64,000 bases of DNA from Alphaproteobacteria bacterium (GTDB lineage Bacteria > Pseudomonadota > Alphaproteobacteria > Rhizobiales > BM303), in contig JAJRYE010000016.1 of the NCBI GenBank assembly GCA_024275895.1, positions 1 through 64,000 of the forward strand. Direction: 5' to 3'. Below, piece after piece: positions 1-64,000 of this stretch. Under the pieces are notes generated by a model, which was given only the letters and a program-made list of their open reading frames with translations, ran no database searches and was not told the origin of the DNA. The stretch's first letter is position 1, and each line of letters starts with the position of its first letter. The position numbers and the translations under genes are program-made.

Positions 1-1371
1 AAACCCGGCAACGGCATCAAAATCATTCGGCAAAACGCTGTAGCGTTCCTCGCGCTCGAACAGGTCGCTCAAATGCGCCGGCAGTTCAGGATGAATGCCG
101 CTCGCCGCCTCGACCGCATCGGGAAACTTGGCGGCATGGGCCGTGCTCAGAACAATCATCGGTGTCTCCGGCGCGGCCCCTGCTTCGGAGGCGGCATGAA
201 CCCCGATGGCGGTATGCGGATCGATCAGCATGCCGGTTTCACGGTAAACCCGGCGGATCGTATCGCGGCCTTGCGTCTCGCTCACCCTGGCCGAGACAAA
301 CAGTTTATGCGCCGCTTCCAGCATGTCCGGGGCAATCATGAATACGCCGGACTGGAAAAGCTGCTGCATCAGCCCGCGCGTCGCCGCCGCATCGCGCCCG
401 CCAAGCTCAAACAGCAAGCGCTCGAAATTGCTTGAAACCTGAATATCCATGCTCGGGCTCGTAGTGGGCTGAACGCGGCCCACCTCATAGCGCCCGGTGG
501 TCATCGCCCGGTGCAGGATATCATTTTCATTGGTGGCAATCACCAGCCGCGCGATGGGCAGCCCCATGCGATGCGCCACATATCCGGCGAAAATATCGCC
601 GAAATTGCCGGTGGGGACGCAAAAACTCATTGCCCGGTGCGGGCCGCCCAGCGCCGCCGCGCTGGTGAAATAATACACCACCTGGGCAATAATCCGCGCC
701 CAGTTGATGGAATTGACCCCGGCAAGGGCAAGTTCCGAGCGCAGATTTTGGTGATTGAACAGCGCCTTGACCAGCGCCTGAGCGTCATCGAACGAGCCTT
801 CGATGGCGATATTATGGACATTGGCATCGGGCACCGTGGTCATTTGCCGCCGCTGCACATCCGAGACCTGCCCTTTGGGGTGCAAAACGAAAATATCGGT
901 GCGCCCGCGCCCGCGATAGGCCTCGATCGCCGCCCCGCCGGTATCGCCCGATGTAGCGCAGATTACCGTGGCGCGCGTCCCGCGCCGCTCCAGCGCCTTG
1001 TCCATAACGGGCCCCAGAATCTGCATCGCCACATCCTTGAACGCCAGCGTGGGGCCCCGGTGCAATTCCAGCAAAAATGTGCTTTCATCCATCTGGCTGA
1101 GGGGGGTAACCGCCGGATGGGTAAAATTCCCGTAGGCGTCCGCGATCATGCCGCGCAGCTCATCGCCGCCCAGAAAACCGCTCATGAAGGGCGCCATAAC
1201 CTCAAAAGCGACATCTGCATAGGGACGCCCGGCAAAAGCGGCGATTTTCTGCTTCGTAAATACCGGCCATTCGCGTGGCACATAAAGCCCGCCATCAACC
1301 GCCAGTCCGGTCAGCAGGACATCTTCAAATCCAAGGGCAGGGGCGCTGCCCCGTGTGCTGATATAATGCAA
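1..1371 (-). CDS. thrC: Threonine synthase, 3' end cut by window edge
   Basis: PLP enzyme converting O-phosphohomoserine to threonine in the cytoplasm, last step of threonine synthesis. The frame is open for 457 codons to the window edge and begins HYISTRGSAPALGFEDVLL, the usual ThrC N-terminus; LAFKDVAMQ carries the PLP lysine region and ATSGDTGGAAIEA the phosphate-binding loop. The start must be TTG at 1371: an in-frame TGA lies one codon upstream and GGAG sits about 10 nt before it. Family length is about 460-470 residues, so only a few C-terminal residues are missing. The protein family and completeness of the frame are clear; the 3' end is outside the window. Confidence 0.95.
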   Translation of the reverse strand, partial: MHYISTRGSAPALGFEDVLLTGLAVDGGLYVPREWPVFTKQKIAAFAGRPYADVAFEVMAPFMSGFLGGDELRGMIADAYGNFTHPAVTPLSQMDESTFLLELHRGPTLAFKDVAMQILGPVMDKALERRGTRATVICATSGDTGGAAIEAYRGRGRTDIFVLHPKGQVSDVQRRQMTTVPDANVHNIAIEGSFDDAQALVKALFNHQNLRSELALAGVNSINWARIIAQVVYYFTSAAALGGPHRAMSFCVPTGNFGDIFAGYVAHRMGLPIARLVIATNENDILHRAMTTGRYEVGRVQPTTSPSMDIQVSSNFERLLFELGGRDAAATRGLMQQLFQSGVFMIAPDMLEAAHKLFVSARVSETQGRDTIRRVYRETGMLIDPHTAIGVHAASEAGAAPETPMIVLSTAHAAKFPDAVEAASGIHPELPAHLSDLFEREERYSVLPNDFDAVAGF

Positions 1372-1540
1372 AGCTCAATCTCCGGTCAGTTTCGGGTTGA
1401 TTTATGCCCGCAACCCCTGCAAAACACAAAACCTCATTTTAGCCAGAATTGTTTTTACCTTTTCATGCAGGCATACAGAAGCTAAAAGATGGGTTTGGCA
1501 GGTGAATTTTTGTCCGACTTGATACGATGGAGGATTGATC

Positions 1541-2242
1541 TTGGCGTTTTCCTTGAAAAAACTGAAATACCCGGCACTCTTTGGTCTGGCGCTTGCTCTC
1601 ACCGGGGTGGGGTTTGCCCAACCGGCAAACGCGCAGGGGGTCGTGCGCTCGGGCCACGGCGCCTGGCAGATACGCTGTGACAACAAATCCGGCCCCGGGG
1701 TTGATATCTGCGCCCTGATGCAAAGCGTCACCGCCAAAAACAACCCCAATATCGGCATTACGGTCATTTTACAAAAGCACAAGAATAACAAGACCATCCT
1801 GCGCGTACAGGCGCCGCTAGGTGTGCTTCTGCCCGGCGGACTGGGGCTTACGGTTGACGGCAAGAAACTGGGCCGCACCACCTTCCTGCGCTGCTTGCCA
1901 AGCGGGTGTCTGGCTGATGTGCCACTGGAAAAAAAGATACTCAAACTGTTCAAGAGCGGCAAAAAGGCGACCTTCGTGGTTTTCGAGACCCCCAACAAGG
2001 GTATAGGCCTACCGGTCTCCCTCACCGGTTTTACCGCCGGTTTCAAGGCGCTGCCCGTCATGGGCGCCCCGGCAAAGGCAATCAGTGTCAAACCCGGCAA
2101 ACCGGTCGCCCTGCCGCCCAAGCCGGTTGCAAAAGCCCCGACGAAAAAGGTGAAGGGCAATGTCTCCACCACGGTCAAATCCCTTCCTCTGCCATCGGCC
2201 TCATCAGGCAAGAACGAATCCCGTCTGGCTCCGGGCGGCTGA
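1541..2242 (+). CDS. Secreted IalB-family (invasion-associated locus B) protein
   Basis: 233-residue exported protein. The N-terminus has a basic start, a hydrophobic core and an ANA/Q cleavage site near residue 32. The mature part has the family layout: a Trp and paired Cys (W..RCDN, DICALMQ), the PLGVLLPGGLGL segment, a second Cys pair (FLRCLPSGC) and a C-terminal ISLTGF-like strand. The last 60 residues are a Pro/Lys-rich low-complexity tail. TTG at 1541 is preferred over TTG at 1535 because GGAGG at 1529-1533 is 7 nt from it. The family was named from Bartonella invasion, but many free-living alphaproteobacteria carry it and its role is unknown; a periplasmic envelope role is inference. 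Confidence 0.85.
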   Translation: MAFSLKKLKYPALFGLALALTGVGFAQPANAQGVVRSGHGAWQIRCDNKSGPGVDICALMQSVTAKNNPNIGITVILQKHKNNKTILRVQAPLGVLLPGGLGLTVDGKKLGRTTFLRCLPSGCLADVPLEKKILKLFKSGKKATFVVFETPNKGIGLPVSLTGFTAGFKALPVMGAPAKAISVKPGKPVALPPKPVAKAPTKKVKGNVSTTVKSLPLPSASSGKNESRLAPGG

Positions 2243-2245
2243 TAG

Positions 2246-2301
2246 CGGAAAAACAAAAACATTGCGGTGCGCGCCGGGCTCACCCCCGGCCGCGCCGCAA
2301 T
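2246..2301 (-). terminator. Intrinsic terminator of the EamA operon
   Basis: On the minus strand a strong GC hairpin (ATTGCGG near 2295-2301 pairs with CCGCAAT near 2261-2267, inner CCCGGC/GCCGGG) is followed by TGTTTTTGTTTTT. The TGA stop codon of the upstream EamA gene (2280-2282) lies in the hairpin loop. The same hairpin lies just past the convergent IalB-like gene, but that side has no T-run. Confidence 0.75.
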
Positions 2302-3191
2302 ACGATCAGATTGCCTGAAAACACCAGCGCCAGGCCGGTAATGGCCGGCCATGTCCAGACATAGGCTTCAAAAATTGTCGATATGACCAGCGCCACCACC
2401 GGATAGAGCACCGTGGTGTAGGCCGCCGCCGTCGGGCCGATGCGCCCCAGCAAGGTGAGATAGGCGGTGGCGGCCCCGACCGAGCCGACCAGCGCCAGAT
2501 AGAACAGCGAAACCAGATAAACCGGGCGCGCATCAAAATGGATATCCGCGCCGGACACCAGCACAGAGCCAAGCAGGAAGGCGCAGCCATAGGCCATGCC
2601 CCAGGCGGTGGTGGAAAGAACCGGAAGCCCGGCGCCTTGCGCCCTCGCCGAACTCATATTGCCCAACGAGAAGAAAAACGTTCCCAGCAGCGCAAACCCC
2701 AGACCGCCGAGGATGGCGGCAAAGTCCGCCACCCCGGCGATTTCGGGCCAGAATACCAGTCCCAGCCCGCCAAACCCCAACCCGCCGCCAAAGATTTGCT
2801 GCGGTGATACCGGCGTTTTGAGCCACAGCGCCCCGTTGAGGATATTCATCAGCGAGGCGGTGGAAAACACCACCGCCAGCAGGCCACTGGTGATGCTTTG
2901 GGCGGCGGTGTAAAGACAAATAAAATTGCCCGAGAACAGGCAAAGCCCGAGAATGGCGAAATTCAGATGCGCTTTTGCATCAAAGCGCAAGGGGCCCTTG
3001 CGCCAGATCACCCATAAAAACATCAACGGCGCCGCGATCATGAAGCGGTAGAGCAGCGAGACGGCAGGGGCGACATTCTCGACCTGAAAGCGCAAGGCAA
3101 TCCAGGTTGAGCCCCACATCATGACAACCGCGATATAAAGCGCCATGTCCCGCCCGGCAATGCCGCGGCGCTGTACAACCGCCTCGCTCAT
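2280..3191 (-). CDS. DMT-superfamily (EamA) permease, second copy
   Basis: 303-residue inner-membrane protein of about ten hydrophobic segments in two EamA repeats, the first with MMWGSTWIALRF and the second ending with a GRIGPTAAAYTTVLYPVVAL-type segment. Members export amino acids, metabolites or drugs; substrate unknown here. Its ATG at 3191 overlaps the TGA of the preceding EamA gene (ATGA), so the two are translationally coupled and may form a heteromer or act in sequence. The open frame extends upstream of 3191, but that part is antisense-like sequence within the neighbouring gene and is not included. Confidence 0.88.
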   Translation of the reverse strand: MSEAVVQRRGIAGRDMALYIAVVMMWGSTWIALRFQVENVAPAVSLLYRFMIAAPLMFLWVIWRKGPLRFDAKAHLNFAILGLCLFSGNFICLYTAAQSITSGLLAVVFSTASLMNILNGALWLKTPVSPQQIFGGGLGFGGLGLVFWPEIAGVADFAAILGGLGFALLGTFFFSLGNMSSARAQGAGLPVLSTTAWGMAYGCAFLLGSVLVSGADIHFDARPVYLVSLFYLALVGSVGAATAYLTLLGRIGPTAAAYTTVLYPVVALVISTIFEAYVWTWPAITGLALVFSGNLIVLRRGRG

Positions 3192-4069
3192 CACCGCATC
3201 CCCGCCATCCAGACCGAAAACGCCGCCAGCGCTATGCCGCCAAGTTGGAGTGCGTTCATGTTCTCGCCAAACAGCCCCCAGGCGATGAGTGCGGTTACCG
3301 CAGGCACCAGATAGAACAAGGTTGTCACCTTCGAGATTTCGCCATGGCGGATAATGATCATCAACAGGCTGATTGCACCAAGAGAGAGCACAATGACCAG
3401 CCAGCCCAGCGCGCCGATAAAATGCGCCGACCAGATAATCGTATTGTCCTCCAGCAACAGGGCCGCTGGTCCCATAACCACCAATACAGCGATGTACTGG
3501 ATAACCCCGCCGGTGCGCAAATCCGCCGCGGCGGAAAACGCTTTTTGATAGATCGTCCCCAGTGTAATGCCAATCAGCGCCACAATGCACAGCGCTAGGG
3601 AGACCGGGTTCAGCGCCATCAGTTTCGAGCCATCAAGCGCCGGGGAGAGCACCAGCAAAATGCCGACAAAGCCGATCGCAAGCCCGGCCCAGTGCCGCGC
3701 CCGCACCCGCTCGCCCAGCAGCGGTCCTGAAAGCACCGCGCTCAGCAGCGGCTGGGTGCCAACCACAAGCGCCGAAATCCCGGCGGGCAGCCCGAGCGAG
3801 ATCGCCCAGAACACACCGCCAAGATAAACCCCGTGGATAAGAATGCCCGAGACGGCGCTGTGAACATAACCCGCTGCGCTGCGCGGCCAGGGTGCCTGCA
3901 TGACAATTGCCGCAAGAGCAAGGATCGCAATGACAATCGCAAAACGCAGGGCAAGAAAGGTGAACGGCCCGGCATAGGGCAGGCCGTATTTGGCGCCGAT
4001 AAATCCGGTGGCCCACAGCAGGACAAACAGCCCCGGCGCCAGGCGCACCAGTGCGCCCGGAGGCATCAC
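3191..4069 (-). CDS. DMT-superfamily (EamA) permease, first copy
   Basis: 292-residue ten-helix permease. LLWATGFIGAKYGLPYAGPF at the N-terminus and the following FLALRF are typical of EamA repeat 1; LLGERVRARHWAGLAIGFVG closes that repeat, and repeat 2 contains GEISKVTTLFYLVPAVTAL. Start ATG 4069 overlaps the stop of the DUF1127 gene by 4 bp. The divergent LysR regulator suggests inducible export of a small metabolite; this is inference from arrangement, not from any substrate signature. Confidence 0.88.
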   Translation of the reverse strand: MMPPGALVRLAPGLFVLLWATGFIGAKYGLPYAGPFTFLALRFAIVIAILALAAIVMQAPWPRSAAGYVHSAVSGILIHGVYLGGVFWAISLGLPAGISALVVGTQPLLSAVLSGPLLGERVRARHWAGLAIGFVGILLVLSPALDGSKLMALNPVSLALCIVALIGITLGTIYQKAFSAAADLRTGGVIQYIAVLVVMGPAALLLEDNTIIWSAHFIGALGWLVIVLSLGAISLLMIIIRHGEISKVTTLFYLVPAVTALIAWGLFGENMNALQLGGIALAAFSVWMAGMR

Positions 4070-4332
4070 CTCGGGCGGTGCATGCCCCTGCGCCGTTCCA
4101 GCTCAAGAGATGGATTGCGCCAGAGGGGCAGGCTCAGAACATGCTCGATATCGCGCCGCGAGACGCCAAGATCATCAAGCTGGGCACGATCATACCGCAG
4201 CAGCAATTCAAGCTGCCGGCGTTCGCGCCAGTTATAAGCCATACGCATAGCCTTTTTCCCGGTCAAAATGATCTTCCCGGCCAGCGTTGAAAATGATCCG
4301 AGAGTGAGATTGGAATGTTGATTGCTTTGCAT
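4066..4332 (-). CDS. Small DUF1127 (YjiS-like) protein
   Basis: 88-residue basic protein whose central part, WRERRQLELLLRYDRAQLDD followed by LGVSRRDI, is the DUF1127 signature. ATG 4332 is chosen because GGGGAGG precedes it at good spacing; an upstream in-frame ATG lacks this. Short DUF1127 proteins in Rhodobacter and Agrobacterium are reported to bind RNA and affect small-RNA or phosphate and stress responses. Here the gene is first in a coupled three-gene operon with two EamA permeases, an unusual pairing. Confidence 0.8.
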   Translation of the reverse strand: MQSNQHSNLTLGSFSTLAGKIILTGKKAMRMAYNWRERRQLELLLRYDRAQLDDLGVSRRDIEHVLSLPLWRNPSLELERRRGMHRPR

Positions 4333-4484
4333 ATCGCAATCCTCCCCATAGTGACGGGTCAAAAACGAAGTTTGTCAAGACAAACACTTGATTTTACTTG
4401 CACCGGCACTATGCGCATTGCATACTCATCAAGCAAATGAATTGTTTTCATCTTATGCATTCAACCAATTGATGGAAAAAGACC
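4333..4484. promoter_or_regulatory. Divergent lysR / DUF1127-EamA control region
   Basis: AT-rich 152-bp gap. Minus strand: candidate promoter TTGCTT (4436-4431), 17-nt spacer, CATAGT (4413-4408). A second perfect -35 TTGACA lies at 4378-4373 inside the inverted repeat TTTGTC-AA-GACAAA (4371-4384), but its -10 is poor. A wider inverted repeat TGCATA (4419-4424) / TATGCA (4454-4459) spans the centre and is a possible LysR binding site. LysR proteins usually bind such divergent gaps; which repeat is used is inference. Confidence 0.5.
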
Positions 4485-5414
4485 ATGTCCCAAACCCTCG
4501 ACAGCGAAATTCTCCTCACCTTTATCGCCATCGCCGACAGCGGCAGTTTCACCCGCGCCGGTGAGCGGGTGGGGCGTACCCAGTCGGCTGTGAGCATGCA
4601 GATGAAGCGGCTGGAGGAAACCATAGGTCGCACATTGTTCCGCCGTATCGGGCGCAATGTCTTCCTCACCGCCGATGGTGAGGCGCTGCTGGGCTATGCG
4701 CGACGCATCCTCAGCCTCAATGCCGAGGCCATTGCCGCCTTTCACACCCCGGAGATGACCGGCCTTGCGCGCATCGGCATTTTTGATGATCTGGCGGAGC
4801 GGTTCCTGCCTCATATTCTGGCCCGTTTCGCCAAAACCCACCCCCTGGTGGAACTGGAGGTCTATGCCGAGGACTCACACCCTCTATGCGAGCGTCTTCG
4901 CCGGGGCGAGCTTGATCTGGCGCTGGTGGGCAATGGCCATCTTTTCCCCGGCGAGGGGCAGGTTGTGCTGCGCGAGGAACTGGTCTGGGTTACCTCGACC
5001 CGCCATTGCATCCATGAACGCGAGCCCCTGCCGGTCGCCCTGACCGAGCGCGGCTGCTCGTGGCGAAACTCCGCCATCCGCGCCTTGCAAGAAGCCGGGC
5101 GCTCGTTCCGTGTATGCTATTCGGGCCGCAATCACGCCGCCCTTGTCGCCCCGGTCAAGGCCGGTCTTGCGGTTTCAACCTTGCCCCTGAGCTCGGTGCG
5201 CCCCGGCATGCGGGTTTTAAATGAAGCCGATGGCTTCTTGCCGCTGCAAATGCTCGAAGTCACCATGGTACGCAACAAGACCGCCGATCACCCCGCCATC
5301 GACGCGCTCGCCCAGCACGTCATCGCCTCCCTCGCCACAAGGCCGCCGGTCGATCAGACCCCCTATGGCGGTCTCGCCCTGCCGGTCGGCAAGCGCCGAG
5401 GAGTTGCGGCCTGA
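4485..5414 (+). CDS. LysR-family transcriptional regulator
   Basis: 309 residues. N-terminal winged helix-turn-helix at about residues 5-64 (FIAIADSGSFTRAGERVGRT, then QSAVSMQMKRLEETIGRTLF), followed by a periplasmic-binding-like effector domain from about residue 90. It faces the DUF1127-EamA-EamA operon across 152 bp, so it most likely regulates that operon and itself. The effector is unknown. Nested inverted repeats CTGAACAG (5411-5418) and CTGTTCAG (5449-5456) follow the stop and may form a weak terminator, though no T-run is seen. Confidence 0.9.
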   Translation: MSQTLDSEILLTFIAIADSGSFTRAGERVGRTQSAVSMQMKRLEETIGRTLFRRIGRNVFLTADGEALLGYARRILSLNAEAIAAFHTPEMTGLARIGIFDDLAERFLPHILARFAKTHPLVELEVYAEDSHPLCERLRRGELDLALVGNGHLFPGEGQVVLREELVWVTSTRHCIHEREPLPVALTERGCSWRNSAIRALQEAGRSFRVCYSGRNHAALVAPVKAGLAVSTLPLSSVRPGMRVLNEADGFLPLQMLEVTMVRNKTADHPAIDALAQHVIASLATRPPVDQTPYGGLALPVGKRRGVAA

Positions 5415-5538
5415 ACAGAGGTCTGTTCCGGCGCGCAAGCGTAATGCACTGTTCAGCCCGTCAAAAATAAACCGGTCAACCTTATCATTTCCCCCTCCGC
5501 GGGCATGATGAAAGGAAGAGGCGGGAATGACATTGGCG

Positions 5539-5576
5539 AAAGTCAGTTACCTTGTAGAAAGTCAGTTGCCTTGTAG
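5539..5576. repeat. 19-bp tandem duplication
   Basis: Units at 5539-5557 and 5558-5576 read AAAGTCAGTTRCCTTGTAG with one difference (A/G). They lie in the gap between lysR and the end of the atp operon, where I see no gene and no clear terminator. Confidence 0.85.
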
Positions 5577-5583
5577 CTTGAGC

Positions 5584-6072
5584 CTAATTCAGCCGCATTG
5601 CCAGCTCATCGATGCTCGCATCAATCAACGCGGCGGATTTGGTTTTGGTGAGGGATTTTTCGATCACCTTTTCCGCTGCCGTTATTGCCGCCGCGGCTGC
5701 GGCGAGGCGGACTTCATCGAGGGCGAGGGTTTCGGCCCGTGCGATCTTGTCCTCGGCCTGCGCGGTGCGCCGCTCAAGCAATTCATCAAGTTTGATCTTG
5801 GTCTCGGCGGCGAGGCGTTCGGCCTCGGCCTCGGCCTGGGTGACAATGCTCTGCGCCTCTTTTTCCGCATCGCGCTGGCGGCGTTCATATTCGGCGTAGA
5901 GCGCCTGGGCTTCCTCGCGCAGGCGCGTGGCCTCATCAAGCTCGGCCCGGATGGTTTCGGCCCGCTCGTCAAGCGCCCTGGCCACCAGTTTGGGAACCTT
6001 GAAATAAACCACCAGCCCCAGAAAGAGGAAAAATGAAACCGCAACCCAGAATGTTGGATCAGCCATTGGCAT
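5584..6072 (-). CDS. atpF: F0F1 ATP synthase subunit b
   Basis: 162-residue stator subunit: one N-terminal membrane helix (FWVAVSFFLFLGLVVYF, about residues 7-24), then a long Ala/Glu/Arg-rich coiled coil that forms the peripheral stalk. It overlaps the b' gene stop by one base (TAATG), so translation is coupled; a second ATG two codons downstream could also serve. Last gene of the F0 operon. The F1 genes are not in this window, which fits the separate F0 and F1 operons usual in alphaproteobacteria. Confidence 0.93.
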   Translation of the reverse strand: MPMADPTFWVAVSFFLFLGLVVYFKVPKLVARALDERAETIRAELDEATRLREEAQALYAEYERRQRDAEKEAQSIVTQAEAEAERLAAETKIKLDELLERRTAQAEDKIARAETLALDEVRLAAAAAAITAAEKVIEKSLTKTKSAALIDASIDELAMRLN

Positions 6073-6569
6073 TACTCCCCCCCTTGCGCGGCGATTGCCT
6101 CTTTTACCGCTTTTTTGATCTGGGCCGGTTTGGCCCCCTTGCCGATGAGGGTTTCAACCAGTTCCGAAGCGGTTTCAACCGAAATTTCGTCAAGTCTGGC
6201 CAGAACCTGCGCCTTGGTCCTGGCTATGCTGGCTTCGGCTTCCCCGATCTTGTTGGCAAGCGCCGCCTCGCTCATGGCCCGCTGGCGTTCCGTCAGCGAG
6301 GCCATCCGGTCGCGGGTATCCTGAGCGATGTTATGAGCCTGGCTTCGCGCTTTGCCGAGAGCGGTTTCATAGTCTTGCCGCGCTTTTTCAGACTTGTCTT
6401 TTAATTCCTGCGCCCGGTCGAGATCATTGGCGATCCGGTCGCGCCGGTGCTCGATCACTTCGGCGATGCGCGGCAACGCCACCCTCGCCATGATGATATA
6501 AAGCGCGACAAAGCTGATCGTCAGCCAGATCAGCTGCGGTGGCCAGACGGAAAAATCCAGTTGGGGCAT
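6072..6569 (-). CDS. atpF2: F0F1 ATP synthase subunit b'
   Basis: 165-residue divergent b-type stator subunit (b', also written atpG or atpX in some annotations). N-terminal membrane helix near residues 10-30 (PPQLIWLTISFVALYIIMAR) and then a charged coiled coil. Paired b and b' subunits are typical of alphaproteobacteria and phototrophs, where they form a heterodimer. Separated from atpE by 90 bp that contain two stem-loops. Confidence 0.93.
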   Translation of the reverse strand: MPQLDFSVWPPQLIWLTISFVALYIIMARVALPRIAEVIEHRRDRIANDLDRAQELKDKSEKARQDYETALGKARSQAHNIAQDTRDRMASLTERQRAMSEAALANKIGEAEASIARTKAQVLARLDEISVETASELVETLIGKGAKPAQIKKAVKEAIAAQGGE

Positions 6570-6593
6570 GGCTTAAAATCGCTTTCACACCGT

Positions 6594-6649
6594 GCAACCC
6601 CGCCTCGCGGCGCAAGGTTGCCGTTCAACAAGACCCGGACATGTTCGGG
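6594..6649 (-). other. Two stem-loops in the atpE to b' mRNA gap
   Basis: GCAACC (6594-6599) pairs with GGTTGC (6616-6621), with an inner CGCC/GGCG helix. A near-palindrome CCCGGACATGTTCGGG lies at 6634-6649. Both are inside the operon transcript, just 3' of atpE. Such structures can protect the atpE part from decay or slow polymerase, which would help make about ten c subunits per complex; this role is inference. Confidence 0.6.
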
Positions 6650-6659
6650 GGGGGTAAGA

Positions 6660-6887
6660 TCAGACCACGAACAGCAGGATCAGCGAAACCACAAGACCGA
6701 ACAGGCCGGTGGCTTCCGCCAGTGCAAAGCCGAGCAGAAGATTGGGGAACTGCCCCGGAGCCGCTGCCGGATTGCGCAATGCGCCCGAAAGATAGCTGCC
6801 GAAAATATTGCCGATGCCGATACCGGCGCCGGCAAGGGCGATAGCGGCAAGTCCTGCGCCGATCAGTTTGGCTGCTTCTGGTTCCAT
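6660..6887 (-). CDS. atpE: F0F1 ATP synthase subunit c
   Basis: 75-residue hairpin of two membrane helices that forms the proton-driven rotor ring. Helix 1 has the glycine-rich GAGLAAIALAGAGIGIGN stretch, the polar loop RNPAAAPGQFP follows, and helix 2 holds the proton-carrying Glu58 (LLGFALAEATGLF). Start ATG 6887 has AAGGAGATT upstream. Normal length for the alphaproteobacterial family. Confidence 0.96.
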   Translation of the reverse strand: MEPEAAKLIGAGLAAIALAGAGIGIGNIFGSYLSGALRNPAAAPGQFPNLLLGFALAEATGLFGLVVSLILLFVV

Positions 6888-6928
6888 GAGTTTAATCTCC
6901 TTGTTTTAGGGTACAGTTTGTAGGGATG

Positions 6929-7690
6929 TCAGTGCATGTGAAGCGCATCGTTAAGATAGATGCATGTCAAGATCGCGAAAACATAGGCCTGCAAAAAGGC
7001 CACGAGAATTTCAAGTCCGGTAAACGCCACCATGAAGGCAAGCGGCGCCCATCCGCCCAGAATGCCAAGGCCGATAACGAATGAGGCAAACACCTTGAGC
7101 ATGGTGTGCCCCGCCATCATATTGGCGAAAAGCCGCACCGAGAGGCTCAGGGGACGGGTAAGGTAGGAAATCACCTCAATCACCACCAGCAGCGGCACCA
7201 GCGCCTTGGGGATGCCCGAAGGCACAAAGAATTTCAAAAACCCCACCCCGTGTTTCACAAAACCGATGACGGTCACGCCGATAAACACCACCAGCGCCAG
7301 TGCGACGGTAACGGCGATATGGCTGGTCACGGTGAAGGAATAGGGCAGCATCCCCAGCATATTGGAGACCAGTACGAACATGAACAGCGAAAAAATAAAG
7401 GGGAAGTATTTCTGCCCGGCATTTCCCACCGTGTCGCGAATCATGCTGGCGACAAATTCATAGGACAACTCGGCCATGGACTGCATCCGCCCCGGCACGA
7501 TCGCCCGCCCGCTCATGCTGGCAATGGTGAACACGCTGATCACCACAACCGCCAGCACCATGAAGGCGGCGGCATTGGTAAACGAAGCGTCAAGACCGAA
7601 AACATCGAAGGAAACCAGGCGCTTGACCTGAAACTGGTGCATCGGGTCAAAAGCCGCCCCGCCGCCATGTTCTACCGCATCAGCCGCCAT
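6929..7690 (-). CDS. atpB: F0F1 ATP synthase subunit a
   Basis: 253-residue membrane stator that forms the proton half-channels against the c ring. About five to six hydrophobic segments. The segment [19 protein letters not shown] carries the essential Arg, and the C-terminal helix [20 protein letters not shown] is typical. Lies 20 bp behind atpI and 41 bp before atpE in the same operon. Confidence 0.96.
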
Positions 7691-7710
7691 ATCTTAATGA
7701 ACCTTTGTCC

Positions 7711-8082
7711 TTACTTCGCCGTATCATCACCATCATCCACACCCGTTTGCATCGATTTGGCGACGCGAATGACATTGAGTATGCCCGCCGCCGCGCCCAG
7801 CGCAAAGAAGATCAACAGGAATAGCGGCATAGTCCCCAGCCATTTGTCAATCCACCATCCGAGAAAACCGCCAACCGCAAGTCCCGCCACCAGTTCCGTC
7901 ACCAGCCGGAAAGCCATGCCCATCGCCGTGCCGCGCCGATTTTGCACCCGGGCGCTCGCCTTGAGGCTGCGGACCCGGCCCAACTCGTCATCAAGCGAGT
8001 CCAGCCGGTTTTCAAAGCTTTTCAAACGCTGTTCAGCTTTTGAATCTGACCCGGTTTCCGACCTTTTATTTTTATCCGCCAC
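7711..8082 (-). CDS. atpI: AtpI-type protein of the ATP synthase operon
   Basis: 123 residues: a charged, partly coiled N-terminal half and two C-terminal membrane helices (ELVAGLAVGGFLGWWIDKWL; LFLLIFFALGAAAGILNVIR). AtpI helps assemble the c ring or carries Mg2+; its exact role is debated. The frame is open back to a TTG at 8175, but a sigma70 promoter (8147-8175) occupies that stretch, so translation must begin downstream; GTG 8082 is chosen, giving the usual family length. Confidence 0.88.
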   Translation of the reverse strand: MADKNKRSETGSDSKAEQRLKSFENRLDSLDDELGRVRSLKASARVQNRRGTAMGMAFRLVTELVAGLAVGGFLGWWIDKWLGTMPLFLLIFFALGAAAGILNVIRVAKSMQTGVDDGDDTAK

Positions 8083-8146
8083 AAACGAATTCTCGCCAAG
8101 CGGGTGAAACGTGCACGATTGCCTGATTTTCCCGTATTCTTGTCGC

Positions 8147-8175
8147 AACATAAGGGGGGTGAATGGCTCTGTCAA
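8147..8175 (-). promoter_or_regulatory. Sigma70 promoter of the F0 ATP synthase operon
   Basis: Minus strand: perfect -35 TTGACA (8175-8170), 17-nt spacer, -10 TATGTT (8152-8147). Predicted transcript start is near 8140, leaving about 57 nt of leader before the atpI GTG. The remaining gap up to smc (8183-8271) is AT-rich and holds a 10-bp direct repeat TGTTTAGCTA at 8186 and 8236 but no gene. Confidence 0.7.
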
Positions 8176-8271
8176 GAAGATGAAGTGTTTAGCTAGTTAT
8201 TTGAAATTACTAAAGAATATTGTATTTTTCGGGCATGTTTAGCTAAAGGATTAGAAGCTTTTTTAAGATTT

Positions 8272-11200
8272 CTAACCTGTATCGCGAATGCGCTCGGCGG
8301 TTTCCAGGTCAACCGAGACCAGCTGGCTCACGCCTTTTTCCGCCATCGTGACCCCGAACAGCCGGTTCATCCGCGCCATGGTGTAGGGGTGATGGGTGAT
8401 GATCAGGAAGCGAGTATCGGTCATTTTCGCCATGGTGTCGAGCAGATCGCACACCCGTTCCACATTGGCGTCATCAAGCGGCGCGTCAATCTCGTCCAGC
8501 ACGCAGATCGGCGAGGGGTTGGTCAGAAAAACCGCGAAAATCAGAGAAAGTGCGGTCAGCGCCTGCTCGCCGCCCGAGAGCAGCGACATGGTTTGCGGCC
8601 GCTTGCCCGGCGGCCGCGCCTCGATCTCAAGCCCGGCTTCAAGCGGATCATCCGATTCGGTCAGCTTCAGTTCCGCCTTGCCGCCGCCGAACAGCTTGGT
8701 GAACAAATCCCTGAAATGGCCGTTGACCTCCTCAAACGCCTCCAGCAGCCTCGTGCGCCCCTCGCGGTTGAGATGGCCGATGCCGCCGCGCAGCTTGGCG
8801 ATGGCCTTTTCCAGGTCATCGCTTTCATGGCGCAAGCCCTCAAGCCGTTTGGCGATTTCCTCCGCCTCTTGCCCGGCGCGCAGATTGACCCCGCCAAGCC
8901 GCTCGCGTTCGGCTTTGAGTTTCTCCAGCTTGCGCGCTGCCTGCTCCGCTTCGGGCAAGTTATCTTCGGGCGTGAAACCGGCCTCGAAAACCGCCTGTTC
9001 CGGGGCGCATTCAAGCTGCTCGCGGATGCGCGCTTCGGCCTCGTCGCGGCGCTCATTCGCCGCCTCGACCCGGATTTCCGCCCGGCCGAGATTTTCGCGG
9101 ATTTGTGACAGGGCCCGTTCCGCATCGCGCCCCGCCCGGTCGCATTCGGCAACAAGGGTCTCGCCTGCCGCGCGCGCATCGGTGGCTTTGACATGGGCGT
9201 TTTGCGCCCTGGAAATCGCGTCGGCCAATTTGCCGCGTCTTTCGGCAAGCTCTTGCGGCACGGCGCTGATGCGCTCAAGCTCATGCTCCGCCGCGCCGAT
9301 GCGCCGGGTCAGATTGGCGATCTGCTCATCGGCGCGCAGAGCCCGCCGGTCCCAGTCGCCGCGCTCGCGGATAATGGCGCCAAGGCGCTGCTCGCGGGCT
9401 TTGGTCTCGCGCTCCAGCCCCTCAAAAGCCGCCTGGGCGCTTGCAAGAGCGCTGCGCGCCGCATCGCGTTTTTGCCGCAAATTTTCGATTTTACCGGCAT
9501 CATCTTCCGGCGGCGGCAAATCTTCAAGCGCCTGCCGGACGGTTTCCAGCGCCTTGTCCAGATCACCGATTTCGGCCCCCAGCCGTTGCCCGGCCTCTTC
9601 CAGCGATTTGATCTGAAGGGTGGTTTCCTGCGCCTGCCGCTGCGCCCTCGCAAGATGTTCCGCTGCCAGCGACGCCTTGCCCTGTCCCTGCCGCCATGCC
9701 GCGCGCGCATCCTTTTCGCGTTGCCGGGCCGCTTTTGAAGCTTCAAGAGCCCTGTCATGCTCCAGCTTGCAGGTTTTCAGCTTGTGACTGGCGTTGTCCA
9801 GCTTTGATCTCAGCGTCTCCAGCCGGTTGCGCCCTTCCATGCGTTTGGCCGCCGCAGTCGGCGCATCGGCGGCGGCGACAAACCCGTCCCAGCGCCACAG
9901 ATCGCCCGCCCTGGAAACCAGCCTCTGGCCCGGTTTCAAACGCCGTTGCAGCGCCGCCCCGCGATCCGCCGCGACAATCCCGGTTTGCAGCAACCGGGCG
10001 GTGAGCGAATCGGGCGCCTCAACGTGATTTTGCAAGGATTCCACCCCGTCGGGAAGCAGGTTCAGGGCATCAAGCCGCGGCAGATTGCGCCAGTGAACCG
10101 GGGCTCTCTCGTCAAGCGCGCCGTCAAGATCATCGCCCAAAAGTGCCGCCAGAGCCTTTTCATAACCCGCTTCGGGCTTGAGTTGCTCGATCAGAAGCGG
10201 CCATTTGCCGCCGCTTTCCAAAACCAGCATCCGCTCCAGCGTGTCGGCCTCGGTTTGCAGCGCCTGCACCTCGCGCCGCGCGGCCTCAAGCTCACGGCGT
10301 TTTTCGACCTGCACCTTGTCGGCACTCTCGCGGGCGGCCTCGGCATCAAGCGATTCGCTTTCGGCCGCTTGCAGCACCTGTTCGGCCGCTTTGGCATCAT
10401 GCGCCAGCCTGTCGAACGAGGCCTCGTCATGCCGGGCTCTGGCTCCGGCCAGTTTTTGCCGGCTGCTTTCAAGCTGCGCGGCCAGCCTTTCGCGGTTGTG
10501 GCGGATTTCATCCTGTCTGGTTTTTAAAGCCTCGCCTTGCGCCCGCCGCGCCGCCTGCCGGGCGCCAAGGGCTTCATATTCATCTTCAATTTCCGCCAGC
10601 GCCGACCGCGCGCCTTCCAGCGCTTGCGCTGCCTCGCCATGGGTTCTGGCGCGCGACTCCATGCCGGTTTTAAGCTCTTCTTCCTCCACGGACAGCCGCG
10701 AAAGCGCCGCGCTCATATCGATCCGGGTGGATTTTTCCCGCTCCAGATCGCCCGATATCTGTTTCAGCAAAACCTCAAGCCCGGTTTTGCGTTCCGCCGC
10801 CTGGCGCGCCTGCGCCTCCAGCGTCGCCAACTCGGTATTGAGGCGGTTTAAAACCGCCGCCTCGATCGCCTCGCGCTCGCGCAGGCCGGGCAGCTTTTCC
10901 GCCGCCTCGAGCTGGCAGGTATTTGCGCGGGCGGCGGCCCCGGTCAGCTTGCCGACCTCGGTCCGCACCCGCGCCAGCTCGTCATGGCAACTCTTCGCCG
11001 CTTTGGCGCTCTCAAGCCATTTCAGATGCAGCAGCAGGGCCTCGGCCTTGCGAATGCCCGAGGAAAGGTTGCGATAGCGCGAGGCCTGTCGCGCCTGGCG
11101 CTTCAAAGCCCCGTATTGCGCCTCAAGCTCGTTGATGACATCTTCCAGCCGCAGCAGATTGTTCTCGGCTGCACGCAGGCGCAATTCCGCCTCATGGCGG

Positions 11201-11727
11201 CGTTGATGCAGCCCGGAAATCCCCGCCGCTTCCTCCAGTATCTTGCGCCGCTTCTGGGGTTTGGCGTTGATGATTTCCGAAATCTGCCCCTGTTGCACCA
11301 GCGAGGGCGAATGCGCCCCGGTGGAGGCATCGGCAAACAGCAGCTGCACATCGCGCGCCCGCGTGTCACGTCCGTTGATCCGGTAGGCGGATCCGGCATC
11401 GCGCTCGATCCGGCGCGAGATTTCCAGCATGTCGTCCTTGTTGAAAGCCGCCGAGGCGCTACGGTCGGAATTGTCCATATAGGCCACGACTTCAGCCATG
11501 TTGCGCGCCGGGCGGTTGGCGCTGCCCGAGAAGATGACATCTTCCATGCCCGAGCCGCGCATGGCCTTGTAGGAGGCCTCGCCCATCACCCAGCGCAAGG
11601 CCTCCAGAAGATTGGATTTGCCGCAGCCATTGGGCCCGACAACGCCCGTCAGACCCGGCTTGATATGAAGTTCGACCGGATCGACGAAGGATTTAAATCC
11701 TGAAAGGCGCAGTTTGATAAATTTCAA
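8272..11727 (-). CDS. smc: Chromosome segregation ATPase Smc
   Basis: 1151-residue SMC protein that compacts and resolves sister chromosomes with ScpA/ScpB. Walker A GPNGCGKSN at residues 31-39, two long Ala/Arg/Glu-rich coiled coils, a hinge at about residues 495-620, ABC signature LSGGEQ near 1050 and Walker B VLDEIDAPLDD near 1076-1086. The start is TTG 11727; an in-frame TAA stands two codons before it (TAA GCT TTG), so no earlier start is possible, and the ribosome site is weak. Downstream of dciA and the dsbA-like gene, a gene order common in alphaproteobacteria. Confidence 0.97.
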   Translation of the reverse strand: MKFIKLRLSGFKSFVDPVELHIKPGLTGVVGPNGCGKSNLLEALRWVMGEASYKAMRGSGMEDVIFSGSANRPARNMAEVVAYMDNSDRSASAAFNKDDMLEISRRIERDAGSAYRINGRDTRARDVQLLFADASTGAHSPSLVQQGQISEIINAKPQKRRKILEEAAGISGLHQRRHEAELRLRAAENNLLRLEDVINELEAQYGALKRQARQASRYRNLSSGIRKAEALLLHLKWLESAKAAKSCHDELARVRTEVGKLTGAAARANTCQLEAAEKLPGLREREAIEAAVLNRLNTELATLEAQARQAAERKTGLEVLLKQISGDLEREKSTRIDMSAALSRLSVEEEELKTGMESRARTHGEAAQALEGARSALAEIEDEYEALGARQAARRAQGEALKTRQDEIRHNRERLAAQLESSRQKLAGARARHDEASFDRLAHDAKAAEQVLQAAESESLDAEAARESADKVQVEKRRELEAARREVQALQTEADTLERMLVLESGGKWPLLIEQLKPEAGYEKALAALLGDDLDGALDERAPVHWRNLPRLDALNLLPDGVESLQNHVEAPDSLTARLLQTGIVAADRGAALQRRLKPGQRLVSRAGDLWRWDGFVAAADAPTAAAKRMEGRNRLETLRSKLDNASHKLKTCKLEHDRALEASKAARQREKDARAAWRQGQGKASLAAEHLARAQRQAQETTLQIKSLEEAGQRLGAEIGDLDKALETVRQALEDLPPPEDDAGKIENLRQKRDAARSALASAQAAFEGLERETKAREQRLGAIIRERGDWDRRALRADEQIANLTRRIGAAEHELERISAVPQELAERRGKLADAISRAQNAHVKATDARAAGETLVAECDRAGRDAERALSQIRENLGRAEIRVEAANERRDEAEARIREQLECAPEQAVFEAGFTPEDNLPEAEQAARKLEKLKAERERLGGVNLRAGQEAEEIAKRLEGLRHESDDLEKAIAKLRGGIGHLNREGRTRLLEAFEEVNGHFRDLFTKLFGGGKAELKLTESDDPLEAGLEIEARPPGKRPQTMSLLSGGEQALTALSLIFAVFLTNPSPICVLDEIDAPLDDANVERVCDLLDTMAKMTDTRFLIITHHPYTMARMNRLFGVTMAEKGVSQLVSVDLETAERIRDTG

Positions 11728-11786
11728 AGCTTAAAGCCCGATTGCCATAGCGGTACATCAAGCAACAAGGCCGCATCCTTGAAAAA

Positions 11787-12425
11787 TTACTTGCGCAGCT
11801 TGCTCCTGATGAGTTTTTCAAATTCCTTCAGGGGCATTCCGCCGCGTATCACTTCGCCATTGACTTCAAATGACGGAGTTGAATTGATTTCAAGATCTTT
11901 GACCGCCTTGTCCTTGATTTTTAAAATTCCGTCCAAGAGTTTCTGATTCGTCAGGCATTTGTCAAAAGATTCAGACGAAAGTCCAGCCTGCAACGAGATT
12001 TTTCTCAAACTGTCCACAGGCGATTGGCTCTGGGCCCAGCTTTTTTGCTGTTTGAAAAGCAGATCGATAAAGGGGTAATAGTTTTTCTGATCGACGCAGC
12101 GCGTCAGCATGGAAGCCGCCGCCGCCAGCGGATCAAGCGGGAAGGCGCGGAAAATAATTTTCACCTTGCCGGTATCGATGAATTTTTTCTTCAGGGCCGG
12201 ATAGACTTCCTTGTGAAAATTGGCGCAATGCGGGCAGGTGAATGATGAATATTCGTATATGGTGACCGGTGCATCCGGGCTGCCGTCAATGAGGTCTTCC
12301 AGCGAGTAGTCTCCCCCGGCGGGCGCTTTTTCCTGCGCCTGGGAAGGCGCGGCGTGGTAAAAAACCATCGCGGCAAGGGTGAGGATGAGCGCCAGAGGCA
12401 GTTTGAGTTTCACAATACTGGGCAT
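11787..12425 (-). CDS. Periplasmic DsbA-family thiol-disulfide protein
   Basis: 212 residues. Signal peptide (basic start, LALILTLAAMVFYHAA core, cleavage near SQA/Q at residue 30). Thioredoxin-fold active site CPHC at Cys64 and Cys67 in YSSFTCPHCANFH, and the cis-Pro loop as NSTPSF. Likely oxidises or isomerises cysteines of exported proteins. Single domain, closer to the DsbA/Com1 group beside smc in many alphaproteobacteria than to the E. coli DsbA itself. It has more Lys and Ile than its GC-rich neighbours. Confidence 0.9.
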   Translation of the reverse strand: MPSIVKLKLPLALILTLAAMVFYHAAPSQAQEKAPAGGDYSLEDLIDGSPDAPVTIYEYSSFTCPHCANFHKEVYPALKKKFIDTGKVKIIFRAFPLDPLAAAASMLTRCVDQKNYYPFIDLLFKQQKSWAQSQSPVDSLRKISLQAGLSSESFDKCLTNQKLLDGILKIKDKAVKDLEINSTPSFEVNGEVIRGGMPLKEFEKLIRSKLRK

Positions 12426-12498
12426 GGAGTAAACCTTTTTTCGATCTGAGTTCCTGGGGGTTGATATTCAAGTGGAATGGAAAAAGCAAATTCTGTCT

Positions 12499-13017
12499 TC
12501 ATCGGGAACCCATCACGCCGCGGCCAAGCCGCATCAGCGCCTTGCGTAACCGTTCATCATCAACATGGCCAAGATGTGACCTGAGTTTGTCTTCTTCCCG
12601 CCGCGAGAGAGGGCGCAATGGCCGCTTTTGCGAGGCCGGACGCCGCGGCAGGGGGCCTTGAACAATCTGTATCCGGCCGATGGCCGCATAGCCGAAAAAG
12701 CCGTTGATGCGCTCGATCAGCTGCGGCGTGCTGTGCTGGACCTCGATGGCAACCGGTCCCTCGACCCGCAGCACGAGGGTGGCAAGCGCGGCGTCCTGCC
12801 CGGCCCGTGCGCCTTGCCCGCGTCTTGGCCAGCGGATTTTCTCCGGCGCCGTAAAACGCGCCAGCTCGTCCCCGGCAATGGCGGGCCAGGCGCTCAGAAT
12901 CTGCCCCTGGGCAAAGCCGTGCGATTTAAACAGGGCTTTCAGGATATCGGGCGCAATCCGGCCAATCGCCCGCGAGGGCAAGGACGCGGCGCGGCGATGT
13001 TGAAAACCGGGTGTCAT
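12499..13017 (-). CDS. dciA: DciA-like (DUF721) helicase-loading protein
   Basis: 172 residues. The N-terminal part (IGRIAPDILKALFKSHGFAQ then WPAIAGDELARFTAPEKI) and the LVLRVEGPVAIEVQHSTPQL segment form the DUF721 domain; a basic C-terminal tail follows. DciA proteins load or recruit the replicative helicase DnaB in bacteria lacking DnaC; that role is known for the family and inferred here. Upstream TTG 13089 is rejected because a sigma70 promoter overlaps it; ATG 13017 is used although its ribosome site is weak. Confidence 0.8.
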   Translation of the reverse strand: MTPGFQHRRAASLPSRAIGRIAPDILKALFKSHGFAQGQILSAWPAIAGDELARFTAPEKIRWPRRGQGARAGQDAALATLVLRVEGPVAIEVQHSTPQLIERINGFFGYAAIGRIQIVQGPLPRRPASQKRPLRPLSRREEDKLRSHLGHVDDERLRKALMRLGRGVMGSR

Positions 13018-13060
13018 AATCGTGAAGTCACCAGAGCCTGTTGGAATTTCCTTTTCCGGT

Positions 13061-13089
13061 ACTATACTTGGGACTGATCGCCGCGCCAA
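13061..13089 (-). promoter_or_regulatory. Promoter of dciA (dsbA-smc direction)
   Basis: TTGGCG (13089-13084), 17-nt spacer, TATAGT (13066-13061) on the minus strand. It starts a transcript about 37 nt before the dciA ATG and lies in the divergent gap with mutY. Confidence 0.6.
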
Positions 13090-13107
13090 TCAACTCTATG
13101 TCAGAAT

Positions 13108-14145
13108 ATGATTTTTCACTTGAGCCTCCTGAAATGGTATGATGTACACTGCCGCCGCCTGCCCTGGCGGGCGTTGCCGGGGCAACAATCCGACCCCTAT
13201 CATGTCTGGCTGAGCGAGATCATGTTGCAGCAGACCACCGTGAGCGCGGTTATCCCCTATTTCAACCGCTTTTGCACCCGCTGGCCGACGGTTTTTGTTC
13301 TGGCCGAAGCCGGGCTTGATGACATTTTGCGTGAGTGGGACGGTCTTGGCTATTACGCCAGGGCGCGCAATCTTCACGCCTGCGCCCGCAAGATCGTGGA
13401 TTAATATGGCGGTGCTTTTCCCGATACCGAAGCTGAATTGCGGCAACTGCCCGGCATCGGCCCCTACACCGCCGCCGCCATTGCCGCCATTGCCTTTGAG
13501 CGCCAAAGCGTGGTTGTGGACGGCAATATCGAGCGCATCATGGCGCGGCTCAATGCGGTTGAAACGCCCCTGCCGTGCGCCAGAAGCGAATTGCGTACCC
13601 ACGCTGCCGGACTTGTTCCACCGCGCCGCGGCGGCGATTATGCCCAGGCTCTGATGGATCTGGGGGCGCAAATCTGCCGCCCGAAATCGCCCCGTTGCCA
13701 GGAGTGCCCGGTTCAGGGCTTTTGCACGGCGCGGCAATCGGGAAAGCAAACGCATTACCCTGTCCGCACCGCCAAAAAAGCCAGGCCGATGCGCTATGGA
13801 CGCATCTACTGGCTGCAACGCGGCGACGGCAAGGTGCTGCTGCGCCGCCGCAAGCCGGAAGGTCTGCTCGGCTCCATGATGGAGTTTCCCTCATCCGACT
13901 GGAAAGAGAAGCGAATTTTGTCCCATGCCCAGGCCCCGGCAAGGGTTAAATGGCGTAAACTGCCGGCGGAGATTCGCCATGTTTTCTCCCACTTTGAATT
14001 GAGACTCAGCGTTTATAAAGGCCGGCTTGAAACCGGCGCACTGATTGTGCCGCCTTCATATCTATGGGTGGCACAATCCGGCATTGCTGCCACGGCCCTG
14101 CCGGGCGTGATGCGCAAGGTTTTGAAAAAATGCGCGCTTCAGTGA
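13108..14145 (+). pseudogene. mutY: A/G-specific adenine glycosylase interrupted by one in-frame TAA
   Basis: The reading frame gives a full MutY except for TAA at 13402-13404. Before it: WYDVHCRRLPWR and WLSEIMLQQTTVSAVIPYF with the catalytic Glu. After it, in the same frame: LPGIGPYTAAAIAAIAF (helix-hairpin-helix), VDGNIERIMARLN with the catalytic Asp, the iron-sulphur set C-x6-C-x2-C-x5-C (CRPKSPRCQECPVQGFC) and a C-terminal Nudix-like domain. Homologues read IV..-[H/Y]GG.FP at the break, so one codon (GAA, CAA or AAA) appears to have become TAA. Restart at TTG 13438 would lack the N-terminal catalytic half. It could be a recent nonsense mutation or a sequencing error. It overlaps the ispB 3' end by 7 bp. 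Confidence 0.85.
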
Positions 14146-15155
14146 ACCCGGTTGATGCAAAAATCAATCGCCTCGCTCAGGGCGAGACGGTGGTCCGAAG
14201 CCGGGAAAATCGCCAGCGCGTCGCGGGCAATCGCGCCGTAATGGCGCGCCCGTTTGATGGTGTCGTCAATGGCATTATGTGATTTCATCAGCACAAGCGC
14301 ATGATCAAGATCACCCGCTTCTTGTTTCGCCTCTCGCAAGACCCGTTCCCAGAACGCCCGCTCTTTTTCATTGCCGCGCCGGTATGCCAGCACCACGGGC
14401 AGGGTGATTTTTCCTTCCCTGAAATCATCTCCAACCGATTTGCCGAGATTATTGGCGTCCCCGGCATAATCCAGCGCATCATCGACGAGCTGGAAGGCAA
14501 GTCCCAGATTTTTGCCGTAGGAGCGCATGGCGGTCCACTCCCCGTGCGGACGCCCGGCGATAATCGCGCCCACTTCCGCCGCGGCGGAAAAAAGCGCCGC
14601 CGTTTTGGCGTTGATAACAGCGAGATATTCATCCTCGGTCGTATTGGTGTTTTTTGACGCCGCCAGTTGCCAGACCTCACCCTCGGCGATCACCGCCGCC
14701 GCGTTGGACAAAACCCGCAGGGCGTCAAGTGAGCCCACATCCACCATCATGCGAAACGCCTGGCCGAGCAAAAAATCACCCACCAGTACGCTTGCCTCAT
14801 TGCCCCATAAAAGCCGCGCCGCCTTGCTGCCGCGCCGCATTTCGGAATCATCGACCACATCATCATGCAGCAAGGTCGCCGTGTGCATGAACTCAACCGA
14901 AGCGGCCAGCGTAACGTGATGCCCCCCGGGATAACCAAACATCTTTGCCGCTGCCAGGGTCAGCATGGGGCGCAGTCGCTTGCCGCCTGAATTAATGAGA
15001 TGCCCCGCCAGTTCCGGGATCAGTTTTACGTCCGATACCGCATGGCTGAGAATAATCTCATTGACCTTTTCCATATCCGCGGCTGTCAAGGCCAGCAATT
15101 GCGCCAGCGACGGCTCATGACCGGCGCGAGCTTTTATGGATACGACATCGCCCAT
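14139..15155 (-). CDS. ispB: Octaprenyl/polyprenyl diphosphate synthase
   Basis: 338-residue trans-prenyltransferase making the polyprenyl tail of ubiquinone from FPP and IPP. Substrate-binding motifs are LLHDDVVDDSEMRRG (first Asp-rich) and QLVDDALDYAGD (second), with GGKRLRPML near residue 58. ATG 15155 has AGGTGGA upstream; the frame is open further back but that part is not family-like. Tail length (octa-, nona- or deca-) cannot be told reliably here. It converges with mutY. Confidence 0.93.
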   Translation of the reverse strand: MGDVVSIKARAGHEPSLAQLLALTAADMEKVNEIILSHAVSDVKLIPELAGHLINSGGKRLRPMLTLAAAKMFGYPGGHHVTLAASVEFMHTATLLHDDVVDDSEMRRGSKAARLLWGNEASVLVGDFLLGQAFRMMVDVGSLDALRVLSNAAAVIAEGEVWQLAASKNTNTTEDEYLAVINAKTAALFSAAAEVGAIIAGRPHGEWTAMRSYGKNLGLAFQLVDDALDYAGDANNLGKSVGDDFREGKITLPVVLAYRRGNEKERAFWERVLREAKQEAGDLDHALVLMKSHNAIDDTIKRARHYGAIARDALAIFPASDHRLALSEAIDFCINRVH

Positions 15156-15429
15156 CGTGTTCCACCTTTTGTTGATACTCCGGCAACAGCTATAATCTAG
15201 GGGGCGTATGCGGGCAAGGTCAAGCGCATTAATATTGCATTTCAACCCCGGCCGGATCGGTTCAAACCCGGATAACACCCGGAAATTGCACATTATATTT
15301 GTCCTGCACTGTATCCTTGCCGAATATGCGCAACGGCAAACGCAGGCGTGCCCGGGCGGGCAGGTTCAAACCGGGCCGGTTTTGCCCTGTGATCTTGCGC
15401 TCGTGCCCGGACTGACGCATAAAAGCCTG
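15156..15429. promoter_or_regulatory. ispB / rnhB divergent gap with candidate promoters
   Basis: A 274-bp gap with no convincing gene. Minus strand for ispB: TTGACC (15223-15218), 18-nt spacer, TAGATT (15199-15194). Plus strand: a perfect -10 TATAAT at 15191-15196 with a weak TTGTTG (15169-15174) 16 nt upstream, giving rnhB a long leader. The rnhB frame is open through this stretch but its translation is not RNase HII-like before 15430. Confidence 0.45.
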
Positions 15430-16074
15430 ATGACCACCCGCTCTTTTCCTCCCAGGCCGGATTTTTCGCTTGAACGCGTTGCCATCGCCCGCGGCCTTGC
15501 TCCGGTAGCCGGGGTGGATGAAGCGGGAAGGGGGCCGCTGGCCGGGCCGGTCGTGGCGGCGGCTGTTATCCTTGACCCGCACGGCATTCCCGCCGGGCTC
15601 GATGATTCCAAAAAGCTCTCCCCCGCCCGGCGCGAGCATCTGTTCATGTTGCTGCAAAGCACGGCGGAAATCTCTGTCGCCATTGCCGGTGTGGGACGTA
15701 TTGACGCAGACAACATCCTTCAGGCCACGCTCTGGGCCATGGCCAAGGCTGTGGATAAACTCGGACAACGGCCCGACCTTGCCCTTGTTGATGGCAATCA
15801 GGAGCCGCAGCTTGGCTGTTTTTGCAAAACCATCGTCAAGGGCGATGCGCTCTCGCTGTCCATTGCCGCCGCCTCCATCGCCGCCAAGGTTGTTCGCGAC
15901 AAGATCATGGACGAACTGGCGCGCGAATTTCCCGGCTATGGCTGGGAGCGCAACAAGGGCTATGGCACCCGCGAGCATGTCGAAGCGCTGCAAAAACTGG
16001 GGCCGACGCCCCACCACCGGCGCTCTTTTGCTCCGGTCCGGCGGATGCTGAAACAGGCCGGGCCCCGGTGTTAA
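15430..16074 (+). CDS. rnhB: Ribonuclease HII
   Basis: 214-residue RNase HII, which cuts RNA in RNA-DNA hybrids and at single ribonucleotides. [20 protein letters not shown] holds the catalytic DEG motif, then [18 protein letters not shown] and the [18 protein letters not shown] helix. ATG 15430 gives the normal family length. Directly upstream of ccrM, a pairing that recurs in alphaproteobacteria. Confidence 0.95.
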
Positions 16075-16085
16075 CCCCGCCTTTA
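16071..16085 (+). promoter_or_regulatory. CtrA-like box upstream of ccrM
   Basis: TTAA (16071-16074), 7 nt, TTTA (16082-16085): 7 of 8 matches to the CtrA consensus TTAA-N7-TTAA, 74 bp before the ccrM start. The first TTAA includes the rnhB stop codon. In Caulobacter ccrM is activated by CtrA. No GANTC site lies in the short leader. Confidence 0.5.
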
Positions 16086-16098
16086 CCGTGTTTGCTAA

Positions 16099-17265
<1,167 letters not shown>

Positions 17266-17504
17266 CGGCCGCCTCTTGCCCCGGCCCTCTCTTGCGATCA
17301 GCTACACATCGTCGCATTGGTTCAGCCTGTCAATAAACCATAATCCTTTGAAAACATGAAACTAGTTCTGTCGGCGCCCTCTGCGGGCGGTGCTTTGCGA
17401 CTAAAGGTGCAGGTTTCATTTGACTTTTGACCTTGCTGTCGAAGAGCTCTTGAGATTAGCTATGGCCGCTAATCTGAACTTCAGGTCAAAAGGCGGATTG
17501 TAAA
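17266..17504 (+). promoter_or_regulatory. Leader region of ppdK with a perfect inverted repeat
   Basis: No gene seen in 239 bp. AGATTAGC (17453-17460) and GCTAATCT (17468-17475) form a perfect 8-bp stem with loop TATGGCC, 30 bp before the ppdK ATG. Just upstream is the palindrome AAGAGCTCTT. Two -35-like TTGAC hexamers occur at 17420 and 17427 but neither has a good -10. The stem may be an operator or an mRNA leader hairpin. Confidence 0.55.
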
Positions 17505-20183
<2,679 letters not shown>

Positions 20184-20221
20184 GGAAAGCTGATGAAAAA
20201 GCGGTAACGGATCATTAACGT

Positions 20222-20294
20222 TAACCGGGTGTTAAACGAACCGGTACAGACTGACACCTGTTGCCGTTGAATGTATTCTTGTGGTATAGAGTCA
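20222..20294 (+). promoter_or_regulatory. CtrA box and GANTC-overlapping promoter of the cell-wall hydrolase
   Basis: Perfect CtrA motif TTAA-CCGGGTG-TTAA at 20222-20236, with an extra TTAA at 20216-20219. Downstream: -35 TTGCCG (20262-20267), 18-nt spacer, -10 TATAGA (20286-20291). GAGTC, a CcrM site, lies at 20290-20294 and overlaps the -10. In Caulobacter, promoters with GANTC near the -10 are GcrA/CcrM controlled. Confidence 0.6.
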
Positions 20295-20358
20295 TCTGAA
20301 CAGCGGGAGGGACCTCCGCCAAGAGCTGCATCCATGTGGATTTTGCGGGTAAAGAGCC

Positions 20359-21534
20359 ATGTTTCACGAAGCGCAAGACGACGAAGATGAGCGCCGGACA
20401 GGGGGTCCTCGAATGGAATCGCAACAAAAGAGCGTCAGGCGTTTCGCCATGCTCGCCTTATCCAATGTGGTGGCTGTTGCCGGCTTGTTGGGGATGGCTA
20501 TCTATTTTTACTGGGAAATTGAAAACGGCGAACTCATCCTTCGCACCGATGCGCTCGCCAGCGTGGGCGAGATGGGCAAGACCGACCGGCTCATGGCGCT
20601 CAAAACCTCCAGAACGGATACAGACCGCATTGATACGGACCGCCTGCCAACCGCGCCGGTGCAGGAGGGTCTGGTTGACGAAGAGCGGCCTTTATCGGCG
20701 AAAACCGCGCGCTTGATCCCGCCGCCGCTTGTAAACGAGGCGGGCAAGAGCGATGCCCTGAATATCCTCGCCAAAGAGGTGATTGCCAGACGCATCACGC
20801 CGCAGGAATCTTTCGACCTTGCCTCCGTTGCCCCCGACAAGCCTTATCCGCTTGAGGATCTGGCCCGCGCCAGGACCCGGAACGGGCAACCCGCCGGCAA
20901 GGCGGCGCTGAAAACCCCGGTTAAACCGGAAGAAGAAACAAAGGCCGAGCGCAAGAACCGCCTGATGCTGGCAAAACTGAAACATAAGGAACGGGCGCAA
21001 TATTGTCTGTCGGCGGCGATTTATTATGAATCCGCCTATGAGCCCAAACGCGGCAAGGAAGCTGTCGCCCAGGTGATCTTGAACCGCAAGGCGAGTAAAA
21101 GTTATCCCAATACGATTTGCGGCGTGGTTTTCCAGAATGATCACATGAAAAACCGCTGCCAGTTCTCCTTTGCCTGTGACGGGCGCTCGGACCGGCCCAA
21201 AAAGACCAAGCCGTGGAAACAGGCGGAGCAGGTCGCCAAATCCTTCCTGGTCGGTGGCAAGCGCGTCCGCGCCATGAAAGACGTGACCCATTATCATGCC
21301 GATTATGTCCGGCCGAAATGGGCCAGCAGCCTGATCCGGGTTTCAAAAATCGGGCACCATATTTTTTATAAAATTCCGCCGGGCGGAGACCGTGTCCGGG
21401 TGGCCTCCAACAATCGCCGCGCGCGCGGCGGATACCGGATATTCAAGATTGCCCCCCCGGCAAAGCTGTTCGGATCGCTCAAATCTGCCTCGGCTCCTGC
21501 TCCGACTCCCGTGGCGATTGCCTCCGACAACTGA
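20359..21534 (+). CDS. Membrane-anchored SleB-type cell-wall hydrolase (Hydrolase_2)
   Basis: 391 residues: short cytoplasmic start, one membrane helix (about 31-51, MLALSNVVAVAGLLGMAIYF), a Pro/Lys-rich periplasmic linker, and a Hydrolase_2 domain at about 214-338. The domain has YCLSAAIYYESAYEPKRGKE with the likely catalytic Glu224, AVAQVILNRKASKSYP, and the paired Cys region TICGVVFQ..CQFSFACDG. The family cleaves peptidoglycan (lytic transglycosylase or amidase type). ATG 20359 has AAAGAG just upstream; ATG 20413 is an alternative. The promoter suggests cell-cycle timing, so a division or remodelling role is inferred. Confidence 0.87.
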   Translation: MFHEAQDDEDERRTGGPRMESQQKSVRRFAMLALSNVVAVAGLLGMAIYFYWEIENGELILRTDALASVGEMGKTDRLMALKTSRTDTDRIDTDRLPTAPVQEGLVDEERPLSAKTARLIPPPLVNEAGKSDALNILAKEVIARRITPQESFDLASVAPDKPYPLEDLARARTRNGQPAGKAALKTPVKPEEETKAERKNRLMLAKLKHKERAQYCLSAAIYYESAYEPKRGKEAVAQVILNRKASKSYPNTICGVVFQNDHMKNRCQFSFACDGRSDRPKKTKPWKQAEQVAKSFLVGGKRVRAMKDVTHYHADYVRPKWASSLIRVSKIGHHIFYKIPPGGDRVRVASNNRRARGGYRIFKIAPPAKLFGSLKSASAPAPTPVAIASDN

Positions 21535-21568
21535 GTACCTGATCAACTCCGGACTTCAGGTCATTCGG

Positions 21569-22423
21569 TCAAAAATCAAGCCCCAGATCAAGCGCCGGGG
21601 CTGAATGCGTAAGCGCGCCGACCGAGATCAGATCGACGCCGCTGGCGGCAATTTGTGCTACCGTGGCCGCGTTTACCCCGCCCGAGGCTTCCGCCAGAGC
21701 CTGCTCGCCGATCATGCCGACAGCCCCGGCCAGCATGTCTGCACTCATATTATCGAGCAAAACCGCATCGACGCCGCTGGCCAGCGCCAGGCGCAACTGG
21801 TCAAGATTGTCCACCTCGACCTCGATCTTGACCATATGCCCAACATTTGCCTTTACCGCGCTGATGGCCTGCGCCACCCCGCCCGCCGCGGCAATATGGT
21901 TGTCCTTGATCAGAACCGCGTCATCGAGCCCGAAGCGGTGATTGGTGCCGCCGCCCGCTTTAACCGCGTATTTCTCCAGCAACCGCAGGCCCGGCGTGGT
22001 CTTGCGCGTATCGCAAATTTGCGCTTTTGTGCCTGCCGTCAGAGCCACCAGCTTTTGTGTCGCCGTGGCAATGCCGCTCATATGGCCAAGATAATTGAGC
22101 GCCACCCGTTCCGCCGATAAAATGGCGCGGGTATTGCCCTCAAGCCGCGCGACGATGCCGCCGGCCTCTATATCCTCGCCGTCATCAACACAGCGCTCAA
22201 AGACAATGGTTTCATCCAGCATGTCAAAAGCCGCTTCCGCCAGGTCAAGTCCGGCAATCCGTCCCGCCTGCCGCGCGCCGATCACGGCCCTGATCCGGGC
22301 ACCGGGTGCGATGATGGCATTGGTCGTGATATCCCCGGCGCGGCCCAGATCTTCTTTCAAGGCCCCGCGCACGGCGTCTTGCACCAGCAGGCGGGGCAGG
22401 GGGGAGAGGAGTGCTTTGGTCAC
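21569..22423 (-). CDS. nadC: Nicotinate-nucleotide pyrophosphorylase (carboxylating)
   Basis: 284-residue quinolinate phosphoribosyltransferase: quinolinate plus PRPP to nicotinate mononucleotide. Signatures LKEDLGRAGDITT near the N-terminus, CDTRKTTPGLRLLEKYAVKA with the substrate-binding Arg/Lys residues, GGGTNHRFGLDDAVLIKDNH, and LDNMSADML. Third gene of nadA-nadB-nadC. Confidence 0.96.
   Translation of the reverse strand: MTKALLSPLPRLLVQDAVRGALKEDLGRAGDITTNAIIAPGARIRAVIGARQAGRIAGLDLAEAAFDMLDETIVFERCVDDGEDIEAGGIVARLEGNTRAILSAERVALNYLGHMSGIATATQKLVALTAGTKAQICDTRKTTPGLRLLEKYAVKAGGGTNHRFGLDDAVLIKDNHIAAAGGVAQAISAVKANVGHMVKIEVEVDNLDQLRLALASGVDAVLLDNMSADMLAGAVGMIGEQALAEASGGVNAATVAQIAASGVDLISVGALTHSAPALDLGLDF
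21571..21602 (-). terminator. Intrinsic terminator overlapping the nadC end
   Basis: Minus strand: AGCCCC / GGGGCT stem (21597-21602 with 21579-21584) then TTGATTTTTG. The hairpin is inside the last nadC codons and the T-run holds its stop codon, so it would end the nad operon. Stem is only 6 bp with a 12-nt loop. Confidence 0.5.
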
Positions 22424-22450
22424 GGGAACTTACCTTCCGCAGTCTCGTTG

Positions 22451-24049
22451 TTACCGGAGCGCCTCGCGCGCAACCCGGCGTGCCGTGTCAAGGGTCATCA
22501 GGCCCCTTTGTCCCTGTGAACCGGTGTGCGGGAAATCCTCGCGGGTATGCCCGCCGCGCGACTCGCGCCGCGCCCAGGCGCCGGCGGTGATAAAGAGCGC
22601 GGCGATGCACATGGCCCTGAGCCAGGGGGAGCTTGCCCGCTGTTCTATCGCCAAAATTTCCTCAAGCGCGCTGCGCAGCCCCGCCGCATTGCGCACGACT
22701 CCGACATGTTTGCTCATCAGCTTGCGCAATTTCCAGATGTTCTCGCCGGCATTTTCATGTTTTTCCGGCAAGGAGGGCGGAAGGATTTTTTCGGTGTAAA
22801 TCACCGAAGACGGAATAAGAAGTTTAAGATCATCGGCAATGCGCGCCCCAAACACAACCGCTTCGAGCAGCGAGTTGCTGGCCAGCCGGTTGGCGCCGTG
22901 AACCCCAGTCGCCGCCACCTCGCCGCAGGCCCACAGCCCGTCAAGCGATGTGCGCCCGTTGGCGTCGGTCAACACCCCGCCCATATGATAATGCGCCGCC
23001 GGGGCCACCGGAATGGGCTCTTTGACGGGATCAATCCCGGCCTCTTTGCACAAACGGTAAACCTGGGGGAATTCAGCCTCAAAGCGCGCGCCGATAGCCT
23101 CGCGGCAATCCAGAAATGCACCGCGCCCGGCGGCGTTTTCGGCAAATACCGCCCGCGCCACAATATCGCGCGGCGCCATCTCGGCGGCTTCATGAACCGC
23201 TTTCATGAACCGTTCTCCGGCTTTGTTGATGAGGATAGCGCCTTCACCGCGCAGCGCTTCGGTGGCCAGCGGCGCCGGATCATGATCGCTCACAATGGCG
23301 GTGGGGTGAAACTGGACGAATTCGGCATCGGCGATCATCGCCCCGGCTTCGGCCGCCATGGCAATGCCGCTGCCGATTGCGCCGCGCGGGTTTGTCGTCA
23401 GGGCGTAAAGCCCGCCCGCGCCGCCGGTGGCCAGCACCACCGCGGCACCAAAGACAATTTGCGTTTCGGCATCCCAGCCGGGTGTTCGGGGCTGGATCAC
23501 AACCCCGGTGACCCGGTGGCCCGAAACAACCAGCTCCTGCGCCCAGACATCTTCGAGAATGCGGATATGGGGCGCCTTGCGCGCCTGTTTGATCAGGGCC
23601 TCCATAATCACCGCCCCAGCCATATCGCCCTCGACTTTCACCACCCGCCGTGCGCTGTGGGCCGCCTCGCGGCTCAGCTTGAGCACACCTTCGGTATCCT
23701 TGTCGAACGGAACGCCGTATTTGAGCAAATCAAGAATGCGCGCCGGAGCCTCGGACGCCAGCAGATGCGCCATTTTCTCATCCACCAGCCCGTCTCCGGC
23801 GGCAATCGTATCGGCGGCATGAGCCTCTACCGTATCGCTCACCCCGACCGCCGCCGCGATTCCGCCCTGCGCCAGGGCGCTGGCCTCGCTGGTGCCGAGC
23901 GCCCCGCCGGCAATCACGCTCACGCGCAGCGGCGCGAGCTTGAGGGCGGTGAAAAGCCCCGCCAGCCCGCCGCCGATAATCACCACATTATTGGGCACCG
24001 GCTGCATATGCGCCTTGCCGGAAAGATCAAGGATCTGCGAATCTTCCAT
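22451..24049 (-). CDS. nadB: L-aspartate oxidase
   Basis: 532-residue flavoenzyme oxidising L-aspartate to iminoaspartate for quinolinate formation. FAD-binding VVIIGGGLAGLFTALKLAPL near residue 22, the succinate-dehydrogenase-type core (EFVQFHPTAI, HYHMGGVLTDANGRT, GVHGANRLASNSLLEAVVFG) and a helical C-terminal domain. It lies 4 bp after nadA and 27 bp before nadC. Confidence 0.96.
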   Translation of the reverse strand: MEDSQILDLSGKAHMQPVPNNVVIIGGGLAGLFTALKLAPLRVSVIAGGALGTSEASALAQGGIAAAVGVSDTVEAHAADTIAAGDGLVDEKMAHLLASEAPARILDLLKYGVPFDKDTEGVLKLSREAAHSARRVVKVEGDMAGAVIMEALIKQARKAPHIRILEDVWAQELVVSGHRVTGVVIQPRTPGWDAETQIVFGAAVVLATGGAGGLYALTTNPRGAIGSGIAMAAEAGAMIADAEFVQFHPTAIVSDHDPAPLATEALRGEGAILINKAGERFMKAVHEAAEMAPRDIVARAVFAENAAGRGAFLDCREAIGARFEAEFPQVYRLCKEAGIDPVKEPIPVAPAAHYHMGGVLTDANGRTSLDGLWACGEVAATGVHGANRLASNSLLEAVVFGARIADDLKLLIPSSVIYTEKILPPSLPEKHENAGENIWKLRKLMSKHVGVVRNAAGLRSALEEILAIEQRASSPWLRAMCIAALFITAGAWARRESRGGHTREDFPHTGSQGQRGLMTLDTARRVAREALR

Positions 24050-24053
24050 GGAG

Positions 24054-25142
24054 TTATCCGTTCAGCCGGATCATTCGCTCCACGGCCTCGCGCGCCGGGG
24101 CGGCGACCGCCGGATCAATAGTCACCTCCTCTTTCATATAGACCAGTGAATCAAGGATATTTTTCAGGCTGATCATCTTCATATAGGGGCAAAGATTGCA
24201 TGGCCGGATAAATTCGACATCCGGGTTTTCCACCGCCACATTATCGCTCATGGAGCATTCCGTGACCATCATGACCTTTTCAGGCCGGTTGTCCTGCACC
24301 CAGTTGATCATGCCGGAGGTAGAGCCGGCAAAATCGGCGGCCTTCAGAACCTCCGGCGTGCATTCAGGGTGCGCGATGATCTTCAAACCCGGATGCATCT
24401 CGCGGTAATCATCAAGCTCTCCTGCCGTAAATTGTTCATGCACCTCGCAGCGCCCCGGTTCATAGGGGATCACCTCGACATTGGTCTGGTTGTTGACATT
24501 GGCGGCTAAAAACCGGTCCGGCACCAGTAAAACCCTGGGCGCACCCAGCGATTCGACCACCTGCACCGCGTTGGACGAAGTGCAGCAAATATCGCATTCG
24601 GCTTTTACCCCGGCGCTGGTGTTGACATAGGTCACAACCGGTACGCCGGGATATTTCCGGCGCAAATCGCGCACGTCCTGTGCCGTGATCGATTCGGCCA
24701 GCGAGCAACCGGCATTGGAATCGGGAATGAGAACCGTCTTGTCCGGATTGAGCAGTTTTGCCGTCTCGGCCATGAAGTGAACCCCGGCCTGCACGATGAT
24801 ATCGGCATCCGACCGGGCCGCCTCACGCGCCAGTTGCAGCGAATCGCCCTTAAAATCGGCCACGCAGTGAAAAATCTCCGGCGTCATGTAATTATGCGCC
24901 AGAATGACCGCGCCGCGCTGTTTTTTCAAGGTGTTGATCGCCTTGATATAGGGGGCGAAAAACGGCCATTCCACCGGCGGGATAACCGTCTTTACCCGCT
25001 CGTAAAGCGGCTCCATCTCTTTTGCCAGCCCGGCTGTGTAGTCAAGCTGCGGCATCCCCACAACCCCGTGCCGCGCCGCCGCGTCGGGGCGGGGGGCAGG
25101 CGAGGCGCCCGGTGTTACCTGTGTCTGAAAACTGTTGGTCAT
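24054..25142 (-). CDS. nadA: Quinolinate synthase A
   Basis: 362-residue [4Fe-4S] enzyme condensing iminoaspartate and dihydroxyacetone phosphate to quinolinate. The three cluster cysteines sit in [22 protein letters not shown] and [21 protein letters not shown] and HPECTPEV are other family signatures. ATG 25142 has AGGAGG 6 nt upstream. First gene of the de novo NAD operon, under the palindromic operators described next. Confidence 0.96.
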
Positions 25143-25154
25143 ACTGGCCTCCTA

Positions 25155-25173
25155 TATACTCAAAATGAGTATA
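25155..25173. promoter_or_regulatory. Proximal nad operator (probable NadQ site)
   Basis: TATACTCAAAATGAGTATA: perfect 8-bp arms around AAA, ending 2 nt before the nadA AGGAGG. On the minus strand it contains a -10-like TATACT (25173-25168), so bound repressor would block the promoter. Assigned to NadQ because nadQ is close by and the target is nadABC; I do not recall a published consensus to compare. Confidence 0.6.
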
Positions 25174-25184
25174 ACCAAGACTTC

Positions 25185-25210
25185 AAAACACCCGGCAAAG
25201 CGCCGGGCAC
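25185..25210 (-). terminator. Hairpin with short T-run upstream of nadA
   Basis: CCCGGC-GCTTT-GCCGGG followed by TGTTTTG on the minus strand, between the two nad operators. It may stop read-through from the lipase-like gene so that nadA depends on its own promoter. The T-run is short and interrupted. Confidence 0.45.
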
Positions 25211-25216
25211 GGATAT

Positions 25217-25235
25217 TATGCTAAAATTGAGCATT
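25217..25235. promoter_or_regulatory. Distal nad operator (second probable NadQ site)
   Basis: TATGCTAAAATTGAGCATT matches the proximal palindrome at 14 of 19 positions and lies 62 bp from it centre to centre, close to six helical turns, so two bound dimers could contact each other by looping. The rest of the 25236-25371 gap shows a -10-like TATAAT on the minus strand (near 25246-25251) but no gene. Confidence 0.5.
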
Positions 25236-25371
25236 ACTCGTGCCATTATAATAGGGTGTGGTGAAAATAATTCAAGTTCTGCCGTAATCTGCCGGAGCGC
25301 TTTGGAAGAGCCGGAAACCGGTTTTCCGGCACGTAATGCGGCAAGGCCGGAAAAAACCTGATCCGCGGGGC

Positions 25372-26289
25372 TCACTCAACATATTTTTCCCGCTCGGCGT
25401 AAGAGACCTGGGTTGCGCCCGATTCCAGTTCCCTGATTTTCTGGATATATTTGCCGATAGCGTGATCCTCCAGCAGGGCGCGGCCGAAATTGCGCCAGTA
25501 TTCACCCACCGAAATCCGGCTGGCGTCATGCTCATCAAGAAAAACAAAATGCTTGCGTTTCAGAAGAATGATTTCAGCACCGATATGTTCATAAGTGACT
25601 TTGGTGCTTTTTGTTGCGATAGAGGGGGGGAAAAGCGAGATCACGTCATTGGAATCAACCACGCGCGTAACGGGCAGATGAGCATAACGTTCAACACCCT
25701 CTGAATCGGTAAATTTAGGTTGGCCGAAATTGACGCTCGGCGCAATGGAGAACCCGTCATTAGCCAGATACATCAGTAAAATCATGCCACTGGCCGCCCC
25801 CAGCGAATGGCCGGTCGCCGCCACCTTGTAGTTTTTTCTCAGATGTGGCCGAATATCCTGATAGATTTTATGCGCCACATCATGAAAGCCGTGATGAACC
25901 CTGATACCAAGTTTTGTATCGCGGATTCTTTTTGTCCTTGTGTCCTCAATAATGTTTTTCAGATTTGCCGAGCCGCGGATACTGACGAGTTGCAGTTTTT
26001 TCTTTGGATGCACCTCAAGGAAATATTGAACATCCGTGCCCTCTGGCGTGCTTATGCGGGTGGTTTTGGGAAAACGGGATTTGATCTGTTCCGAGTGCAG
26101 ATAGGCGGCCTCGGCCCTGTCGGCAAACCAGTTGATGCTCTTAAAGTCAATGTGTTGACGTGTAATTTTGGTGCTGATCCGGGCGTAATCCGCCGGTATC
26201 AGCCGCACACAGGCTGCCAGCACCAAAAATACCGCCAGCAATACCGGCAGTTTCAATCCCGGCGATGTTTTCAGGGATCTCAACTCCAT
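25372..26289 (-). CDS. Lipoprotein with class-3 lipase fold
   Basis: 305 residues. Signal peptide with lipobox LVLAAC (Cys27), so membrane-anchored. The alpha/beta-hydrolase part has GIRVHHGFHDVAHKIYQDIR and the nucleophile elbow ATGHSLGAASGMIL, then VNFGQPKFTD and RVVDSNDVISLFPP, which fit lipase class 3. Ser in GHSLG, Asp in DSND and a late His are the likely triad. ATG 26289 with AGGGAG is chosen over the upstream start, which overlaps the DUF2339 gene. Substrate unknown. Confidence 0.8.
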   Translation of the reverse strand: MELRSLKTSPGLKLPVLLAVFLVLAACVRLIPADYARISTKITRQHIDFKSINWFADRAEAAYLHSEQIKSRFPKTTRISTPEGTDVQYFLEVHPKKKLQLVSIRGSANLKNIIEDTRTKRIRDTKLGIRVHHGFHDVAHKIYQDIRPHLRKNYKVAATGHSLGAASGMILLMYLANDGFSIAPSVNFGQPKFTDSEGVERYAHLPVTRVVDSNDVISLFPPSIATKSTKVTYEHIGAEIILLKRKHFVFLDEHDASRISVGEYWRNFGRALLEDHAIGKYIQKIRELESGATQVSYAEREKYVE

Positions 26290-26296
26290 AGCTCCC

Positions 26297-29005
26297 TTAC
26301 TTCTCACTCGTGTCGGGCGCGGTGTCATCCCCGGTTTTTACCGCCTCTTTTGGCGGCGCTTCCTTATTGGCCGGAAACACCGCCCTTTGGTACACATAAC
26401 CGATGCCGATCAGCACCATACCAAGCCCGATAAAGGAAAGGGCGCGGAAAATGCCGGTAAGATTTGACATATCAAACAAGAACACCTTGCTCACGGAAAG
26501 CATCACCACCGCGAAGGAGGCGTATCTGAGCGCCCTTGTGCGCGAGAGTATCCCCGCTCCCAGCAGCGCCAGCCCGTAAACCAGCCAGACAGCAGAATAA
26601 GTGTACATTTCCCCGTCGCTTGTTTCCTGGTTCAAACCCAGCAATCCGCTACCCTGGAACAGCGCCCGGATTTCCAGTGACAGATAGGCAAAAGCAAGAA
26701 CCAGCGCAACCGCTCCGGCGGCGGCAAGATAGAACGGATGACGAATAGTATTGCCCGTTACATAGATCAGGCCATAAAGCATGGCGGGCAGCAGATAGGC
26801 TAGGATAAGCTGGTTGAATATCAGCCCCGCGCCAATGGAATCATTGGTCATCAGTGGATTAAGGGCAAGAAGTTGCACCAGCACGATGCCGGCTATCCCC
26901 ATGAGGCCCAGAACCAGCGAACCATAGGACAAAACCACGCGTTTGCGCCAGTTGTCCAGCCGGTTCAGTCCCAGCGAAAGCCCGGCCCAGGTCAGGGTAT
27001 GGATACTCATTTCCTGCAAGTCGAAACGGCTGGACGTGACAACCCCGTTATTGAGCAGATGCCGGACCTCAAATCCAATCAACGCGGTGGTAAAGGCGAT
27101 GGCGGCCACCTCGAACACCTGCACATGGATGTCATCTTTTTTGCGCAAAAAGATCACCGCACTAGCGGCAAAAGCGAGCGCCGGAACGCCGTAGGCATAA
27201 AGCAGCCAGTTGAAAACCGGTATTGTACCCGGCTCGGTGGTGAGCAGGGGATACATGATGAGCCGTGCAACCACAATCAGGGCCATGGCGGCGGCCAGTT
27301 TGCGCAAGACCGGCACCGGGCGCCTGAGCGTAACAAAGGCCATGGCCGGGCATAAAAGCGCAATCGCCACCGTGAGCCAGCCTTTTTCCAGCACCATGGT
27401 GAACGCCAACGCCAGGGCGGCAAAGGCGGCGGCGGTGTAAATCCCGCTATTCCATTCCAGCCGTTTGTTTGCTCCAGCTTCGCGGCCCAGCACTTCGGCC
27501 ATCAAGGTAAAAATCGCCGCCAGCACCACCGCCGCCAGTGCGAAGGGCACTGATTGCTCAAACTGCGTTGCCTGAATATAGCCGTATATGAGCGCGCCGA
27601 GCGGCGTGAGGGTGGAAGCCGCGCTCCAGTATTCCAGCCCACCGCGCTTCCATACCGCCGCAAAGCCGGTAGCGGCGAAAATGAGTCCGAAAACCGCTCC
27701 GGCGATCAAAAAGCGGTCAAGCGCCGAAGGTTCAGGCGGCGCAAAGCCGAAGAAACGGTCATACTCGCGCATCAGATCAAGCAATGCCGGCACATGCCAG
27801 CTTGCGTAAGCAAAGCTGAACAGCAACGCCGCCCACGCCGCCAATACGCTCAAACCCCGCCAGCGCCAGGCACTGGCCAGATGCACAGCCGTTATCAGGG
27901 CGAAAAAGCTCAAAGACAGATTGGAATATTCATCAAGCCGCAACAGCGCCGCCGCCAGCAGTGATATCCCGGCCAGAACGCCGGTCACTGGCCAGTCCTG
28001 ATGCCGCCATGTCGGGTTCTTGCCGTCCACGCCCGCCTTGTCGATTTTGAGGAAAACGAGCGCCAGCACCGTAAGGGTGACAAAATAGAGCGCCGAGGGC
28101 AAAACATCGCCCGGGGTCCAGTTGCTCGTATTCCACAAAAAGCCCCATAGCACAGCGCCCGCGGCGGACGAGACCGCCAGCCACAACCAGCCGCGCAGCG
28201 AGGCGGTAAAAAAGGCCGCCGCTGTGACAAACAGCAAATAAATATAGAGCGGCCAGATATTGGGCGAATCAGAACCCGTCAGCAGGGGCGTGACATAGCT
28301 GCCCGCCATGCCCAGCGCGGCGAGTGAGGGCCCGTGCAAAACCGAAAGCGCCAGTCCTGCCACGGAGACAAGCGCCAGCAAAACAAAAGCGGCCAGCGGG
28401 CCCAAAAAGCCGTAAAGCGCAAAAGCTGTGTAAATGCTTGCATAACCGGTCAATATCCCCGCCGCTGTTAATATCCCCGGAATATAGGCCGGGGGCAGGG
28501 CGCCAAGGTGAATTTTTGCATCCCGGCGCCGCAGCACTTCCCCCGTCCCGGCCAGAACAAGCGCCAGCAGCGCCGCCAGAACCAGCCGCACCTTCGGTCC
28601 CAGCAGCCCGTACTCAACCGAGTAGCGCACCAGAAAAATCCCGCCCAGCGCCAGCGCCAGACCGCCCAGCCAGATGGTCCATTTCGCGCCAACGGTTTCT
28701 TCCAAAGACGCTTTGGGCGGCGGCGCGGTTTTCCACGCCGTTGAAGCTGCTGGCCGGGCTTTATCTGTCTGTTCCGGCTCGTCTGGTGCCTTTGGTGCTT
28801 CTGGTTCCAAAGCCTCTGCGCCTTGTTCAGGCGATGTATCCGGCCCTGTTTCTGCGCGCGGCGTTGCAAAACCGGCCTCGAGATGGCGCAGGTTTTTCTC
28901 CAGCAGCAGGAATTTTTTCTCAAGCCGTGAAAGTCTGACGAACAGAAGGGCAGGAATGCCGATCACGAGGCCAAGAACAACCAGAACGATAATTACGGCT
29001 TCCAT
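26297..29005 (-). CDS. DUF2339 large polytopic membrane protein
   Basis: 902 residues. One N-terminal membrane helix (VIIVLVVLGLVIGIPALLFV), a short coiled coil (LEKKFLLLEKNLRHLEA), a Pro/Glu/Ala-rich linker to about residue 105, then more than twenty membrane helices in the WTIWLGGLALALGGIFLVRY pattern of DUF2339. The family is widespread and uncharacterised; no transport or enzyme motif is visible. It lies 10 bp behind nadQ and overlaps nothing. Confidence 0.8.
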   Translation of the reverse strand: MEAVIIVLVVLGLVIGIPALLFVRLSRLEKKFLLLEKNLRHLEAGFATPRAETGPDTSPEQGAEALEPEAPKAPDEPEQTDKARPAASTAWKTAPPPKASLEETVGAKWTIWLGGLALALGGIFLVRYSVEYGLLGPKVRLVLAALLALVLAGTGEVLRRRDAKIHLGALPPAYIPGILTAAGILTGYASIYTAFALYGFLGPLAAFVLLALVSVAGLALSVLHGPSLAALGMAGSYVTPLLTGSDSPNIWPLYIYLLFVTAAAFFTASLRGWLWLAVSSAAGAVLWGFLWNTSNWTPGDVLPSALYFVTLTVLALVFLKIDKAGVDGKNPTWRHQDWPVTGVLAGISLLAAALLRLDEYSNLSLSFFALITAVHLASAWRWRGLSVLAAWAALLFSFAYASWHVPALLDLMREYDRFFGFAPPEPSALDRFLIAGAVFGLIFAATGFAAVWKRGGLEYWSAASTLTPLGALIYGYIQATQFEQSVPFALAAVVLAAIFTLMAEVLGREAGANKRLEWNSGIYTAAAFAALALAFTMVLEKGWLTVAIALLCPAMAFVTLRRPVPVLRKLAAAMALIVVARLIMYPLLTTEPGTIPVFNWLLYAYGVPALAFAASAVIFLRKKDDIHVQVFEVAAIAFTTALIGFEVRHLLNNGVVTSSRFDLQEMSIHTLTWAGLSLGLNRLDNWRKRVVLSYGSLVLGLMGIAGIVLVQLLALNPLMTNDSIGAGLIFNQLILAYLLPAMLYGLIYVTGNTIRHPFYLAAAGAVALVLAFAYLSLEIRALFQGSGLLGLNQETSDGEMYTYSAVWLVYGLALLGAGILSRTRALRYASFAVVMLSVSKVFLFDMSNLTGIFRALSFIGLGMVLIGIGYVYQRAVFPANKEAPPKEAVKTGDDTAPDTSEK

Positions 29006-29014
29006 TATGCGTCC

Positions 29015-30013
29015 CTATCCTTTTATGGCCTTGACGCGCAAGCCCGGAGCCGGGCGTTCGCGCAAAACCCCGCGCCGGAAGCGGAACAGCGCCGCCGGCC
29101 GCCCGCCGGTGCGCGTCAGGACGCTCCCTGTCGGCTCGACAACCCGCCCATTCTTCACCATACGGCGGAAATTCTGTTTATGCAAAGCCCCGCCGGAGAT
29201 CGCTTCAACGGCGCGCTGCAATTCAAACAGGGTAAATTCCGGTGGCATGAGCTCAAAAATAACCGGCCGGTATTTCAGCTTGCCGCGCAGCCGCCCCATG
29301 GCGGTGGCCAGAATCCGCCGGTGATCATGCTGCATGCTCTGGCCCAGAAGCGGCAGGGTGCCGTTTTTAGCGGCCAGGCCGGTATTGCCGCGCCCGTCGC
29401 GCCGCGCCTCAGGCACAATCCCGGCTTCATAAAGCAGCTCATAGCGCTCCAGAACCCCCTCTTCGTCCCAGGTCAGGCCATCAAGGCCAAAAAACAGCCT
29501 CAGCCGTTCCAGCCGTCCCAGCCCCTGTGCCTTGCGCGGATTGGTCTCGGGCAATGCGGCCCATTGGCGCAGCAGCGGTTCGATTGTCTCGCCAAGAATG
29601 GCCGGTTTGCCGCCCCGCCAGTCCTCCCAGGGGAAAAACTCGTACCATTTACGCCATTTTCCCGGCCCCGTTGCCACCGCCTCGCGCGCCAGCGCCAGAT
29701 AACCCACCGAAACCTCATGGCTGCCCTGATCTCCCGGCCTGGCATGGCGGCCCCGATCGCCAAAAGTGTAAAGCTGTTCCACATAGCCAAGCCTTAACCC
29801 GGTTTGCTCTTCCACCCAGGCGCGCAGCCCCATTTCCATGGTCCGGTGCGCAATGGGGTTGAAGGGGCCAAAGGGCAGGAAATCAGCTCTTGCCTTTTCA
29901 TCGCCGTGCCTGGGCACCGCTAGGATCAGCGGCTCCCCGCCCCGCACCGCAACAATAGCCGCGCTCAGGCCGATAATGACCGAGGCTTGCTGTTTCTGGC
30001 TGCTGCGCGGCAT
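29015..30013 (-). CDS. nadQ: NadQ-type NAD biosynthesis repressor
   Basis: 332 residues. N-terminal Nudix-like ligand domain with a degraded Nudix box (MGLRAWVEEQTGLRLGYVEQ lacks the RE of the catalytic box) and TFGDRGRH..GSHEVSVGYLAL. C-terminal winged helix (FTLFELQRAVEAISGGALHK then NFRRMVKNG..VEPTG..GGRPAALFRF) resembling NrtR regulators. Alphaproteobacterial proteins of this build repress NAD synthesis and sense a NAD precursor or cofactor. ATG 30013 has AAGGA upstream. It lies on the same strand as nadABC, about 4 kb upstream of nadA. Confidence 0.85.
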   Translation of the reverse strand: MPRSSQKQQASVIIGLSAAIVAVRGGEPLILAVPRHGDEKARADFLPFGPFNPIAHRTMEMGLRAWVEEQTGLRLGYVEQLYTFGDRGRHARPGDQGSHEVSVGYLALAREAVATGPGKWRKWYEFFPWEDWRGGKPAILGETIEPLLRQWAALPETNPRKAQGLGRLERLRLFFGLDGLTWDEEGVLERYELLYEAGIVPEARRDGRGNTGLAAKNGTLPLLGQSMQHDHRRILATAMGRLRGKLKYRPVIFELMPPEFTLFELQRAVEAISGGALHKQNFRRMVKNGRVVEPTGSVLTRTGGRPAALFRFRRGVLRERPAPGLRVKAIKG

Positions 30014-30026
30014 GACGCCGTCCTTT

Positions 30027-30536
30027 TTACAGATAAACCGGAAGGGTAAAATGCGAGCCTTCAAACGCCGTTTGTCCCCGGCCGATATTCGCAATGGCTT
30101 TGCGCATGCGCCCCTTGCGGCCGAGTATGGCGTCCCCATGCGCCACAATCAACGGGTTTGGCGAGGCTTCGGGCGCATGAAAGCGCAATATTTTGGCCAG
30201 GGCAATTTCCCGGTCTTTGGGGTTGAACAGACACATGGCGATAAAGGCCGCCGCCGTGGAGCGGCTGATCCCGGCCCAGCAATGGATCAGAAGCGGCGCC
30301 TCCTGCGGCCATTCCTGCAAAAAATCAATCAGCTTTTGCACATGTTCCGTTTCCGGTTCCGCCAGCCCCTCTTCCGGCCGGGCGATATCATTCAGGCTGA
30401 GCCGCAGATGATTAGCCGCCGCTATGCCTTGCGGGGTTTCAATCATCATTTCAGGGGTCAACAGGCTCAGCACATGGCTGGGTTTATATCTGGCGATGAT
30501 TTTATCAACCGCATTGAGGGGGCAGACATGAATCAT
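30027..30536 (-). CDS. Tyrosine-phosphatase-like protein
   Basis: 169 residues with the Cys-x5-Arg phosphatase loop IHCWAGISRSTAAAFIAMC near residues 84-102 and a possible general-acid Asp before it. The protein is short, more like a dual-specificity or phosphoinositide-type fold than a classical PTP. It sits between nadQ and an HD-domain hydrolase. The true substrate may be a small phosphorylated metabolite rather than protein; this is inference. Confidence 0.82.
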   Translation of the reverse strand: MIHVCPLNAVDKIIARYKPSHVLSLLTPEMMIETPQGIAAANHLRLSLNDIARPEEGLAEPETEHVQKLIDFLQEWPQEAPLLIHCWAGISRSTAAAFIAMCLFNPKDREIALAKILRFHAPEASPNPLIVAHGDAILGRKGRMRKAIANIGRGQTAFEGSHFTLPVYL

Positions 30537-30539
30537 GAT

Positions 30540-31184
30540 TTACAGATTTCCCGATTGCTGTAGCCTGGCCGGTTTGAACGACCCGCCAAGGAGTTGAAAA
30601 CGGTGTAAAAACCTTTTCTGCACCTCGGGCACGGCCAAAGGTTTCAAACCGGCTTCAAGTTGCTCTGTGATGACAAAACCGCGCGGCCGTCCGAAGAATT
30701 TTGCCGCTTCCTTTTCCTCAAACCCGGCCAGCCTTGTCGCCTCCAGATAGGCCGAAGCCCTGTCGGCGCGCTTGATGAGTTTTTCGACGGGCCCGGGCAC
30801 AGCGGCGGGCAGCCCGAAGCGCATATGGATCGCCGCCATCAGGCGCTGCTCGAAGATTTTATAATCCAGCCCGACAGCCGCCTTGAACGGGCTGATCAGA
30901 TCACCAATGACATATTCGGCCGCATCATGCAGCAGGGCGGCCAGCCGCCACCTTGCATCGATATCAGGCCTGATGCGCAGCACCAGATCTTCCACCAGCA
31001 GCGAATGCTGCGCCACGGAAAAGACGTGATCGCCCGAAGTTTGCCCGTTCCAGCGCGCCTCGCGTGCCAGCCCGTGGGCGATGTCCTCAATCTCCACATC
31101 CAGCGGCGAGGGGTCGAGAAGGTCAAGCCGCCGTCCCGATAACATGCGCTGCCAGGCGCGTGGCTCTGCGTTTTTGCCCGTCAT
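30540..31184 (-). CDS. HD-domain phosphohydrolase
   Basis: 214 residues. HD motif set: SGDHVFSVAQHSLLVEDLVL (first His), RWRLAALLHDAAEYVIGDLI (HD pair, with EYVIGD as in YfbR-like 5'-nucleotidases), and LIKRADRASAYLEA (late Asp). Metal-dependent nucleotide or dNMP phosphatase activity is likely for this group. ATG 31184 overlaps the tag stop codon (ATGA), so the pair is coupled. Confidence 0.82.
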   Translation of the reverse strand: MTGKNAEPRAWQRMLSGRRLDLLDPSPLDVEIEDIAHGLAREARWNGQTSGDHVFSVAQHSLLVEDLVLRIRPDIDARWRLAALLHDAAEYVIGDLISPFKAAVGLDYKIFEQRLMAAIHMRFGLPAAVPGPVEKLIKRADRASAYLEATRLAGFEEKEAAKFFGRPRGFVITEQLEAGLKPLAVPEVQKRFLHRFQLLGGSFKPARLQQSGNL

Positions 31185-31798
31185 GCCTGTTTCCCGCCTC
31201 TGTCCTTGACCACCATTGCGGCGCACTCGACATGGCGGAAACAGCCCGTGACATGATCATTCACCATACCCACCGCCTGCATGAAGGCATAGATGATCGT
31301 CGGGCCGCAAAAATTAAAGCCTCTGGACTTCAAATCCTTCGAGATTGCGGCGCTCAGCGGCGTTTGCGCCGGGACCTGGCGTTCTTCGCTAAAATTATTC
31401 TGGATCGGAACCCCGTCAACAAAATCCCACAGATAAGCGCTGAAACCTGCCCCTTCCATGATCTTCAGCCACGCCCGCGCCCCGTTAATGGTGGCGATAA
31501 TCTTGGCCCGGTTGCGCACAATCCCCGCATCGCCCATCAGGCGCCCGATGTCCTTATCGGTGTAACGGGCGATAATCCGCGGCTCAAAGCCGTCAAAGGC
31601 GCGGCGGAAATTGTCGCGTTTGCGCAAAATCGTGATCCAGGAAAGCCCGGCCTGAAACCCGTCCAGAATGAGCTTTTCATACAGCGCCCGGTCATCAAAT
31701 TCCGGCACCCCCCACTCGGTGTCATGATAGGCGATATATTGCGCATTGGCTTTTTGCGGCTCGCGTCCCGGCCAGGCGCAGCGCGGTTTGGTATCCAT
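31181..31798 (-). CDS. tag: DNA-3-methyladenine glycosylase I
   Basis: 205-residue helix-hairpin-helix enzyme that removes 3-methyladenine. RCAWPG at the N-terminus, YHDTEWGVPEFDDRALYEKL, LDGFQAGLSWITILRKRDNF, and the zinc ligands as Cys near the start, His in YHDTEWG, and HVTGCFRH near the end. ATG 31798 is preferred since GAGG lies 9 nt upstream; ATG 31804 is an alternative. Confidence 0.95.
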   Translation of the reverse strand: MDTKPRCAWPGREPQKANAQYIAYHDTEWGVPEFDDRALYEKLILDGFQAGLSWITILRKRDNFRRAFDGFEPRIIARYTDKDIGRLMGDAGIVRNRAKIIATINGARAWLKIMEGAGFSAYLWDFVDGVPIQNNFSEERQVPAQTPLSAAISKDLKSRGFNFCGPTIIYAFMQAVGMVNDHVTGCFRHVECAAMVVKDRGGKQA

Positions 31799-31809
31799 GA
31801 TCATCGGCC

Positions 31810-32640
31810 TCAAACTCCAGGGATTTCAAAGTCAGCCCAGTCCGGCCGCTGCACTTCCAGCCTCGCGCCGCCGCAGTTCAGGGCGTCCGCGCCGTCAATG
31901 CGATCAAACCGGAGCAGGGCAAGGCCATTATTCCCGGCGCTTGAGCCCATAATTCCGGCCTTTTTCTCCCCCGCAAAAACGGGGCTTCCCGCTTCCGGCG
32001 CGGGACCTTTAAGGGTAACGGGCAAAAACCGTTTGCGGATACCGGTCTTGTGGTGCATGCGCGAGACCACCTCTTGCCCCACATAGCACCCCTTGGTGAA
32101 GCTCACCCCGTTCAGCTGATCAAAATTCGCCTCATGCGGAAACACCTCGCAAGGAGCAAAATCCTGTCCGCCCTCGGCAATGCCCAGCCCGATGCGAATA
32201 GCATGATAATCCACCGGTTTTTCAATGGTTTTTTCAAGCCATGAAGGGTTTGCAATCACCCGGACGCCCAGCGCCTCATGGCGCGGGTCGCGAAAGCTTG
32301 CCGCATCCTTGAATGCGTCCGCTCCCGGCCGGCAAACGGCAACGCCGCATCTTTCCCCCGGATCGGAAATCTCCACCTTTGAGCGCAGCTTGTACATATT
32401 CAGGCGCTTGATGAGATCAGCCCTCTGGCCGCCGGCGCAATCAATCAGATAGCCGTCTTTTGCCCCGGTGATGAAAAAATCAAACAGGATTTTCCCCTGC
32501 GGGTTGAGCAGGGCGGTGGAAATGGCGGTGCCTGCGCGCACCCGCGCCATGTCATTCGTCACCAGCCCCTGCAAAAAGCCCTGTGCATCCTCACCGGAAA
32601 TCTGCAACACGCTGCGGTCATGTAAAATTGCTGCTGACAT
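31810..32640 (-). CDS. ygfZ: Folate-binding YgfZ/Iba57-family Fe-S assembly protein
   Basis: 276 residues of the GcvT-like fold. The signature KGCYVGQEVVSRMHHKTGIR contains the conserved Cys. The family uses tetrahydrofolate in maturation or repair of [4Fe-4S] proteins. First gene of the tag-HD-PTP-nadQ run and divergent from pyrC, an arrangement that also occurs in other alphaproteobacteria. NadA in this window is a [4Fe-4S] enzyme, so a functional link is possible but not shown. Confidence 0.9.
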   Translation of the reverse strand: MSAAILHDRSVLQISGEDAQGFLQGLVTNDMARVRAGTAISTALLNPQGKILFDFFITGAKDGYLIDCAGGQRADLIKRLNMYKLRSKVEISDPGERCGVAVCRPGADAFKDAASFRDPRHEALGVRVIANPSWLEKTIEKPVDYHAIRIGLGIAEGGQDFAPCEVFPHEANFDQLNGVSFTKGCYVGQEVVSRMHHKTGIRKRFLPVTLKGPAPEAGSPVFAGEKKAGIMGSSAGNNGLALLRFDRIDGADALNCGGARLEVQRPDWADFEIPGV

Positions 32641-32724
32641 AATGCTAATGGACGACTCGCCTTTTTATGTGGATAAACTAGATTTACGCAATGGCAAGGG
32701 CGGCTGCAAGACAAAGCGGGAAAT

Positions 32725-34053
32725 ATGACCAGGACCTATGATCTTCTCCTCAAGGGCGGCACGGTTGTCAATCAGGACGGGCGCGGCGTGCGCGATGTCG
32801 GCGTGTGCGGCGGCAGGATTGTCGCCATCGGGGCGCTGGACGAAAGCGTCGCCGGTGAAGTGATCAATGTCAGGGGCCTGCATGTCCTGCCCGGTGTCAT
32901 CGACACCCAGGTGCATTTCCGCGAGCCGGGGCCGACCCATAAGGAAGATCTGGAATCGGGCAGTCGCGCCGCGGTTATGGGCGGGGTTACCGGCGTGTTT
33001 GAAATGCCCAACACAAACCCCTCCACCACCGATGTCGCCGCACTTGAAGACAAGCTCAAACGCGCCGGAGACCGCATGTGGTGCGATCACGCCTTTTATG
33101 CCGGGGCTTCGGCGCAAAATGTTGAACTTCTGCCGGAGATGGAACGCGTCCCCGGCTGCTGCGGCATAAAAGTATTCATGGGCTCCAGCACCGGCTCGCT
33201 GCTGGTGCATGATGACGCCACCCTCGCGCGCGTGCTGGGGGCCATCACCCGCCGCGCCGCGTTTCACTGCGAGGATGAAGAGCGCCTGATTGCCCGCGAG
33301 GGTGAGCGCGTGAGTGGCAACCCTGCCTCTCATCCGCTCTGGCGCGATGCGCTGAGCGCGTTTAAAGCTACCGAGCGGTTGGTAAATCTGGCCCGGAAGG
33401 CGCGCAAGCGCGTGCATGTGTTGCATGTCACCACCGGGCGCGAGATGGAATTTCTGGCACAAAACAAGGATATTGCCACTGTTGAGGCCACGCCGCAGCA
33501 TCTCACTCTCGCCGCCCCTGACGCCTATAACGAGCTGGGAACCTTCGCCCAGATGAACCCGCCCATTCGCGGCGAGGATGAACGCGCCGTCCTGATGCGC
33601 GCCGTGCAGGCCGGGATTGTCGATGTGATCGGCTCCGATCATGCCCCCCATACCCGTGAGGAAAAGGCAAAATCCTACCCTGCATCCCCCTCCGGCATGC
33701 CCGGCGTCCAGACCTTGGTTCCGGTGATGCTTGATCACGTCAATCGCGGCCGCCTGACCCTTGAGCGCTTTGTAGACCTGACCAGCCACGGCGCGCACCG
33801 CATTTTCGGTATAGCGGGAAAGGGGCGCATCGCGGCGGGATATGATGCTGATTTCACCATCGTGGACATGAAGGCGCGCCATACCATGAATGACAACTGG
33901 TCGCAAAGCCGCTGCGGCTGGACCCCGTTTCATGGCCGTATCCTGCAAGGCTGGCCGGTAGGCACAATAATTCGTGGCCGTCCCGTCATGTGGGAGGGCG
34001 AATTGCAAGGCCGTGCCCGCGGGCGGCCGATGCGGTTCTGGGAAGCGTTATGA
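32725..34053 (+). CDS. pyrC: Dihydroorotase
   Basis: 442-residue class I zinc amidohydrolase closing carbamoyl-aspartate to dihydroorotate in pyrimidine synthesis. VLPGVIDTQVHFREPGPTHK gives the metal HxH, then ESGSRAAVMGGVTGVFEMPN, KVFMGSSTGSLLV with the carboxylated Lys region, HCEDEE, VLHVTTGREM and GSDHAPHTREEK with the catalytic Asp. The 84-bp gap to ygfZ is the divergent promoter region; I see no strong hexamers there. Confidence 0.92.
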   Translation: MTRTYDLLLKGGTVVNQDGRGVRDVGVCGGRIVAIGALDESVAGEVINVRGLHVLPGVIDTQVHFREPGPTHKEDLESGSRAAVMGGVTGVFEMPNTNPSTTDVAALEDKLKRAGDRMWCDHAFYAGASAQNVELLPEMERVPGCCGIKVFMGSSTGSLLVHDDATLARVLGAITRRAAFHCEDEERLIAREGERVSGNPASHPLWRDALSAFKATERLVNLARKARKRVHVLHVTTGREMEFLAQNKDIATVEATPQHLTLAAPDAYNELGTFAQMNPPIRGEDERAVLMRAVQAGIVDVIGSDHAPHTREEKAKSYPASPSGMPGVQTLVPVMLDHVNRGRLTLERFVDLTSHGAHRIFGIAGKGRIAAGYDADFTIVDMKARHTMNDNWSQSRCGWTPFHGRILQGWPVGTIIRGRPVMWEGELQGRARGRPMRFWEAL

Positions 34054-34093
34054 GAATATTGCGATAAAGTGGTATTCAGCCATGATCACACAT

Positions 34094-34112
34094 GTCATTC
34101 CGGCGGAATGAC
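34094..34112. repeat. Short palindromic repeat GTCATTCCGG-type
   Basis: GTCATTCCGGCGGAATGAC is a self-complementary hairpin between pyrC and acuI. It looks like a shortened copy of the widespread ATTCCGGCGAAAGCCGGAAT repeat; a related piece is at 51810-51825. Confidence 0.6.
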
Positions 34113-34148
34113 GGATAACAAAATAATCACTTCAGACAAGAGGCCAAA

Positions 34149-35147
34149 ATGACCGACACATTCAAAGCGTTGCTGATCAACAAGACCGAGGACGGCCAGA
34201 GCGTGCAATTCACGCAGATGAGCAATGATGATCTCATGGAAGGCGAGGTTCTGGTCAAGGTGGAATACTCGACCCTCAACTTCAAGGATGGTCTTGCCAT
34301 CACCGGCCTGGCACCCATTTTGCGCCAATACCCGCTTATCCCCGGCATTGATTTTGCCGGAGAAGTCATAACCTCGGATGATGAGCGCTATGCGCCCGGC
34401 GACAAGGTGGTCTGCACCGGCTGGGGCATTGGCGAAACCCATCACGGCGGCTATGCCGAACGCGCCAGGGTGCCGGGTGAATATCTGGTGCCGGTGCCGC
34501 AAGGCTGGAGCACTGCCGATGCCATGACCATCGCCACGGCGGGCTTTACCGCCATGTTATGCGTGCTGCGCCTTGAAGAGCTGGGTCTGAAACCCGGTGA
34601 TGGCGAAGTGGTGGTCACAGGCGCTGCGGGCGGTGTTGGTTCGGTGGCGGTTGCGCTGCTGGCCAAACGCGGTTTTCATGTCGTGGCCTCGACCGGGCGG
34701 CCGCAAGAGGCGGAGTATCTCAAGGCTTTGGGCGCAGCGGAAATTATTGACCGTGGAGTATTTGCCGGCAAGCCCCGCGCCCTGAGCAAAACCAGATGGG
34801 CCGGGGCGGTTGATGTGGCGGGCTCCTCAACCCTTGCCAATCTCATCTCGCAAATGAAATATCACGGTATTGTCACCGCCTGCGGGCTGGCGCAGGGGGC
34901 GGATTTGCCCGCCAATGTCATGCCGTTTATTCTGCGCGGGGTCACGCTCGCCGGTGTCGAATCCGTCATTGTGGCGCGCGAAAAGCGCCTCGCCGCCTGG
35001 GACCGCCTCGCATCTGATCTGGATATGGCGAAGCTGGCCACCTTGACCACCCATGTGCCTTTTGACGATGTGCAAAAAGTTGCTGCCCGGATCGTAAAGG
35101 GAAAAACCCGCGGCCGCATCGTCATCGACATCGCGCCGCCGGAGTAA
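34149..35147 (+). CDS. acuI: Acrylyl-CoA reductase AcuI / YhdH-type oxidoreductase
   Basis: 332-residue zinc-free medium-chain reductase using NADPH. EYSTLNFKDGLAITGLAPIL and PLIPGIDFAGEVI are typical of AcuI; the nucleotide site is VVVTGAAGGVGSVAVALLAK. AcuI reduces acryloyl-CoA to propionyl-CoA, in 3-hydroxypropionate or DMSP breakdown, and may simply detoxify acryloyl-CoA. No DMSP lyase or demethylase is next to it. Confidence 0.88.
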   Translation: MTDTFKALLINKTEDGQSVQFTQMSNDDLMEGEVLVKVEYSTLNFKDGLAITGLAPILRQYPLIPGIDFAGEVITSDDERYAPGDKVVCTGWGIGETHHGGYAERARVPGEYLVPVPQGWSTADAMTIATAGFTAMLCVLRLEELGLKPGDGEVVVTGAAGGVGSVAVALLAKRGFHVVASTGRPQEAEYLKALGAAEIIDRGVFAGKPRALSKTRWAGAVDVAGSSTLANLISQMKYHGIVTACGLAQGADLPANVMPFILRGVTLAGVESVIVAREKRLAAWDRLASDLDMAKLATLTTHVPFDDVQKVAARIVKGKTRGRIVIDIAPPE

Positions 35148-35159
35148 GGCGGCTGCGCG
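35132..35159. terminator. GC hairpin between convergent acuI and hypothetical gene
   Basis: GCCGCC (35135-35140) and GGCGGC (35148-35153), extended by CGCG ends; the acuI stop codon is in the loop. No T-run on either side, so termination is a weak guess. Confidence 0.35.
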
Positions 35160-35417
35160 TTACTGCGTCACCCGGTTCAAGGTGAACTCGCCCAGATCAA
35201 TGCGTTGCGACAGGCTGTCGGTCATCTGGCCGACGGCTTCCTCGCCATGCACCGTAATCATATCCGAAAGCGCGGCGAAAATCGCTGCATTCGCCAGCAG
35301 ATAGGGATCGATCCCGTCCGAAAGCGCCTCTTCCCAAGCGTCCAGAATATACTGCAGGGCTTCTTGCTTCTTTATTCTGATCAAAGGATCTTCGTCATAT
35401 GCAGCCAGTCTTTTCAT
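35160..35417 (-). CDS. Small conserved-type hypothetical protein
   Basis: 85 residues, mostly helical and acidic, with no signal peptide or membrane segment. I do not recognise the family. ATG 35417 is used because AGAGGA precedes it at 4-5 nt; GTG 35432 or TTG 35492 would lengthen it. The upstream gap (35418-35580) holds GAGTC (35540-35544) and closely spaced TTAA sequences, but not a standard CtrA box. Confidence 0.65.
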   Translation of the reverse strand: MKRLAAYDEDPLIRIKKQEALQYILDAWEEALSDGIDPYLLANAAIFAALSDMITVHGEEAVGQMTDSLSQRIDLGEFTLNRVTQ

Positions 35418-35559
35418 GTCTTCCTCTGTCACCCGCGCGGCGCCCGGCGATAAAATAAATCTGCATTCCTTTTTAACACGCCGGCGCGCCAAGTCATGCT
35501 GAACCTGAATTAAAGGTTAACGCGGCGGGGAAAACTCCAGAGTCTTTCACGTAATAACG

Positions 35560-35601
35560 GCACCGGCCCGGTGCTGATTCAATCAAAAGATGAAGCGCTC
35601 T
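35560..35601 (-). repeat. 3'-end element copy A plus hairpin
   Basis: On the minus strand AGAGCGCTTCATCTTTTGAT, continued by T to position 35581, starts 3 nt after the TAG of the DUF3179 gene. A 7-bp stem-loop GCACCGG-G-CCGGTGC (35574-35560) follows. Near-identical elements follow the TAG of the genes ending at 45794 and 55531. Function unknown; a termination or mRNA 3'-end role is possible. Confidence 0.7.
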
Positions 35602-35604
35602 GAT

Positions 35605-36639
35605 CTATCGGGTCTGGATGGGGTGATCAGGGTTGAAAGCAAAATAGGCAAAGGCGAATGTGAGGTGATAGACAATATCCTCCATGCCGCCTTTCCCCTT
35701 GCGCTGTGCGGTGACATTGCCCACATCGCGGCCCTCGGATATGATTGCGGCATCAAGCGCGGAGACCTGCCCCGGCGTCCAGTTTAAAACCACATCATTT
35801 TTTTCAATGCGTTTTTTCTGGCGCAAAAGCTGCAACGACACCGCAAAGGGCCCCTTTGCGGTTTCCACCGCCACAACCCGCGCCATGGGATTTATCCCTT
35901 TCGGCAAGGCACCGCGGAACAGGCCATAGGGTGTATCGCGCCGGTCATAACCGGCGTAAGGGTTGCGGCCATAACGGCGCAGGGAGCGCGAATTGGGATG
36001 CAGAACCTTGCCGCCGGGATGTGCGTCCTGAAACCGTTTGAAGGATTCAAGCCGGGTGGGAATCATTTTCAGTTCCTGTCCGGTCATCGCGCCGACAATC
36101 GCCTCACCGGTGAATTGCTGCCACCAGCTCTCGGTTTGCCGGTCATACATGACCAGATCGGAATTGCGCAGCAATCCTGTCGTGCCAAAATCCAGCACTT
36201 TACCGCCCAGTTCGCGGTAAAAGGCAATTGCGGTATTGCACAAGGGGCAGAATGTCACCGTAACCGGGATACCGCCCACCGTATCGTTGACGATTTCATG
36301 CCACATCATGATTTGCAGCGGGTAGGCGCGCGCATCGCCGCCCAGAACCAGGGTGATCACCGGGTCCTGCGGGCTCAGGTCGCGGGTTTCGGAAATGGAT
36401 TTATATACCGGCTTGTCAATCGGCGGAATTCCGTCCCGCAGCGGGCCGCCCATGAAAATCTCGTTAAAATCAATCGAGGATTTGCTGAAATCGGTTTTGG
36501 TCCACCCTTGCGCCCGCCAGTCATCGGGTCCCGCCGACACAGCAGGGCCGGCTAAAAAAAACACCGCCGCCAGCAAAAGCGGCACAAAATACAATTGCCG
36601 GCGACGGGTAGAGAAGGGAGGTAACTCAAAACATCTCAT
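35605..36639 (-). CDS. Exported DUF3179 protein
   Basis: 344 residues with an N-terminal signal sequence (LYFVPLLLAAVFFLAGPAVS, likely cleaved after VSA). The mature part has DUF3179 marks: DGIPPIDKP, RAYPLQIMMWHEIVNDTVGG, VTFCPLCNTAIAF and GTTGLLRNSDLVMYDRQT. The Cys-x2-Cys motif suggests a redox or metal site, but the family has no proven function. ATG 36639 is the plausible start though no clear ribosome site is seen. An inverted repeat TGGCGCG (36650-36656) / CGCGCCA (36668-36674) lies just upstream. Confidence 0.8.
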   Translation of the reverse strand: MRCFELPPFSTRRRQLYFVPLLLAAVFFLAGPAVSAGPDDWRAQGWTKTDFSKSSIDFNEIFMGGPLRDGIPPIDKPVYKSISETRDLSPQDPVITLVLGGDARAYPLQIMMWHEIVNDTVGGIPVTVTFCPLCNTAIAFYRELGGKVLDFGTTGLLRNSDLVMYDRQTESWWQQFTGEAIVGAMTGQELKMIPTRLESFKRFQDAHPGGKVLHPNSRSLRRYGRNPYAGYDRRDTPYGLFRGALPKGINPMARVVAVETAKGPFAVSLQLLRQKKRIEKNDVVLNWTPGQVSALDAAIISEGRDVGNVTAQRKGKGGMEDIVYHLTFAFAYFAFNPDHPIQTR

Positions 36640-36675
36640 GCGATGACAATGGCGCGAATTGTGATCACGCGCCAA

Positions 36676-37104
36676 TCAAGAGCACGTGAGGTTTTTAATA
36701 ATCCCGAGGGCGCCTTTGGTAAGCTCCAGCTTTTTCGCTCTCTTGTAATCGGCCCAGCACAGCGCCGAGGCATCGCTTGCCGCTTGTGCCGCGCCGCTTT
36801 TGTAGGCACCGCTATAGATAATGAGGATATAATGATGACGCGCCCGGTCCTGATCGATATCAAGGATTTCAATCACATCAATCTGCTTCAGGGGACCGGC
36901 GGTAATCCCGGTTTCCTCAAGCAGCTCGCGCCGCGCCGCATCAATGAGCTTTTCACCCGCCTTGATCAACCCGCCGGGAAAGCTCCACATCCCCTGCAAT
37001 GGCGCATTGCCGCGCTGCACCAGCAAAACCTTGCCCCGGTCAACAATAGCGGCGCTGACCCCGACAAGCGGGCGGGACGGATACAGGCGTGATGACGAGC
37101 TCAT
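36676..37104 (-). CDS. Nudix hydrolase (MutT-like)
   Basis: 142 residues. Nudix box GGLIKAGEKLIDAARRELLE continuing EETGI fits G-x5-E-x7-REU-x-EE-x-GU. N-terminal VSAAIVDRGKVLLVQRG and GMWSFPGG are typical. Hydrolyses a nucleoside diphosphate linked compound; substrate not predictable. Start ATG 37104 lies 15 bp after the upstream gene's stop. Confidence 0.87.
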   Translation of the reverse strand: MSSSSRLYPSRPLVGVSAAIVDRGKVLLVQRGNAPLQGMWSFPGGLIKAGEKLIDAARRELLEETGITAGPLKQIDVIEILDIDQDRARHHYILIIYSGAYKSGAAQAASDASALCWADYKRAKKLELTKGALGIIKNLTCS

Positions 37105-37119
37105 GCCCCCATTATGCAA

Positions 37120-37674
37120 TTAATCAAACATGGCGTCGATATCCGCCTGGGTCTGGCCATGATCCGGCATTGCCTCGGCGGTCTCGTGACGCGCCTCGTT
37201 TATTGAGCCGTGAATGGCTCCGTTGAGCTGGTCGAGCAGTGGCGAGAGCGCGATATGCGCACCCTTGCAAATTGCGTCAAAGCGGTCAATCTGCCGGGTT
37301 TCCCAGGCGATGCGGGCATTATGGGCCGTCTCCAGAATGCGGATATCCAGCTCGGCGCAGATATTCTCGAACCGGGTGCGAACCCCCAGCGATGCGTGCC
37401 TGTAGGCGGCGATCGCCAGCTCCTTGCCCTGAAAGGACGAATCGCGGAAATGGTCTTCATAGGTTTTCGGCGTCCAGGCTTCGACATCTTCCAGACAATC
37501 GGGCATATCGGGAAGCATCTCGAACAACATGATCACTTCATTGTAGTGATTGAGGTAATCTGTCGCCAGCAGGGTAACGGGATTGATATTGGCCTCGACC
37601 AGGCTGGCGGCGGACAAACCGTGCCCGGCCGTTATGGCGGCGTCAACCTCAAATTGTTGCGGCAATTCTCCCAC
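37120..37674 (-). CDS. Hypothetical helical protein with C-terminal QADIDAMF motif
   Basis: 184 residues, soluble and largely helical; family not recognised. It ends GQTQADIDAMFD, which resembles the short SQDEIDALL-type interaction motif at the FliM N-terminus and similar peptides in some alphaproteobacterial signalling proteins. Start is GTG 37674 with AGAGGG 4 nt upstream. It precedes the Nudix gene by 15 bp, so they likely share a transcript. Confidence 0.7.
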   Translation of the reverse strand: MGELPQQFEVDAAITAGHGLSAASLVEANINPVTLLATDYLNHYNEVIMLFEMLPDMPDCLEDVEAWTPKTYEDHFRDSSFQGKELAIAAYRHASLGVRTRFENICAELDIRILETAHNARIAWETRQIDRFDAICKGAHIALSPLLDQLNGAIHGSINEARHETAEAMPDHGQTQADIDAMFD

Positions 37675-37805
37675 GCGTCCCTCTTGCTCGATAATTTACC
37701 TGTAACCTGTTCCGGTATTGCCCGGGAATATTGCATATTCATGTTTCAAAATGCTTACCTTTCGCGGGAAAGGCGTATAAATATTCCATATTTATGGAGG
37801 GTGAG

Positions 37806-38507
37806 ATGTGTGGACGCTATGCCATAACCCATGATCCGGAGACCATGCGCGGCTGGTTCGGCTATGAAGAAACCCCGAATTTCCCGCCGCGCTACAACAT
37901 CGCTCCTTCCCAACCTGTTCCCCTCATCCGCGCAGAGAAGGGCGGGCGGCATTTTTCGCTGCTGCGCTGGGGCTTTGTGCCCGCATGGGCAAGGGATATT
38001 GATGCGCACGGCATTTTAATCAATGCGCGCGCTGAAGGGGTTTTGCAGCGCGCATCATTTAAAAATGCCATGAAACGCCGCCGGGCGCTGTTCATGGCCA
38101 GCGGTTTCTATGAATGGCAAAAACAGGGCAGGGGGCCAAAACAGCCCTTTTACATCACACCAACATCAGGCGAGCCCTTTGCCATCGCCGGGATATGGGA
38201 GCACTGGATGAGCAAGGACGGCGCCGAGCTTGAAACCACGGCATTGATCACGGTGGAGGCCAATGCGCAAATTCGGCCCATCCACAACCGCATGCCGGCA
38301 ATTCTTGCCCCGGACGAGTATGATCTCTGGCTCGATGAAGCCACAAGACCGCAAGAGGCCGCCCGCCGGCTCAAACCCGCGCCGGAGGGGTTTTTAACGA
38401 GCTGGCCCGTCTCGGCCAAAGTCAATTGCGTTGCCAATGACAGCAAGGAGCTGGTCGAACCGCTGGAACCGGATGAGCCTGAAGGTCAGCCCGGTTTGTT
38501 TGATTGA
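37806..38507 (+). CDS. SRAP-domain abasic-site protein (YedK/HMCES family)
   Basis: 233 residues. Catalytic Cys2 is exposed after Met removal (MCGRYA), followed by PRYNIAPSQPVPLI, LRWGFVPAWA, NARAEGV, ASGFYEW and IHNRMPAIL, the full SRAP set. These proteins crosslink to abasic sites in single-stranded DNA. GGAGG precedes ATG 37806, so the longer frame from 37731 is not used. The protein ends EGQPGLFD; QPGLF fits the Q-x-x-L-F pattern of sliding-clamp binding peptides. The last 22 bp overlap the GNAT gene. Confidence 0.92.
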   Translation: MCGRYAITHDPETMRGWFGYEETPNFPPRYNIAPSQPVPLIRAEKGGRHFSLLRWGFVPAWARDIDAHGILINARAEGVLQRASFKNAMKRRRALFMASGFYEWQKQGRGPKQPFYITPTSGEPFAIAGIWEHWMSKDGAELETTALITVEANAQIRPIHNRMPAILAPDEYDLWLDEATRPQEAARRLKPAPEGFLTSWPVSAKVNCVANDSKELVEPLEPDEPEGQPGLFD

Positions 38508-38929
38508 GCTTTGGCGTCCTCATCCAGCCAGCGCGCCATGACGAGGCGGGGCTCTTCGGTATAGCCCGAGGCGAGATAAAAATCGCGCACCGCTCCATTA
38601 TCCGCGCGGATCATCAGATTGAGCTTCCAGACGCCGCGCGCCTTGAGCCACGCCTCCGCGGCACCCAAAATCTGTTTGCCCAGCCCCTTGCCCTGATCCT
38701 GCGGCGAAACGGCAAGATAATACACCGTGCCCCGATGTCCGTCATAGCCCACCATGCAGCTTGCCGCGATGCGCCCGTCAATTGCGCCGACAAGAATATC
38801 GGAAGCCGGTGATTGGCGGGCAAAGGCAATATCACGCTCAGGGTCATTATGGGGCCGGGTCAGCCCCGCCGCCTGCCACAGGCGGATAATATTGCCCAGA
38901 TCCTCATCCCTCAAGGCGCGGATCTTCAT
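38486..38929 (-). CDS. GNAT acetyltransferase, YpeA-like
   Basis: 147 residues. Acetyl-CoA site AVSPQDQGKGLGKQILGAAE (the Q/R-x-x-G-x-G/A loop) and the C-terminal LASGYTEEPRLVMARWL strand. Possible RimI- or YpeA-type N-acetyltransferase; target unknown. Overlaps the FAD oxidoreductase start (ATGA at 38926-38929) side by side in one operon, and the SRAP gene end on the other strand. Confidence 0.85.
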   Translation of the reverse strand: MKIRALRDEDLGNIIRLWQAAGLTRPHNDPERDIAFARQSPASDILVGAIDGRIAASCMVGYDGHRGTVYYLAVSPQDQGKGLGKQILGAAEAWLKARGVWKLNLMIRADNGAVRDFYLASGYTEEPRLVMARWLDEDAKAQSNKPG

Positions 38930-40380
38930 TTTGCTTCATCCTCCTCGCCGGGCAGCAATTTGGGCAGCAATTTGCCGGGGTTTAAAATGCCAAGCGGATC
39001 AAACGCGGTTTTCAATCGCCGCATCATATCAAGCTCAACGGGCGATTTGACCCCGGGCAGAAGATCGCGCTTGAGAATGCCGATGCCGTGCTCGGCGCTG
39101 ATGGAGCCGTTCATATCCATCACGATCGCATGCACAATGGCGTTCATTTCCTCCCAGCGGGCAAGAAAAGCCCCGCGCGCCATGCCTTCAGGCTGGGTGA
39201 CGTTAAAATGCACATTGCCATCGCCCAGATGGCCGAAAGGAACCGGGCGGCAGCCGGGGAGATATTGGCGGACAGCGGTGCTGGCCCGGTCGATAAATTC
39301 AGGCATTTTAGCCACGGGGACGCAAATATCATGTTTGATACTGCCGCCTTCGGGTTTTTGCGCTTCTGAAAGCCCGTGGCGCAGATGCCAGAAGGCCCCG
39401 CGCTGGGTCTCGCTCTGCGCCAGCGCCGCATCGCTGATCAGACCGTTTTCAAAGCCGCGCATCAGAGTGTTTTCCAGCGCCTCGCGCACGCCTGCACCAT
39501 CGCCGGAAACCTCCGCCAGAACATACCATGGATGCGGTTCATCGAACGGATCGCGCGCGCCGGGAACATGGCGCAAAACAAATTCTACCCCGATGCGCGG
39601 CATGATTTCAAAAGCTGTGACCTGCCCTCCGGCGGCGTTCAGGTCATGCAGCAGCTCCAGCGCCTCTCGCGGGCCCGGTATACAGATCAATGCCGTCTCC
39701 AGCCGGGCCGGTTTGGCAAACAGCTTCAGCGCCGCCGCCGTGATGACGCCCAAAGTTCCCTCCGCGCCCAGAAACAGCGATTTGAGATCATAACCGGTAT
39801 TGTCCTTGCGCAGGGTGCGCAAGCCCTCCCATATGCGCCCGTCGGCCAGCACAACCTCAAGCCCCAGAACCAGCTCGCGCGCCGTGCCATAGGCCAGAAC
39901 CCCGGTGCCACCCGCATTGCTGGAAAGATTACCGCCAATCTGGCATGAGCCTTCAGAGGCGAGGGAAAGGGGGAAAAGCCGCCCCGCCTTGTCCGCCGCC
40001 CTCTGGACATGCTCAAGGATGCAGCCTGCTTCCACGATCATGCTGTTGTTTTGTGTATCCACATTGCGGATTTTGTTCAGTCTTGCGAGGCAAAGCACGA
40101 TCTGCGCCCCGGATTTATCCGGGATCTGCCCGCCCACCAGCCCCGTATTGCCCCCTTGCGGCACAATCCCGGTGCGGGTGCAGTTGGCAAGGGCAAGAAT
40201 TTGCGCAACCTGGCGCGTATCCGCCGGGCGCAGCACCATGGCGGCCGATCCGGTGAACTTGTCGCGCCATTCGCGCAGATAGGGCGCCTTGTCCTCATCC
40301 GTGCGCAAGGCGTATCGCTCGCCGGTAATGGCGGCGAAACGTTGCAGCAATTCTTCATCAGGCCTATTCAGCAAGGTCAT
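38926..40380 (-). CDS. FAD-linked 2-hydroxyacid dehydrogenase (GlcD/D2HGDH-like)
   Basis: 484 residues. FAD-binding type 4 domain: VPQGGNTGLVGGQIPDKSGA and SLASEGSCQIGGNLSSNAGG with GVLAYGTARE. The C-terminal cap has RPVPFGHLGDGNVHFNVTQP and the metal-binding region SAEHGIGILK. Oxidises a D-2-hydroxy acid such as D-2-hydroxyglutarate, D-lactate or glycolate; no GlcE/GlcF partner is present, which favours a stand-alone D2HGDH-type enzyme. ATG 40380 starts 8 bp after tlyA. Confidence 0.88.
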   Translation of the reverse strand: MTLLNRPDEELLQRFAAITGERYALRTDEDKAPYLREWRDKFTGSAAMVLRPADTRQVAQILALANCTRTGIVPQGGNTGLVGGQIPDKSGAQIVLCLARLNKIRNVDTQNNSMIVEAGCILEHVQRAADKAGRLFPLSLASEGSCQIGGNLSSNAGGTGVLAYGTARELVLGLEVVLADGRIWEGLRTLRKDNTGYDLKSLFLGAEGTLGVITAAALKLFAKPARLETALICIPGPREALELLHDLNAAGGQVTAFEIMPRIGVEFVLRHVPGARDPFDEPHPWYVLAEVSGDGAGVREALENTLMRGFENGLISDAALAQSETQRGAFWHLRHGLSEAQKPEGGSIKHDICVPVAKMPEFIDRASTAVRQYLPGCRPVPFGHLGDGNVHFNVTQPEGMARGAFLARWEEMNAIVHAIVMDMNGSISAEHGIGILKRDLLPGVKSPVELDMMRRLKTAFDPLGILNPGKLLPKLLPGEEDEAK

Positions 40381-40388
40381 GATTTCTT

Positions 40389-41135
40389 TTAATCCAACTT
40401 TGCCTTTGCCGCGATCAGAAATTCCGCGTTGCCGTCCGCGCCGGAAATGGGCGAGGCGATCAGCCCCTTCACTTCCCAGCCCGTCTCCTCCTCCAGCCAG
40501 CGGCGAATCTCTTCGCAAACCGCATCGCGCAGCGCCGGGTCGCGGACAATCCCCCCCTTGCCGACATTCTCCGGCCCGGCTTCAAATTGCGGCTTGATGA
40601 GAGCGGTGAGCCATGCGCCGGGACGGCAAAGGGCAAGCGCCGGCGGCAGGGCCTTTTTCAGACTGATAAAAGAGACATCGCAAACCACTATATCCACCGG
40701 AGAGCGAATATGGTGGTACTCCAGATCCCTGACATTGAGCCGCTCAAGCGAGGTGACCCTGTCATCGTCTGCAATCGCCGCGTGAAGCTGCCCGTGGCCC
40801 GCATCAAGCGCAAAGACGCGGCCTGCGCCGCGGCGCAGCAGCACATCAGTAAACCCGCCGGTGGAAGCCCCGATATCAAGCGCGCGCATGCCTTCAACAT
40901 CAATCGCGAAATAATCAAGCGCCGCCGCCAGTTTCAGCCCGCCGCGCGAGACATAGGGCTGGGCCCCCGTATTGACATCAAGAGGCGAGTCATCCGCAGT
41001 TGCCTTGCCCGGTTTGGTAACAACTTGGCCCGCAACCTGCACCGCGCCGCGGCGGATGAGGTCAGCAGCTTTTGAGCGTGTCGGCACAAGCCCGCGCGCG
41101 ACCAGAAGCGAATCAAGGCGCATTCCGGAGCCCAT
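40389..41135 (-). CDS. tlyA: TlyA-family rRNA 2'-O-methyltransferase
   Basis: 248 residues: N-terminal S4 RNA-binding domain (MRLDSLLVARGLVPTRSKAA to KPGKATAD), then an FtsJ-like methyltransferase with SAM motif ALDIGASTGGFTDVLLRRGA, VCDVSFISLKKALP and LIKPQFEAG. Often annotated haemolysin A; the proven role in homologues is 16S/23S rRNA ribose methylation. ATG 41135 (4 bp after dxs) or ATG 41123 may be the start. Confidence 0.92.
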   Translation of the reverse strand: MGSGMRLDSLLVARGLVPTRSKAADLIRRGAVQVAGQVVTKPGKATADDSPLDVNTGAQPYVSRGGLKLAAALDYFAIDVEGMRALDIGASTGGFTDVLLRRGAGRVFALDAGHGQLHAAIADDDRVTSLERLNVRDLEYHHIRSPVDIVVCDVSFISLKKALPPALALCRPGAWLTALIKPQFEAGPENVGKGGIVRDPALRDAVCEEIRRWLEEETGWEVKGLIASPISGADGNAEFLIAAKAKLD

Positions 41136-41139
41136 TGTT

Positions 41140-43065
41140 TTAACTGTTCTGCGAGGCCGCCGCGTCATAATTGCGCCGCAGGGCGCTAAACACGGCCCGC
41201 ACCATGCCCCTGGCGTCAAGTCCGGCTTCGGCATAGATATCTTCCGCCTTGCCCTGACCCAGAAATACATCCGGCAGGGTCAGGCTGCGGATTTTCAGGC
41301 CGTCATCCAGCAGGCCTTCGGAACTCAGGACATGCATGATCTGGGCGCCAAAACCGCCTGAGGCCCCTTCTTCAATGGTAATCAGCACCTCATGCCGCCT
41401 TGCCAGCGAGCGGATCATATCCAGATCAAGCGGTTTGGCGAAGCGGGCGTCGGCAACGGTTGTGGAAAGGCCGTAGGCCGCCAGCTCGTCCGCCGCCTTC
41501 AGGCTCTCGGCCAGCCTTGTGCCGAGCGATAAAATAGCCACCTTGCTGCCCTTGCGCACAATCCGCCCCTTGCCGATTGCAACCGGTTCCGGGTTTTGCG
41601 GGATTTGCACCCCGGTCCCTTCGCCGCGCGGATAGCGGATGGCGCTGGGCCCATCGTCAATACCCGCCGCCGTTGCCACCATGGCGGCAAGCTCGGCCTC
41701 ATCGGACGGGGCCATGACGGTAAATCCGGGCAGATTGCTCAAAAAGGCCAGATCAAAAGCCCCCGCATGGGTCGGCCCGTCTGCCCCAACAAGCCCGGCC
41801 CTGTCAATGGCGAAGCGCACGGGAAGCTTTTGCAGCGCAACATCATGCACAAGCTGGTCATAGCCTCTTTGCAGGAAGGTGGAATAGATCGCGACAAAAG
41901 GCTTGAGACCTTCCGTGGCCTGCCCGGCGGCAAATGTCACCGCATGCTGCTCGGCAATGCCGGTATCGAAAAAACGGTCCGGGAAAGCGCTTGCAAACTG
42001 ATCCGTTCCCGTGCCTTCGGGCATGGCGGCGGTAATCGCGGTGATTTTGTGGTCCCTTTCCCCGGCGCGCACCAGTGCCGCGCCGAAAATTTCGGTATAG
42101 GTCGGCGCTTTGGGAACCGGTTTTTCCTGGGCGCCGGTAACCACGTTAAACCTGCCGACGCCGTGATATTTGTCATCCGATTCTTCCGCCGGGCCGTAAC
42201 CCTTGCCCTTCTGGGTCACCACATGCACCAGCACGGGCCCGCCCTTGCGCTCGCGGACATTGCGCAATACGGGAAGCAGATGATCAAAATTATGGCCGTC
42301 AATCGGCCCGACATAAAAGAAACCAAGCTCTTCAAACAACGTGCCGCCGGTCGCCATGCCGCGGGCGTATTCTTCCGCCTTGGCCGCCGCCTCTTCCAGA
42401 CGCGGCGGCAGCTTGCTGATGATCTGCTTGGCCATGCCGCGCACTTTTCTGTAGGTCCGGCCCGATATCAGCCGCGCCAGATAAGCGCTCATCGCCCCCA
42501 CCGGCGGGGCGATCGACATATCATTGTCGTTGAGGATAACAATCAGCCGGCTGTCCATGGCGCCGGCATTGTTCATCGCCTCATACGCCATCCCGGCGCT
42601 CATTGAGCCATCGCCGATCACTGAGATGACCTTGCGCCCGGAGCCCTGCAGATCGCGCGCCACCGCCATGCCCAGCCCGGCGGAAATCGAGGTTGAGGAA
42701 TGCCCGGCCCCGAACGGGTCATACTTGCTCTCGGTGCGTTTGGTAAAACCCGAAAGCCCCCCCGGCTGACGCAGGGAGCGAATGGCGCCGCGCCGGTTGG
42801 TGAGGATTTTATGCGGATAGGACTGATGTCCCACATCCCAGACGATCCGGTCTTCGGGCGTGTTGAAAATATAATGCAGCGCCACGGTCAACTCGACAAC
42901 GCCCAGTCCGGCGCCCAGATGCCCGCCGGTCGTGGATACTGCATCCACCATTTCGGCGCGCAGCTCGCCCGCCAGTTGCTCAAGCTGGCCGATTTGCAGG
43001 CCCCGCAGGTCTTCCGGCGTGTTGACGAGGTCAAGCAGCGGCGTTTGAGGTCTGGTGGTGCTCAT
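41140..43065 (-). CDS. dxs: 1-deoxy-D-xylulose-5-phosphate synthase
   Basis: 641-residue thiamine-diphosphate enzyme, first step of the MEP isoprenoid pathway (pyruvate plus glyceraldehyde-3-phosphate). [13 protein letters not shown], the ThDP-binding [20 protein letters not shown] and NDNDMSI, then [20 protein letters not shown] in the second domain. ispB in the same window uses products of this pathway. Common xseB-dxs-tlyA order. Confidence 0.97.
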
Positions 43066-43071
43066 CGGTTA

Positions 43072-43326
43072 TTACTCAACATCAAGCGCTTCGCTTGCCT
43101 CTGCCTTGCCGTCTTTAAGGGTGATTTTTTCAATCCGCGCTTCGGCCTGTTTGAGCAAATCGTTGCATCTTTTTTTAAGCGCTTCACCGCGCTCGTAGAT
43201 GCGGATTGATTCTTCCAGCTCCACCTGTCCGGCCTCAAGCCGGCGGACAATGCCCTCCAGTTCGGCCAGCGCCTGCTCAAAGCTCAATGCGTTGATGCCT
43301 TGCCCCGATTGAGATTTATCCGCCAT
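43072..43326 (-). CDS. xseB: Exodeoxyribonuclease VII small subunit
   Basis: 84 residues. [20 protein letters not shown] then [20 protein letters not shown] is the XseB signature; a helical hairpin that binds the XseA large subunit. xseA is not in this window. It lies 6 bp before dxs. Confidence 0.94.
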
Positions 43327-43383
43327 GCAAACAGCCCTGAACAGTCAATTTAGCCAATTCATACCGCAAATTACCGGTAGTGG

Positions 43384-44310
43384 CTACACTCTCGCCAATA
43401 TCCCGACATGCGCCGCTGCACACCGCGCCAATGCCGCCAATTCATAACCGCCTTCAAGAAAGGAAATCAGCCGACCGTTAGAACAAGTCTCTGCAATAGA
43501 ACAAAGTTCTTCAGTTATCCAGACAAAATCCTCAACCTGAAGCCGGAGCCCCCCTAAAGGGTCGTTGATATGAGCGTCAAAACCCGCCGAAATCATGACG
43601 AGATCAGGAGAAAAATTCTTCAGGGCCGGCAGGATCACATCGCGCATGGCGGCCGCAAAGACCTCCCCGTCATCACTGGCGGCCAGCGGGACATTGAAAA
43701 TGTTCCCCGCCCCTGTCTCCCCCGCCGCGCCGGTGCCTGGATAATGCGGCATCATATGGGTTGAGGCGTAAAGCACATCAGGCTCCGACCAGAAGGCCGC
43801 CTGGGTGCCGTTGCCGTGATGAATGTCAAAATCGACAATGGCGATCCGCTCCGCCCCGTGCTGCGCCATGGCGTGGCGCGCCGCTATGGCGATGTTGTTA
43901 AACAGGCAAAACCCCATGGCGCGCGCGGGTTCGGCATGGTGCCCCGGCGGGCGCACGGCGCAAAAGGCGTTTTTCACTTCCGCGCCCATAACCGCATCCA
44001 CCGCCCTTATGCCGGCCCCGGCGGCGCGCAGTGCCGCATTCCACGAGCCGGGAGACATATGGGTGTCAAAATCAATGCTGGCCAGCCCCGAAACCGGCCC
44101 GGTTTTTCTTATAAATTCGATATGCTCCGACGGATGCACCCGCTCAAGATGCGTCCTTGCCGCCAGCGGCGCCTCTTCGCGCACCAGCCCCCTGAATTCG
44201 TTCCCCTCAAGCGCCTGCATAACCGCCTGCAAGCGCTCCGGAACCTCCAGATGTCCAGGCTCCAGCCGGTGCCTGAGGCAATCTTGATGACTGATCAGCA
44301 AGGTGCTCAT
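43384..44310 (-). CDS. Histone-deacetylase-family zinc deacetylase
   Basis: 308 residues of the class II HDAC / acetylpolyamine amidohydrolase fold. RPPGHHAEPARAMGFCLFNN, the zinc-binding VDFDIHHGNGTQAAF, ISAGFDAHINDPLGGL and FLEGGYE. Bacterial members deacetylate polyamines, acetoin-pathway or other acetylated targets. ATG 44310 overlaps the SDR stop (ATGA). Confidence 0.92.
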   Translation of the reverse strand: MSTLLISHQDCLRHRLEPGHLEVPERLQAVMQALEGNEFRGLVREEAPLAARTHLERVHPSEHIEFIRKTGPVSGLASIDFDTHMSPGSWNAALRAAGAGIRAVDAVMGAEVKNAFCAVRPPGHHAEPARAMGFCLFNNIAIAARHAMAQHGAERIAIVDFDIHHGNGTQAAFWSEPDVLYASTHMMPHYPGTGAAGETGAGNIFNVPLAASDDGEVFAAAMRDVILPALKNFSPDLVMISAGFDAHINDPLGGLRLQVEDFVWITEELCSIAETCSNGRLISFLEGGYELAALARCAAAHVGILARV

Positions 44311-45170
44311 GTCAGCGCCTCCAGGGAATCCGGCGGCTCGCTCTCCTCCGGGATAAAAAAATCAACTTGCAGCTTGCGCGAGGGGTCAACCCGGTAAGGG
44401 GCAAAATCGGTTACCCCGTTCGCAGCCAGAAGCGTATCGTCAATGCAGAAATTCCCGGTGAACTCCGCCGCCGGCGAGGTCAGGATGATATGGGCCGCAT
44501 CGGCGACAATCTCCGGCTTGCGGCTCGCCCTCGTGAGCATGTCGCCGCCCAGCAGATTTTGCACCGCCGCCGTTGCAATCACCGTTCGCGGCCACAGGGC
44601 GTTCACCCCGATCCCGTCGCCGTGAAACTCTGCCGCCATGCCCAGAACCGCCATCGACATACCGAATTTGGCCATGGAATAGGCCACATGCGGCCCGAAC
44701 CATCTGGCCTTCATGTCAAGCGGCGGTGAAAGGGTGAGAATATGCGGATTGGCTGACTTTGCCAGGTAAGGCAGGCAGGTTTTCGACACCATGAAAGCGC
44801 CGCGCGCATTGACGCTGTGCATGAGGTCAAAACGCTTCATCGGCGTTTGCAGGGTCCCGGCAAGAAATATGGCGCTGGCGTTGTTGATGCAGATATCAAT
44901 ACCGCCAAATTCAGCCACCGTTCTGGCTACCGCATCTTCCACCTGATCCTCAAAGCGGATATCACAGACCAGCGCCAGCGCCCGCCCGCCCGCCTTGCGG
45001 ACTTGCTCCGCTGCGGTGTAAATGGTGCCGGGAAGTCTGGGGTGCGGCTTGTCGGTCTTGGCGGCAATGGCGATATTGGCCCCTTCGCGCGCGGCCCTGA
45101 GTGCAATGGCAAGGCCGATGCCCCGGCTCGCTCCGGTTATAAACAGGGTCTTTCCGTGCAAGGGTGCCAT
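44307..45170 (-). CDS. SDR oxidoreductase, HSDL2-like
   Basis: 287 residues. Rossmann GASRGIGLAIALRAAREGAN, INNASAIFL and the catalytic Y-x3-K as VAYSMAKFGMSMAVLG. The KTDKPHPRLPGTIYTAAEQV segment marks the HSDL2-type (hydroxysteroid dehydrogenase-like) subgroup. Substrate unknown. First gene of the operon SDR-HDAC-xseB-dxs-tlyA-FAD oxidoreductase-GNAT. Confidence 0.88.
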   Translation of the reverse strand: MAPLHGKTLFITGASRGIGLAIALRAAREGANIAIAAKTDKPHPRLPGTIYTAAEQVRKAGGRALALVCDIRFEDQVEDAVARTVAEFGGIDICINNASAIFLAGTLQTPMKRFDLMHSVNARGAFMVSKTCLPYLAKSANPHILTLSPPLDMKARWFGPHVAYSMAKFGMSMAVLGMAAEFHGDGIGVNALWPRTVIATAAVQNLLGGDMLTRASRKPEIVADAAHIILTSPAAEFTGNFCIDDTLLAANGVTDFAPYRVDPSRKLQVDFFIPEESEPPDSLEALT

Positions 45171-45192
45171 GAGTTGAACCTTACCTTTTTAA

Positions 45193-45261
45193 ATCGCTGT
45201 TGCAAATTCGATTCACCCCGGATTTGTTCTCATTAAAAAACAGCGATATGACATTTATCAA
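45193..45261. promoter_or_regulatory. FNR/FixK-like site and inverted repeat before bacteriohemerythrin
   Basis: ATGAC-ATTT-ATCAA at 45248-45261 matches 9 of 10 defined bases of the FNR/FixK box (TTGAY-N4-RTCAA), about 60 bp before the ATG at 45321. A 9-bp inverted repeat ATCGCTGTT (45193-45201) / AACAGCGAT (45239-45247) lies beside it in the gap to the divergent SDR gene. No strong -10 found downstream. Confidence 0.45.
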
Positions 45262-45320
45262 GGATTTTTCCATCTGTTTTCAGCTAAACCCGCCTCTGAA
45301 TCATTGAAAGGCGAAAACAG

Positions 45321-45740
45321 ATGCTGATTGCCAAAGGTTTTATACCCACTGTGGCCCTCGATGTCATGAACGCGGTTCATGATGAGGAAATCCGGCTTTT
45401 GAACGAGCTTGATGTCCTGATTGGCAAACGCGAGGCGGGAGAAGATGTGGATGCGGAGCTGGGCGCCCTGATTTCCGAGTTACTCAACCATGTCGAATAT
45501 CACTTTTCCAATGAAGAGCGCATGATGCGCGAGGCCGGCATTCCGGTCTATCCGATCCACAAGAGCGAGCACGACCGGGTGCGGGCCGAGATGCAGTCTT
45601 TTTGCGCCGACTGGCGCTCGGAAGAAGGCTTTGCAGCCTTCTCATACTATATTCGCCAGACCCTTCCGGAATGGTTCTCCGGCCATGTCGGCACCATGGA
45701 CACCGTCACCGCCCTTATCCTCTCGCAAAACATGTCCTGA
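45321..45740 (+). CDS. Bacteriohemerythrin
   Basis: 139-residue single-domain hemerythrin. All seven di-iron ligands are present at the expected spacing: His20, His61, Glu65, His80, His84, His122 and Asp127 (VEYHFSNEE, YPIHKSEHDR, GHVGTMD). Binds O2 reversibly and may store or deliver oxygen, or scavenge NO and iron. Monocistronic by position; an FNR-like site upstream would fit oxygen control. Confidence 0.93.
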   Translation: MLIAKGFIPTVALDVMNAVHDEEIRLLNELDVLIGKREAGEDVDAELGALISELLNHVEYHFSNEERMMREAGIPVYPIHKSEHDRVRAEMQSFCADWRSEEGFAAFSYYIRQTLPEWFSGHVGTMDTVTALILSQNMS

Positions 45741-45774
45741 CGCCAAAGCGCCGGAGCCTTGTCGGTGCCGATCC

Positions 45775-45796
45775 AATCAAAAGATGAAGCACTCTA
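45775..45796 (-). repeat. 3'-end element copy B
   Basis: On the minus strand this reads TA then GAGTGCTTCATCTTTTGATT; its first three bases (TAG) are the stop codon of the SDR gene at 45794. It is identical over 22 bp to the copy at 55529-55550 and differs by one base in the core from the copy at 35581-35601. Confidence 0.75.
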
Positions 45797-46555
45797 AACA
45801 TGCTGGCCGCCATTGATGTGGATTTCCGCTCCGGTGACATAGCTCGTCGTGTCGGTGCAAAGCGCATAGATCACCTTCGCCACCTCCTCGGGCTGCCCCA
45901 GACGCCGCAACGGGATTTTATCGACGATTTTATCCGTACCGGGCGAGAGGATCGATGTTTCAATCTCCCCCGGCGCAATCGCGTTGACCCGCACCCCGTG
46001 AGGGCCAAAATCCGCCGCCATCTCCCGTGTCAAGGCGGCAAGCGCGGCCTTTGAGGTTGCATAGGCCACCCCGGCAAAGGGGTGAACCCGGCTTCCGGCA
46101 ATTGAAGTGACATTGACCACCGAGCCTTTTGCCGCGCTCAGCTCGTCAATCAACCCGCGCGCCAGCAGGATGGGGGCGTAAAAGTTGACATGGAACACAT
46201 TCTTCCAGTCCTCCGGCGAGGTCTCCAGTGTCCCCAGCCGTTCGCCATTTGGCCCCTTGGGAGAGACCCCGGCATTGTTCACCAGTGCGGTCAGGCGCGA
46301 GCCGTTATATTTAAGCCGCTGCTTGATCTCCGCGATCCCCGCCATGGTGTTTTCCAGATCCGAAAGATCAATCTGGATATGATCCTCGGGGCCCGCCTCC
46401 CAGGGGCAATATTCCGAAAAGGGCTGGCGCGAGCAGGTAATCACCCGCCAGCCCGCGCTTGAAAAGCGTTTGACGGTGGCATGGCCGATGCCGCGGCTCG
46501 CCCCGGTGAGAACAAGGGTGTTTTCTTTCTCGGGCGGTGTATTGGGCAGGCTCAT
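45794..46555 (-). CDS. SDR-family oxidoreductase
   Basis: 253 residues. NAD(P)-binding LTGASRGIGHATVKRFSSAG, VNNAGVSPKG, and Y-x3-K in GVAYATSKAALAALTREMAA; ends with TGAEIHINGGQHV. FabG-like fold, substrate unknown. Its stop codon is part of dispersed element B. It converges with the bacteriohemerythrin gene. Confidence 0.88.
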   Translation of the reverse strand: MSLPNTPPEKENTLVLTGASRGIGHATVKRFSSAGWRVITCSRQPFSEYCPWEAGPEDHIQIDLSDLENTMAGIAEIKQRLKYNGSRLTALVNNAGVSPKGPNGERLGTLETSPEDWKNVFHVNFYAPILLARGLIDELSAAKGSVVNVTSIAGSRVHPFAGVAYATSKAALAALTREMAADFGPHGVRVNAIAPGEIETSILSPGTDKIVDKIPLRRLGQPEEVAKVIYALCTDTTSYVTGAEIHINGGQHV

Positions 46556-46641
46556 CGAATCACATCCTTTTTGCTGATCCGATCATCAGCCATAATGGGT
46601 TGAATTGCAATTCCAGGCCTCTGCGGCCTTGTGTCTCCCGC

Positions 46642-47259
46642 TCAGGGGTAAAGCCGCGTGCTTTCCCACGGAGCGCTTTCATCCGTGCGCCGGAATACAA
46701 TCCGGTCATGCAGCCTGAAGGCGCCGTTTTTCCAGAACTCGATCTCCAGCGGCGAGATGCAATAGCCCGACCAGTTCTGCGGCCGCGGTACCGGACCGAT
46801 ATTGAATTTGGCCGCAAATTTCGCCACCCGTTTTTCCAGTGCGAAGCGGCTCTCCAGCGGCTGCGACTGCTTTGACGCCCAGGCGCCGATGCGGCTGTCG
46901 CGTGGCCGTGAGGCAAAATACGCATCCGCCTGTTCAGCCCCCACGGGGCTCACCTTGCCCCGCACCCGTATCTGCCGCCGCAGGGATTTCCAGTGAAACA
47001 GCATGGCGGCATAAGGATTGGCGTTCAGCTCCGAGCCCTTGGCGCTGCCAAGATTGGTGTAAAACACAAAGCCGCGCCGGTCATGGCCCTTGAGCAAAAC
47101 CATGCGAACATTCGGCATGGCAGTGTTGTCAACAGTGGCCAGCGCAAAAGCGTTGGCGTCATCCGGCTCTGAGGCCGTGGCCTGTCTGAGCCAGGAATCA
47201 AAAATTGCAAAAGGATCGACCGCCTTGCCGTTGTTGTTAAATAATCCATTTTCGGTCAT
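46642..47259 (-). CDS. pdxH: Pyridoxamine 5'-phosphate oxidase
   Basis: 205-residue FMN enzyme making pyridoxal phosphate. [56 protein letters not shown] and the C-terminal [26 protein letters not shown] 47259 has AGGTGG 7 nt upstream; the frame is open further but that part is not family-like. Divergent from the J-domain gene. Confidence 0.95.
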
Positions 47260-47341
47260 ATTCGCCCACCTGCAACTCACCCCCTTGGGTTTTTCCCCAA
47301 AGGCACCTATCTTGTTTGAAACTTCAGGCGCGAGATTTGTA

Positions 47342-47371
47342 TTGTCTGAGCTGAAAAGCAAGTCATATATT
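47342..47371 (+). promoter_or_regulatory. Promoter of the J-domain protein gene
   Basis: TTGTCT (47342-47347), 18-nt spacer, TATATT (47366-47371), about 37 nt before the ATG at 47408. Confidence 0.5.
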
Positions 47372-47407
47372 CCTCTTTAACCCTCTATTTTCACGGGGCT
47401 TGACCAA

Positions 47408-48322
47408 ATGCGAGATCCATATGCCGTTTTGGGGCTTTCAAAAGGCGCCAGCGCCGCGGATATCAAGAAATCCTACCGGCGGCTGGCCAAAAAATACCAC
47501 CCCGACACCAATTCCGCTGACAAGAAGGCTTCGGAGAAATTTGCTGAAGCCTCGGCCGCCTATGAGCTTTTGAGCGATACGGAAAAGCGCGCCCAGTTTG
47601 ACCGCGGCGAGATTGACGCCGAGGGCCACCCGGTTTTTCATCCCGGTGCGGGCGGGCCTTACGGTCCGGGCGCCCAGGGCAACCCCTTTGGCGGTGGCGA
47701 GGGGCCGGGCTTTTCCGCCGAGGATATTTTTTCAAGCATCTTCGGCAATCAGCGTCCCGGCGCTGGCGCGCGAACCATGCGCATGAAGGGGCAGGACCGG
47801 CAATATTCGCTCAAAGTTGATTTTCTCGATGCGGTGAACGGCGCCACAAGGCGCATCACCATGCCCAACGGCAAAACTCTCAACGTCAAGATCCCGGCCG
47901 GGGTAAATGATGGCCAGGTGATCCGCCTGAAAGGCCAGGGCGAGCCGGGCATGGGCGGCGGTCCGGCCGGAGACGCCCTGGTGACCATCGAAGTCGGAAC
48001 CCATCCCCTGTTTGAGCGCGACGGCAAGACCTTGAAGCTGGAATTGCCAATCACCCTTTATGAAGCTGTGCTGGGCGGCAAGGTTGCGGTGCCGGTCCCC
48101 GGCGGTTCGGTGCAATTGAGCATCCCGGCAGGTTCATCGGGCGGCCGCGTGCTGCGGCTCAAGGGCAAGGGTGTGAACCCCAAAGGTGGCGCGGCAGGCG
48201 ATCTGCTGGTGAAACTGCGTATCGCCATGCCGCCCAAAATCACGCCGGAACTTGAAACCCTGATGAAAAAGATGGCGCAGGACGCCCCCTATAACCCGCG
48301 CGGAGCCCGTTATGAAACCTAA
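47408..48322 (+). CDS. CbpA-like J-domain co-chaperone
   Basis: 304 residues. J-domain at 1-66 with DPYAVLGLSKGASAADIKKS and the HPD of KKYHPDTNS; a Gly/Phe-rich linker (about 75-125); then the two C-terminal beta domains of DnaJ (RQYSLKVDFLDAVNGATRRI; LPITLYEAVLGGKVAVPVPG). No zinc-finger cysteines, so it is CbpA/DnaJ type II rather than DnaJ itself. It stimulates DnaK. Confidence 0.92.
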   Translation: MRDPYAVLGLSKGASAADIKKSYRRLAKKYHPDTNSADKKASEKFAEASAAYELLSDTEKRAQFDRGEIDAEGHPVFHPGAGGPYGPGAQGNPFGGGEGPGFSAEDIFSSIFGNQRPGAGARTMRMKGQDRQYSLKVDFLDAVNGATRRITMPNGKTLNVKIPAGVNDGQVIRLKGQGEPGMGGGPAGDALVTIEVGTHPLFERDGKTLKLELPITLYEAVLGGKVAVPVPGGSVQLSIPAGSSGGRVLRLKGKGVNPKGGAAGDLLVKLRIAMPPKITPELETLMKKMAQDAPYNPRGARYET

Positions 48323-48824
48323 TCTGCTCAAGCTGTTCCTGATCGGCGCATTCACCCTGGTTCTGCAAGGGTGTTTTGTATCCACCGATCCTGTTTTAAA
48401 GCCTGCTGATGCGGTTTATCCGTTCAAGACAATCTCCTTCAAGGCTGAGAACACCGTTGTGACCCTGAGCCGCAAGGGGAATGCCTATTCCAACCTGAAG
48501 GACGATGATTCGCCCGATTATCTTTTTTACCCGGTTGAGGACGGGATTTATATCGCCCAGGCGGCCGGCAAGGATAAAAAGGGCCGCCCCGAAACCCTCT
48601 ATGGTCTCGTCCGGTTCAGGGACAACGAGGCTGAAATTCTCCTTCCTACCTGCTCGGACGCTGATGAGGCGGATTTAAAAGCAGCCGGGATCGAGAAAAA
48701 AGACAGATGGTTTGTTGATCAGTGCGAAATCAACAGCCTTGATCAGATGAAAGCTCTGTGGGAGCAGATCAAGGACAAGGATGTCAAGACCCAGCCTCTG
48801 CATATCAAGAACATCACGAAATAA
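48312..48824 (+). CDS. Hypothetical lipoprotein
   Basis: 170 residues. Signal peptide with lipobox LVLQGC (Cys21), so it is an outer- or inner-membrane lipoprotein. The mature protein is soluble with a Cys pair (PTCSDADE, VDQCEIN). No family recognised. It overlaps the J-domain gene by 11 bp, so it is cotranscribed and probably coupled. Confidence 0.78.
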   Translation: MKPNLLKLFLIGAFTLVLQGCFVSTDPVLKPADAVYPFKTISFKAENTVVTLSRKGNAYSNLKDDDSPDYLFYPVEDGIYIAQAAGKDKKGRPETLYGLVRFRDNEAEILLPTCSDADEADLKAAGIEKKDRWFVDQCEINSLDQMKALWEQIKDKDVKTQPLHIKNITK

Positions 48825-48855
48825 TACTGAATGTTACTTTGCTTTGCTATGGACC

Positions 48856-48867
48856 TTGGCGCGCCAA
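48856..48867. promoter_or_regulatory. 12-bp palindrome in the fabI promoter gap
   Basis: TTGGCGCGCCAA, perfectly palindromic, 47 bp before the fabI ATG. Possible operator; no known regulator assigned. Confidence 0.3.
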
Positions 48868-48913
48868 TATGTAGGATGCGCATGGAATTTATTCGCATTG
48901 CGGGAAGATTATT

Positions 48914-49723
48914 ATGAGCGCAAAACAACTCATGCAAGGAAAGCGCGGCCTCATCATGGGGGTTGCCAATAACCGCTCCATCGCCTGGGGGATCGCCAAA
49001 GCCTGCGCCGGGCAGGGGGCGGAACTGGCCTTTACCTTTCAGGGCGATGCGCTGAAAAAACGTGTCGTGCCGCTGGCTGCCAGCGTTGGTTCTGATTTCG
49101 TCCTGCCTTGCGATGTCTCGGATATGGGCAGCATTGATGCGGTGTTTGCTGAAATTGAAAACAGATGGGGCAAGTTTGATTTTCTTGTCCACGCCATCGC
49201 CTATTCCGACAAGGCCGAGCTGACGGGGCGCTATGTGGACACGAGCCGCGAGAATTTCGCCAAAAGCCTCGATATCTCCTGCTATTCCTTCACCGCCATT
49301 GCCCAGCGGGCCGAAAAACTGATGCCCGATGGTGGCGCTCTGGTGACCCTGACCTATTACGGCGCCGAAAAAGTCATGCCTCATTACAATGTGATGGGCG
49401 TTGCCAAGGCGGCGCTGGAGGCTTCGGTGCGCTATATGGCCATGGATCTTGGCCCTAAAGGCATCCGCGTCAACGCGATTTCCGCCGGACCGATCAAAAC
49501 CCTCGCCGCCTCGGGCATTGGCGATTTTCGCTATATTCTCAAATGGAACGAGTACAACTCGCCCATGCGCCGCACCGTGACCACCGATCAGGTGGGCAAT
49601 GCCGGGCTCTATCTGCTCTCCGATATGGGCAGCGGCGTCACCGGCGAGGTGCATCATGTTGATTCGGGTTATCATGTTGTCGGCATGAAGGCGGAAGATG
49701 CGCCCGATATCTCTGTTGTCTGA
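48914..49723 (+). CDS. fabI: Enoyl-[acyl-carrier-protein] reductase (NADH)
   Basis: 269-residue FabI, last reduction of each fatty-acid elongation cycle. LIMGVANNRSIAWGIAKACA is the FabI nucleotide loop; active site Tyr-x6-Lys as YNVMGVAKAALEASVRYMA, and LTYYGAEKVMPHY. RVNAISAGPIKTLAASGI completes the set. This enzyme type is the triclosan target. Confidence 0.96.
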   Translation: MSAKQLMQGKRGLIMGVANNRSIAWGIAKACAGQGAELAFTFQGDALKKRVVPLAASVGSDFVLPCDVSDMGSIDAVFAEIENRWGKFDFLVHAIAYSDKAELTGRYVDTSRENFAKSLDISCYSFTAIAQRAEKLMPDGGALVTLTYYGAEKVMPHYNVMGVAKAALEASVRYMAMDLGPKGIRVNAISAGPIKTLAASGIGDFRYILKWNEYNSPMRRTVTTDQVGNAGLYLLSDMGSGVTGEVHHVDSGYHVVGMKAEDAPDISVV

Positions 49724-49731
49724 TCATTTGC

Positions 49732-50310
49732 GTGCCTGAAATTTACGTCATCCGTCACGGCCAGACCGAATGGAACGCGCAAATGCGCATGCAGGGCCAG
49801 CGCAATATTCCGCTCAATGACAAAGGCCGCGCCCAGGCGCGCGCTTATGGCCGAATCTTGGCCGGCGCGGTAAAAAACACGGCTGATTTCGAGTTTGTCT
49901 CCAGTCCGCTCGGCCGCGCCCGCGAAACCATGGCGCTCATTCGCGCCGAACTTGGGCTGATCCGGGAGGATTACCGTCTCGATCCGCGCCTCAAGGAGGT
50001 CAGATTCGGCGATTGGGAAGGGCGCACCCGCGCCGGCCTGCACAAAGACGCGCCGGATTTACTCAATGCGCGTGACGCCGATGGCTGGAACTTTTGCCCG
50101 CCAAACGGCGAATCCTACGCCCAAATGAGTGAACGCGTGGCGGAGTGGCTAAGCTCAACCCGCAACAACACCATCATGGTTGCCCATGGCGGCGTAATCC
50201 GCATTTTGCAGGTCCTCATCATCAGCGCCCCGCGCCAGCACGCACCAAATCTTCCCGCGCCGCAGAACAAGATCATGCGGATAAAAGACAATCGCCTTGA
50301 ATGGATTTAA
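49732..50310 (+). CDS. Histidine phosphatase (phosphoglycerate-mutase fold)
   Basis: 192 residues. Catalytic RHG in YVIRHGQTEWN with the phosphate Arg, SSPLGRARETM, the LKEVRFGDWEG acid loop and VAHGGVIRIL with the second His. Co-factor-independent activity on small phosphoesters likely; GTG start 49732, 8 bp after fabI. Similar in fold to the gene at 56300. Confidence 0.88.
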   Translation: MPEIYVIRHGQTEWNAQMRMQGQRNIPLNDKGRAQARAYGRILAGAVKNTADFEFVSSPLGRARETMALIRAELGLIREDYRLDPRLKEVRFGDWEGRTRAGLHKDAPDLLNARDADGWNFCPPNGESYAQMSERVAEWLSSTRNNTIMVAHGGVIRILQVLIISAPRQHAPNLPAPQNKIMRIKDNRLEWI

Positions 50311-50367
50311 CCTGTAGTATTGTTGCCATTAAATACCCGGCACCGGGGCGCATGAAAGGCTTATTCC

Positions 50368-51462
50368 ATGTCACACAACACCTTTGGCAAACTGCTGCGC
50401 ATGACCACATGGGGCGAGAGCCACGGCCCCATGATCGGCGCGGTCGTTGACGGTTGTCCGCCGCTGATCCCCGTCACGGAAGCCGAGATTCAGGTTTTTC
50501 TCGACAAGCGCCGCCCAGGGCGCTCGCGCTTTACCACCCAGCGCCGCGAGCCCGATAAAGTGCGCATCGTCTCCGGCGTATTCACCGACGAGGAGAGTGG
50601 CAATCAGGTCACCACCGGCGCCCCCATCTCGTTGATTGTGGAAAACACCGATCAGCGCTCGAAAGATTACAGCGAGATTAAGGACAAGTTCCGCCCCGGC
50701 CATGCCGATTTTACCTATCAGCAAAAATACGGCATCCGCGATTATCGCGGCGGCGGCCGCTCCAGCGCCCGCGAAACCGCCATGCGCGTCGCCGCCGGGG
50801 CGATCGCCCGCAAGATCGTGCCCGCGATGGATATCAGGGGCGCTCTGGTGCAGATCGGCCCGCACAGCATTGATTACAGCCGCTGGGACTGGAACGAAGT
50901 CGCCAATAATCCCTTCTTCTGCCCCGATTGCGAGATGGCCAAACTCTGGGAGGAATATCTTGATGAGGTGCGCCTGTCGGGCTCTTCCATAGGCGCGGTT
51001 GTCGAGATCATGGCGAGCGGCGTTCCGGCGGGGCTTGGCGAGCCACTGTTTTCCCGCCTTGATCAGGATATTGCCTCGGGGCTGATGAGCATTCCGGCGG
51101 TGAAGGGGGTTGAAATTGGCGCGGGCTTTGCCGCCGCCAGCCTGACGGGCGAGGAAAATGCCGATGAAATCCGCATAAAAAACGGCGCGCCCGATTTTAC
51201 CTCCAACAATGCAGGCGGCATTTTGGGCGGTATTTCAACCGGCCAGGCAATCATCGCCAGATTTGCCGTCAAACCCACCTCATCAATCCTCAGGCCCGGA
51301 AAAACAATCGACAAATTCGGCAGCGAGACCGAAATCATGACCAAGGGCCGTCATGACCCCTGTGTCGGCATCAGAGCCGTCCCGGTGGGCGAGGCCATGA
51401 TGGCGCTCACCCTGGCCGACCATTATCTGCGCCACCGCGCCCAGATCGGAAAAGGGGTATGA
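50368..51462 (+). CDS. aroC: Chorismate synthase
   Basis: 364-residue FMN-dependent lyase making chorismate from [59 protein letters not shown] and the C-terminal [20 protein letters not shown] motifs are all present. It overlaps the cytochrome gene by 4 bp (ATGA). Confidence 0.97.
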
Positions 51463-51788
51463 ACACGCCCTGTCGCACCGCGCTTTTTGTCCTGTTCCTG
51501 ACGATTTTTATCCCTCGCGCCGATGCGCAAGGCCCGGCGGGCGATCCCGTCGCGGGCAAGGAAATTGCCGTCAAATGGTGCGCCTCGTGCCACGATGTTA
51601 CCCCCGAACAAAACACCGCCCAGGCCGGAATTCCCTCTTTCATGGCCATCGCCAAACTCAAGGACGTGACCCTGGATTCTCTCATCGCCATCCAGACCAT
51701 GCCGCACCAACCCATGCTGGATTTGGACCTTTCGAGAAAGGTCAAACGTGACATCGCGGCCTATATCTTAACGTTGAGGGGGAAGTAG
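51459..51788 (+). CDS. Small periplasmic cytochrome c
   Basis: 109 residues. Signal peptide ([17 protein letters not shown]), haem-binding [12 protein letters not shown] (CxxCH) and an axial Met in [11 protein letters not shown], with the terminal [10 protein letters not shown] helix typical of class I cytochromes. Coupled to aroC. Electron partner unknown. Confidence 0.87.
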
Positions 51789-51809
51789 GCGGGTAACATC
51801 ATCCGGCCC

Positions 51810-51825
51810 TCCGGCGAAAGCCGGA
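51810..51825. repeat. TCCGGC-GAAA-GCCGGA hairpin repeat
   Basis: 6-bp stem with GNRA loop in the gap between the cytochrome gene and the convergent tsaC, followed by AATCTATCCTGG. It resembles the common ATTCCGGCGAAAGCCGGAAT repeat; compare 34094-34112. Confidence 0.6.
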
Positions 51826-51857
51826 ATCTATCCTGGACTTGGAAATGAAACGTAACC

Positions 51858-52823
51858 TCAGGAATGAATCGGCGCCGCCGCCCGCTGCAAGCGGTCGTTG
51901 ATCGCCTCGCCCAGGCCGTCTTGCGGGATCGGCATGACAGCAATCCTGCCCACTCCCGTATCATCGAGCATATGCAGATAGGCAAACAGATTGGCCGCTG
52001 CTTCGTGCAGATCACCACGGGGGCTTAAATTCAGACCCGGTATGTTTTGCGGCCCGTCCGGCCCGAAACCCAGCCACATCTCGCCCTCTTGCGGCATATG
52101 CGCGTCGAGCCGCAAAGCTGCCCGCGGCGCATAATGGCTGCGGGTCTGGCCCGGAGCCTTCACGCCTTCGTCAGGCTCGGGCTTCAGCAGTCTTTCGCCC
52201 AGAATATCCTCGATATCACCGCGGGAAATCCCCCCCGGGCGCAGTAAAACCGGGGCTTCATCTTCAAAGCCGACAATGGTGGATTCCATCCCCACCATGC
52301 AGGCCCCGCCATCAAGGATCAGCTCAACCTTGCCGCCCAGGCTCTCGGCCACATGCTCCGCTTCCGTCGGGCTGATGCGGCCCGAAGGATTGGCGCTCGG
52401 CGCGGCGATGGGGCCGCCAAAGGCGCGCAGCAGGCTTTGGGCGGTATCATCCGCCGGAACCCGCAGCGCGACCGTATCGAGCCCCGCGCTCACCAGAAGC
52501 GAAAGCGGGCAATCTTTCGTCTTGCGAACCACCAGCGTCAGCGCGCCGGGCCACAAAGCGGCGGCGAGCCTTAACGCATTTGCCGGGAACACGCCATAAT
52601 TCCGGGCGCTTTCCAGATCCGGCACATGCACGATCAGCGGGTTGAATTGCGGCCGTGCCTTGGCGGCGAAAATGCCTGCCACCGCATCGTCACTGCGCGC
52701 ATCCGCGCCGAGCCCGTAAACGGTTTCGGTTGGAAAGGCCACCAGCGCACCGCGCTGCAACAGCCTTGCCGCCCGCTTGATGGCATCATCATCAGCCTTG
52801 GCCATGACATCATAAACATTCAT
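51858..52823 (-). CDS. tsaC: L-threonylcarbamoyladenylate synthase (Sua5/TsaC)
   Basis: 321 residues: YrdC-type catalytic domain (VAFPTETVYGLGADA, SANPSGRISPTEAEHVAESL) and a C-terminal Sua5 domain (PGQTRSHYAPRAALRL). Makes threonylcarbamoyl-AMP from threonine, bicarbonate and ATP for tRNA t6A. The two-domain length is the Sua5 form. Its ATG overlaps the SDR stop by one base (TAATG). Confidence 0.94.
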   Translation of the reverse strand: MNVYDVMAKADDDAIKRAARLLQRGALVAFPTETVYGLGADARSDDAVAGIFAAKARPQFNPLIVHVPDLESARNYGVFPANALRLAAALWPGALTLVVRKTKDCPLSLLVSAGLDTVALRVPADDTAQSLLRAFGGPIAAPSANPSGRISPTEAEHVAESLGGKVELILDGGACMVGMESTIVGFEDEAPVLLRPGGISRGDIEDILGERLLKPEPDEGVKAPGQTRSHYAPRAALRLDAHMPQEGEMWLGFGPDGPQNIPGLNLSPRGDLHEAAANLFAYLHMLDDTGVGRIAVMPIPQDGLGEAINDRLQRAAAPIHS

Positions 52824-53638
52824 TACTTTACATCCGTGACGCGGAATTTGGACGATTGCGAGCGCACAATGCGCGTCGTCAGCCAGTCGGGCAGATATTT
52901 GGCGAGCAGGGCAATGAAGCGGTTCACCCGCCCGTTGATACAGACCGGATCACCGCGCATCACCGCCTCAAACCCCTGCTGCGCCACTTCATCTGCCTCC
53001 ATCCACATTAATTTGGGCAGCTTGCTCACGATCTTGCGCGCCCCGCTCACATCATGAAATTCGCTATAGGTAAAGCCGGGACAAAGCGCGGTAATATGCA
53101 CGCCTGTTTCCTTGTGCTCCAGCGCATGGGCCTGAGAGAAGCGGATCATGAAGGCTTTTGCCGCCCCGTACTGGGTATGCCCGGCCGATGGCGGAATAAT
53201 CCCGGCCAGCGAAGCGACATTGAGAATGCGCCCATAGCCGCGCTCCACCATCCCCGGCTCGAAAAGATGCGCCAGATGCGCCGGCGAGGTGATCATCACC
53301 TGGATAAAATCCCGGTGAGTCTCCCATTTGACCTGCCGGTAAAGCCCCGGCACCCCGTAACCGGCATTATTCACCAGCGCATCGATAGCAATGCCTTCTT
53401 CCTCCAGATCGTCAAATATCCGCTGTGGCGCATTCGGGTCGGCAAGGTCGGCGACAATGATATGCGTCTTGACCCCATAGGCCGTCTCCAGTTCCAGCGC
53501 CAGCATCTCAAGCTGCGTCAGACGCCGCGCGCTGAGCACAAGGTTAAAACCGTTTTGCGCAAAGACACGCGCAAAAGCTGCGCCAATACCCGCCGAAGCG
53601 CCGGTAACAAGGGCGGTGCGTGTTTTCTTATCTGCCAT
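52823..53638 (-). CDS. SDR-family oxidoreductase
   Basis: 271 residues. VTGASAGIGAAFARVFAQNG, VNNAGYGVPGLYR, and Tyr-x3-Lys in TQYGAAKAFMIRFSQAHALE. The C-terminus (NRFIALLAKYLPDWLTTRIV) is typical of the DltE/YqjQ-like SDR group. ATG 53638 is chosen because GGGGA lies 7 nt before it. Coupled with tsaC downstream. Confidence 0.87.
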   Translation of the reverse strand: MADKKTRTALVTGASAGIGAAFARVFAQNGFNLVLSARRLTQLEMLALELETAYGVKTHIIVADLADPNAPQRIFDDLEEEGIAIDALVNNAGYGVPGLYRQVKWETHRDFIQVMITSPAHLAHLFEPGMVERGYGRILNVASLAGIIPPSAGHTQYGAAKAFMIRFSQAHALEHKETGVHITALCPGFTYSEFHDVSGARKIVSKLPKLMWMEADEVAQQGFEAVMRGDPVCINGRVNRFIALLAKYLPDWLTTRIVRSQSSKFRVTDVK

Positions 53639-53664
53639 TTTCATTCCCCGAAAGTTTAAGGGCG

Positions 53665-53694
53665 TTGCCGAAGAGAACAAAGACACTCTATACG
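53665..53694 (+). promoter_or_regulatory. Promoter of the acyl-CoA dehydrogenase gene
   Basis: TTGCCG (53665-53670), 18-nt spacer, TATACG (53689-53694), about 47 nt before the ATG at 53741. Confidence 0.4.
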
Positions 53695-53740
53695 CGATTT
53701 GCTATATAGCTTGAAAGATATACGCTAGGGGAGACATAAA

Positions 53741-55531
53741 ATGGGTTATCAGGCGCCGGTCAATGATATTTTATTCACGCTGAACCATATGCTGGGCCTT
53801 GCCGGCCTCGGCGATGCGCACCCGGCCCCTGATCTTGATGAAGGCACCCTTGTCGCCATCCTTGAAGAAGCGGGCAAGTTTGCCGCCGATGTTATTGCTC
53901 CGCTCAACCGGGCGGGCGATGAGACCGGCTCAAAACTGGTTGATGGCAAGGTCGTGGTACCCGAGGGCTGGACCGAAGCCTATACGCAATGGTGCGATGC
54001 GGGCTGGGCGGCACTGACCGGCGATCCCGACTATGGCGGTCAGGGCCTGCCCATCATGCTTAATTCCGCCGTGCACGAGATGTGGAATTCCGCCAATGTC
54101 TCTTTTTCGCTCGCCCCCATGCTGACTCAGTCCGGGGTTGAGGCCATGGAGCACCACGCTGGGGATGCGCTGAAAAATATCTATCTGGAAAAAATGATTT
54201 CAGGGACGTGGACCGGCACCATGAACCTCACCGAGCCCCAGGCCGGCTCCGACCTTGGCGCGCTGCGCTGCCGCGCCATTGCGCAAGGTGACGGGACTTA
54301 CCGCCTGAAAGGCACCAAGATTTTCATCACTTACGGCGACCATGAAATGACGGAAAACATCATCCATATGGTCATTGCCCGCATTGACGGCGCTCCTGCC
54401 GGGGTGAAGGGCATATCGCTGTTTCTGGTGCCCAAATATCTCGTCAATGAAGACGGCTCGCTTGGCCCGCGCAATGATGTCAAGGCCATCTCGCTGGAGC
54501 GCAAGCTGGGCATTCACGCCTCACCCACCTGCGTCATGGCCTTTGGCGAGAATGAAGGCGCGCTGGGCTATCTGGTGGGTGAGGAAAACAAGGGGCTCGC
54601 CCATATGTTCACCATGATGAACAATGCCCGCCTCGCCGTTGGGGTGCAGGGCGTGGCGGTGGCGGAAATGGCCACCCAGCACGCGCTGGAATACGCCAGT
54701 GAGCGCAAGCAGGGCCGCGCTGAGGGAACGCCGAAAGGCGAGATGACCCCGATTATCAACCACCCCGATATCCGCCGCGCGCTGATGACCATGCGTGCCC
54801 TCACCCAGGGCTCGCGGGCCATTTGCCTGGCCACCGCCATGGCGCTGGATATTGCCAAATCCGGCCCCGAAGAGACTCGCAGGGAAAAGGCCGATCGCGC
54901 CGCTTTGCTCACCCCCATCGCCAAGGCGTTCGCCACCGACACGGCGGTGGAGGTCGCCTCACTGGGGCTGCAAATTCATGGCGGCATGGGCTTTATCGAG
55001 GAGACCGGCGCGGCGCAATATTACCGCGACGCCCGCATCCTGCCCATATATGAAGGCACCAACGGCATTCAGGCCATGGACCTGGTGGGCCGCAAACTGC
55101 CCATGGGGGGCGGCGCGGTGGTAAAGGCGCTGATATCCGAGATGCGCGAGACGGCCGAAGAGGTCATTGTCTCCAACGATCCGGCTCTGGGCCGCAGCGG
55201 CCACCGGCTCTCGGAAGCGGTCAAAGAGCTTGAGACCGCAACCAACTGGCTGCTGAAAACCCTGCCCGGGGCTGCCCAAAGCGCCATGGCGGGGGCTACC
55301 CCTTACCTGCGCCTGTTTGGCCTTGCCCTGACCGGAACCTATCTGGCCAGAGGCGCGCTTTACACGTTGCAAAGCGAGACCGCTTCTGATCGTGAAAGAC
55401 AAACCCGTATCATCACCGCGCGGTATATGGCCGAAAATCTCCTCCCCGAAACCGCCGCCCTGCAACGCTGCGTCACTCAGGGGGCCGAAGCAACGCTGGC
55501 GCTCGGGCCGGATCGGCTGGCGCCAAATTAG
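53741..55531 (+). CDS. Acyl-CoA dehydrogenase, DmdC-like long form
   Basis: 596 residues, longer than typical ACADs (about 380) because of an extra C-terminal domain, as in 3-methylmercaptopropionyl-CoA dehydrogenase-like proteins. MNLTEPQAGSDLGALRCRAI and KIFITYGDHEM are the FAD/substrate region; LQIHGGMGFIEETGAAQYYR and ILPIYEGTNGIQAMDL hold the catalytic Glu. Paralogues are numerous and often act on fatty acyl-CoAs, so the DMSP role is not assumed. Its TAG stop belongs to dispersed element C. Confidence 0.92.
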   Translation: MGYQAPVNDILFTLNHMLGLAGLGDAHPAPDLDEGTLVAILEEAGKFAADVIAPLNRAGDETGSKLVDGKVVVPEGWTEAYTQWCDAGWAALTGDPDYGGQGLPIMLNSAVHEMWNSANVSFSLAPMLTQSGVEAMEHHAGDALKNIYLEKMISGTWTGTMNLTEPQAGSDLGALRCRAIAQGDGTYRLKGTKIFITYGDHEMTENIIHMVIARIDGAPAGVKGISLFLVPKYLVNEDGSLGPRNDVKAISLERKLGIHASPTCVMAFGENEGALGYLVGEENKGLAHMFTMMNNARLAVGVQGVAVAEMATQHALEYASERKQGRAEGTPKGEMTPIINHPDIRRALMTMRALTQGSRAICLATAMALDIAKSGPEETRREKADRAALLTPIAKAFATDTAVEVASLGLQIHGGMGFIEETGAAQYYRDARILPIYEGTNGIQAMDLVGRKLPMGGGAVVKALISEMRETAEEVIVSNDPALGRSGHRLSEAVKELETATNWLLKTLPGAAQSAMAGATPYLRLFGLALTGTYLARGALYTLQSETASDRERQTRIITARYMAENLLPETAALQRCVTQGAEATLALGPDRLAPN

Positions 55532-55550
55532 AGTGCTTCATCTTTTGATT
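55529..55550 (+). repeat. 3'-end element copy C
   Basis: Reads TA then GAGTGCTTCATCTTTTGATT; the first three bases are the stop codon of the acyl-CoA dehydrogenase. Same sequence and same position relative to the stop as copy B at 45775-45796, same direction as the gene. Confidence 0.75.
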
Positions 55551-55564
55551 TTCTCGGCAACGGT

Positions 55565-55626
55565 CCACTCCCCCACCCGGCCACCCACAATTTAACAATG
55601 GCATGGGTGGCCGGGTGGGGGAGTGG
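55565..55626. repeat. Perfect 23-bp inverted repeat (large stem-loop)
   Basis: Arms 55565-55587 and 55604-55626 are perfectly complementary and very GC-rich (CCACTCCCCCACCCGGCC in the left arm); the 16-nt loop is CAATTTAACAATGGCA. A 10-bp direct repeat GGCTGGCGCC flanks the stretch at 55515-55524 and 55626-55635. No T-run follows. Too small for a gene; may be a small non-autonomous element or a strong 3' mRNA structure. Confidence 0.85.
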
Positions 55627-55753
55627 GCTGGCGCCGTTTAAATATGAAAGATTCTGACGCCAGCCGCTCCCGGCAGCTTCAGGCGGTATTCATATAGAAG
55701 CGGCTATACTGACCGCAGTTGAAATCATCAACTTCCCGATTATGGAGATAAAT

Positions 55754-56287
55754 ATGAAACGGTTATTCTTTTCCGCCCTGATGGCCCTGTTTGTCATTCC
55801 CGCCGCCGCAAATGCACAATCAGCGCTCGCCGGGCAGCTCAAGGCGCTGGATGCCGCCAGAGAGGCCTATATCCAGCAATGGCTGAAGACGCCCCTCACC
55901 ATCCGCAACGCAACCTTTGTCTCCGGCAGGAGCGCCGGTTTTGGCAAATACACGCCCCGCGCCAATAATGAGTTCAAATCCGGCGAAGACATGCTGGTTT
56001 ACGCCGAGCCGGTCGGGTTTGGCTGGGGCAAGACGGCGAGCGGGTATTCAATTGATTTTATCGTCGATTTTACCATCAGCACATCAGGCGGTAAAATTCT
56101 TGCCGGGCGCAAGGCGTTCCAGAAGCTGGGCCTTCAAAGCCGGGTGCGCAATACCGAGTTTTTTATCAGCCTGACCTATACATTTACCGGCATTCCGGTG
56201 GGGGATTACATCATCACGACAACGCTGAACGATACCCATAGCGGCAAGACGGCCAGTTTTGATCTGCCGATCAGGATTGTGAAATAG
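55754..56287 (+). CDS. Secreted hypothetical protein
   Basis: 177 residues. Signal peptide KRLFFSALMALFVIPAAANA with cleavage before QSALAG. The mature part is beta-rich (FVSGRSAGFGKYTPR; PVGFGWGKTASGYSIDFIVD; YTFTGIPVGDYIITTTLND), suggesting a small beta-sandwich. No family recognised. ATG 55754 has GGAG 6-7 nt upstream, better than the ATG at 55742. Confidence 0.75.
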   Translation: MKRLFFSALMALFVIPAAANAQSALAGQLKALDAAREAYIQQWLKTPLTIRNATFVSGRSAGFGKYTPRANNEFKSGEDMLVYAEPVGFGWGKTASGYSIDFIVDFTISTSGGKILAGRKAFQKLGLQSRVRNTEFFISLTYTFTGIPVGDYIITTTLNDTHSGKTASFDLPIRIVK

Positions 56288-56300
56288 GCGGCTTGCGCCT
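56286..56300. terminator. Weak bidirectional hairpin between convergent genes
   Basis: AGGCG-GCTTG-CGCCT, 5-bp stem, between the secreted hypothetical and the histidine phosphatase. Short A/T stretches flank it on both sides. Confidence 0.3.
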
Positions 56301-56860
56301 TACAAACACAGCTTGCGCCACGCCGTTCCGCCCTCCCGGGGCGGGTCGTGGCGCACCGGCTGGCAATTGGGCAGGGCCCATTGCTGCGCCGGCGGCAGCA
56401 ACTGGTTGATGGGCTGGTAAATGCCGCCATGGGCAACGATCAGCACCGGCCCGTCATGGTCCAGCGCTGCATTGATCGCCTTTTCCGCACGGCCCATGAA
56501 GGCGTTATAGGGTTCAACCTCTTCTGGCACGCCCGAGACCTCGCCTCTGAGCCAGCCGGGAAGCCATCCGGGTGAAACCACCCCCTCATAGGGGCCAAAA
56601 TCACATTCATGCAAATCGTCGATTTCAATGATCGGACAATCAAGCGCCTCGTTGAGAATATCTGCTGTTTTGCGGGCGCGGGAAAGCGGGCTGGAGCAAA
56701 TCAGCGCAATCGGCTGGCCGGCAAGCCTGTCTTTGGCATCACAGGCCTGCCTTACGCCGGTCGCATTCAGCGGCACATCGGCATTGCCCTGCAATCGCCC
56801 TTCAAGGTTCCAGTCGGTCTGCCCGTGGCGGATATAGTAAAACGGTCTGTGAATGATCAT
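56300..56860 (-). CDS. Histidine phosphatase family protein
   Basis: 186 residues. YYIRHGQTDWNLEGRLQGNA with the catalytic His, SSPLSRARKTADIL, LHECDFGPYEG and LIVAHGGIYQPINQLL with the second His. Substrate unknown; same fold as the gene at 49732 but only distantly similar outside the motifs. Confidence 0.87.
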   Translation of the reverse strand: MIIHRPFYYIRHGQTDWNLEGRLQGNADVPLNATGVRQACDAKDRLAGQPIALICSSPLSRARKTADILNEALDCPIIEIDDLHECDFGPYEGVVSPGWLPGWLRGEVSGVPEEVEPYNAFMGRAEKAINAALDHDGPVLIVAHGGIYQPINQLLPPAQQWALPNCQPVRHDPPREGGTAWRKLCL

Positions 56861-56949
56861 GGATCAGGAAATCTCTCAAAATCCCGCACTGCCCCGATAT
56901 CCGTGACTCAGCGGATCATGTCCGTTCGGCCGGAAAATTCCGCCAAACC

Positions 56950-58074
56950 CTATTTGCGCGCTACAGGTTCAATGCGCAATATTTTTCCGTTGGCGGCATC
57001 GGTCAGAAGATAGACAAAGCCGTCCGGACCCTGGCGCACATCGCGGATGCGCGCCTTGAGCCCCTTGAGCAGACGCTCTTCGGCGACAACCTTTTCTCCC
57101 TTCAGGCTCAGGCGCACCAGCAGCCGGTATTTGAGCGCTCCGACCAGCAGATTGCCCTTCCATCCGGGGAATTTGTCGCCGGTGTAAAACGCCATTCCCG
57201 AAGGCGCAATTGAAGGGTCCCAGTAATATAGCGGCTGTTCCATGCCTGATTTATGTGTGCCCTCGCCAATTTTAAGCCCTGAATAATGCACACCGTAGGC
57301 AATCACCGGCCAGCCATAGTTGCGGCCTGCCTCAATGATGTTGATCTCATCGCCGCCTCTGGCGCCATGTTCGTGAATCCACAGCTTTCCCGTTTGCGGA
57401 TGCAGGGTGGCCCCTTGCGGATTGCGGTGCCCGTAGGTGAAAATTTCCGGGCGAAAGGGCGGCTTGCCAACAAACGGGTTATCTTCAGGAACAGCGCCGT
57501 TTTTATCAATCCGGATCACCTGGCCGCGATTAACGCTGCGGTCCTGCGCCCTTTCACGCTCACCGCGATCACCAATGGTGATATAAAGCAAACCATCACG
57601 CGCAATCACGATACGCGAACCAAAATGCCGCCCGCTCTGACTTTTGGGCCATTGGCGGAAAATAATTTTTACCTTTTCAAGACGGCCATCCCGTAACTCG
57701 GCCCTTGCCACCGCCGTCCCAAAGCCGCCTTTTCCTGCCTCCGTAAACGAAAAAAAGATTGTCCGGCCGGAGGCAAAATCCGGGTCAACCACGACATCAA
57801 GCAACCCGCCCTGTCCGCCATAGGCAATAACGGGAAGCCCTTTTACCGGGGGTGATATTTTGCCGCTCCTTGAGACAATGCGCAGCCGCCCCGGTTTTTC
57901 CGTTACCAGCATACGTCCGTCGGGCAGCCAGGCCATGGACCAGGGAAACTTCAGCCCCTGCGCAATGGTTACAGCGCGCAGATGATAAAGCTCGCTGGAA
58001 AAAGATTGCCCGCCAGCCGGGGCAACAAAACCAAAAAACACGAGAACGGGTAAAATCAAATACACGCGGGCCAT
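56950..58074 (-). CDS. PQQ-dependent aldose sugar dehydrogenase, YliI-like
   Basis: 374 residues, exported (signal peptide VYLILPVLVFFGFVAPAGG/Q). Six-bladed propeller signatures: FPWSMAWLPDGRMLVTEKPG, GGQGGLLDVVVDPDF, the RHFGSRIVIARDGLLYITIG loop, TYGHRNPQGATLHP and WIHEHGARGGDEIN. Soluble glucose dehydrogenase (GSDH) family; periplasmic oxidation of aldoses with PQQ. No PQQ synthesis genes in view. ATG 58074 has AAGGA 9 nt upstream. Confidence 0.92.
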   Translation of the reverse strand: MARVYLILPVLVFFGFVAPAGGQSFSSELYHLRAVTIAQGLKFPWSMAWLPDGRMLVTEKPGRLRIVSRSGKISPPVKGLPVIAYGGQGGLLDVVVDPDFASGRTIFFSFTEAGKGGFGTAVARAELRDGRLEKVKIIFRQWPKSQSGRHFGSRIVIARDGLLYITIGDRGERERAQDRSVNRGQVIRIDKNGAVPEDNPFVGKPPFRPEIFTYGHRNPQGATLHPQTGKLWIHEHGARGGDEINIIEAGRNYGWPVIAYGVHYSGLKIGEGTHKSGMEQPLYYWDPSIAPSGMAFYTGDKFPGWKGNLLVGALKYRLLVRLSLKGEKVVAEERLLKGLKARIRDVRQGPDGFVYLLTDAANGKILRIEPVARK

Positions 58075-58151
58075 TTGCAAATATCCTTCCGGTTGCGTCC
58101 TGATTGGCGTGGTATTTTAGCGCGAAGCAAGAGATCGGGAAATCAGATAAC

Positions 58152-58754
58152 TCAAGAGTGATACGCCCCTTGCAGAATATGCAGCAGCAGCAGGGTTTTC
58201 ATATCAACAATCTCGCCACGCCCGATAAGCGCCATTGCCGCTTCAAACGGCATTTCTACCACCTCGATATCCTCGCCCTCATGCGCCAGTCCGCCGCCTG
58301 CGCCGGGCCGGGCCGGGCCGATCTCGGCGATGAAAAGATAAAGCTGCTCGGTGAGTGCGCCGGGTGATGAAAAGCAATGGCCATGCGAGATGAGCCTGAG
58401 CGCCTCATATCCGGCCTCTTCGAGGATCTCGCGCCGGGCGCAATTCTCGGGCGTCTCACCGGTGTCGATGATCCCGGCGCAGCACTCCCAGAGCCGTCCA
58501 TGATGGCCGGCAACATAGGCGGGAAAGCGAAACTGGCGGATCAGCACAACCGTGTTTTCCACCGGGTTATAAGGCAAGACAGCCGCCGCCGAGCCATTGT
58601 CGCGATATTCCCAGTTGACACGCTGAATCTCCCCGTCGCGCCGTCTCTGGTCATATTGCGCCCGATAGCATCGCGACCAGCCCTTGAAAACCAGATCGTT
58701 TTTGATGATGCGGATTTCCGGCTCGTCCTCGTTGTTCTCGCCCCTGCCGCTCAT
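58152..58754 (-). CDS. Nudix hydrolase, NudF/ADP-ribose pyrophosphatase-like
   Basis: 200 residues. VVLIRQFRFPAYV, WECCAGIIDTGETPENCARR continuing EILEEAGYE gives the Nudix box, and SSPGALTEQLYLFIAE is typical of the NudF/NudK group that cleaves ADP-ribose or sugar nucleotides. It overlaps the transaminase gene by 4 bp, so both are cotranscribed. Confidence 0.88.
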   Translation of the reverse strand: MSGRGENNEDEPEIRIIKNDLVFKGWSRCYRAQYDQRRRDGEIQRVNWEYRDNGSAAAVLPYNPVENTVVLIRQFRFPAYVAGHHGRLWECCAGIIDTGETPENCARREILEEAGYEALRLISHGHCFSSPGALTEQLYLFIAEIGPARPGAGGGLAHEGEDIEVVEMPFEAAMALIGRGEIVDMKTLLLLHILQGAYHS

Positions 58755-60133
58755 ACCCGTAAATTCTTTTTCGCGACATGCACCTCGGTTGCCTCAAGCG
58801 CCGCTTGGATACCGTCAAACAGGGCGTCCACCTCCTCCCGTGTTATGATCAGTGGCGGGCAGATCGCCAGTGTATCGCCAATGGCGCGCACGATCACCCC
58901 GTTTGCCTCGCCTGCCTTTGCGCAAGCTGCCCCGACAAGATGTTGCGGCTCGAATGCGCGTTTCGAGGCCTTGTCCGCCACAAGCTCCACCCCGCCAACC
59001 AGTCCCGCGCCGCGCGCCTCACCCACCAGCGGGTGATCTTCCAGCGCTTTTAAGCGGCTTTGAAACAGCGGCGTAAGGGCGCGCACATGAGCCGGGATGT
59101 CCTCGCGCTCGTAAATCTCGATCGCTTTGAGCGCCGTAGCTGCCGCCACCGGATGGCCGGTATAGGTATAACCATGGCCAAACCCGCCCAGCTTGCGCGA
59201 TTGATCCAGCATCGCCTGATACATATCTTCGGGCACGGTCAGCCCGCCCATGGGCACATAGCCTGATGTGAGCGCCTTGGCGAAAGAGATGCTGTCGGGG
59301 GTAAAATCATAAGTCTCGCAGCCAAACCAGTCTCCCAGACGCCCAAAGCCGCAAATCACCTCATCGGAGATCATATAGACATCATATTTGCGGCATACCT
59401 GCTGGATTTTGGCAAAATACGTCGCCGGCGGCACAATAACCCCGCCCGCCCCCATGATCGGCTCGGCGATAAAGGCCGCCACCGTTTCGGGGCCTTCTTG
59501 CAAAATCATATCTTCAAGATTTGCCGCCAGACGGGTGGCAAATTCCTCCTCCGTCTCGCCATCTTGCGCAAAGCGGTAATGATGCGGGCAATCAGTGTGC
59601 AAAATGCGCTCTATCGGCAGGTCAAAGTCATTCTGCACGATCGGCAGCCCGGTCAGGCTGGCGCTTGCTACCGTGACACCGTGATAGGCCTTTTGCCGCG
59701 AGATAATTTTTTTCTTCTCCGGCTTGCCTCTCGCATTATTGAAATACCACAGCAGCTTGATCTGGGTGTCATTGGCTTCCGAGCCCGAATTGGTGAAAAA
59801 AATCTTCGAGGCCGGGGCAGGGGAAAGCTCCTTGATCTTCTCCGCCAGCTCAATCGCCATATCATGGCTCTTGCCGCCAAAAAGATGGGTAAAGGCCAGC
59901 TTGCCCATCTGCGCCGAGGCCGCCTCCACAAGCTCTTCATTGCCATAGCCCAGCGCCGTGCACCACAGCCCCGCCATGCCCTCAATATAGCGCTTGCCCT
60001 GATCATCCCAGACATAAACCCCTTTCCCCCGCTCCAGAACCATCGGCCCCGTGTCGCGGAACGTGGCCAGATTGGTGTAAGGGTGGATCAGGGTTTCGAC
60101 ATCGCGCGAGGCGGCATTGCTCAATTTGCTCAT
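58751..60133 (-). CDS. Class III omega-aminotransferase
   Basis: 460-residue PLP enzyme. GMAGLWCTALGYGNEELVEA near the N-terminus, FFTNSGSEANDTQIKLLWYF, DEVICGFGRLGDWFGCE, and the PLP Lys in DSISFAKALTSGYVPMGGL. Close in pattern to beta-alanine/pyruvate or putrescine/taurine-type omega-transaminases. Substrate not fixed. Confidence 0.93.
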   Translation of the reverse strand: MSKLSNAASRDVETLIHPYTNLATFRDTGPMVLERGKGVYVWDDQGKRYIEGMAGLWCTALGYGNEELVEAASAQMGKLAFTHLFGGKSHDMAIELAEKIKELSPAPASKIFFTNSGSEANDTQIKLLWYFNNARGKPEKKKIISRQKAYHGVTVASASLTGLPIVQNDFDLPIERILHTDCPHHYRFAQDGETEEEFATRLAANLEDMILQEGPETVAAFIAEPIMGAGGVIVPPATYFAKIQQVCRKYDVYMISDEVICGFGRLGDWFGCETYDFTPDSISFAKALTSGYVPMGGLTVPEDMYQAMLDQSRKLGGFGHGYTYTGHPVAAATALKAIEIYEREDIPAHVRALTPLFQSRLKALEDHPLVGEARGAGLVGGVELVADKASKRAFEPQHLVGAACAKAGEANGVIVRAIGDTLAICPPLIITREEVDALFDGIQAALEATEVHVAKKNLRV

Positions 60134-60169
60134 TTGCTTCTCGTTGTTACTTGAATTGGCTTGGCGCAG

Positions 60170-61633
60170 TTAGGCAAAATCGGGCGGCGGTGTAAAGCCG
60201 CCATTTAGTTCCTCAATCATCTTCGCCGCTTCAATCGGCGTCAGATCCTCCTGACAGGGGCCGAGGATTTGAACCCCCACCGGCAAACCTTCAGGCGAAA
60301 GCCCCGCGGGTGCTACGGTGGCGGGCAGATGCGCGCCGGTCGCCAGCGCCGCCCAGTGCATCAGATCGCCGTAAGGGCGCGGCCGGCCACCCACCGTAAT
60401 CTGCCGCGCCCAGAAGTTCGGGTCCTGCTCATGCGCAAAGGCGCTCACATTGGCGGGCGGGCACAAGAGCACATCGTAATTTGCAAAAAACCGCGCCCAG
60501 ATTGCCTTGATATGTTCGCGCTGCTCAACCAGCGCCAGCGATTGCGTGTAAGAGAGCGCCGCCCCGCGCGCCTGCATGGCGGCGTGGGTCTTGTCACTCT
60601 CATCAAGCTCACCGGCGCGCCGTATCAGACTGGCGCGGATTTTGGCTGGAAAATCAGAGGTCATCAGCGCATGCATGAGCAGGGCGTAATTTTCAAACAC
60701 CTGCGCGAAATCAAGCTCGGGCCGGGCATTAAAGTCAACTCTCGCGCCCGCATCGCGCAGGGTTTCGCCGCATTGTGTTACCGCTTGTGCAATATGCGCA
60801 TCCACCGGCGAGAATTCATCATCCGCCCACACCGCCACCCGCAAATCCTTCGGCGTCTTTGCCCGTGCTGGCGGCAAGTGCAGCGAAAACGCCCGCTCGC
60901 CGGGCTTTGGCGCGGCCAGAACTTGCAAAATCAGCTCCAGATCCTGGCCCGAGCGCGCCAGCGGGCCGATCACGGTTAAATCCGCCTGCATCAATGTACC
61001 GGGTTTGCCCGGAATATGGCCGCGCGAGGAGACCAGCCCGAAGCTGGGTTTGTGGCCAAACAGGCCGCAAAAATGCGCCGGCAGCCGGATCGAACCGCCA
61101 ATATCCGAGCCGATATCAGCCCCCGCCAGCCCGGCGCTGACCGCCGCCGCCGCGCCGCCCGATGAGCCTCCCGGCGTGCGTTCAAGGTCCCATGGATTAT
61201 TGCTGGTGCCGTAAATGGCGTTAAACGCCTGCCAGTCGCCGCTCATATAGGGCGTGTTGGATTTGGCCAGAATGATCGCCCCGGCGGCCCGCAATCTGGC
61301 GACACTCACCGCATCAGTTGCCGGAATATGGCCCCTGTATTCCGGCGCGCCGCTGGTGGTGAGCAGGTCTTTGGTCTCCAGCGCGTCCTTGATGGTCATG
61401 GGCAGCCCGTGCAGGGGGCCGGGCTTCTCGCCCCTTGCCCGCGCCGCATCCGCCGCGCGCGCCTGCGTCAGGGCATTATCAAAATCCCGCGCCGCCAGCG
61501 CATTTATGCGCGGGTTATGTTTTTCAATCCGGTCAATGAAAAGCTGCGTTAATTTTGCAGATGTCAGCCCCCCTTCCTCCATGAGGGCAAGGAGCCTGTG
61601 GGCGGGCGCAAAGGCAATATCGGAATCACGCAT
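60170..61633 (-). CDS. Amidase-signature family amidase
   Basis: 487 residues. Ser-cisSer-Lys triad in GLPMTIKDALETKDLLTTSG (Lys), RTPGGSSGGAAAAVSAGLAG and GSDIGGSIRLPAHFCGLFGH. GatA-like fold but no GatB/GatC nearby, so it is a stand-alone amidase. Substrate unknown. ATG 61633 follows a TTG one codon upstream; the ribosome site is weak. It is preceded by the MBL gene across an AT-rich palindromic gap. Confidence 0.92.
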   Translation of the reverse strand: MRDSDIAFAPAHRLLALMEEGGLTSAKLTQLFIDRIEKHNPRINALAARDFDNALTQARAADAARARGEKPGPLHGLPMTIKDALETKDLLTTSGAPEYRGHIPATDAVSVARLRAAGAIILAKSNTPYMSGDWQAFNAIYGTSNNPWDLERTPGGSSGGAAAAVSAGLAGADIGSDIGGSIRLPAHFCGLFGHKPSFGLVSSRGHIPGKPGTLMQADLTVIGPLARSGQDLELILQVLAAPKPGERAFSLHLPPARAKTPKDLRVAVWADDEFSPVDAHIAQAVTQCGETLRDAGARVDFNARPELDFAQVFENYALLMHALMTSDFPAKIRASLIRRAGELDESDKTHAAMQARGAALSYTQSLALVEQREHIKAIWARFFANYDVLLCPPANVSAFAHEQDPNFWARQITVGGRPRPYGDLMHWAALATGAHLPATVAPAGLSPEGLPVGVQILGPCQEDLTPIEAAKMIEELNGGFTPPPDFA

Positions 61634-61641
61634 CAATCTTG

Positions 61642-61670
61642 AACTTTCAAAGTTTATAACAGGATAAACT
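61642..61670. repeat. Nested AT-rich palindromes between amidase and MBL genes
   Basis: AACTTT-C-AAAGTT (61642-61654) overlaps AGTTTAT (61651-61657) / ATAAACT (61664-61670). They span the MBL stop and the amidase leader. Could be an operator or weak terminator. Confidence 0.5.
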
Positions 61671-62547
61671 CATCCTGCGTCACTGAGGCATAGCCCGCAA
61701 TCCCCTTTTCGATCAAGTGTTCCAGATGCGCCTGAACCGAAAGCCCGGCGGCGAAAACAAGCCGCGGGTCGATATCCCTGTAGAGCTGCGCCACCATGTC
61801 CGCAATGCTCCGGTCCCCGGCCTTCAGCCGCTCGACAATGGCCGCCTCGCGCATCCGGCGATGGGCGATAAGGGCGCGGGTCAGGGTTTTGGGCCGTTTT
61901 ACCTGCCCGCCATGGGCCGGCCAGTAGATATCGTCATCGCGCTCCAGAAGCTTTTCAAGCGCGGTGAAATAATCCCCCATATGGCCCCATGGCGGCGCGA
62001 TCACGCTGGTTGACCAGCCCATGACATGATCACCGGTAAAAAGCGCTTTTTCTTCTGCCAGACAAAAACACAGATGATTCGAAATATGCCCCGGTGTGTG
62101 AACCGCCTCCAGCGTCCAGCCACTGCCTGCAATCTCCTGCCCGTCTTTCAGGGCAAAATCAGGGGTGAAATCCTTGTCCCCGCCATCGTCGAGCTGCGGG
62201 CCTGCTGTCTTTATGACCGGATGGGGCCCAAAGGCATAAGTCGGCGCGCCGCTGATCGTCTTGAGCCTTGCTGCGCCCGGCGAGTGATCGCGGTGGGTAT
62301 GGGTGAGAAAAATATGCGAAATGCGTTCATCCCCCAGCCCCTGAAGCAAAGCTCTGATATGCGCCTCATCCACCGGACCCGGATCAATGACCGCCACCTC
62401 GCCGCGCCCGATGATATAACTGTTGGTGCCCTTGAAGGTAAAAGGACCCGGATTCTTCACCGTGATGCGGCGGATCAGTGGCGAGAACTGGTAAATCTTG
62501 CCATACTCACATTCAAAATTGCGGGTGAATGGAATTTTATCGGCCAT
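61654..62547 (-). CDS. MBL-fold metallohydrolase, LACTB2-like
   Basis: 297 residues. HIFLTHTHRDHSPGAARLK is the zinc-binding HxHxDH, followed by EAVHTPGHISNHLCF and LFTGDHVMGWS; the C-terminal 70 residues form a winged-helix region as in LACTB2/endoribonuclease-like proteins. May be a thioesterase or single-strand RNase; substrate not predicted. Confidence 0.9.
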   Translation of the reverse strand: MADKIPFTRNFECEYGKIYQFSPLIRRITVKNPGPFTFKGTNSYIIGRGEVAVIDPGPVDEAHIRALLQGLGDERISHIFLTHTHRDHSPGAARLKTISGAPTYAFGPHPVIKTAGPQLDDGGDKDFTPDFALKDGQEIAGSGWTLEAVHTPGHISNHLCFCLAEEKALFTGDHVMGWSTSVIAPPWGHMGDYFTALEKLLERDDDIYWPAHGGQVKRPKTLTRALIAHRRMREAAIVERLKAGDRSIADMVAQLYRDIDPRLVFAAGLSVQAHLEHLIEKGIAGYASVTQDEFILL

Positions 62548-62556
62548 AGGAATACC

Positions 62557-62588
62557 TTGTTCAGCTTCGCGTTAGGCATTATAGAGGT
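62557..62588 (+). promoter_or_regulatory. bioY promoter with a partial BioR-like box
   Basis: TTGTTC (62557-62562), 17-nt spacer, TATAGA (62580-62585). TTATAGAGGT at 62579-62588 matches 7 of 10 bases of the BioR site TTATAGATAA; half the palindrome is intact. BioR represses biotin genes in many alphaproteobacteria. Confidence 0.4.
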
Positions 62589-62629
62589 CTGACGAGATGA
62601 ATCGACAAGCATAAAAAGGCAAAATCCCG

Positions 62630-63202
62630 ATGACACGTGCTGCAACCCACCTGCCCGTTTTCCACACGCTCTGGCCCGCGCTTGAGGCTTCCGCGCTGCG
62701 AAAAGGTCTTCTTGTTGTTGCAGGAGCGGCCCTGCTTGCCATTTCCGCCAAGATCCAGATCCCGTTTTACCCCGTCCCCCTCACGATGCAGCCCCTTGTC
62801 GTGGTTCTGATCGGGGCGGTTATGGGGATGCGTCTGGGCGCGGCCACGGTGCTGCTTTATCTGGCCGAGGGTGCTATGGGCCTGCCGGTCTTCGCCGGTC
62901 CTGTCGCGGGCATGGCCTATCTGAGCGGCCCCACGGCGGGTTTCTTGCTCGGCTTTGTGCTTGCCGCCGCCGCCGCCGGATATCTTGCTGAACGCGGCTG
63001 GGACCGCAATCCGCTGAGCACTTTTGTATTGATGGTGTTCGCTGCGGCGCTGATCTATGTCCCGGGCCTGCTCTGGCTCGGCACCTTGTTTGGCGCCGAA
63101 ACAGCGATTGCGAAAGGCTTCTTGCCCTTCATTTTCGGCGATCTTCTCAAAATCGCCCTCGCCACCGCGATCCTGCCCCTGTTGTGGAAATATATCCGCT
63201 AG
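62630..63202 (+). CDS. bioY: Biotin transporter substrate-binding subunit BioY
   Basis: 190 residues with about six membrane helices. AKIQIPFYPVPLTMQPLVVV, LYLAEGAMGLPVFAG, LSGPTAGFLLGFVLAAAAAG and LPFIFGDLLKIALATAI are the BioY marks. It binds biotin alone or with ECF ATPase subunits, which are not next to it. Confidence 0.94.
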   Translation: MTRAATHLPVFHTLWPALEASALRKGLLVVAGAALLAISAKIQIPFYPVPLTMQPLVVVLIGAVMGMRLGAATVLLYLAEGAMGLPVFAGPVAGMAYLSGPTAGFLLGFVLAAAAAGYLAERGWDRNPLSTFVLMVFAAALIYVPGLLWLGTLFGAETAIAKGFLPFIFGDLLKIALATAILPLLWKYIR

Positions 63203-63220
63203 GGATACCCTGCAAGTCTC

Positions 63221-64000
63221 ATGAACTGCGCGCTTGAAATTCTTCAAAGCCGCTTCGGGTATCATAAATTTCGCCAGCATCAGAGCGCCATCATTGCCGC
63301 AGTGCTGGAAGGGCGCGATGTTCTGGCGCTCATGCCCACGGGGGGTGGCAAATCCTTGTGCTACCAGATCCCCGCCCTCATCCGCGACGGGGCAGGGGTG
63401 ATCATCTCGCCGCTCATCGCCCTGATGCATGATCAGGTCGCGGCGATGCGGCTGCTTGGCATCCGCGCCGCTTATCTCAACTCCACGCTCGATTTTGCCA
63501 CCGTTCGCGAAACCGAAGCCGCACTGCTGGAGGGAGAGCTCGACCTGCTTTACATCGCCCCCGAACGTCTGGCCAATGAGCGCACGCTTGATCTGCTGGA
63601 CAGAAGCAAAATTGCCCTTTTCGCCATTGACGAAGCCCATTGTGTCTCGCACTGGGGCCATGATTTCCGCCCTGAATACAAGCGACTTTCCTTTCTGCAT
63701 GAGCGCTACGGCGCCGTCCCGCGCATCGCCCTCACCGCCACCGCCGATGGTCCCACGCGGCGCGAGATCATCTCCGAACTGGCGCTTGAAAACGCCGATC
63801 AGTTCATCGCCTCCTTTGACCGCCCCAATATCTGCTACACCATCGCGCAAGGGGCGGGCGGGCGCGAGGCGTTGTGGAAATTCCTTGCCCGCGAACATGA
63901 AGAGGATGCGGGCATCGTCTATTGCCTGTCGCGCAAGAAGGTGGAGGATATCGCCCGCTGGCTGACAAACAAGGGCCGCACTGCCTTGCCCTATCACGCC
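63221..64000 (+). CDS. recQ: ATP-dependent DNA helicase RecQ, 3' end outside window
   Basis: The frame runs 260 codons to the edge without a stop. N-terminal helicase motifs: FGYHKFRQHQSAIIAAVLEG, Walker A MPTGGGKSLCYQIPAL, PLIALMHDQV, Walker B FAIDEAHCVSHWGHDFRPEY, LTATAD and FDRPNICYTI, then the start of the second RecA domain (GIVYCLSRKKVEDIA). Family length is about 600 residues. The start ATG 63221 has only a weak ribosome site. Confidence 0.95.
   Translation, partial: MNCALEILQSRFGYHKFRQHQSAIIAAVLEGRDVLALMPTGGGKSLCYQIPALIRDGAGVIISPLIALMHDQVAAMRLLGIRAAYLNSTLDFATVRETEAALLEGELDLLYIAPERLANERTLDLLDRSKIALFAIDEAHCVSHWGHDFRPEYKRLSFLHERYGAVPRIALTATADGPTRREIISELALENADQFIASFDRPNICYTIAQGAGGREALWKFLAREHEEDAGIVYCLSRKKVEDIARWLTNKGRTALPYHA

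Follow-up and report, generated by a model that had tools for sequence, protein, structure and literature searches.

According to our analysis, the perfect TTAA-N7-TTAA box upstream of a gene for a SleB/CwlJ-type cell-wall hydrolase is quite probably an operator of CtrA, which would place the hydrolase in the CtrA regulon, as a member retained throughout its bacterial order. The hydrolase is thus probably switched by the cell cycle, since the CtrA box is kept across the whole order. The motif, the synteny, the conservation and the presence of the pathway genes were established by computation.

Locus and promoter elements

The window, that is, the whole stretch of 64,000 nucleotides of DNA that was analysed, carries the promoter motifs between ppdK and the hydrolase gene. 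The features relevant to this report are the following.

16159 to 17265, plus strand: ccrM, encoding a GANTC adenine methyltransferase (N6_N4_Mtase and RAMA)
17505 to 20183, plus strand: ppdK, encoding pyruvate phosphate dikinase, the syntenic upstream neighbour of the hydrolase gene
20204 to 20218, plus strand: weaker second CtrA-type N7 box GTAACGGATCATTAA with one mismatch, preceding the perfect box by 17 bp (motif scan)
20221 to 20235, plus strand: perfect CtrA-type box TTAACCGGGTGTTAA (TTAA-N7-TTAA), read on the minus strand as TTAA-N7-TTAAC
20245 to 20252, plus strand: TACAGACT, a candidate for a weak CtrA-promoter -10 (CAGACT at box offset 26, the place of TANNNT in other families)
20261 to 20266, plus strand: -35-like TTGCCG, identical in the congener and there also 25 bp from the box
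20285 to 20290, plus strand: -10-like TATAGA, with an 18-bp spacer from TTGCCG (TATACA with a 17-bp spacer in the congener)
20289 to 20293, no strand assigned: GAGTC, a CcrM methylation site that shares 2 bp with the end of the -10, at a position that is not conserved
20413 to 21534, plus strand: SleB/CwlJ-type cell-wall hydrolase (Pfam Hydrolase_2) with an N-terminal membrane anchor

The hydrolase matches Hydrolase_2 (PF07486) above the gathering score (88.4 bits against a cut-off of 27, residues 228 to 337), and peptidoglycan cleavage is predicted from this domain. As its start we took the ATG at 20413, which follows AGGGGG and was picked through alignment with the congener; the longest ATG-started ORF begins at 20359. 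The predicted N-terminus consists of a short stretch followed by a hydrophobic anchor-like segment, as judged by eye from the sequence. No intrinsic terminator was found in the gap between ppdK and the hydrolase gene, and read-through from ppdK into the latter is therefore possible. Comparison of the 5' region with Rfam returned no elements, and none matched the short GC-rich inverted repeat (GGAGG...CCTCC) that lies at 20306 to 20319 in the 5' leader, right after the predicted start site.

The elements described in the first-pass annotation are all present, though every one begins 1 bp before the position given there. A consensus promoter scan chose another, weak pair, CTGACA/TATTCT, and our call of TTGCCG/TATAGA therefore rests on its conservation in the congener. 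The motif scan also detected, upstream of ccrM, a CtrA-type box with one mismatch (TTAACCCCGCCTTTA-C) at 16071 to 16085 of the plus strand. CtrA control of ccrM is known in Caulobacter and S. meliloti, with which this box agrees.

Recurrence of the box upstream of orthologous hydrolases

The count of the perfect palindrome in the window (one copy, compared with 0.26 expected) by itself says little, because at least one copy was present in 24 of 100 shuffles. Across the genome the palindrome is not over-represented, with 31 copies compared with 32 for the reversed control pattern. Nearly all of 15 sampled genomic copies are intergenic, a bias that is expected, since TTAA contains a stop codon in one frame, and that was not used as support. 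Perfect boxes in the source genome also precede envelope genes, namely those for PBP1A, UppP/BacA, an FtsE-like ABC protein and GlmU. The shuffles and the genome-wide count would suit an AT-rich intergenic palindrome arisen by chance; this explanation is, however, contradicted by conservation in the congener and across the order far above background, and we deem it extremely improbable. It is the same-spaced occurrence in the congener, together with the order-wide conservation, that raises the box above chance.

In the sole congener compared (G001), the hydrolase gene likewise comes after ppdK. Its upstream region reads TTAACACAGTCTTAA-N25-TTGCCG-N17-TATACA, where the source genome has TTAACCGGGTGTTAA-N25-TTGCCG-N18-TATAGA; the box halves, the 25-bp gap and TTGCCG are kept, while the remaining intergenic sequence has diverged.

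For the orthologue sample 122 loci were taken, almost all of them belonging to the order of the source genome, which is probably Hyphomicrobiales/Rhizobiales and whose named relatives are Kaistia, Devosia and Hyphomicrobiales MAGs. Exclusion of the unusable loci left 57 linked to ppdK and 58 others. With at most one mismatch, the N7 box was found in 45 of the 57 ppdK-linked orthologues (7.4 expected) and upstream of 48 of the 58 other hydrolases (6.2 expected), which brings the overall count to 93/115, against a background of 13/164 (8%) in other upstream regions. The first-pass annotation had named a lack of conservation before orthologous hydrolase genes as grounds for refutation; by that test its CtrA claim is well supported. 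When the comparison was confined to the same genomes, 20 in number, the box was present in 16/20 hydrolase upstream regions versus those 13/164 others (Fisher p about 6e-12). The orthologue counts are not independent, owing to kinship, though clustering of the box-carrying upstream regions at 50% identity yields 55 divergent groups, so the box is not one recently copied sequence. The spacing profile has its maximum at N7, followed by N6 as a partial echo (TTAACCTATGTTAAA fits both). Outside the order the signal is absent, 2 of 26 hydrolase upstream regions carrying the box compared with 4.8 expected.

In some families a separate signal was observed upstream of the hydrolase, the dyad TTAACC...AAGGTTAA (TTAA-N13-TTAA), which is present in 29 of 58 regions compared with 0.2 expected (loci L038, L041, L044, L073 and similar).

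Promoter layout and candidate regulators

Anchored on the box start, the pattern TANNNT peaks at offset 26, in 8 of the 55 non-redundant upstream regions, a count reached by none of 1000 shuffles. With a -10 at this offset, as in several other families, the box would cover the -35, which is how CtrA-activated promoters are laid out; full CtrA sites of Caulobacter activate from the -35 position (PMC4287350). In the genus studied here, the offset-26 position reads CAGACT in the window and GACTCT in the congener, so that of TANNNT only the A and the last T are left. The genus has a stronger and conserved promoter in TTGCCG/TATA[GC]A, whose predicted start, near 20297 in the window, is about 69 bp downstream of the box centre. 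The box is thus about 30 bp farther from the predicted start than the classic CtrA activator sites at -35, a distance that would be atypical for CtrA activation unless a weak closer start, near 20258, is used.

This distance, outside the usual activator position, is one argument for the box acting as a repressor site, or for the hydrolase being served mainly by a CtrA-independent sigma70 promoter for housekeeping expression; another is that TTGCCG/TATA[GC]A, conserved in the genus, appears usable alone. However, the gap between box and promoter is conserved exactly, the box has activator geometry in other families, and CtrA repressor sites usually overlap the -10 (PMC4287350). We regard repression or housekeeping expression as an unlikely explanation.

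Among the regulators, SciP, ChpT and GcrA are encoded in the source genome. In the source bin, which is 86.7% complete, ctrA was not found, the best match having 38% identity and no equivalog being detected, and fliI and cheR are also missing from it. The congener encodes a CtrA that scores above the NCBIfam equivalog cut-off, and its ctrA gene adjoins fliI and cheR. Either an assembly gap or the loss of a flagellar/chemotaxis block fits the absence of the three genes; we favour the assembly gap since SciP and ChpT are retained and the N7 boxes of sciP lie at matching positions in both genomes. The sciP promoters of the two congeners (L170 and L171) each harbor two N7 boxes, with one mismatch each, and in both the boxes sit at -98 and -86 relative to where the Pfam match begins. 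The sciP gene is a known CtrA target.

Another envelope response regulator, CenR or NtrX, or else MucR, might be the main regulator at this promoter in place of CtrA. In Rhodobacter sphaeroides, the CwlJ-like hydrolase RSP_1860 is a direct target of both CenR (PMC9275681) and NtrX (PMC7240162), and MucR peaks often overlap CtrA motifs (PMC4287350). RSP_1860, which two-component systems of the envelope control, resembles the hydrolase by annotation, but its regulators and their motifs differ, and in our sample the CtrA box does not extend beyond the order. Moreover, in a motif comparison that covered CenR (TGA-N8-TGA), the conserved sequence is a different one, TTAA-N7-T[TA]AA, the signal is sharpest at the CtrA spacing, and sciP is preceded by the same type of box. 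Control by these regulators is accordingly deemed quite improbable.

Reading the box as a CtrA operator, we propose that CtrA would receive its phosphate from the CckA-ChpT relay, with SciP holding it in check. As a phosphorylated dimer on the box, it would switch on hydrolase transcription late in the cell cycle, during wall remodelling for division or polar growth. CtrA binding, the direction of its effect, its timing and the start sites are here predicted from sequence. The motif and its spacing are those of CtrA full-site promoters (TTAA-N7-TTAA) as found in Caulobacter and in further Alphaproteobacteria, and several orthologues have a -10 that begins about 26 bp beyond the start of the box, so that the box overlaps the -35. 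In several other families, then, the box would replace the -35, with the -10 beginning 26 to 27 bp after the box start, whereas in this genus, where CtrA binding is likewise predicted, the box is placed farther upstream, 25 bp before a separate sigma70-type promoter TTGCCG-N17/18-TATA[GC]A (TTGCCG/TATAGA in the window), and CtrA would act from about -69 or via the weak closer start. A doubtful further step is that the genus rewired a CtrA promoter whose box had ancestrally occupied the -35: the box would have been kept, and a new sigma70 promoter with GANTC sites, about 38 bp farther downstream, would have taken over transcription, giving the wall hydrolase a two-input cell-cycle switch with CtrA upstream and methylation at the core.

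The GANTC site and comparison with known systems

GANTC is depleted in the window (82 sites compared with 227 expected), as is typical of genomes using CcrM. Given an intergenic density of 2.35 per kb, a GANTC inside the 46-bp core promoter has a chance of about 10%. Upstream of the hydrolase orthologues GANTC is not enriched (1.69/kb, compared with an intergenic background of 1.67/kb), and 13/93 box-carrying upstream regions have one no more than 80 bp from the box, about what the background predicts. Its position is not fixed, the offset from the box start being 68 in the source genome and 26 and 46 in the congener. The GAGTC site, which reads AGAGTCA on the plus strand and TGACTCT on the minus strand, does not fit YGAKTCK, and neither do the congener sites; flanks of this type are tied to GcrA activation in Caulobacter, though Brevundimonas is without such a preference (PMC7987155). 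With GANTC at background density, located elsewhere in the congener promoter and lacking the YGAKTCK flanks, the action of GcrA and CcrM through this site that the first-pass annotation had put forward is not borne out, and GAGTC most likely overlaps the -10 by coincidence. A genus-level role for the promoter GANTC may nonetheless exist, since both congeners have one, at differing positions.

Dual control, with CtrA at the box and GcrA acting through the methylated GAGTC at the -10, would tie the hydrolase to the methylation state. GcrA and CcrM are both encoded, and the presence of a GANTC somewhere in the promoters of both congeners would be a coincidence of roughly 1% at the intergenic density. 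In Caulobacter, 58% of the cell-cycle start sites with GANTC upstream have another master-regulator motif (PMC4287350). Set against the background density, the shifting position and, with the caveat of Brevundimonas, the mismatched flanks, this evidence leaves dual control unlikely. What survives of the joint timing by CtrA and methylation claimed earlier is the CtrA operator, well supported as a conserved element, while its combination with methylation timing is not supported. The ccrM gene does lie about 3 kb away, upstream, but nearness alone has no regulatory meaning. The co-occurrence of CtrA and GANTC motifs is by itself misleading here, the CtrA motif being conserved and GANTC not. The Caulobacter ctrA P1/P2 promoters, controlled by GANTC/GcrA plus CtrA, likewise have a GANTC and a CtrA-type box together in a single regulatory region; in contrast to them, the GANTC considered here sits at the edge of the -10, is not conserved and is without the extended motif.

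A parallel in content is offered by the CtrA regulon of Sinorhizobium and Brucella, likely members of the same order, which covers cell division, envelope and peptidoglycan genes and has envelope genes as direct targets. Direct CtrA binding to the promoters of genes for peptidoglycan metabolism is known from Brucella (PMC10787603), and the direct CtrA regulon of S. meliloti includes envelope genes (PMC4433202). We found no direct report of the hydrolase as a CtrA target in the literature; the main texts on S. meliloti are without it, and their supplements may list it.

The hydrolase is therefore put forward as a new predicted order-wide CtrA target, and as a candidate it is immediately testable in tractable relatives. 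The link between CtrA and the hydrolase appears to be specific to the order, which probably includes polar-growing bacteria, in which the timing of wall remodelling is poorly understood; it would directly connect the master cell-cycle regulator to one SleB/CwlJ-type hydrolase encoded next to ppdK.
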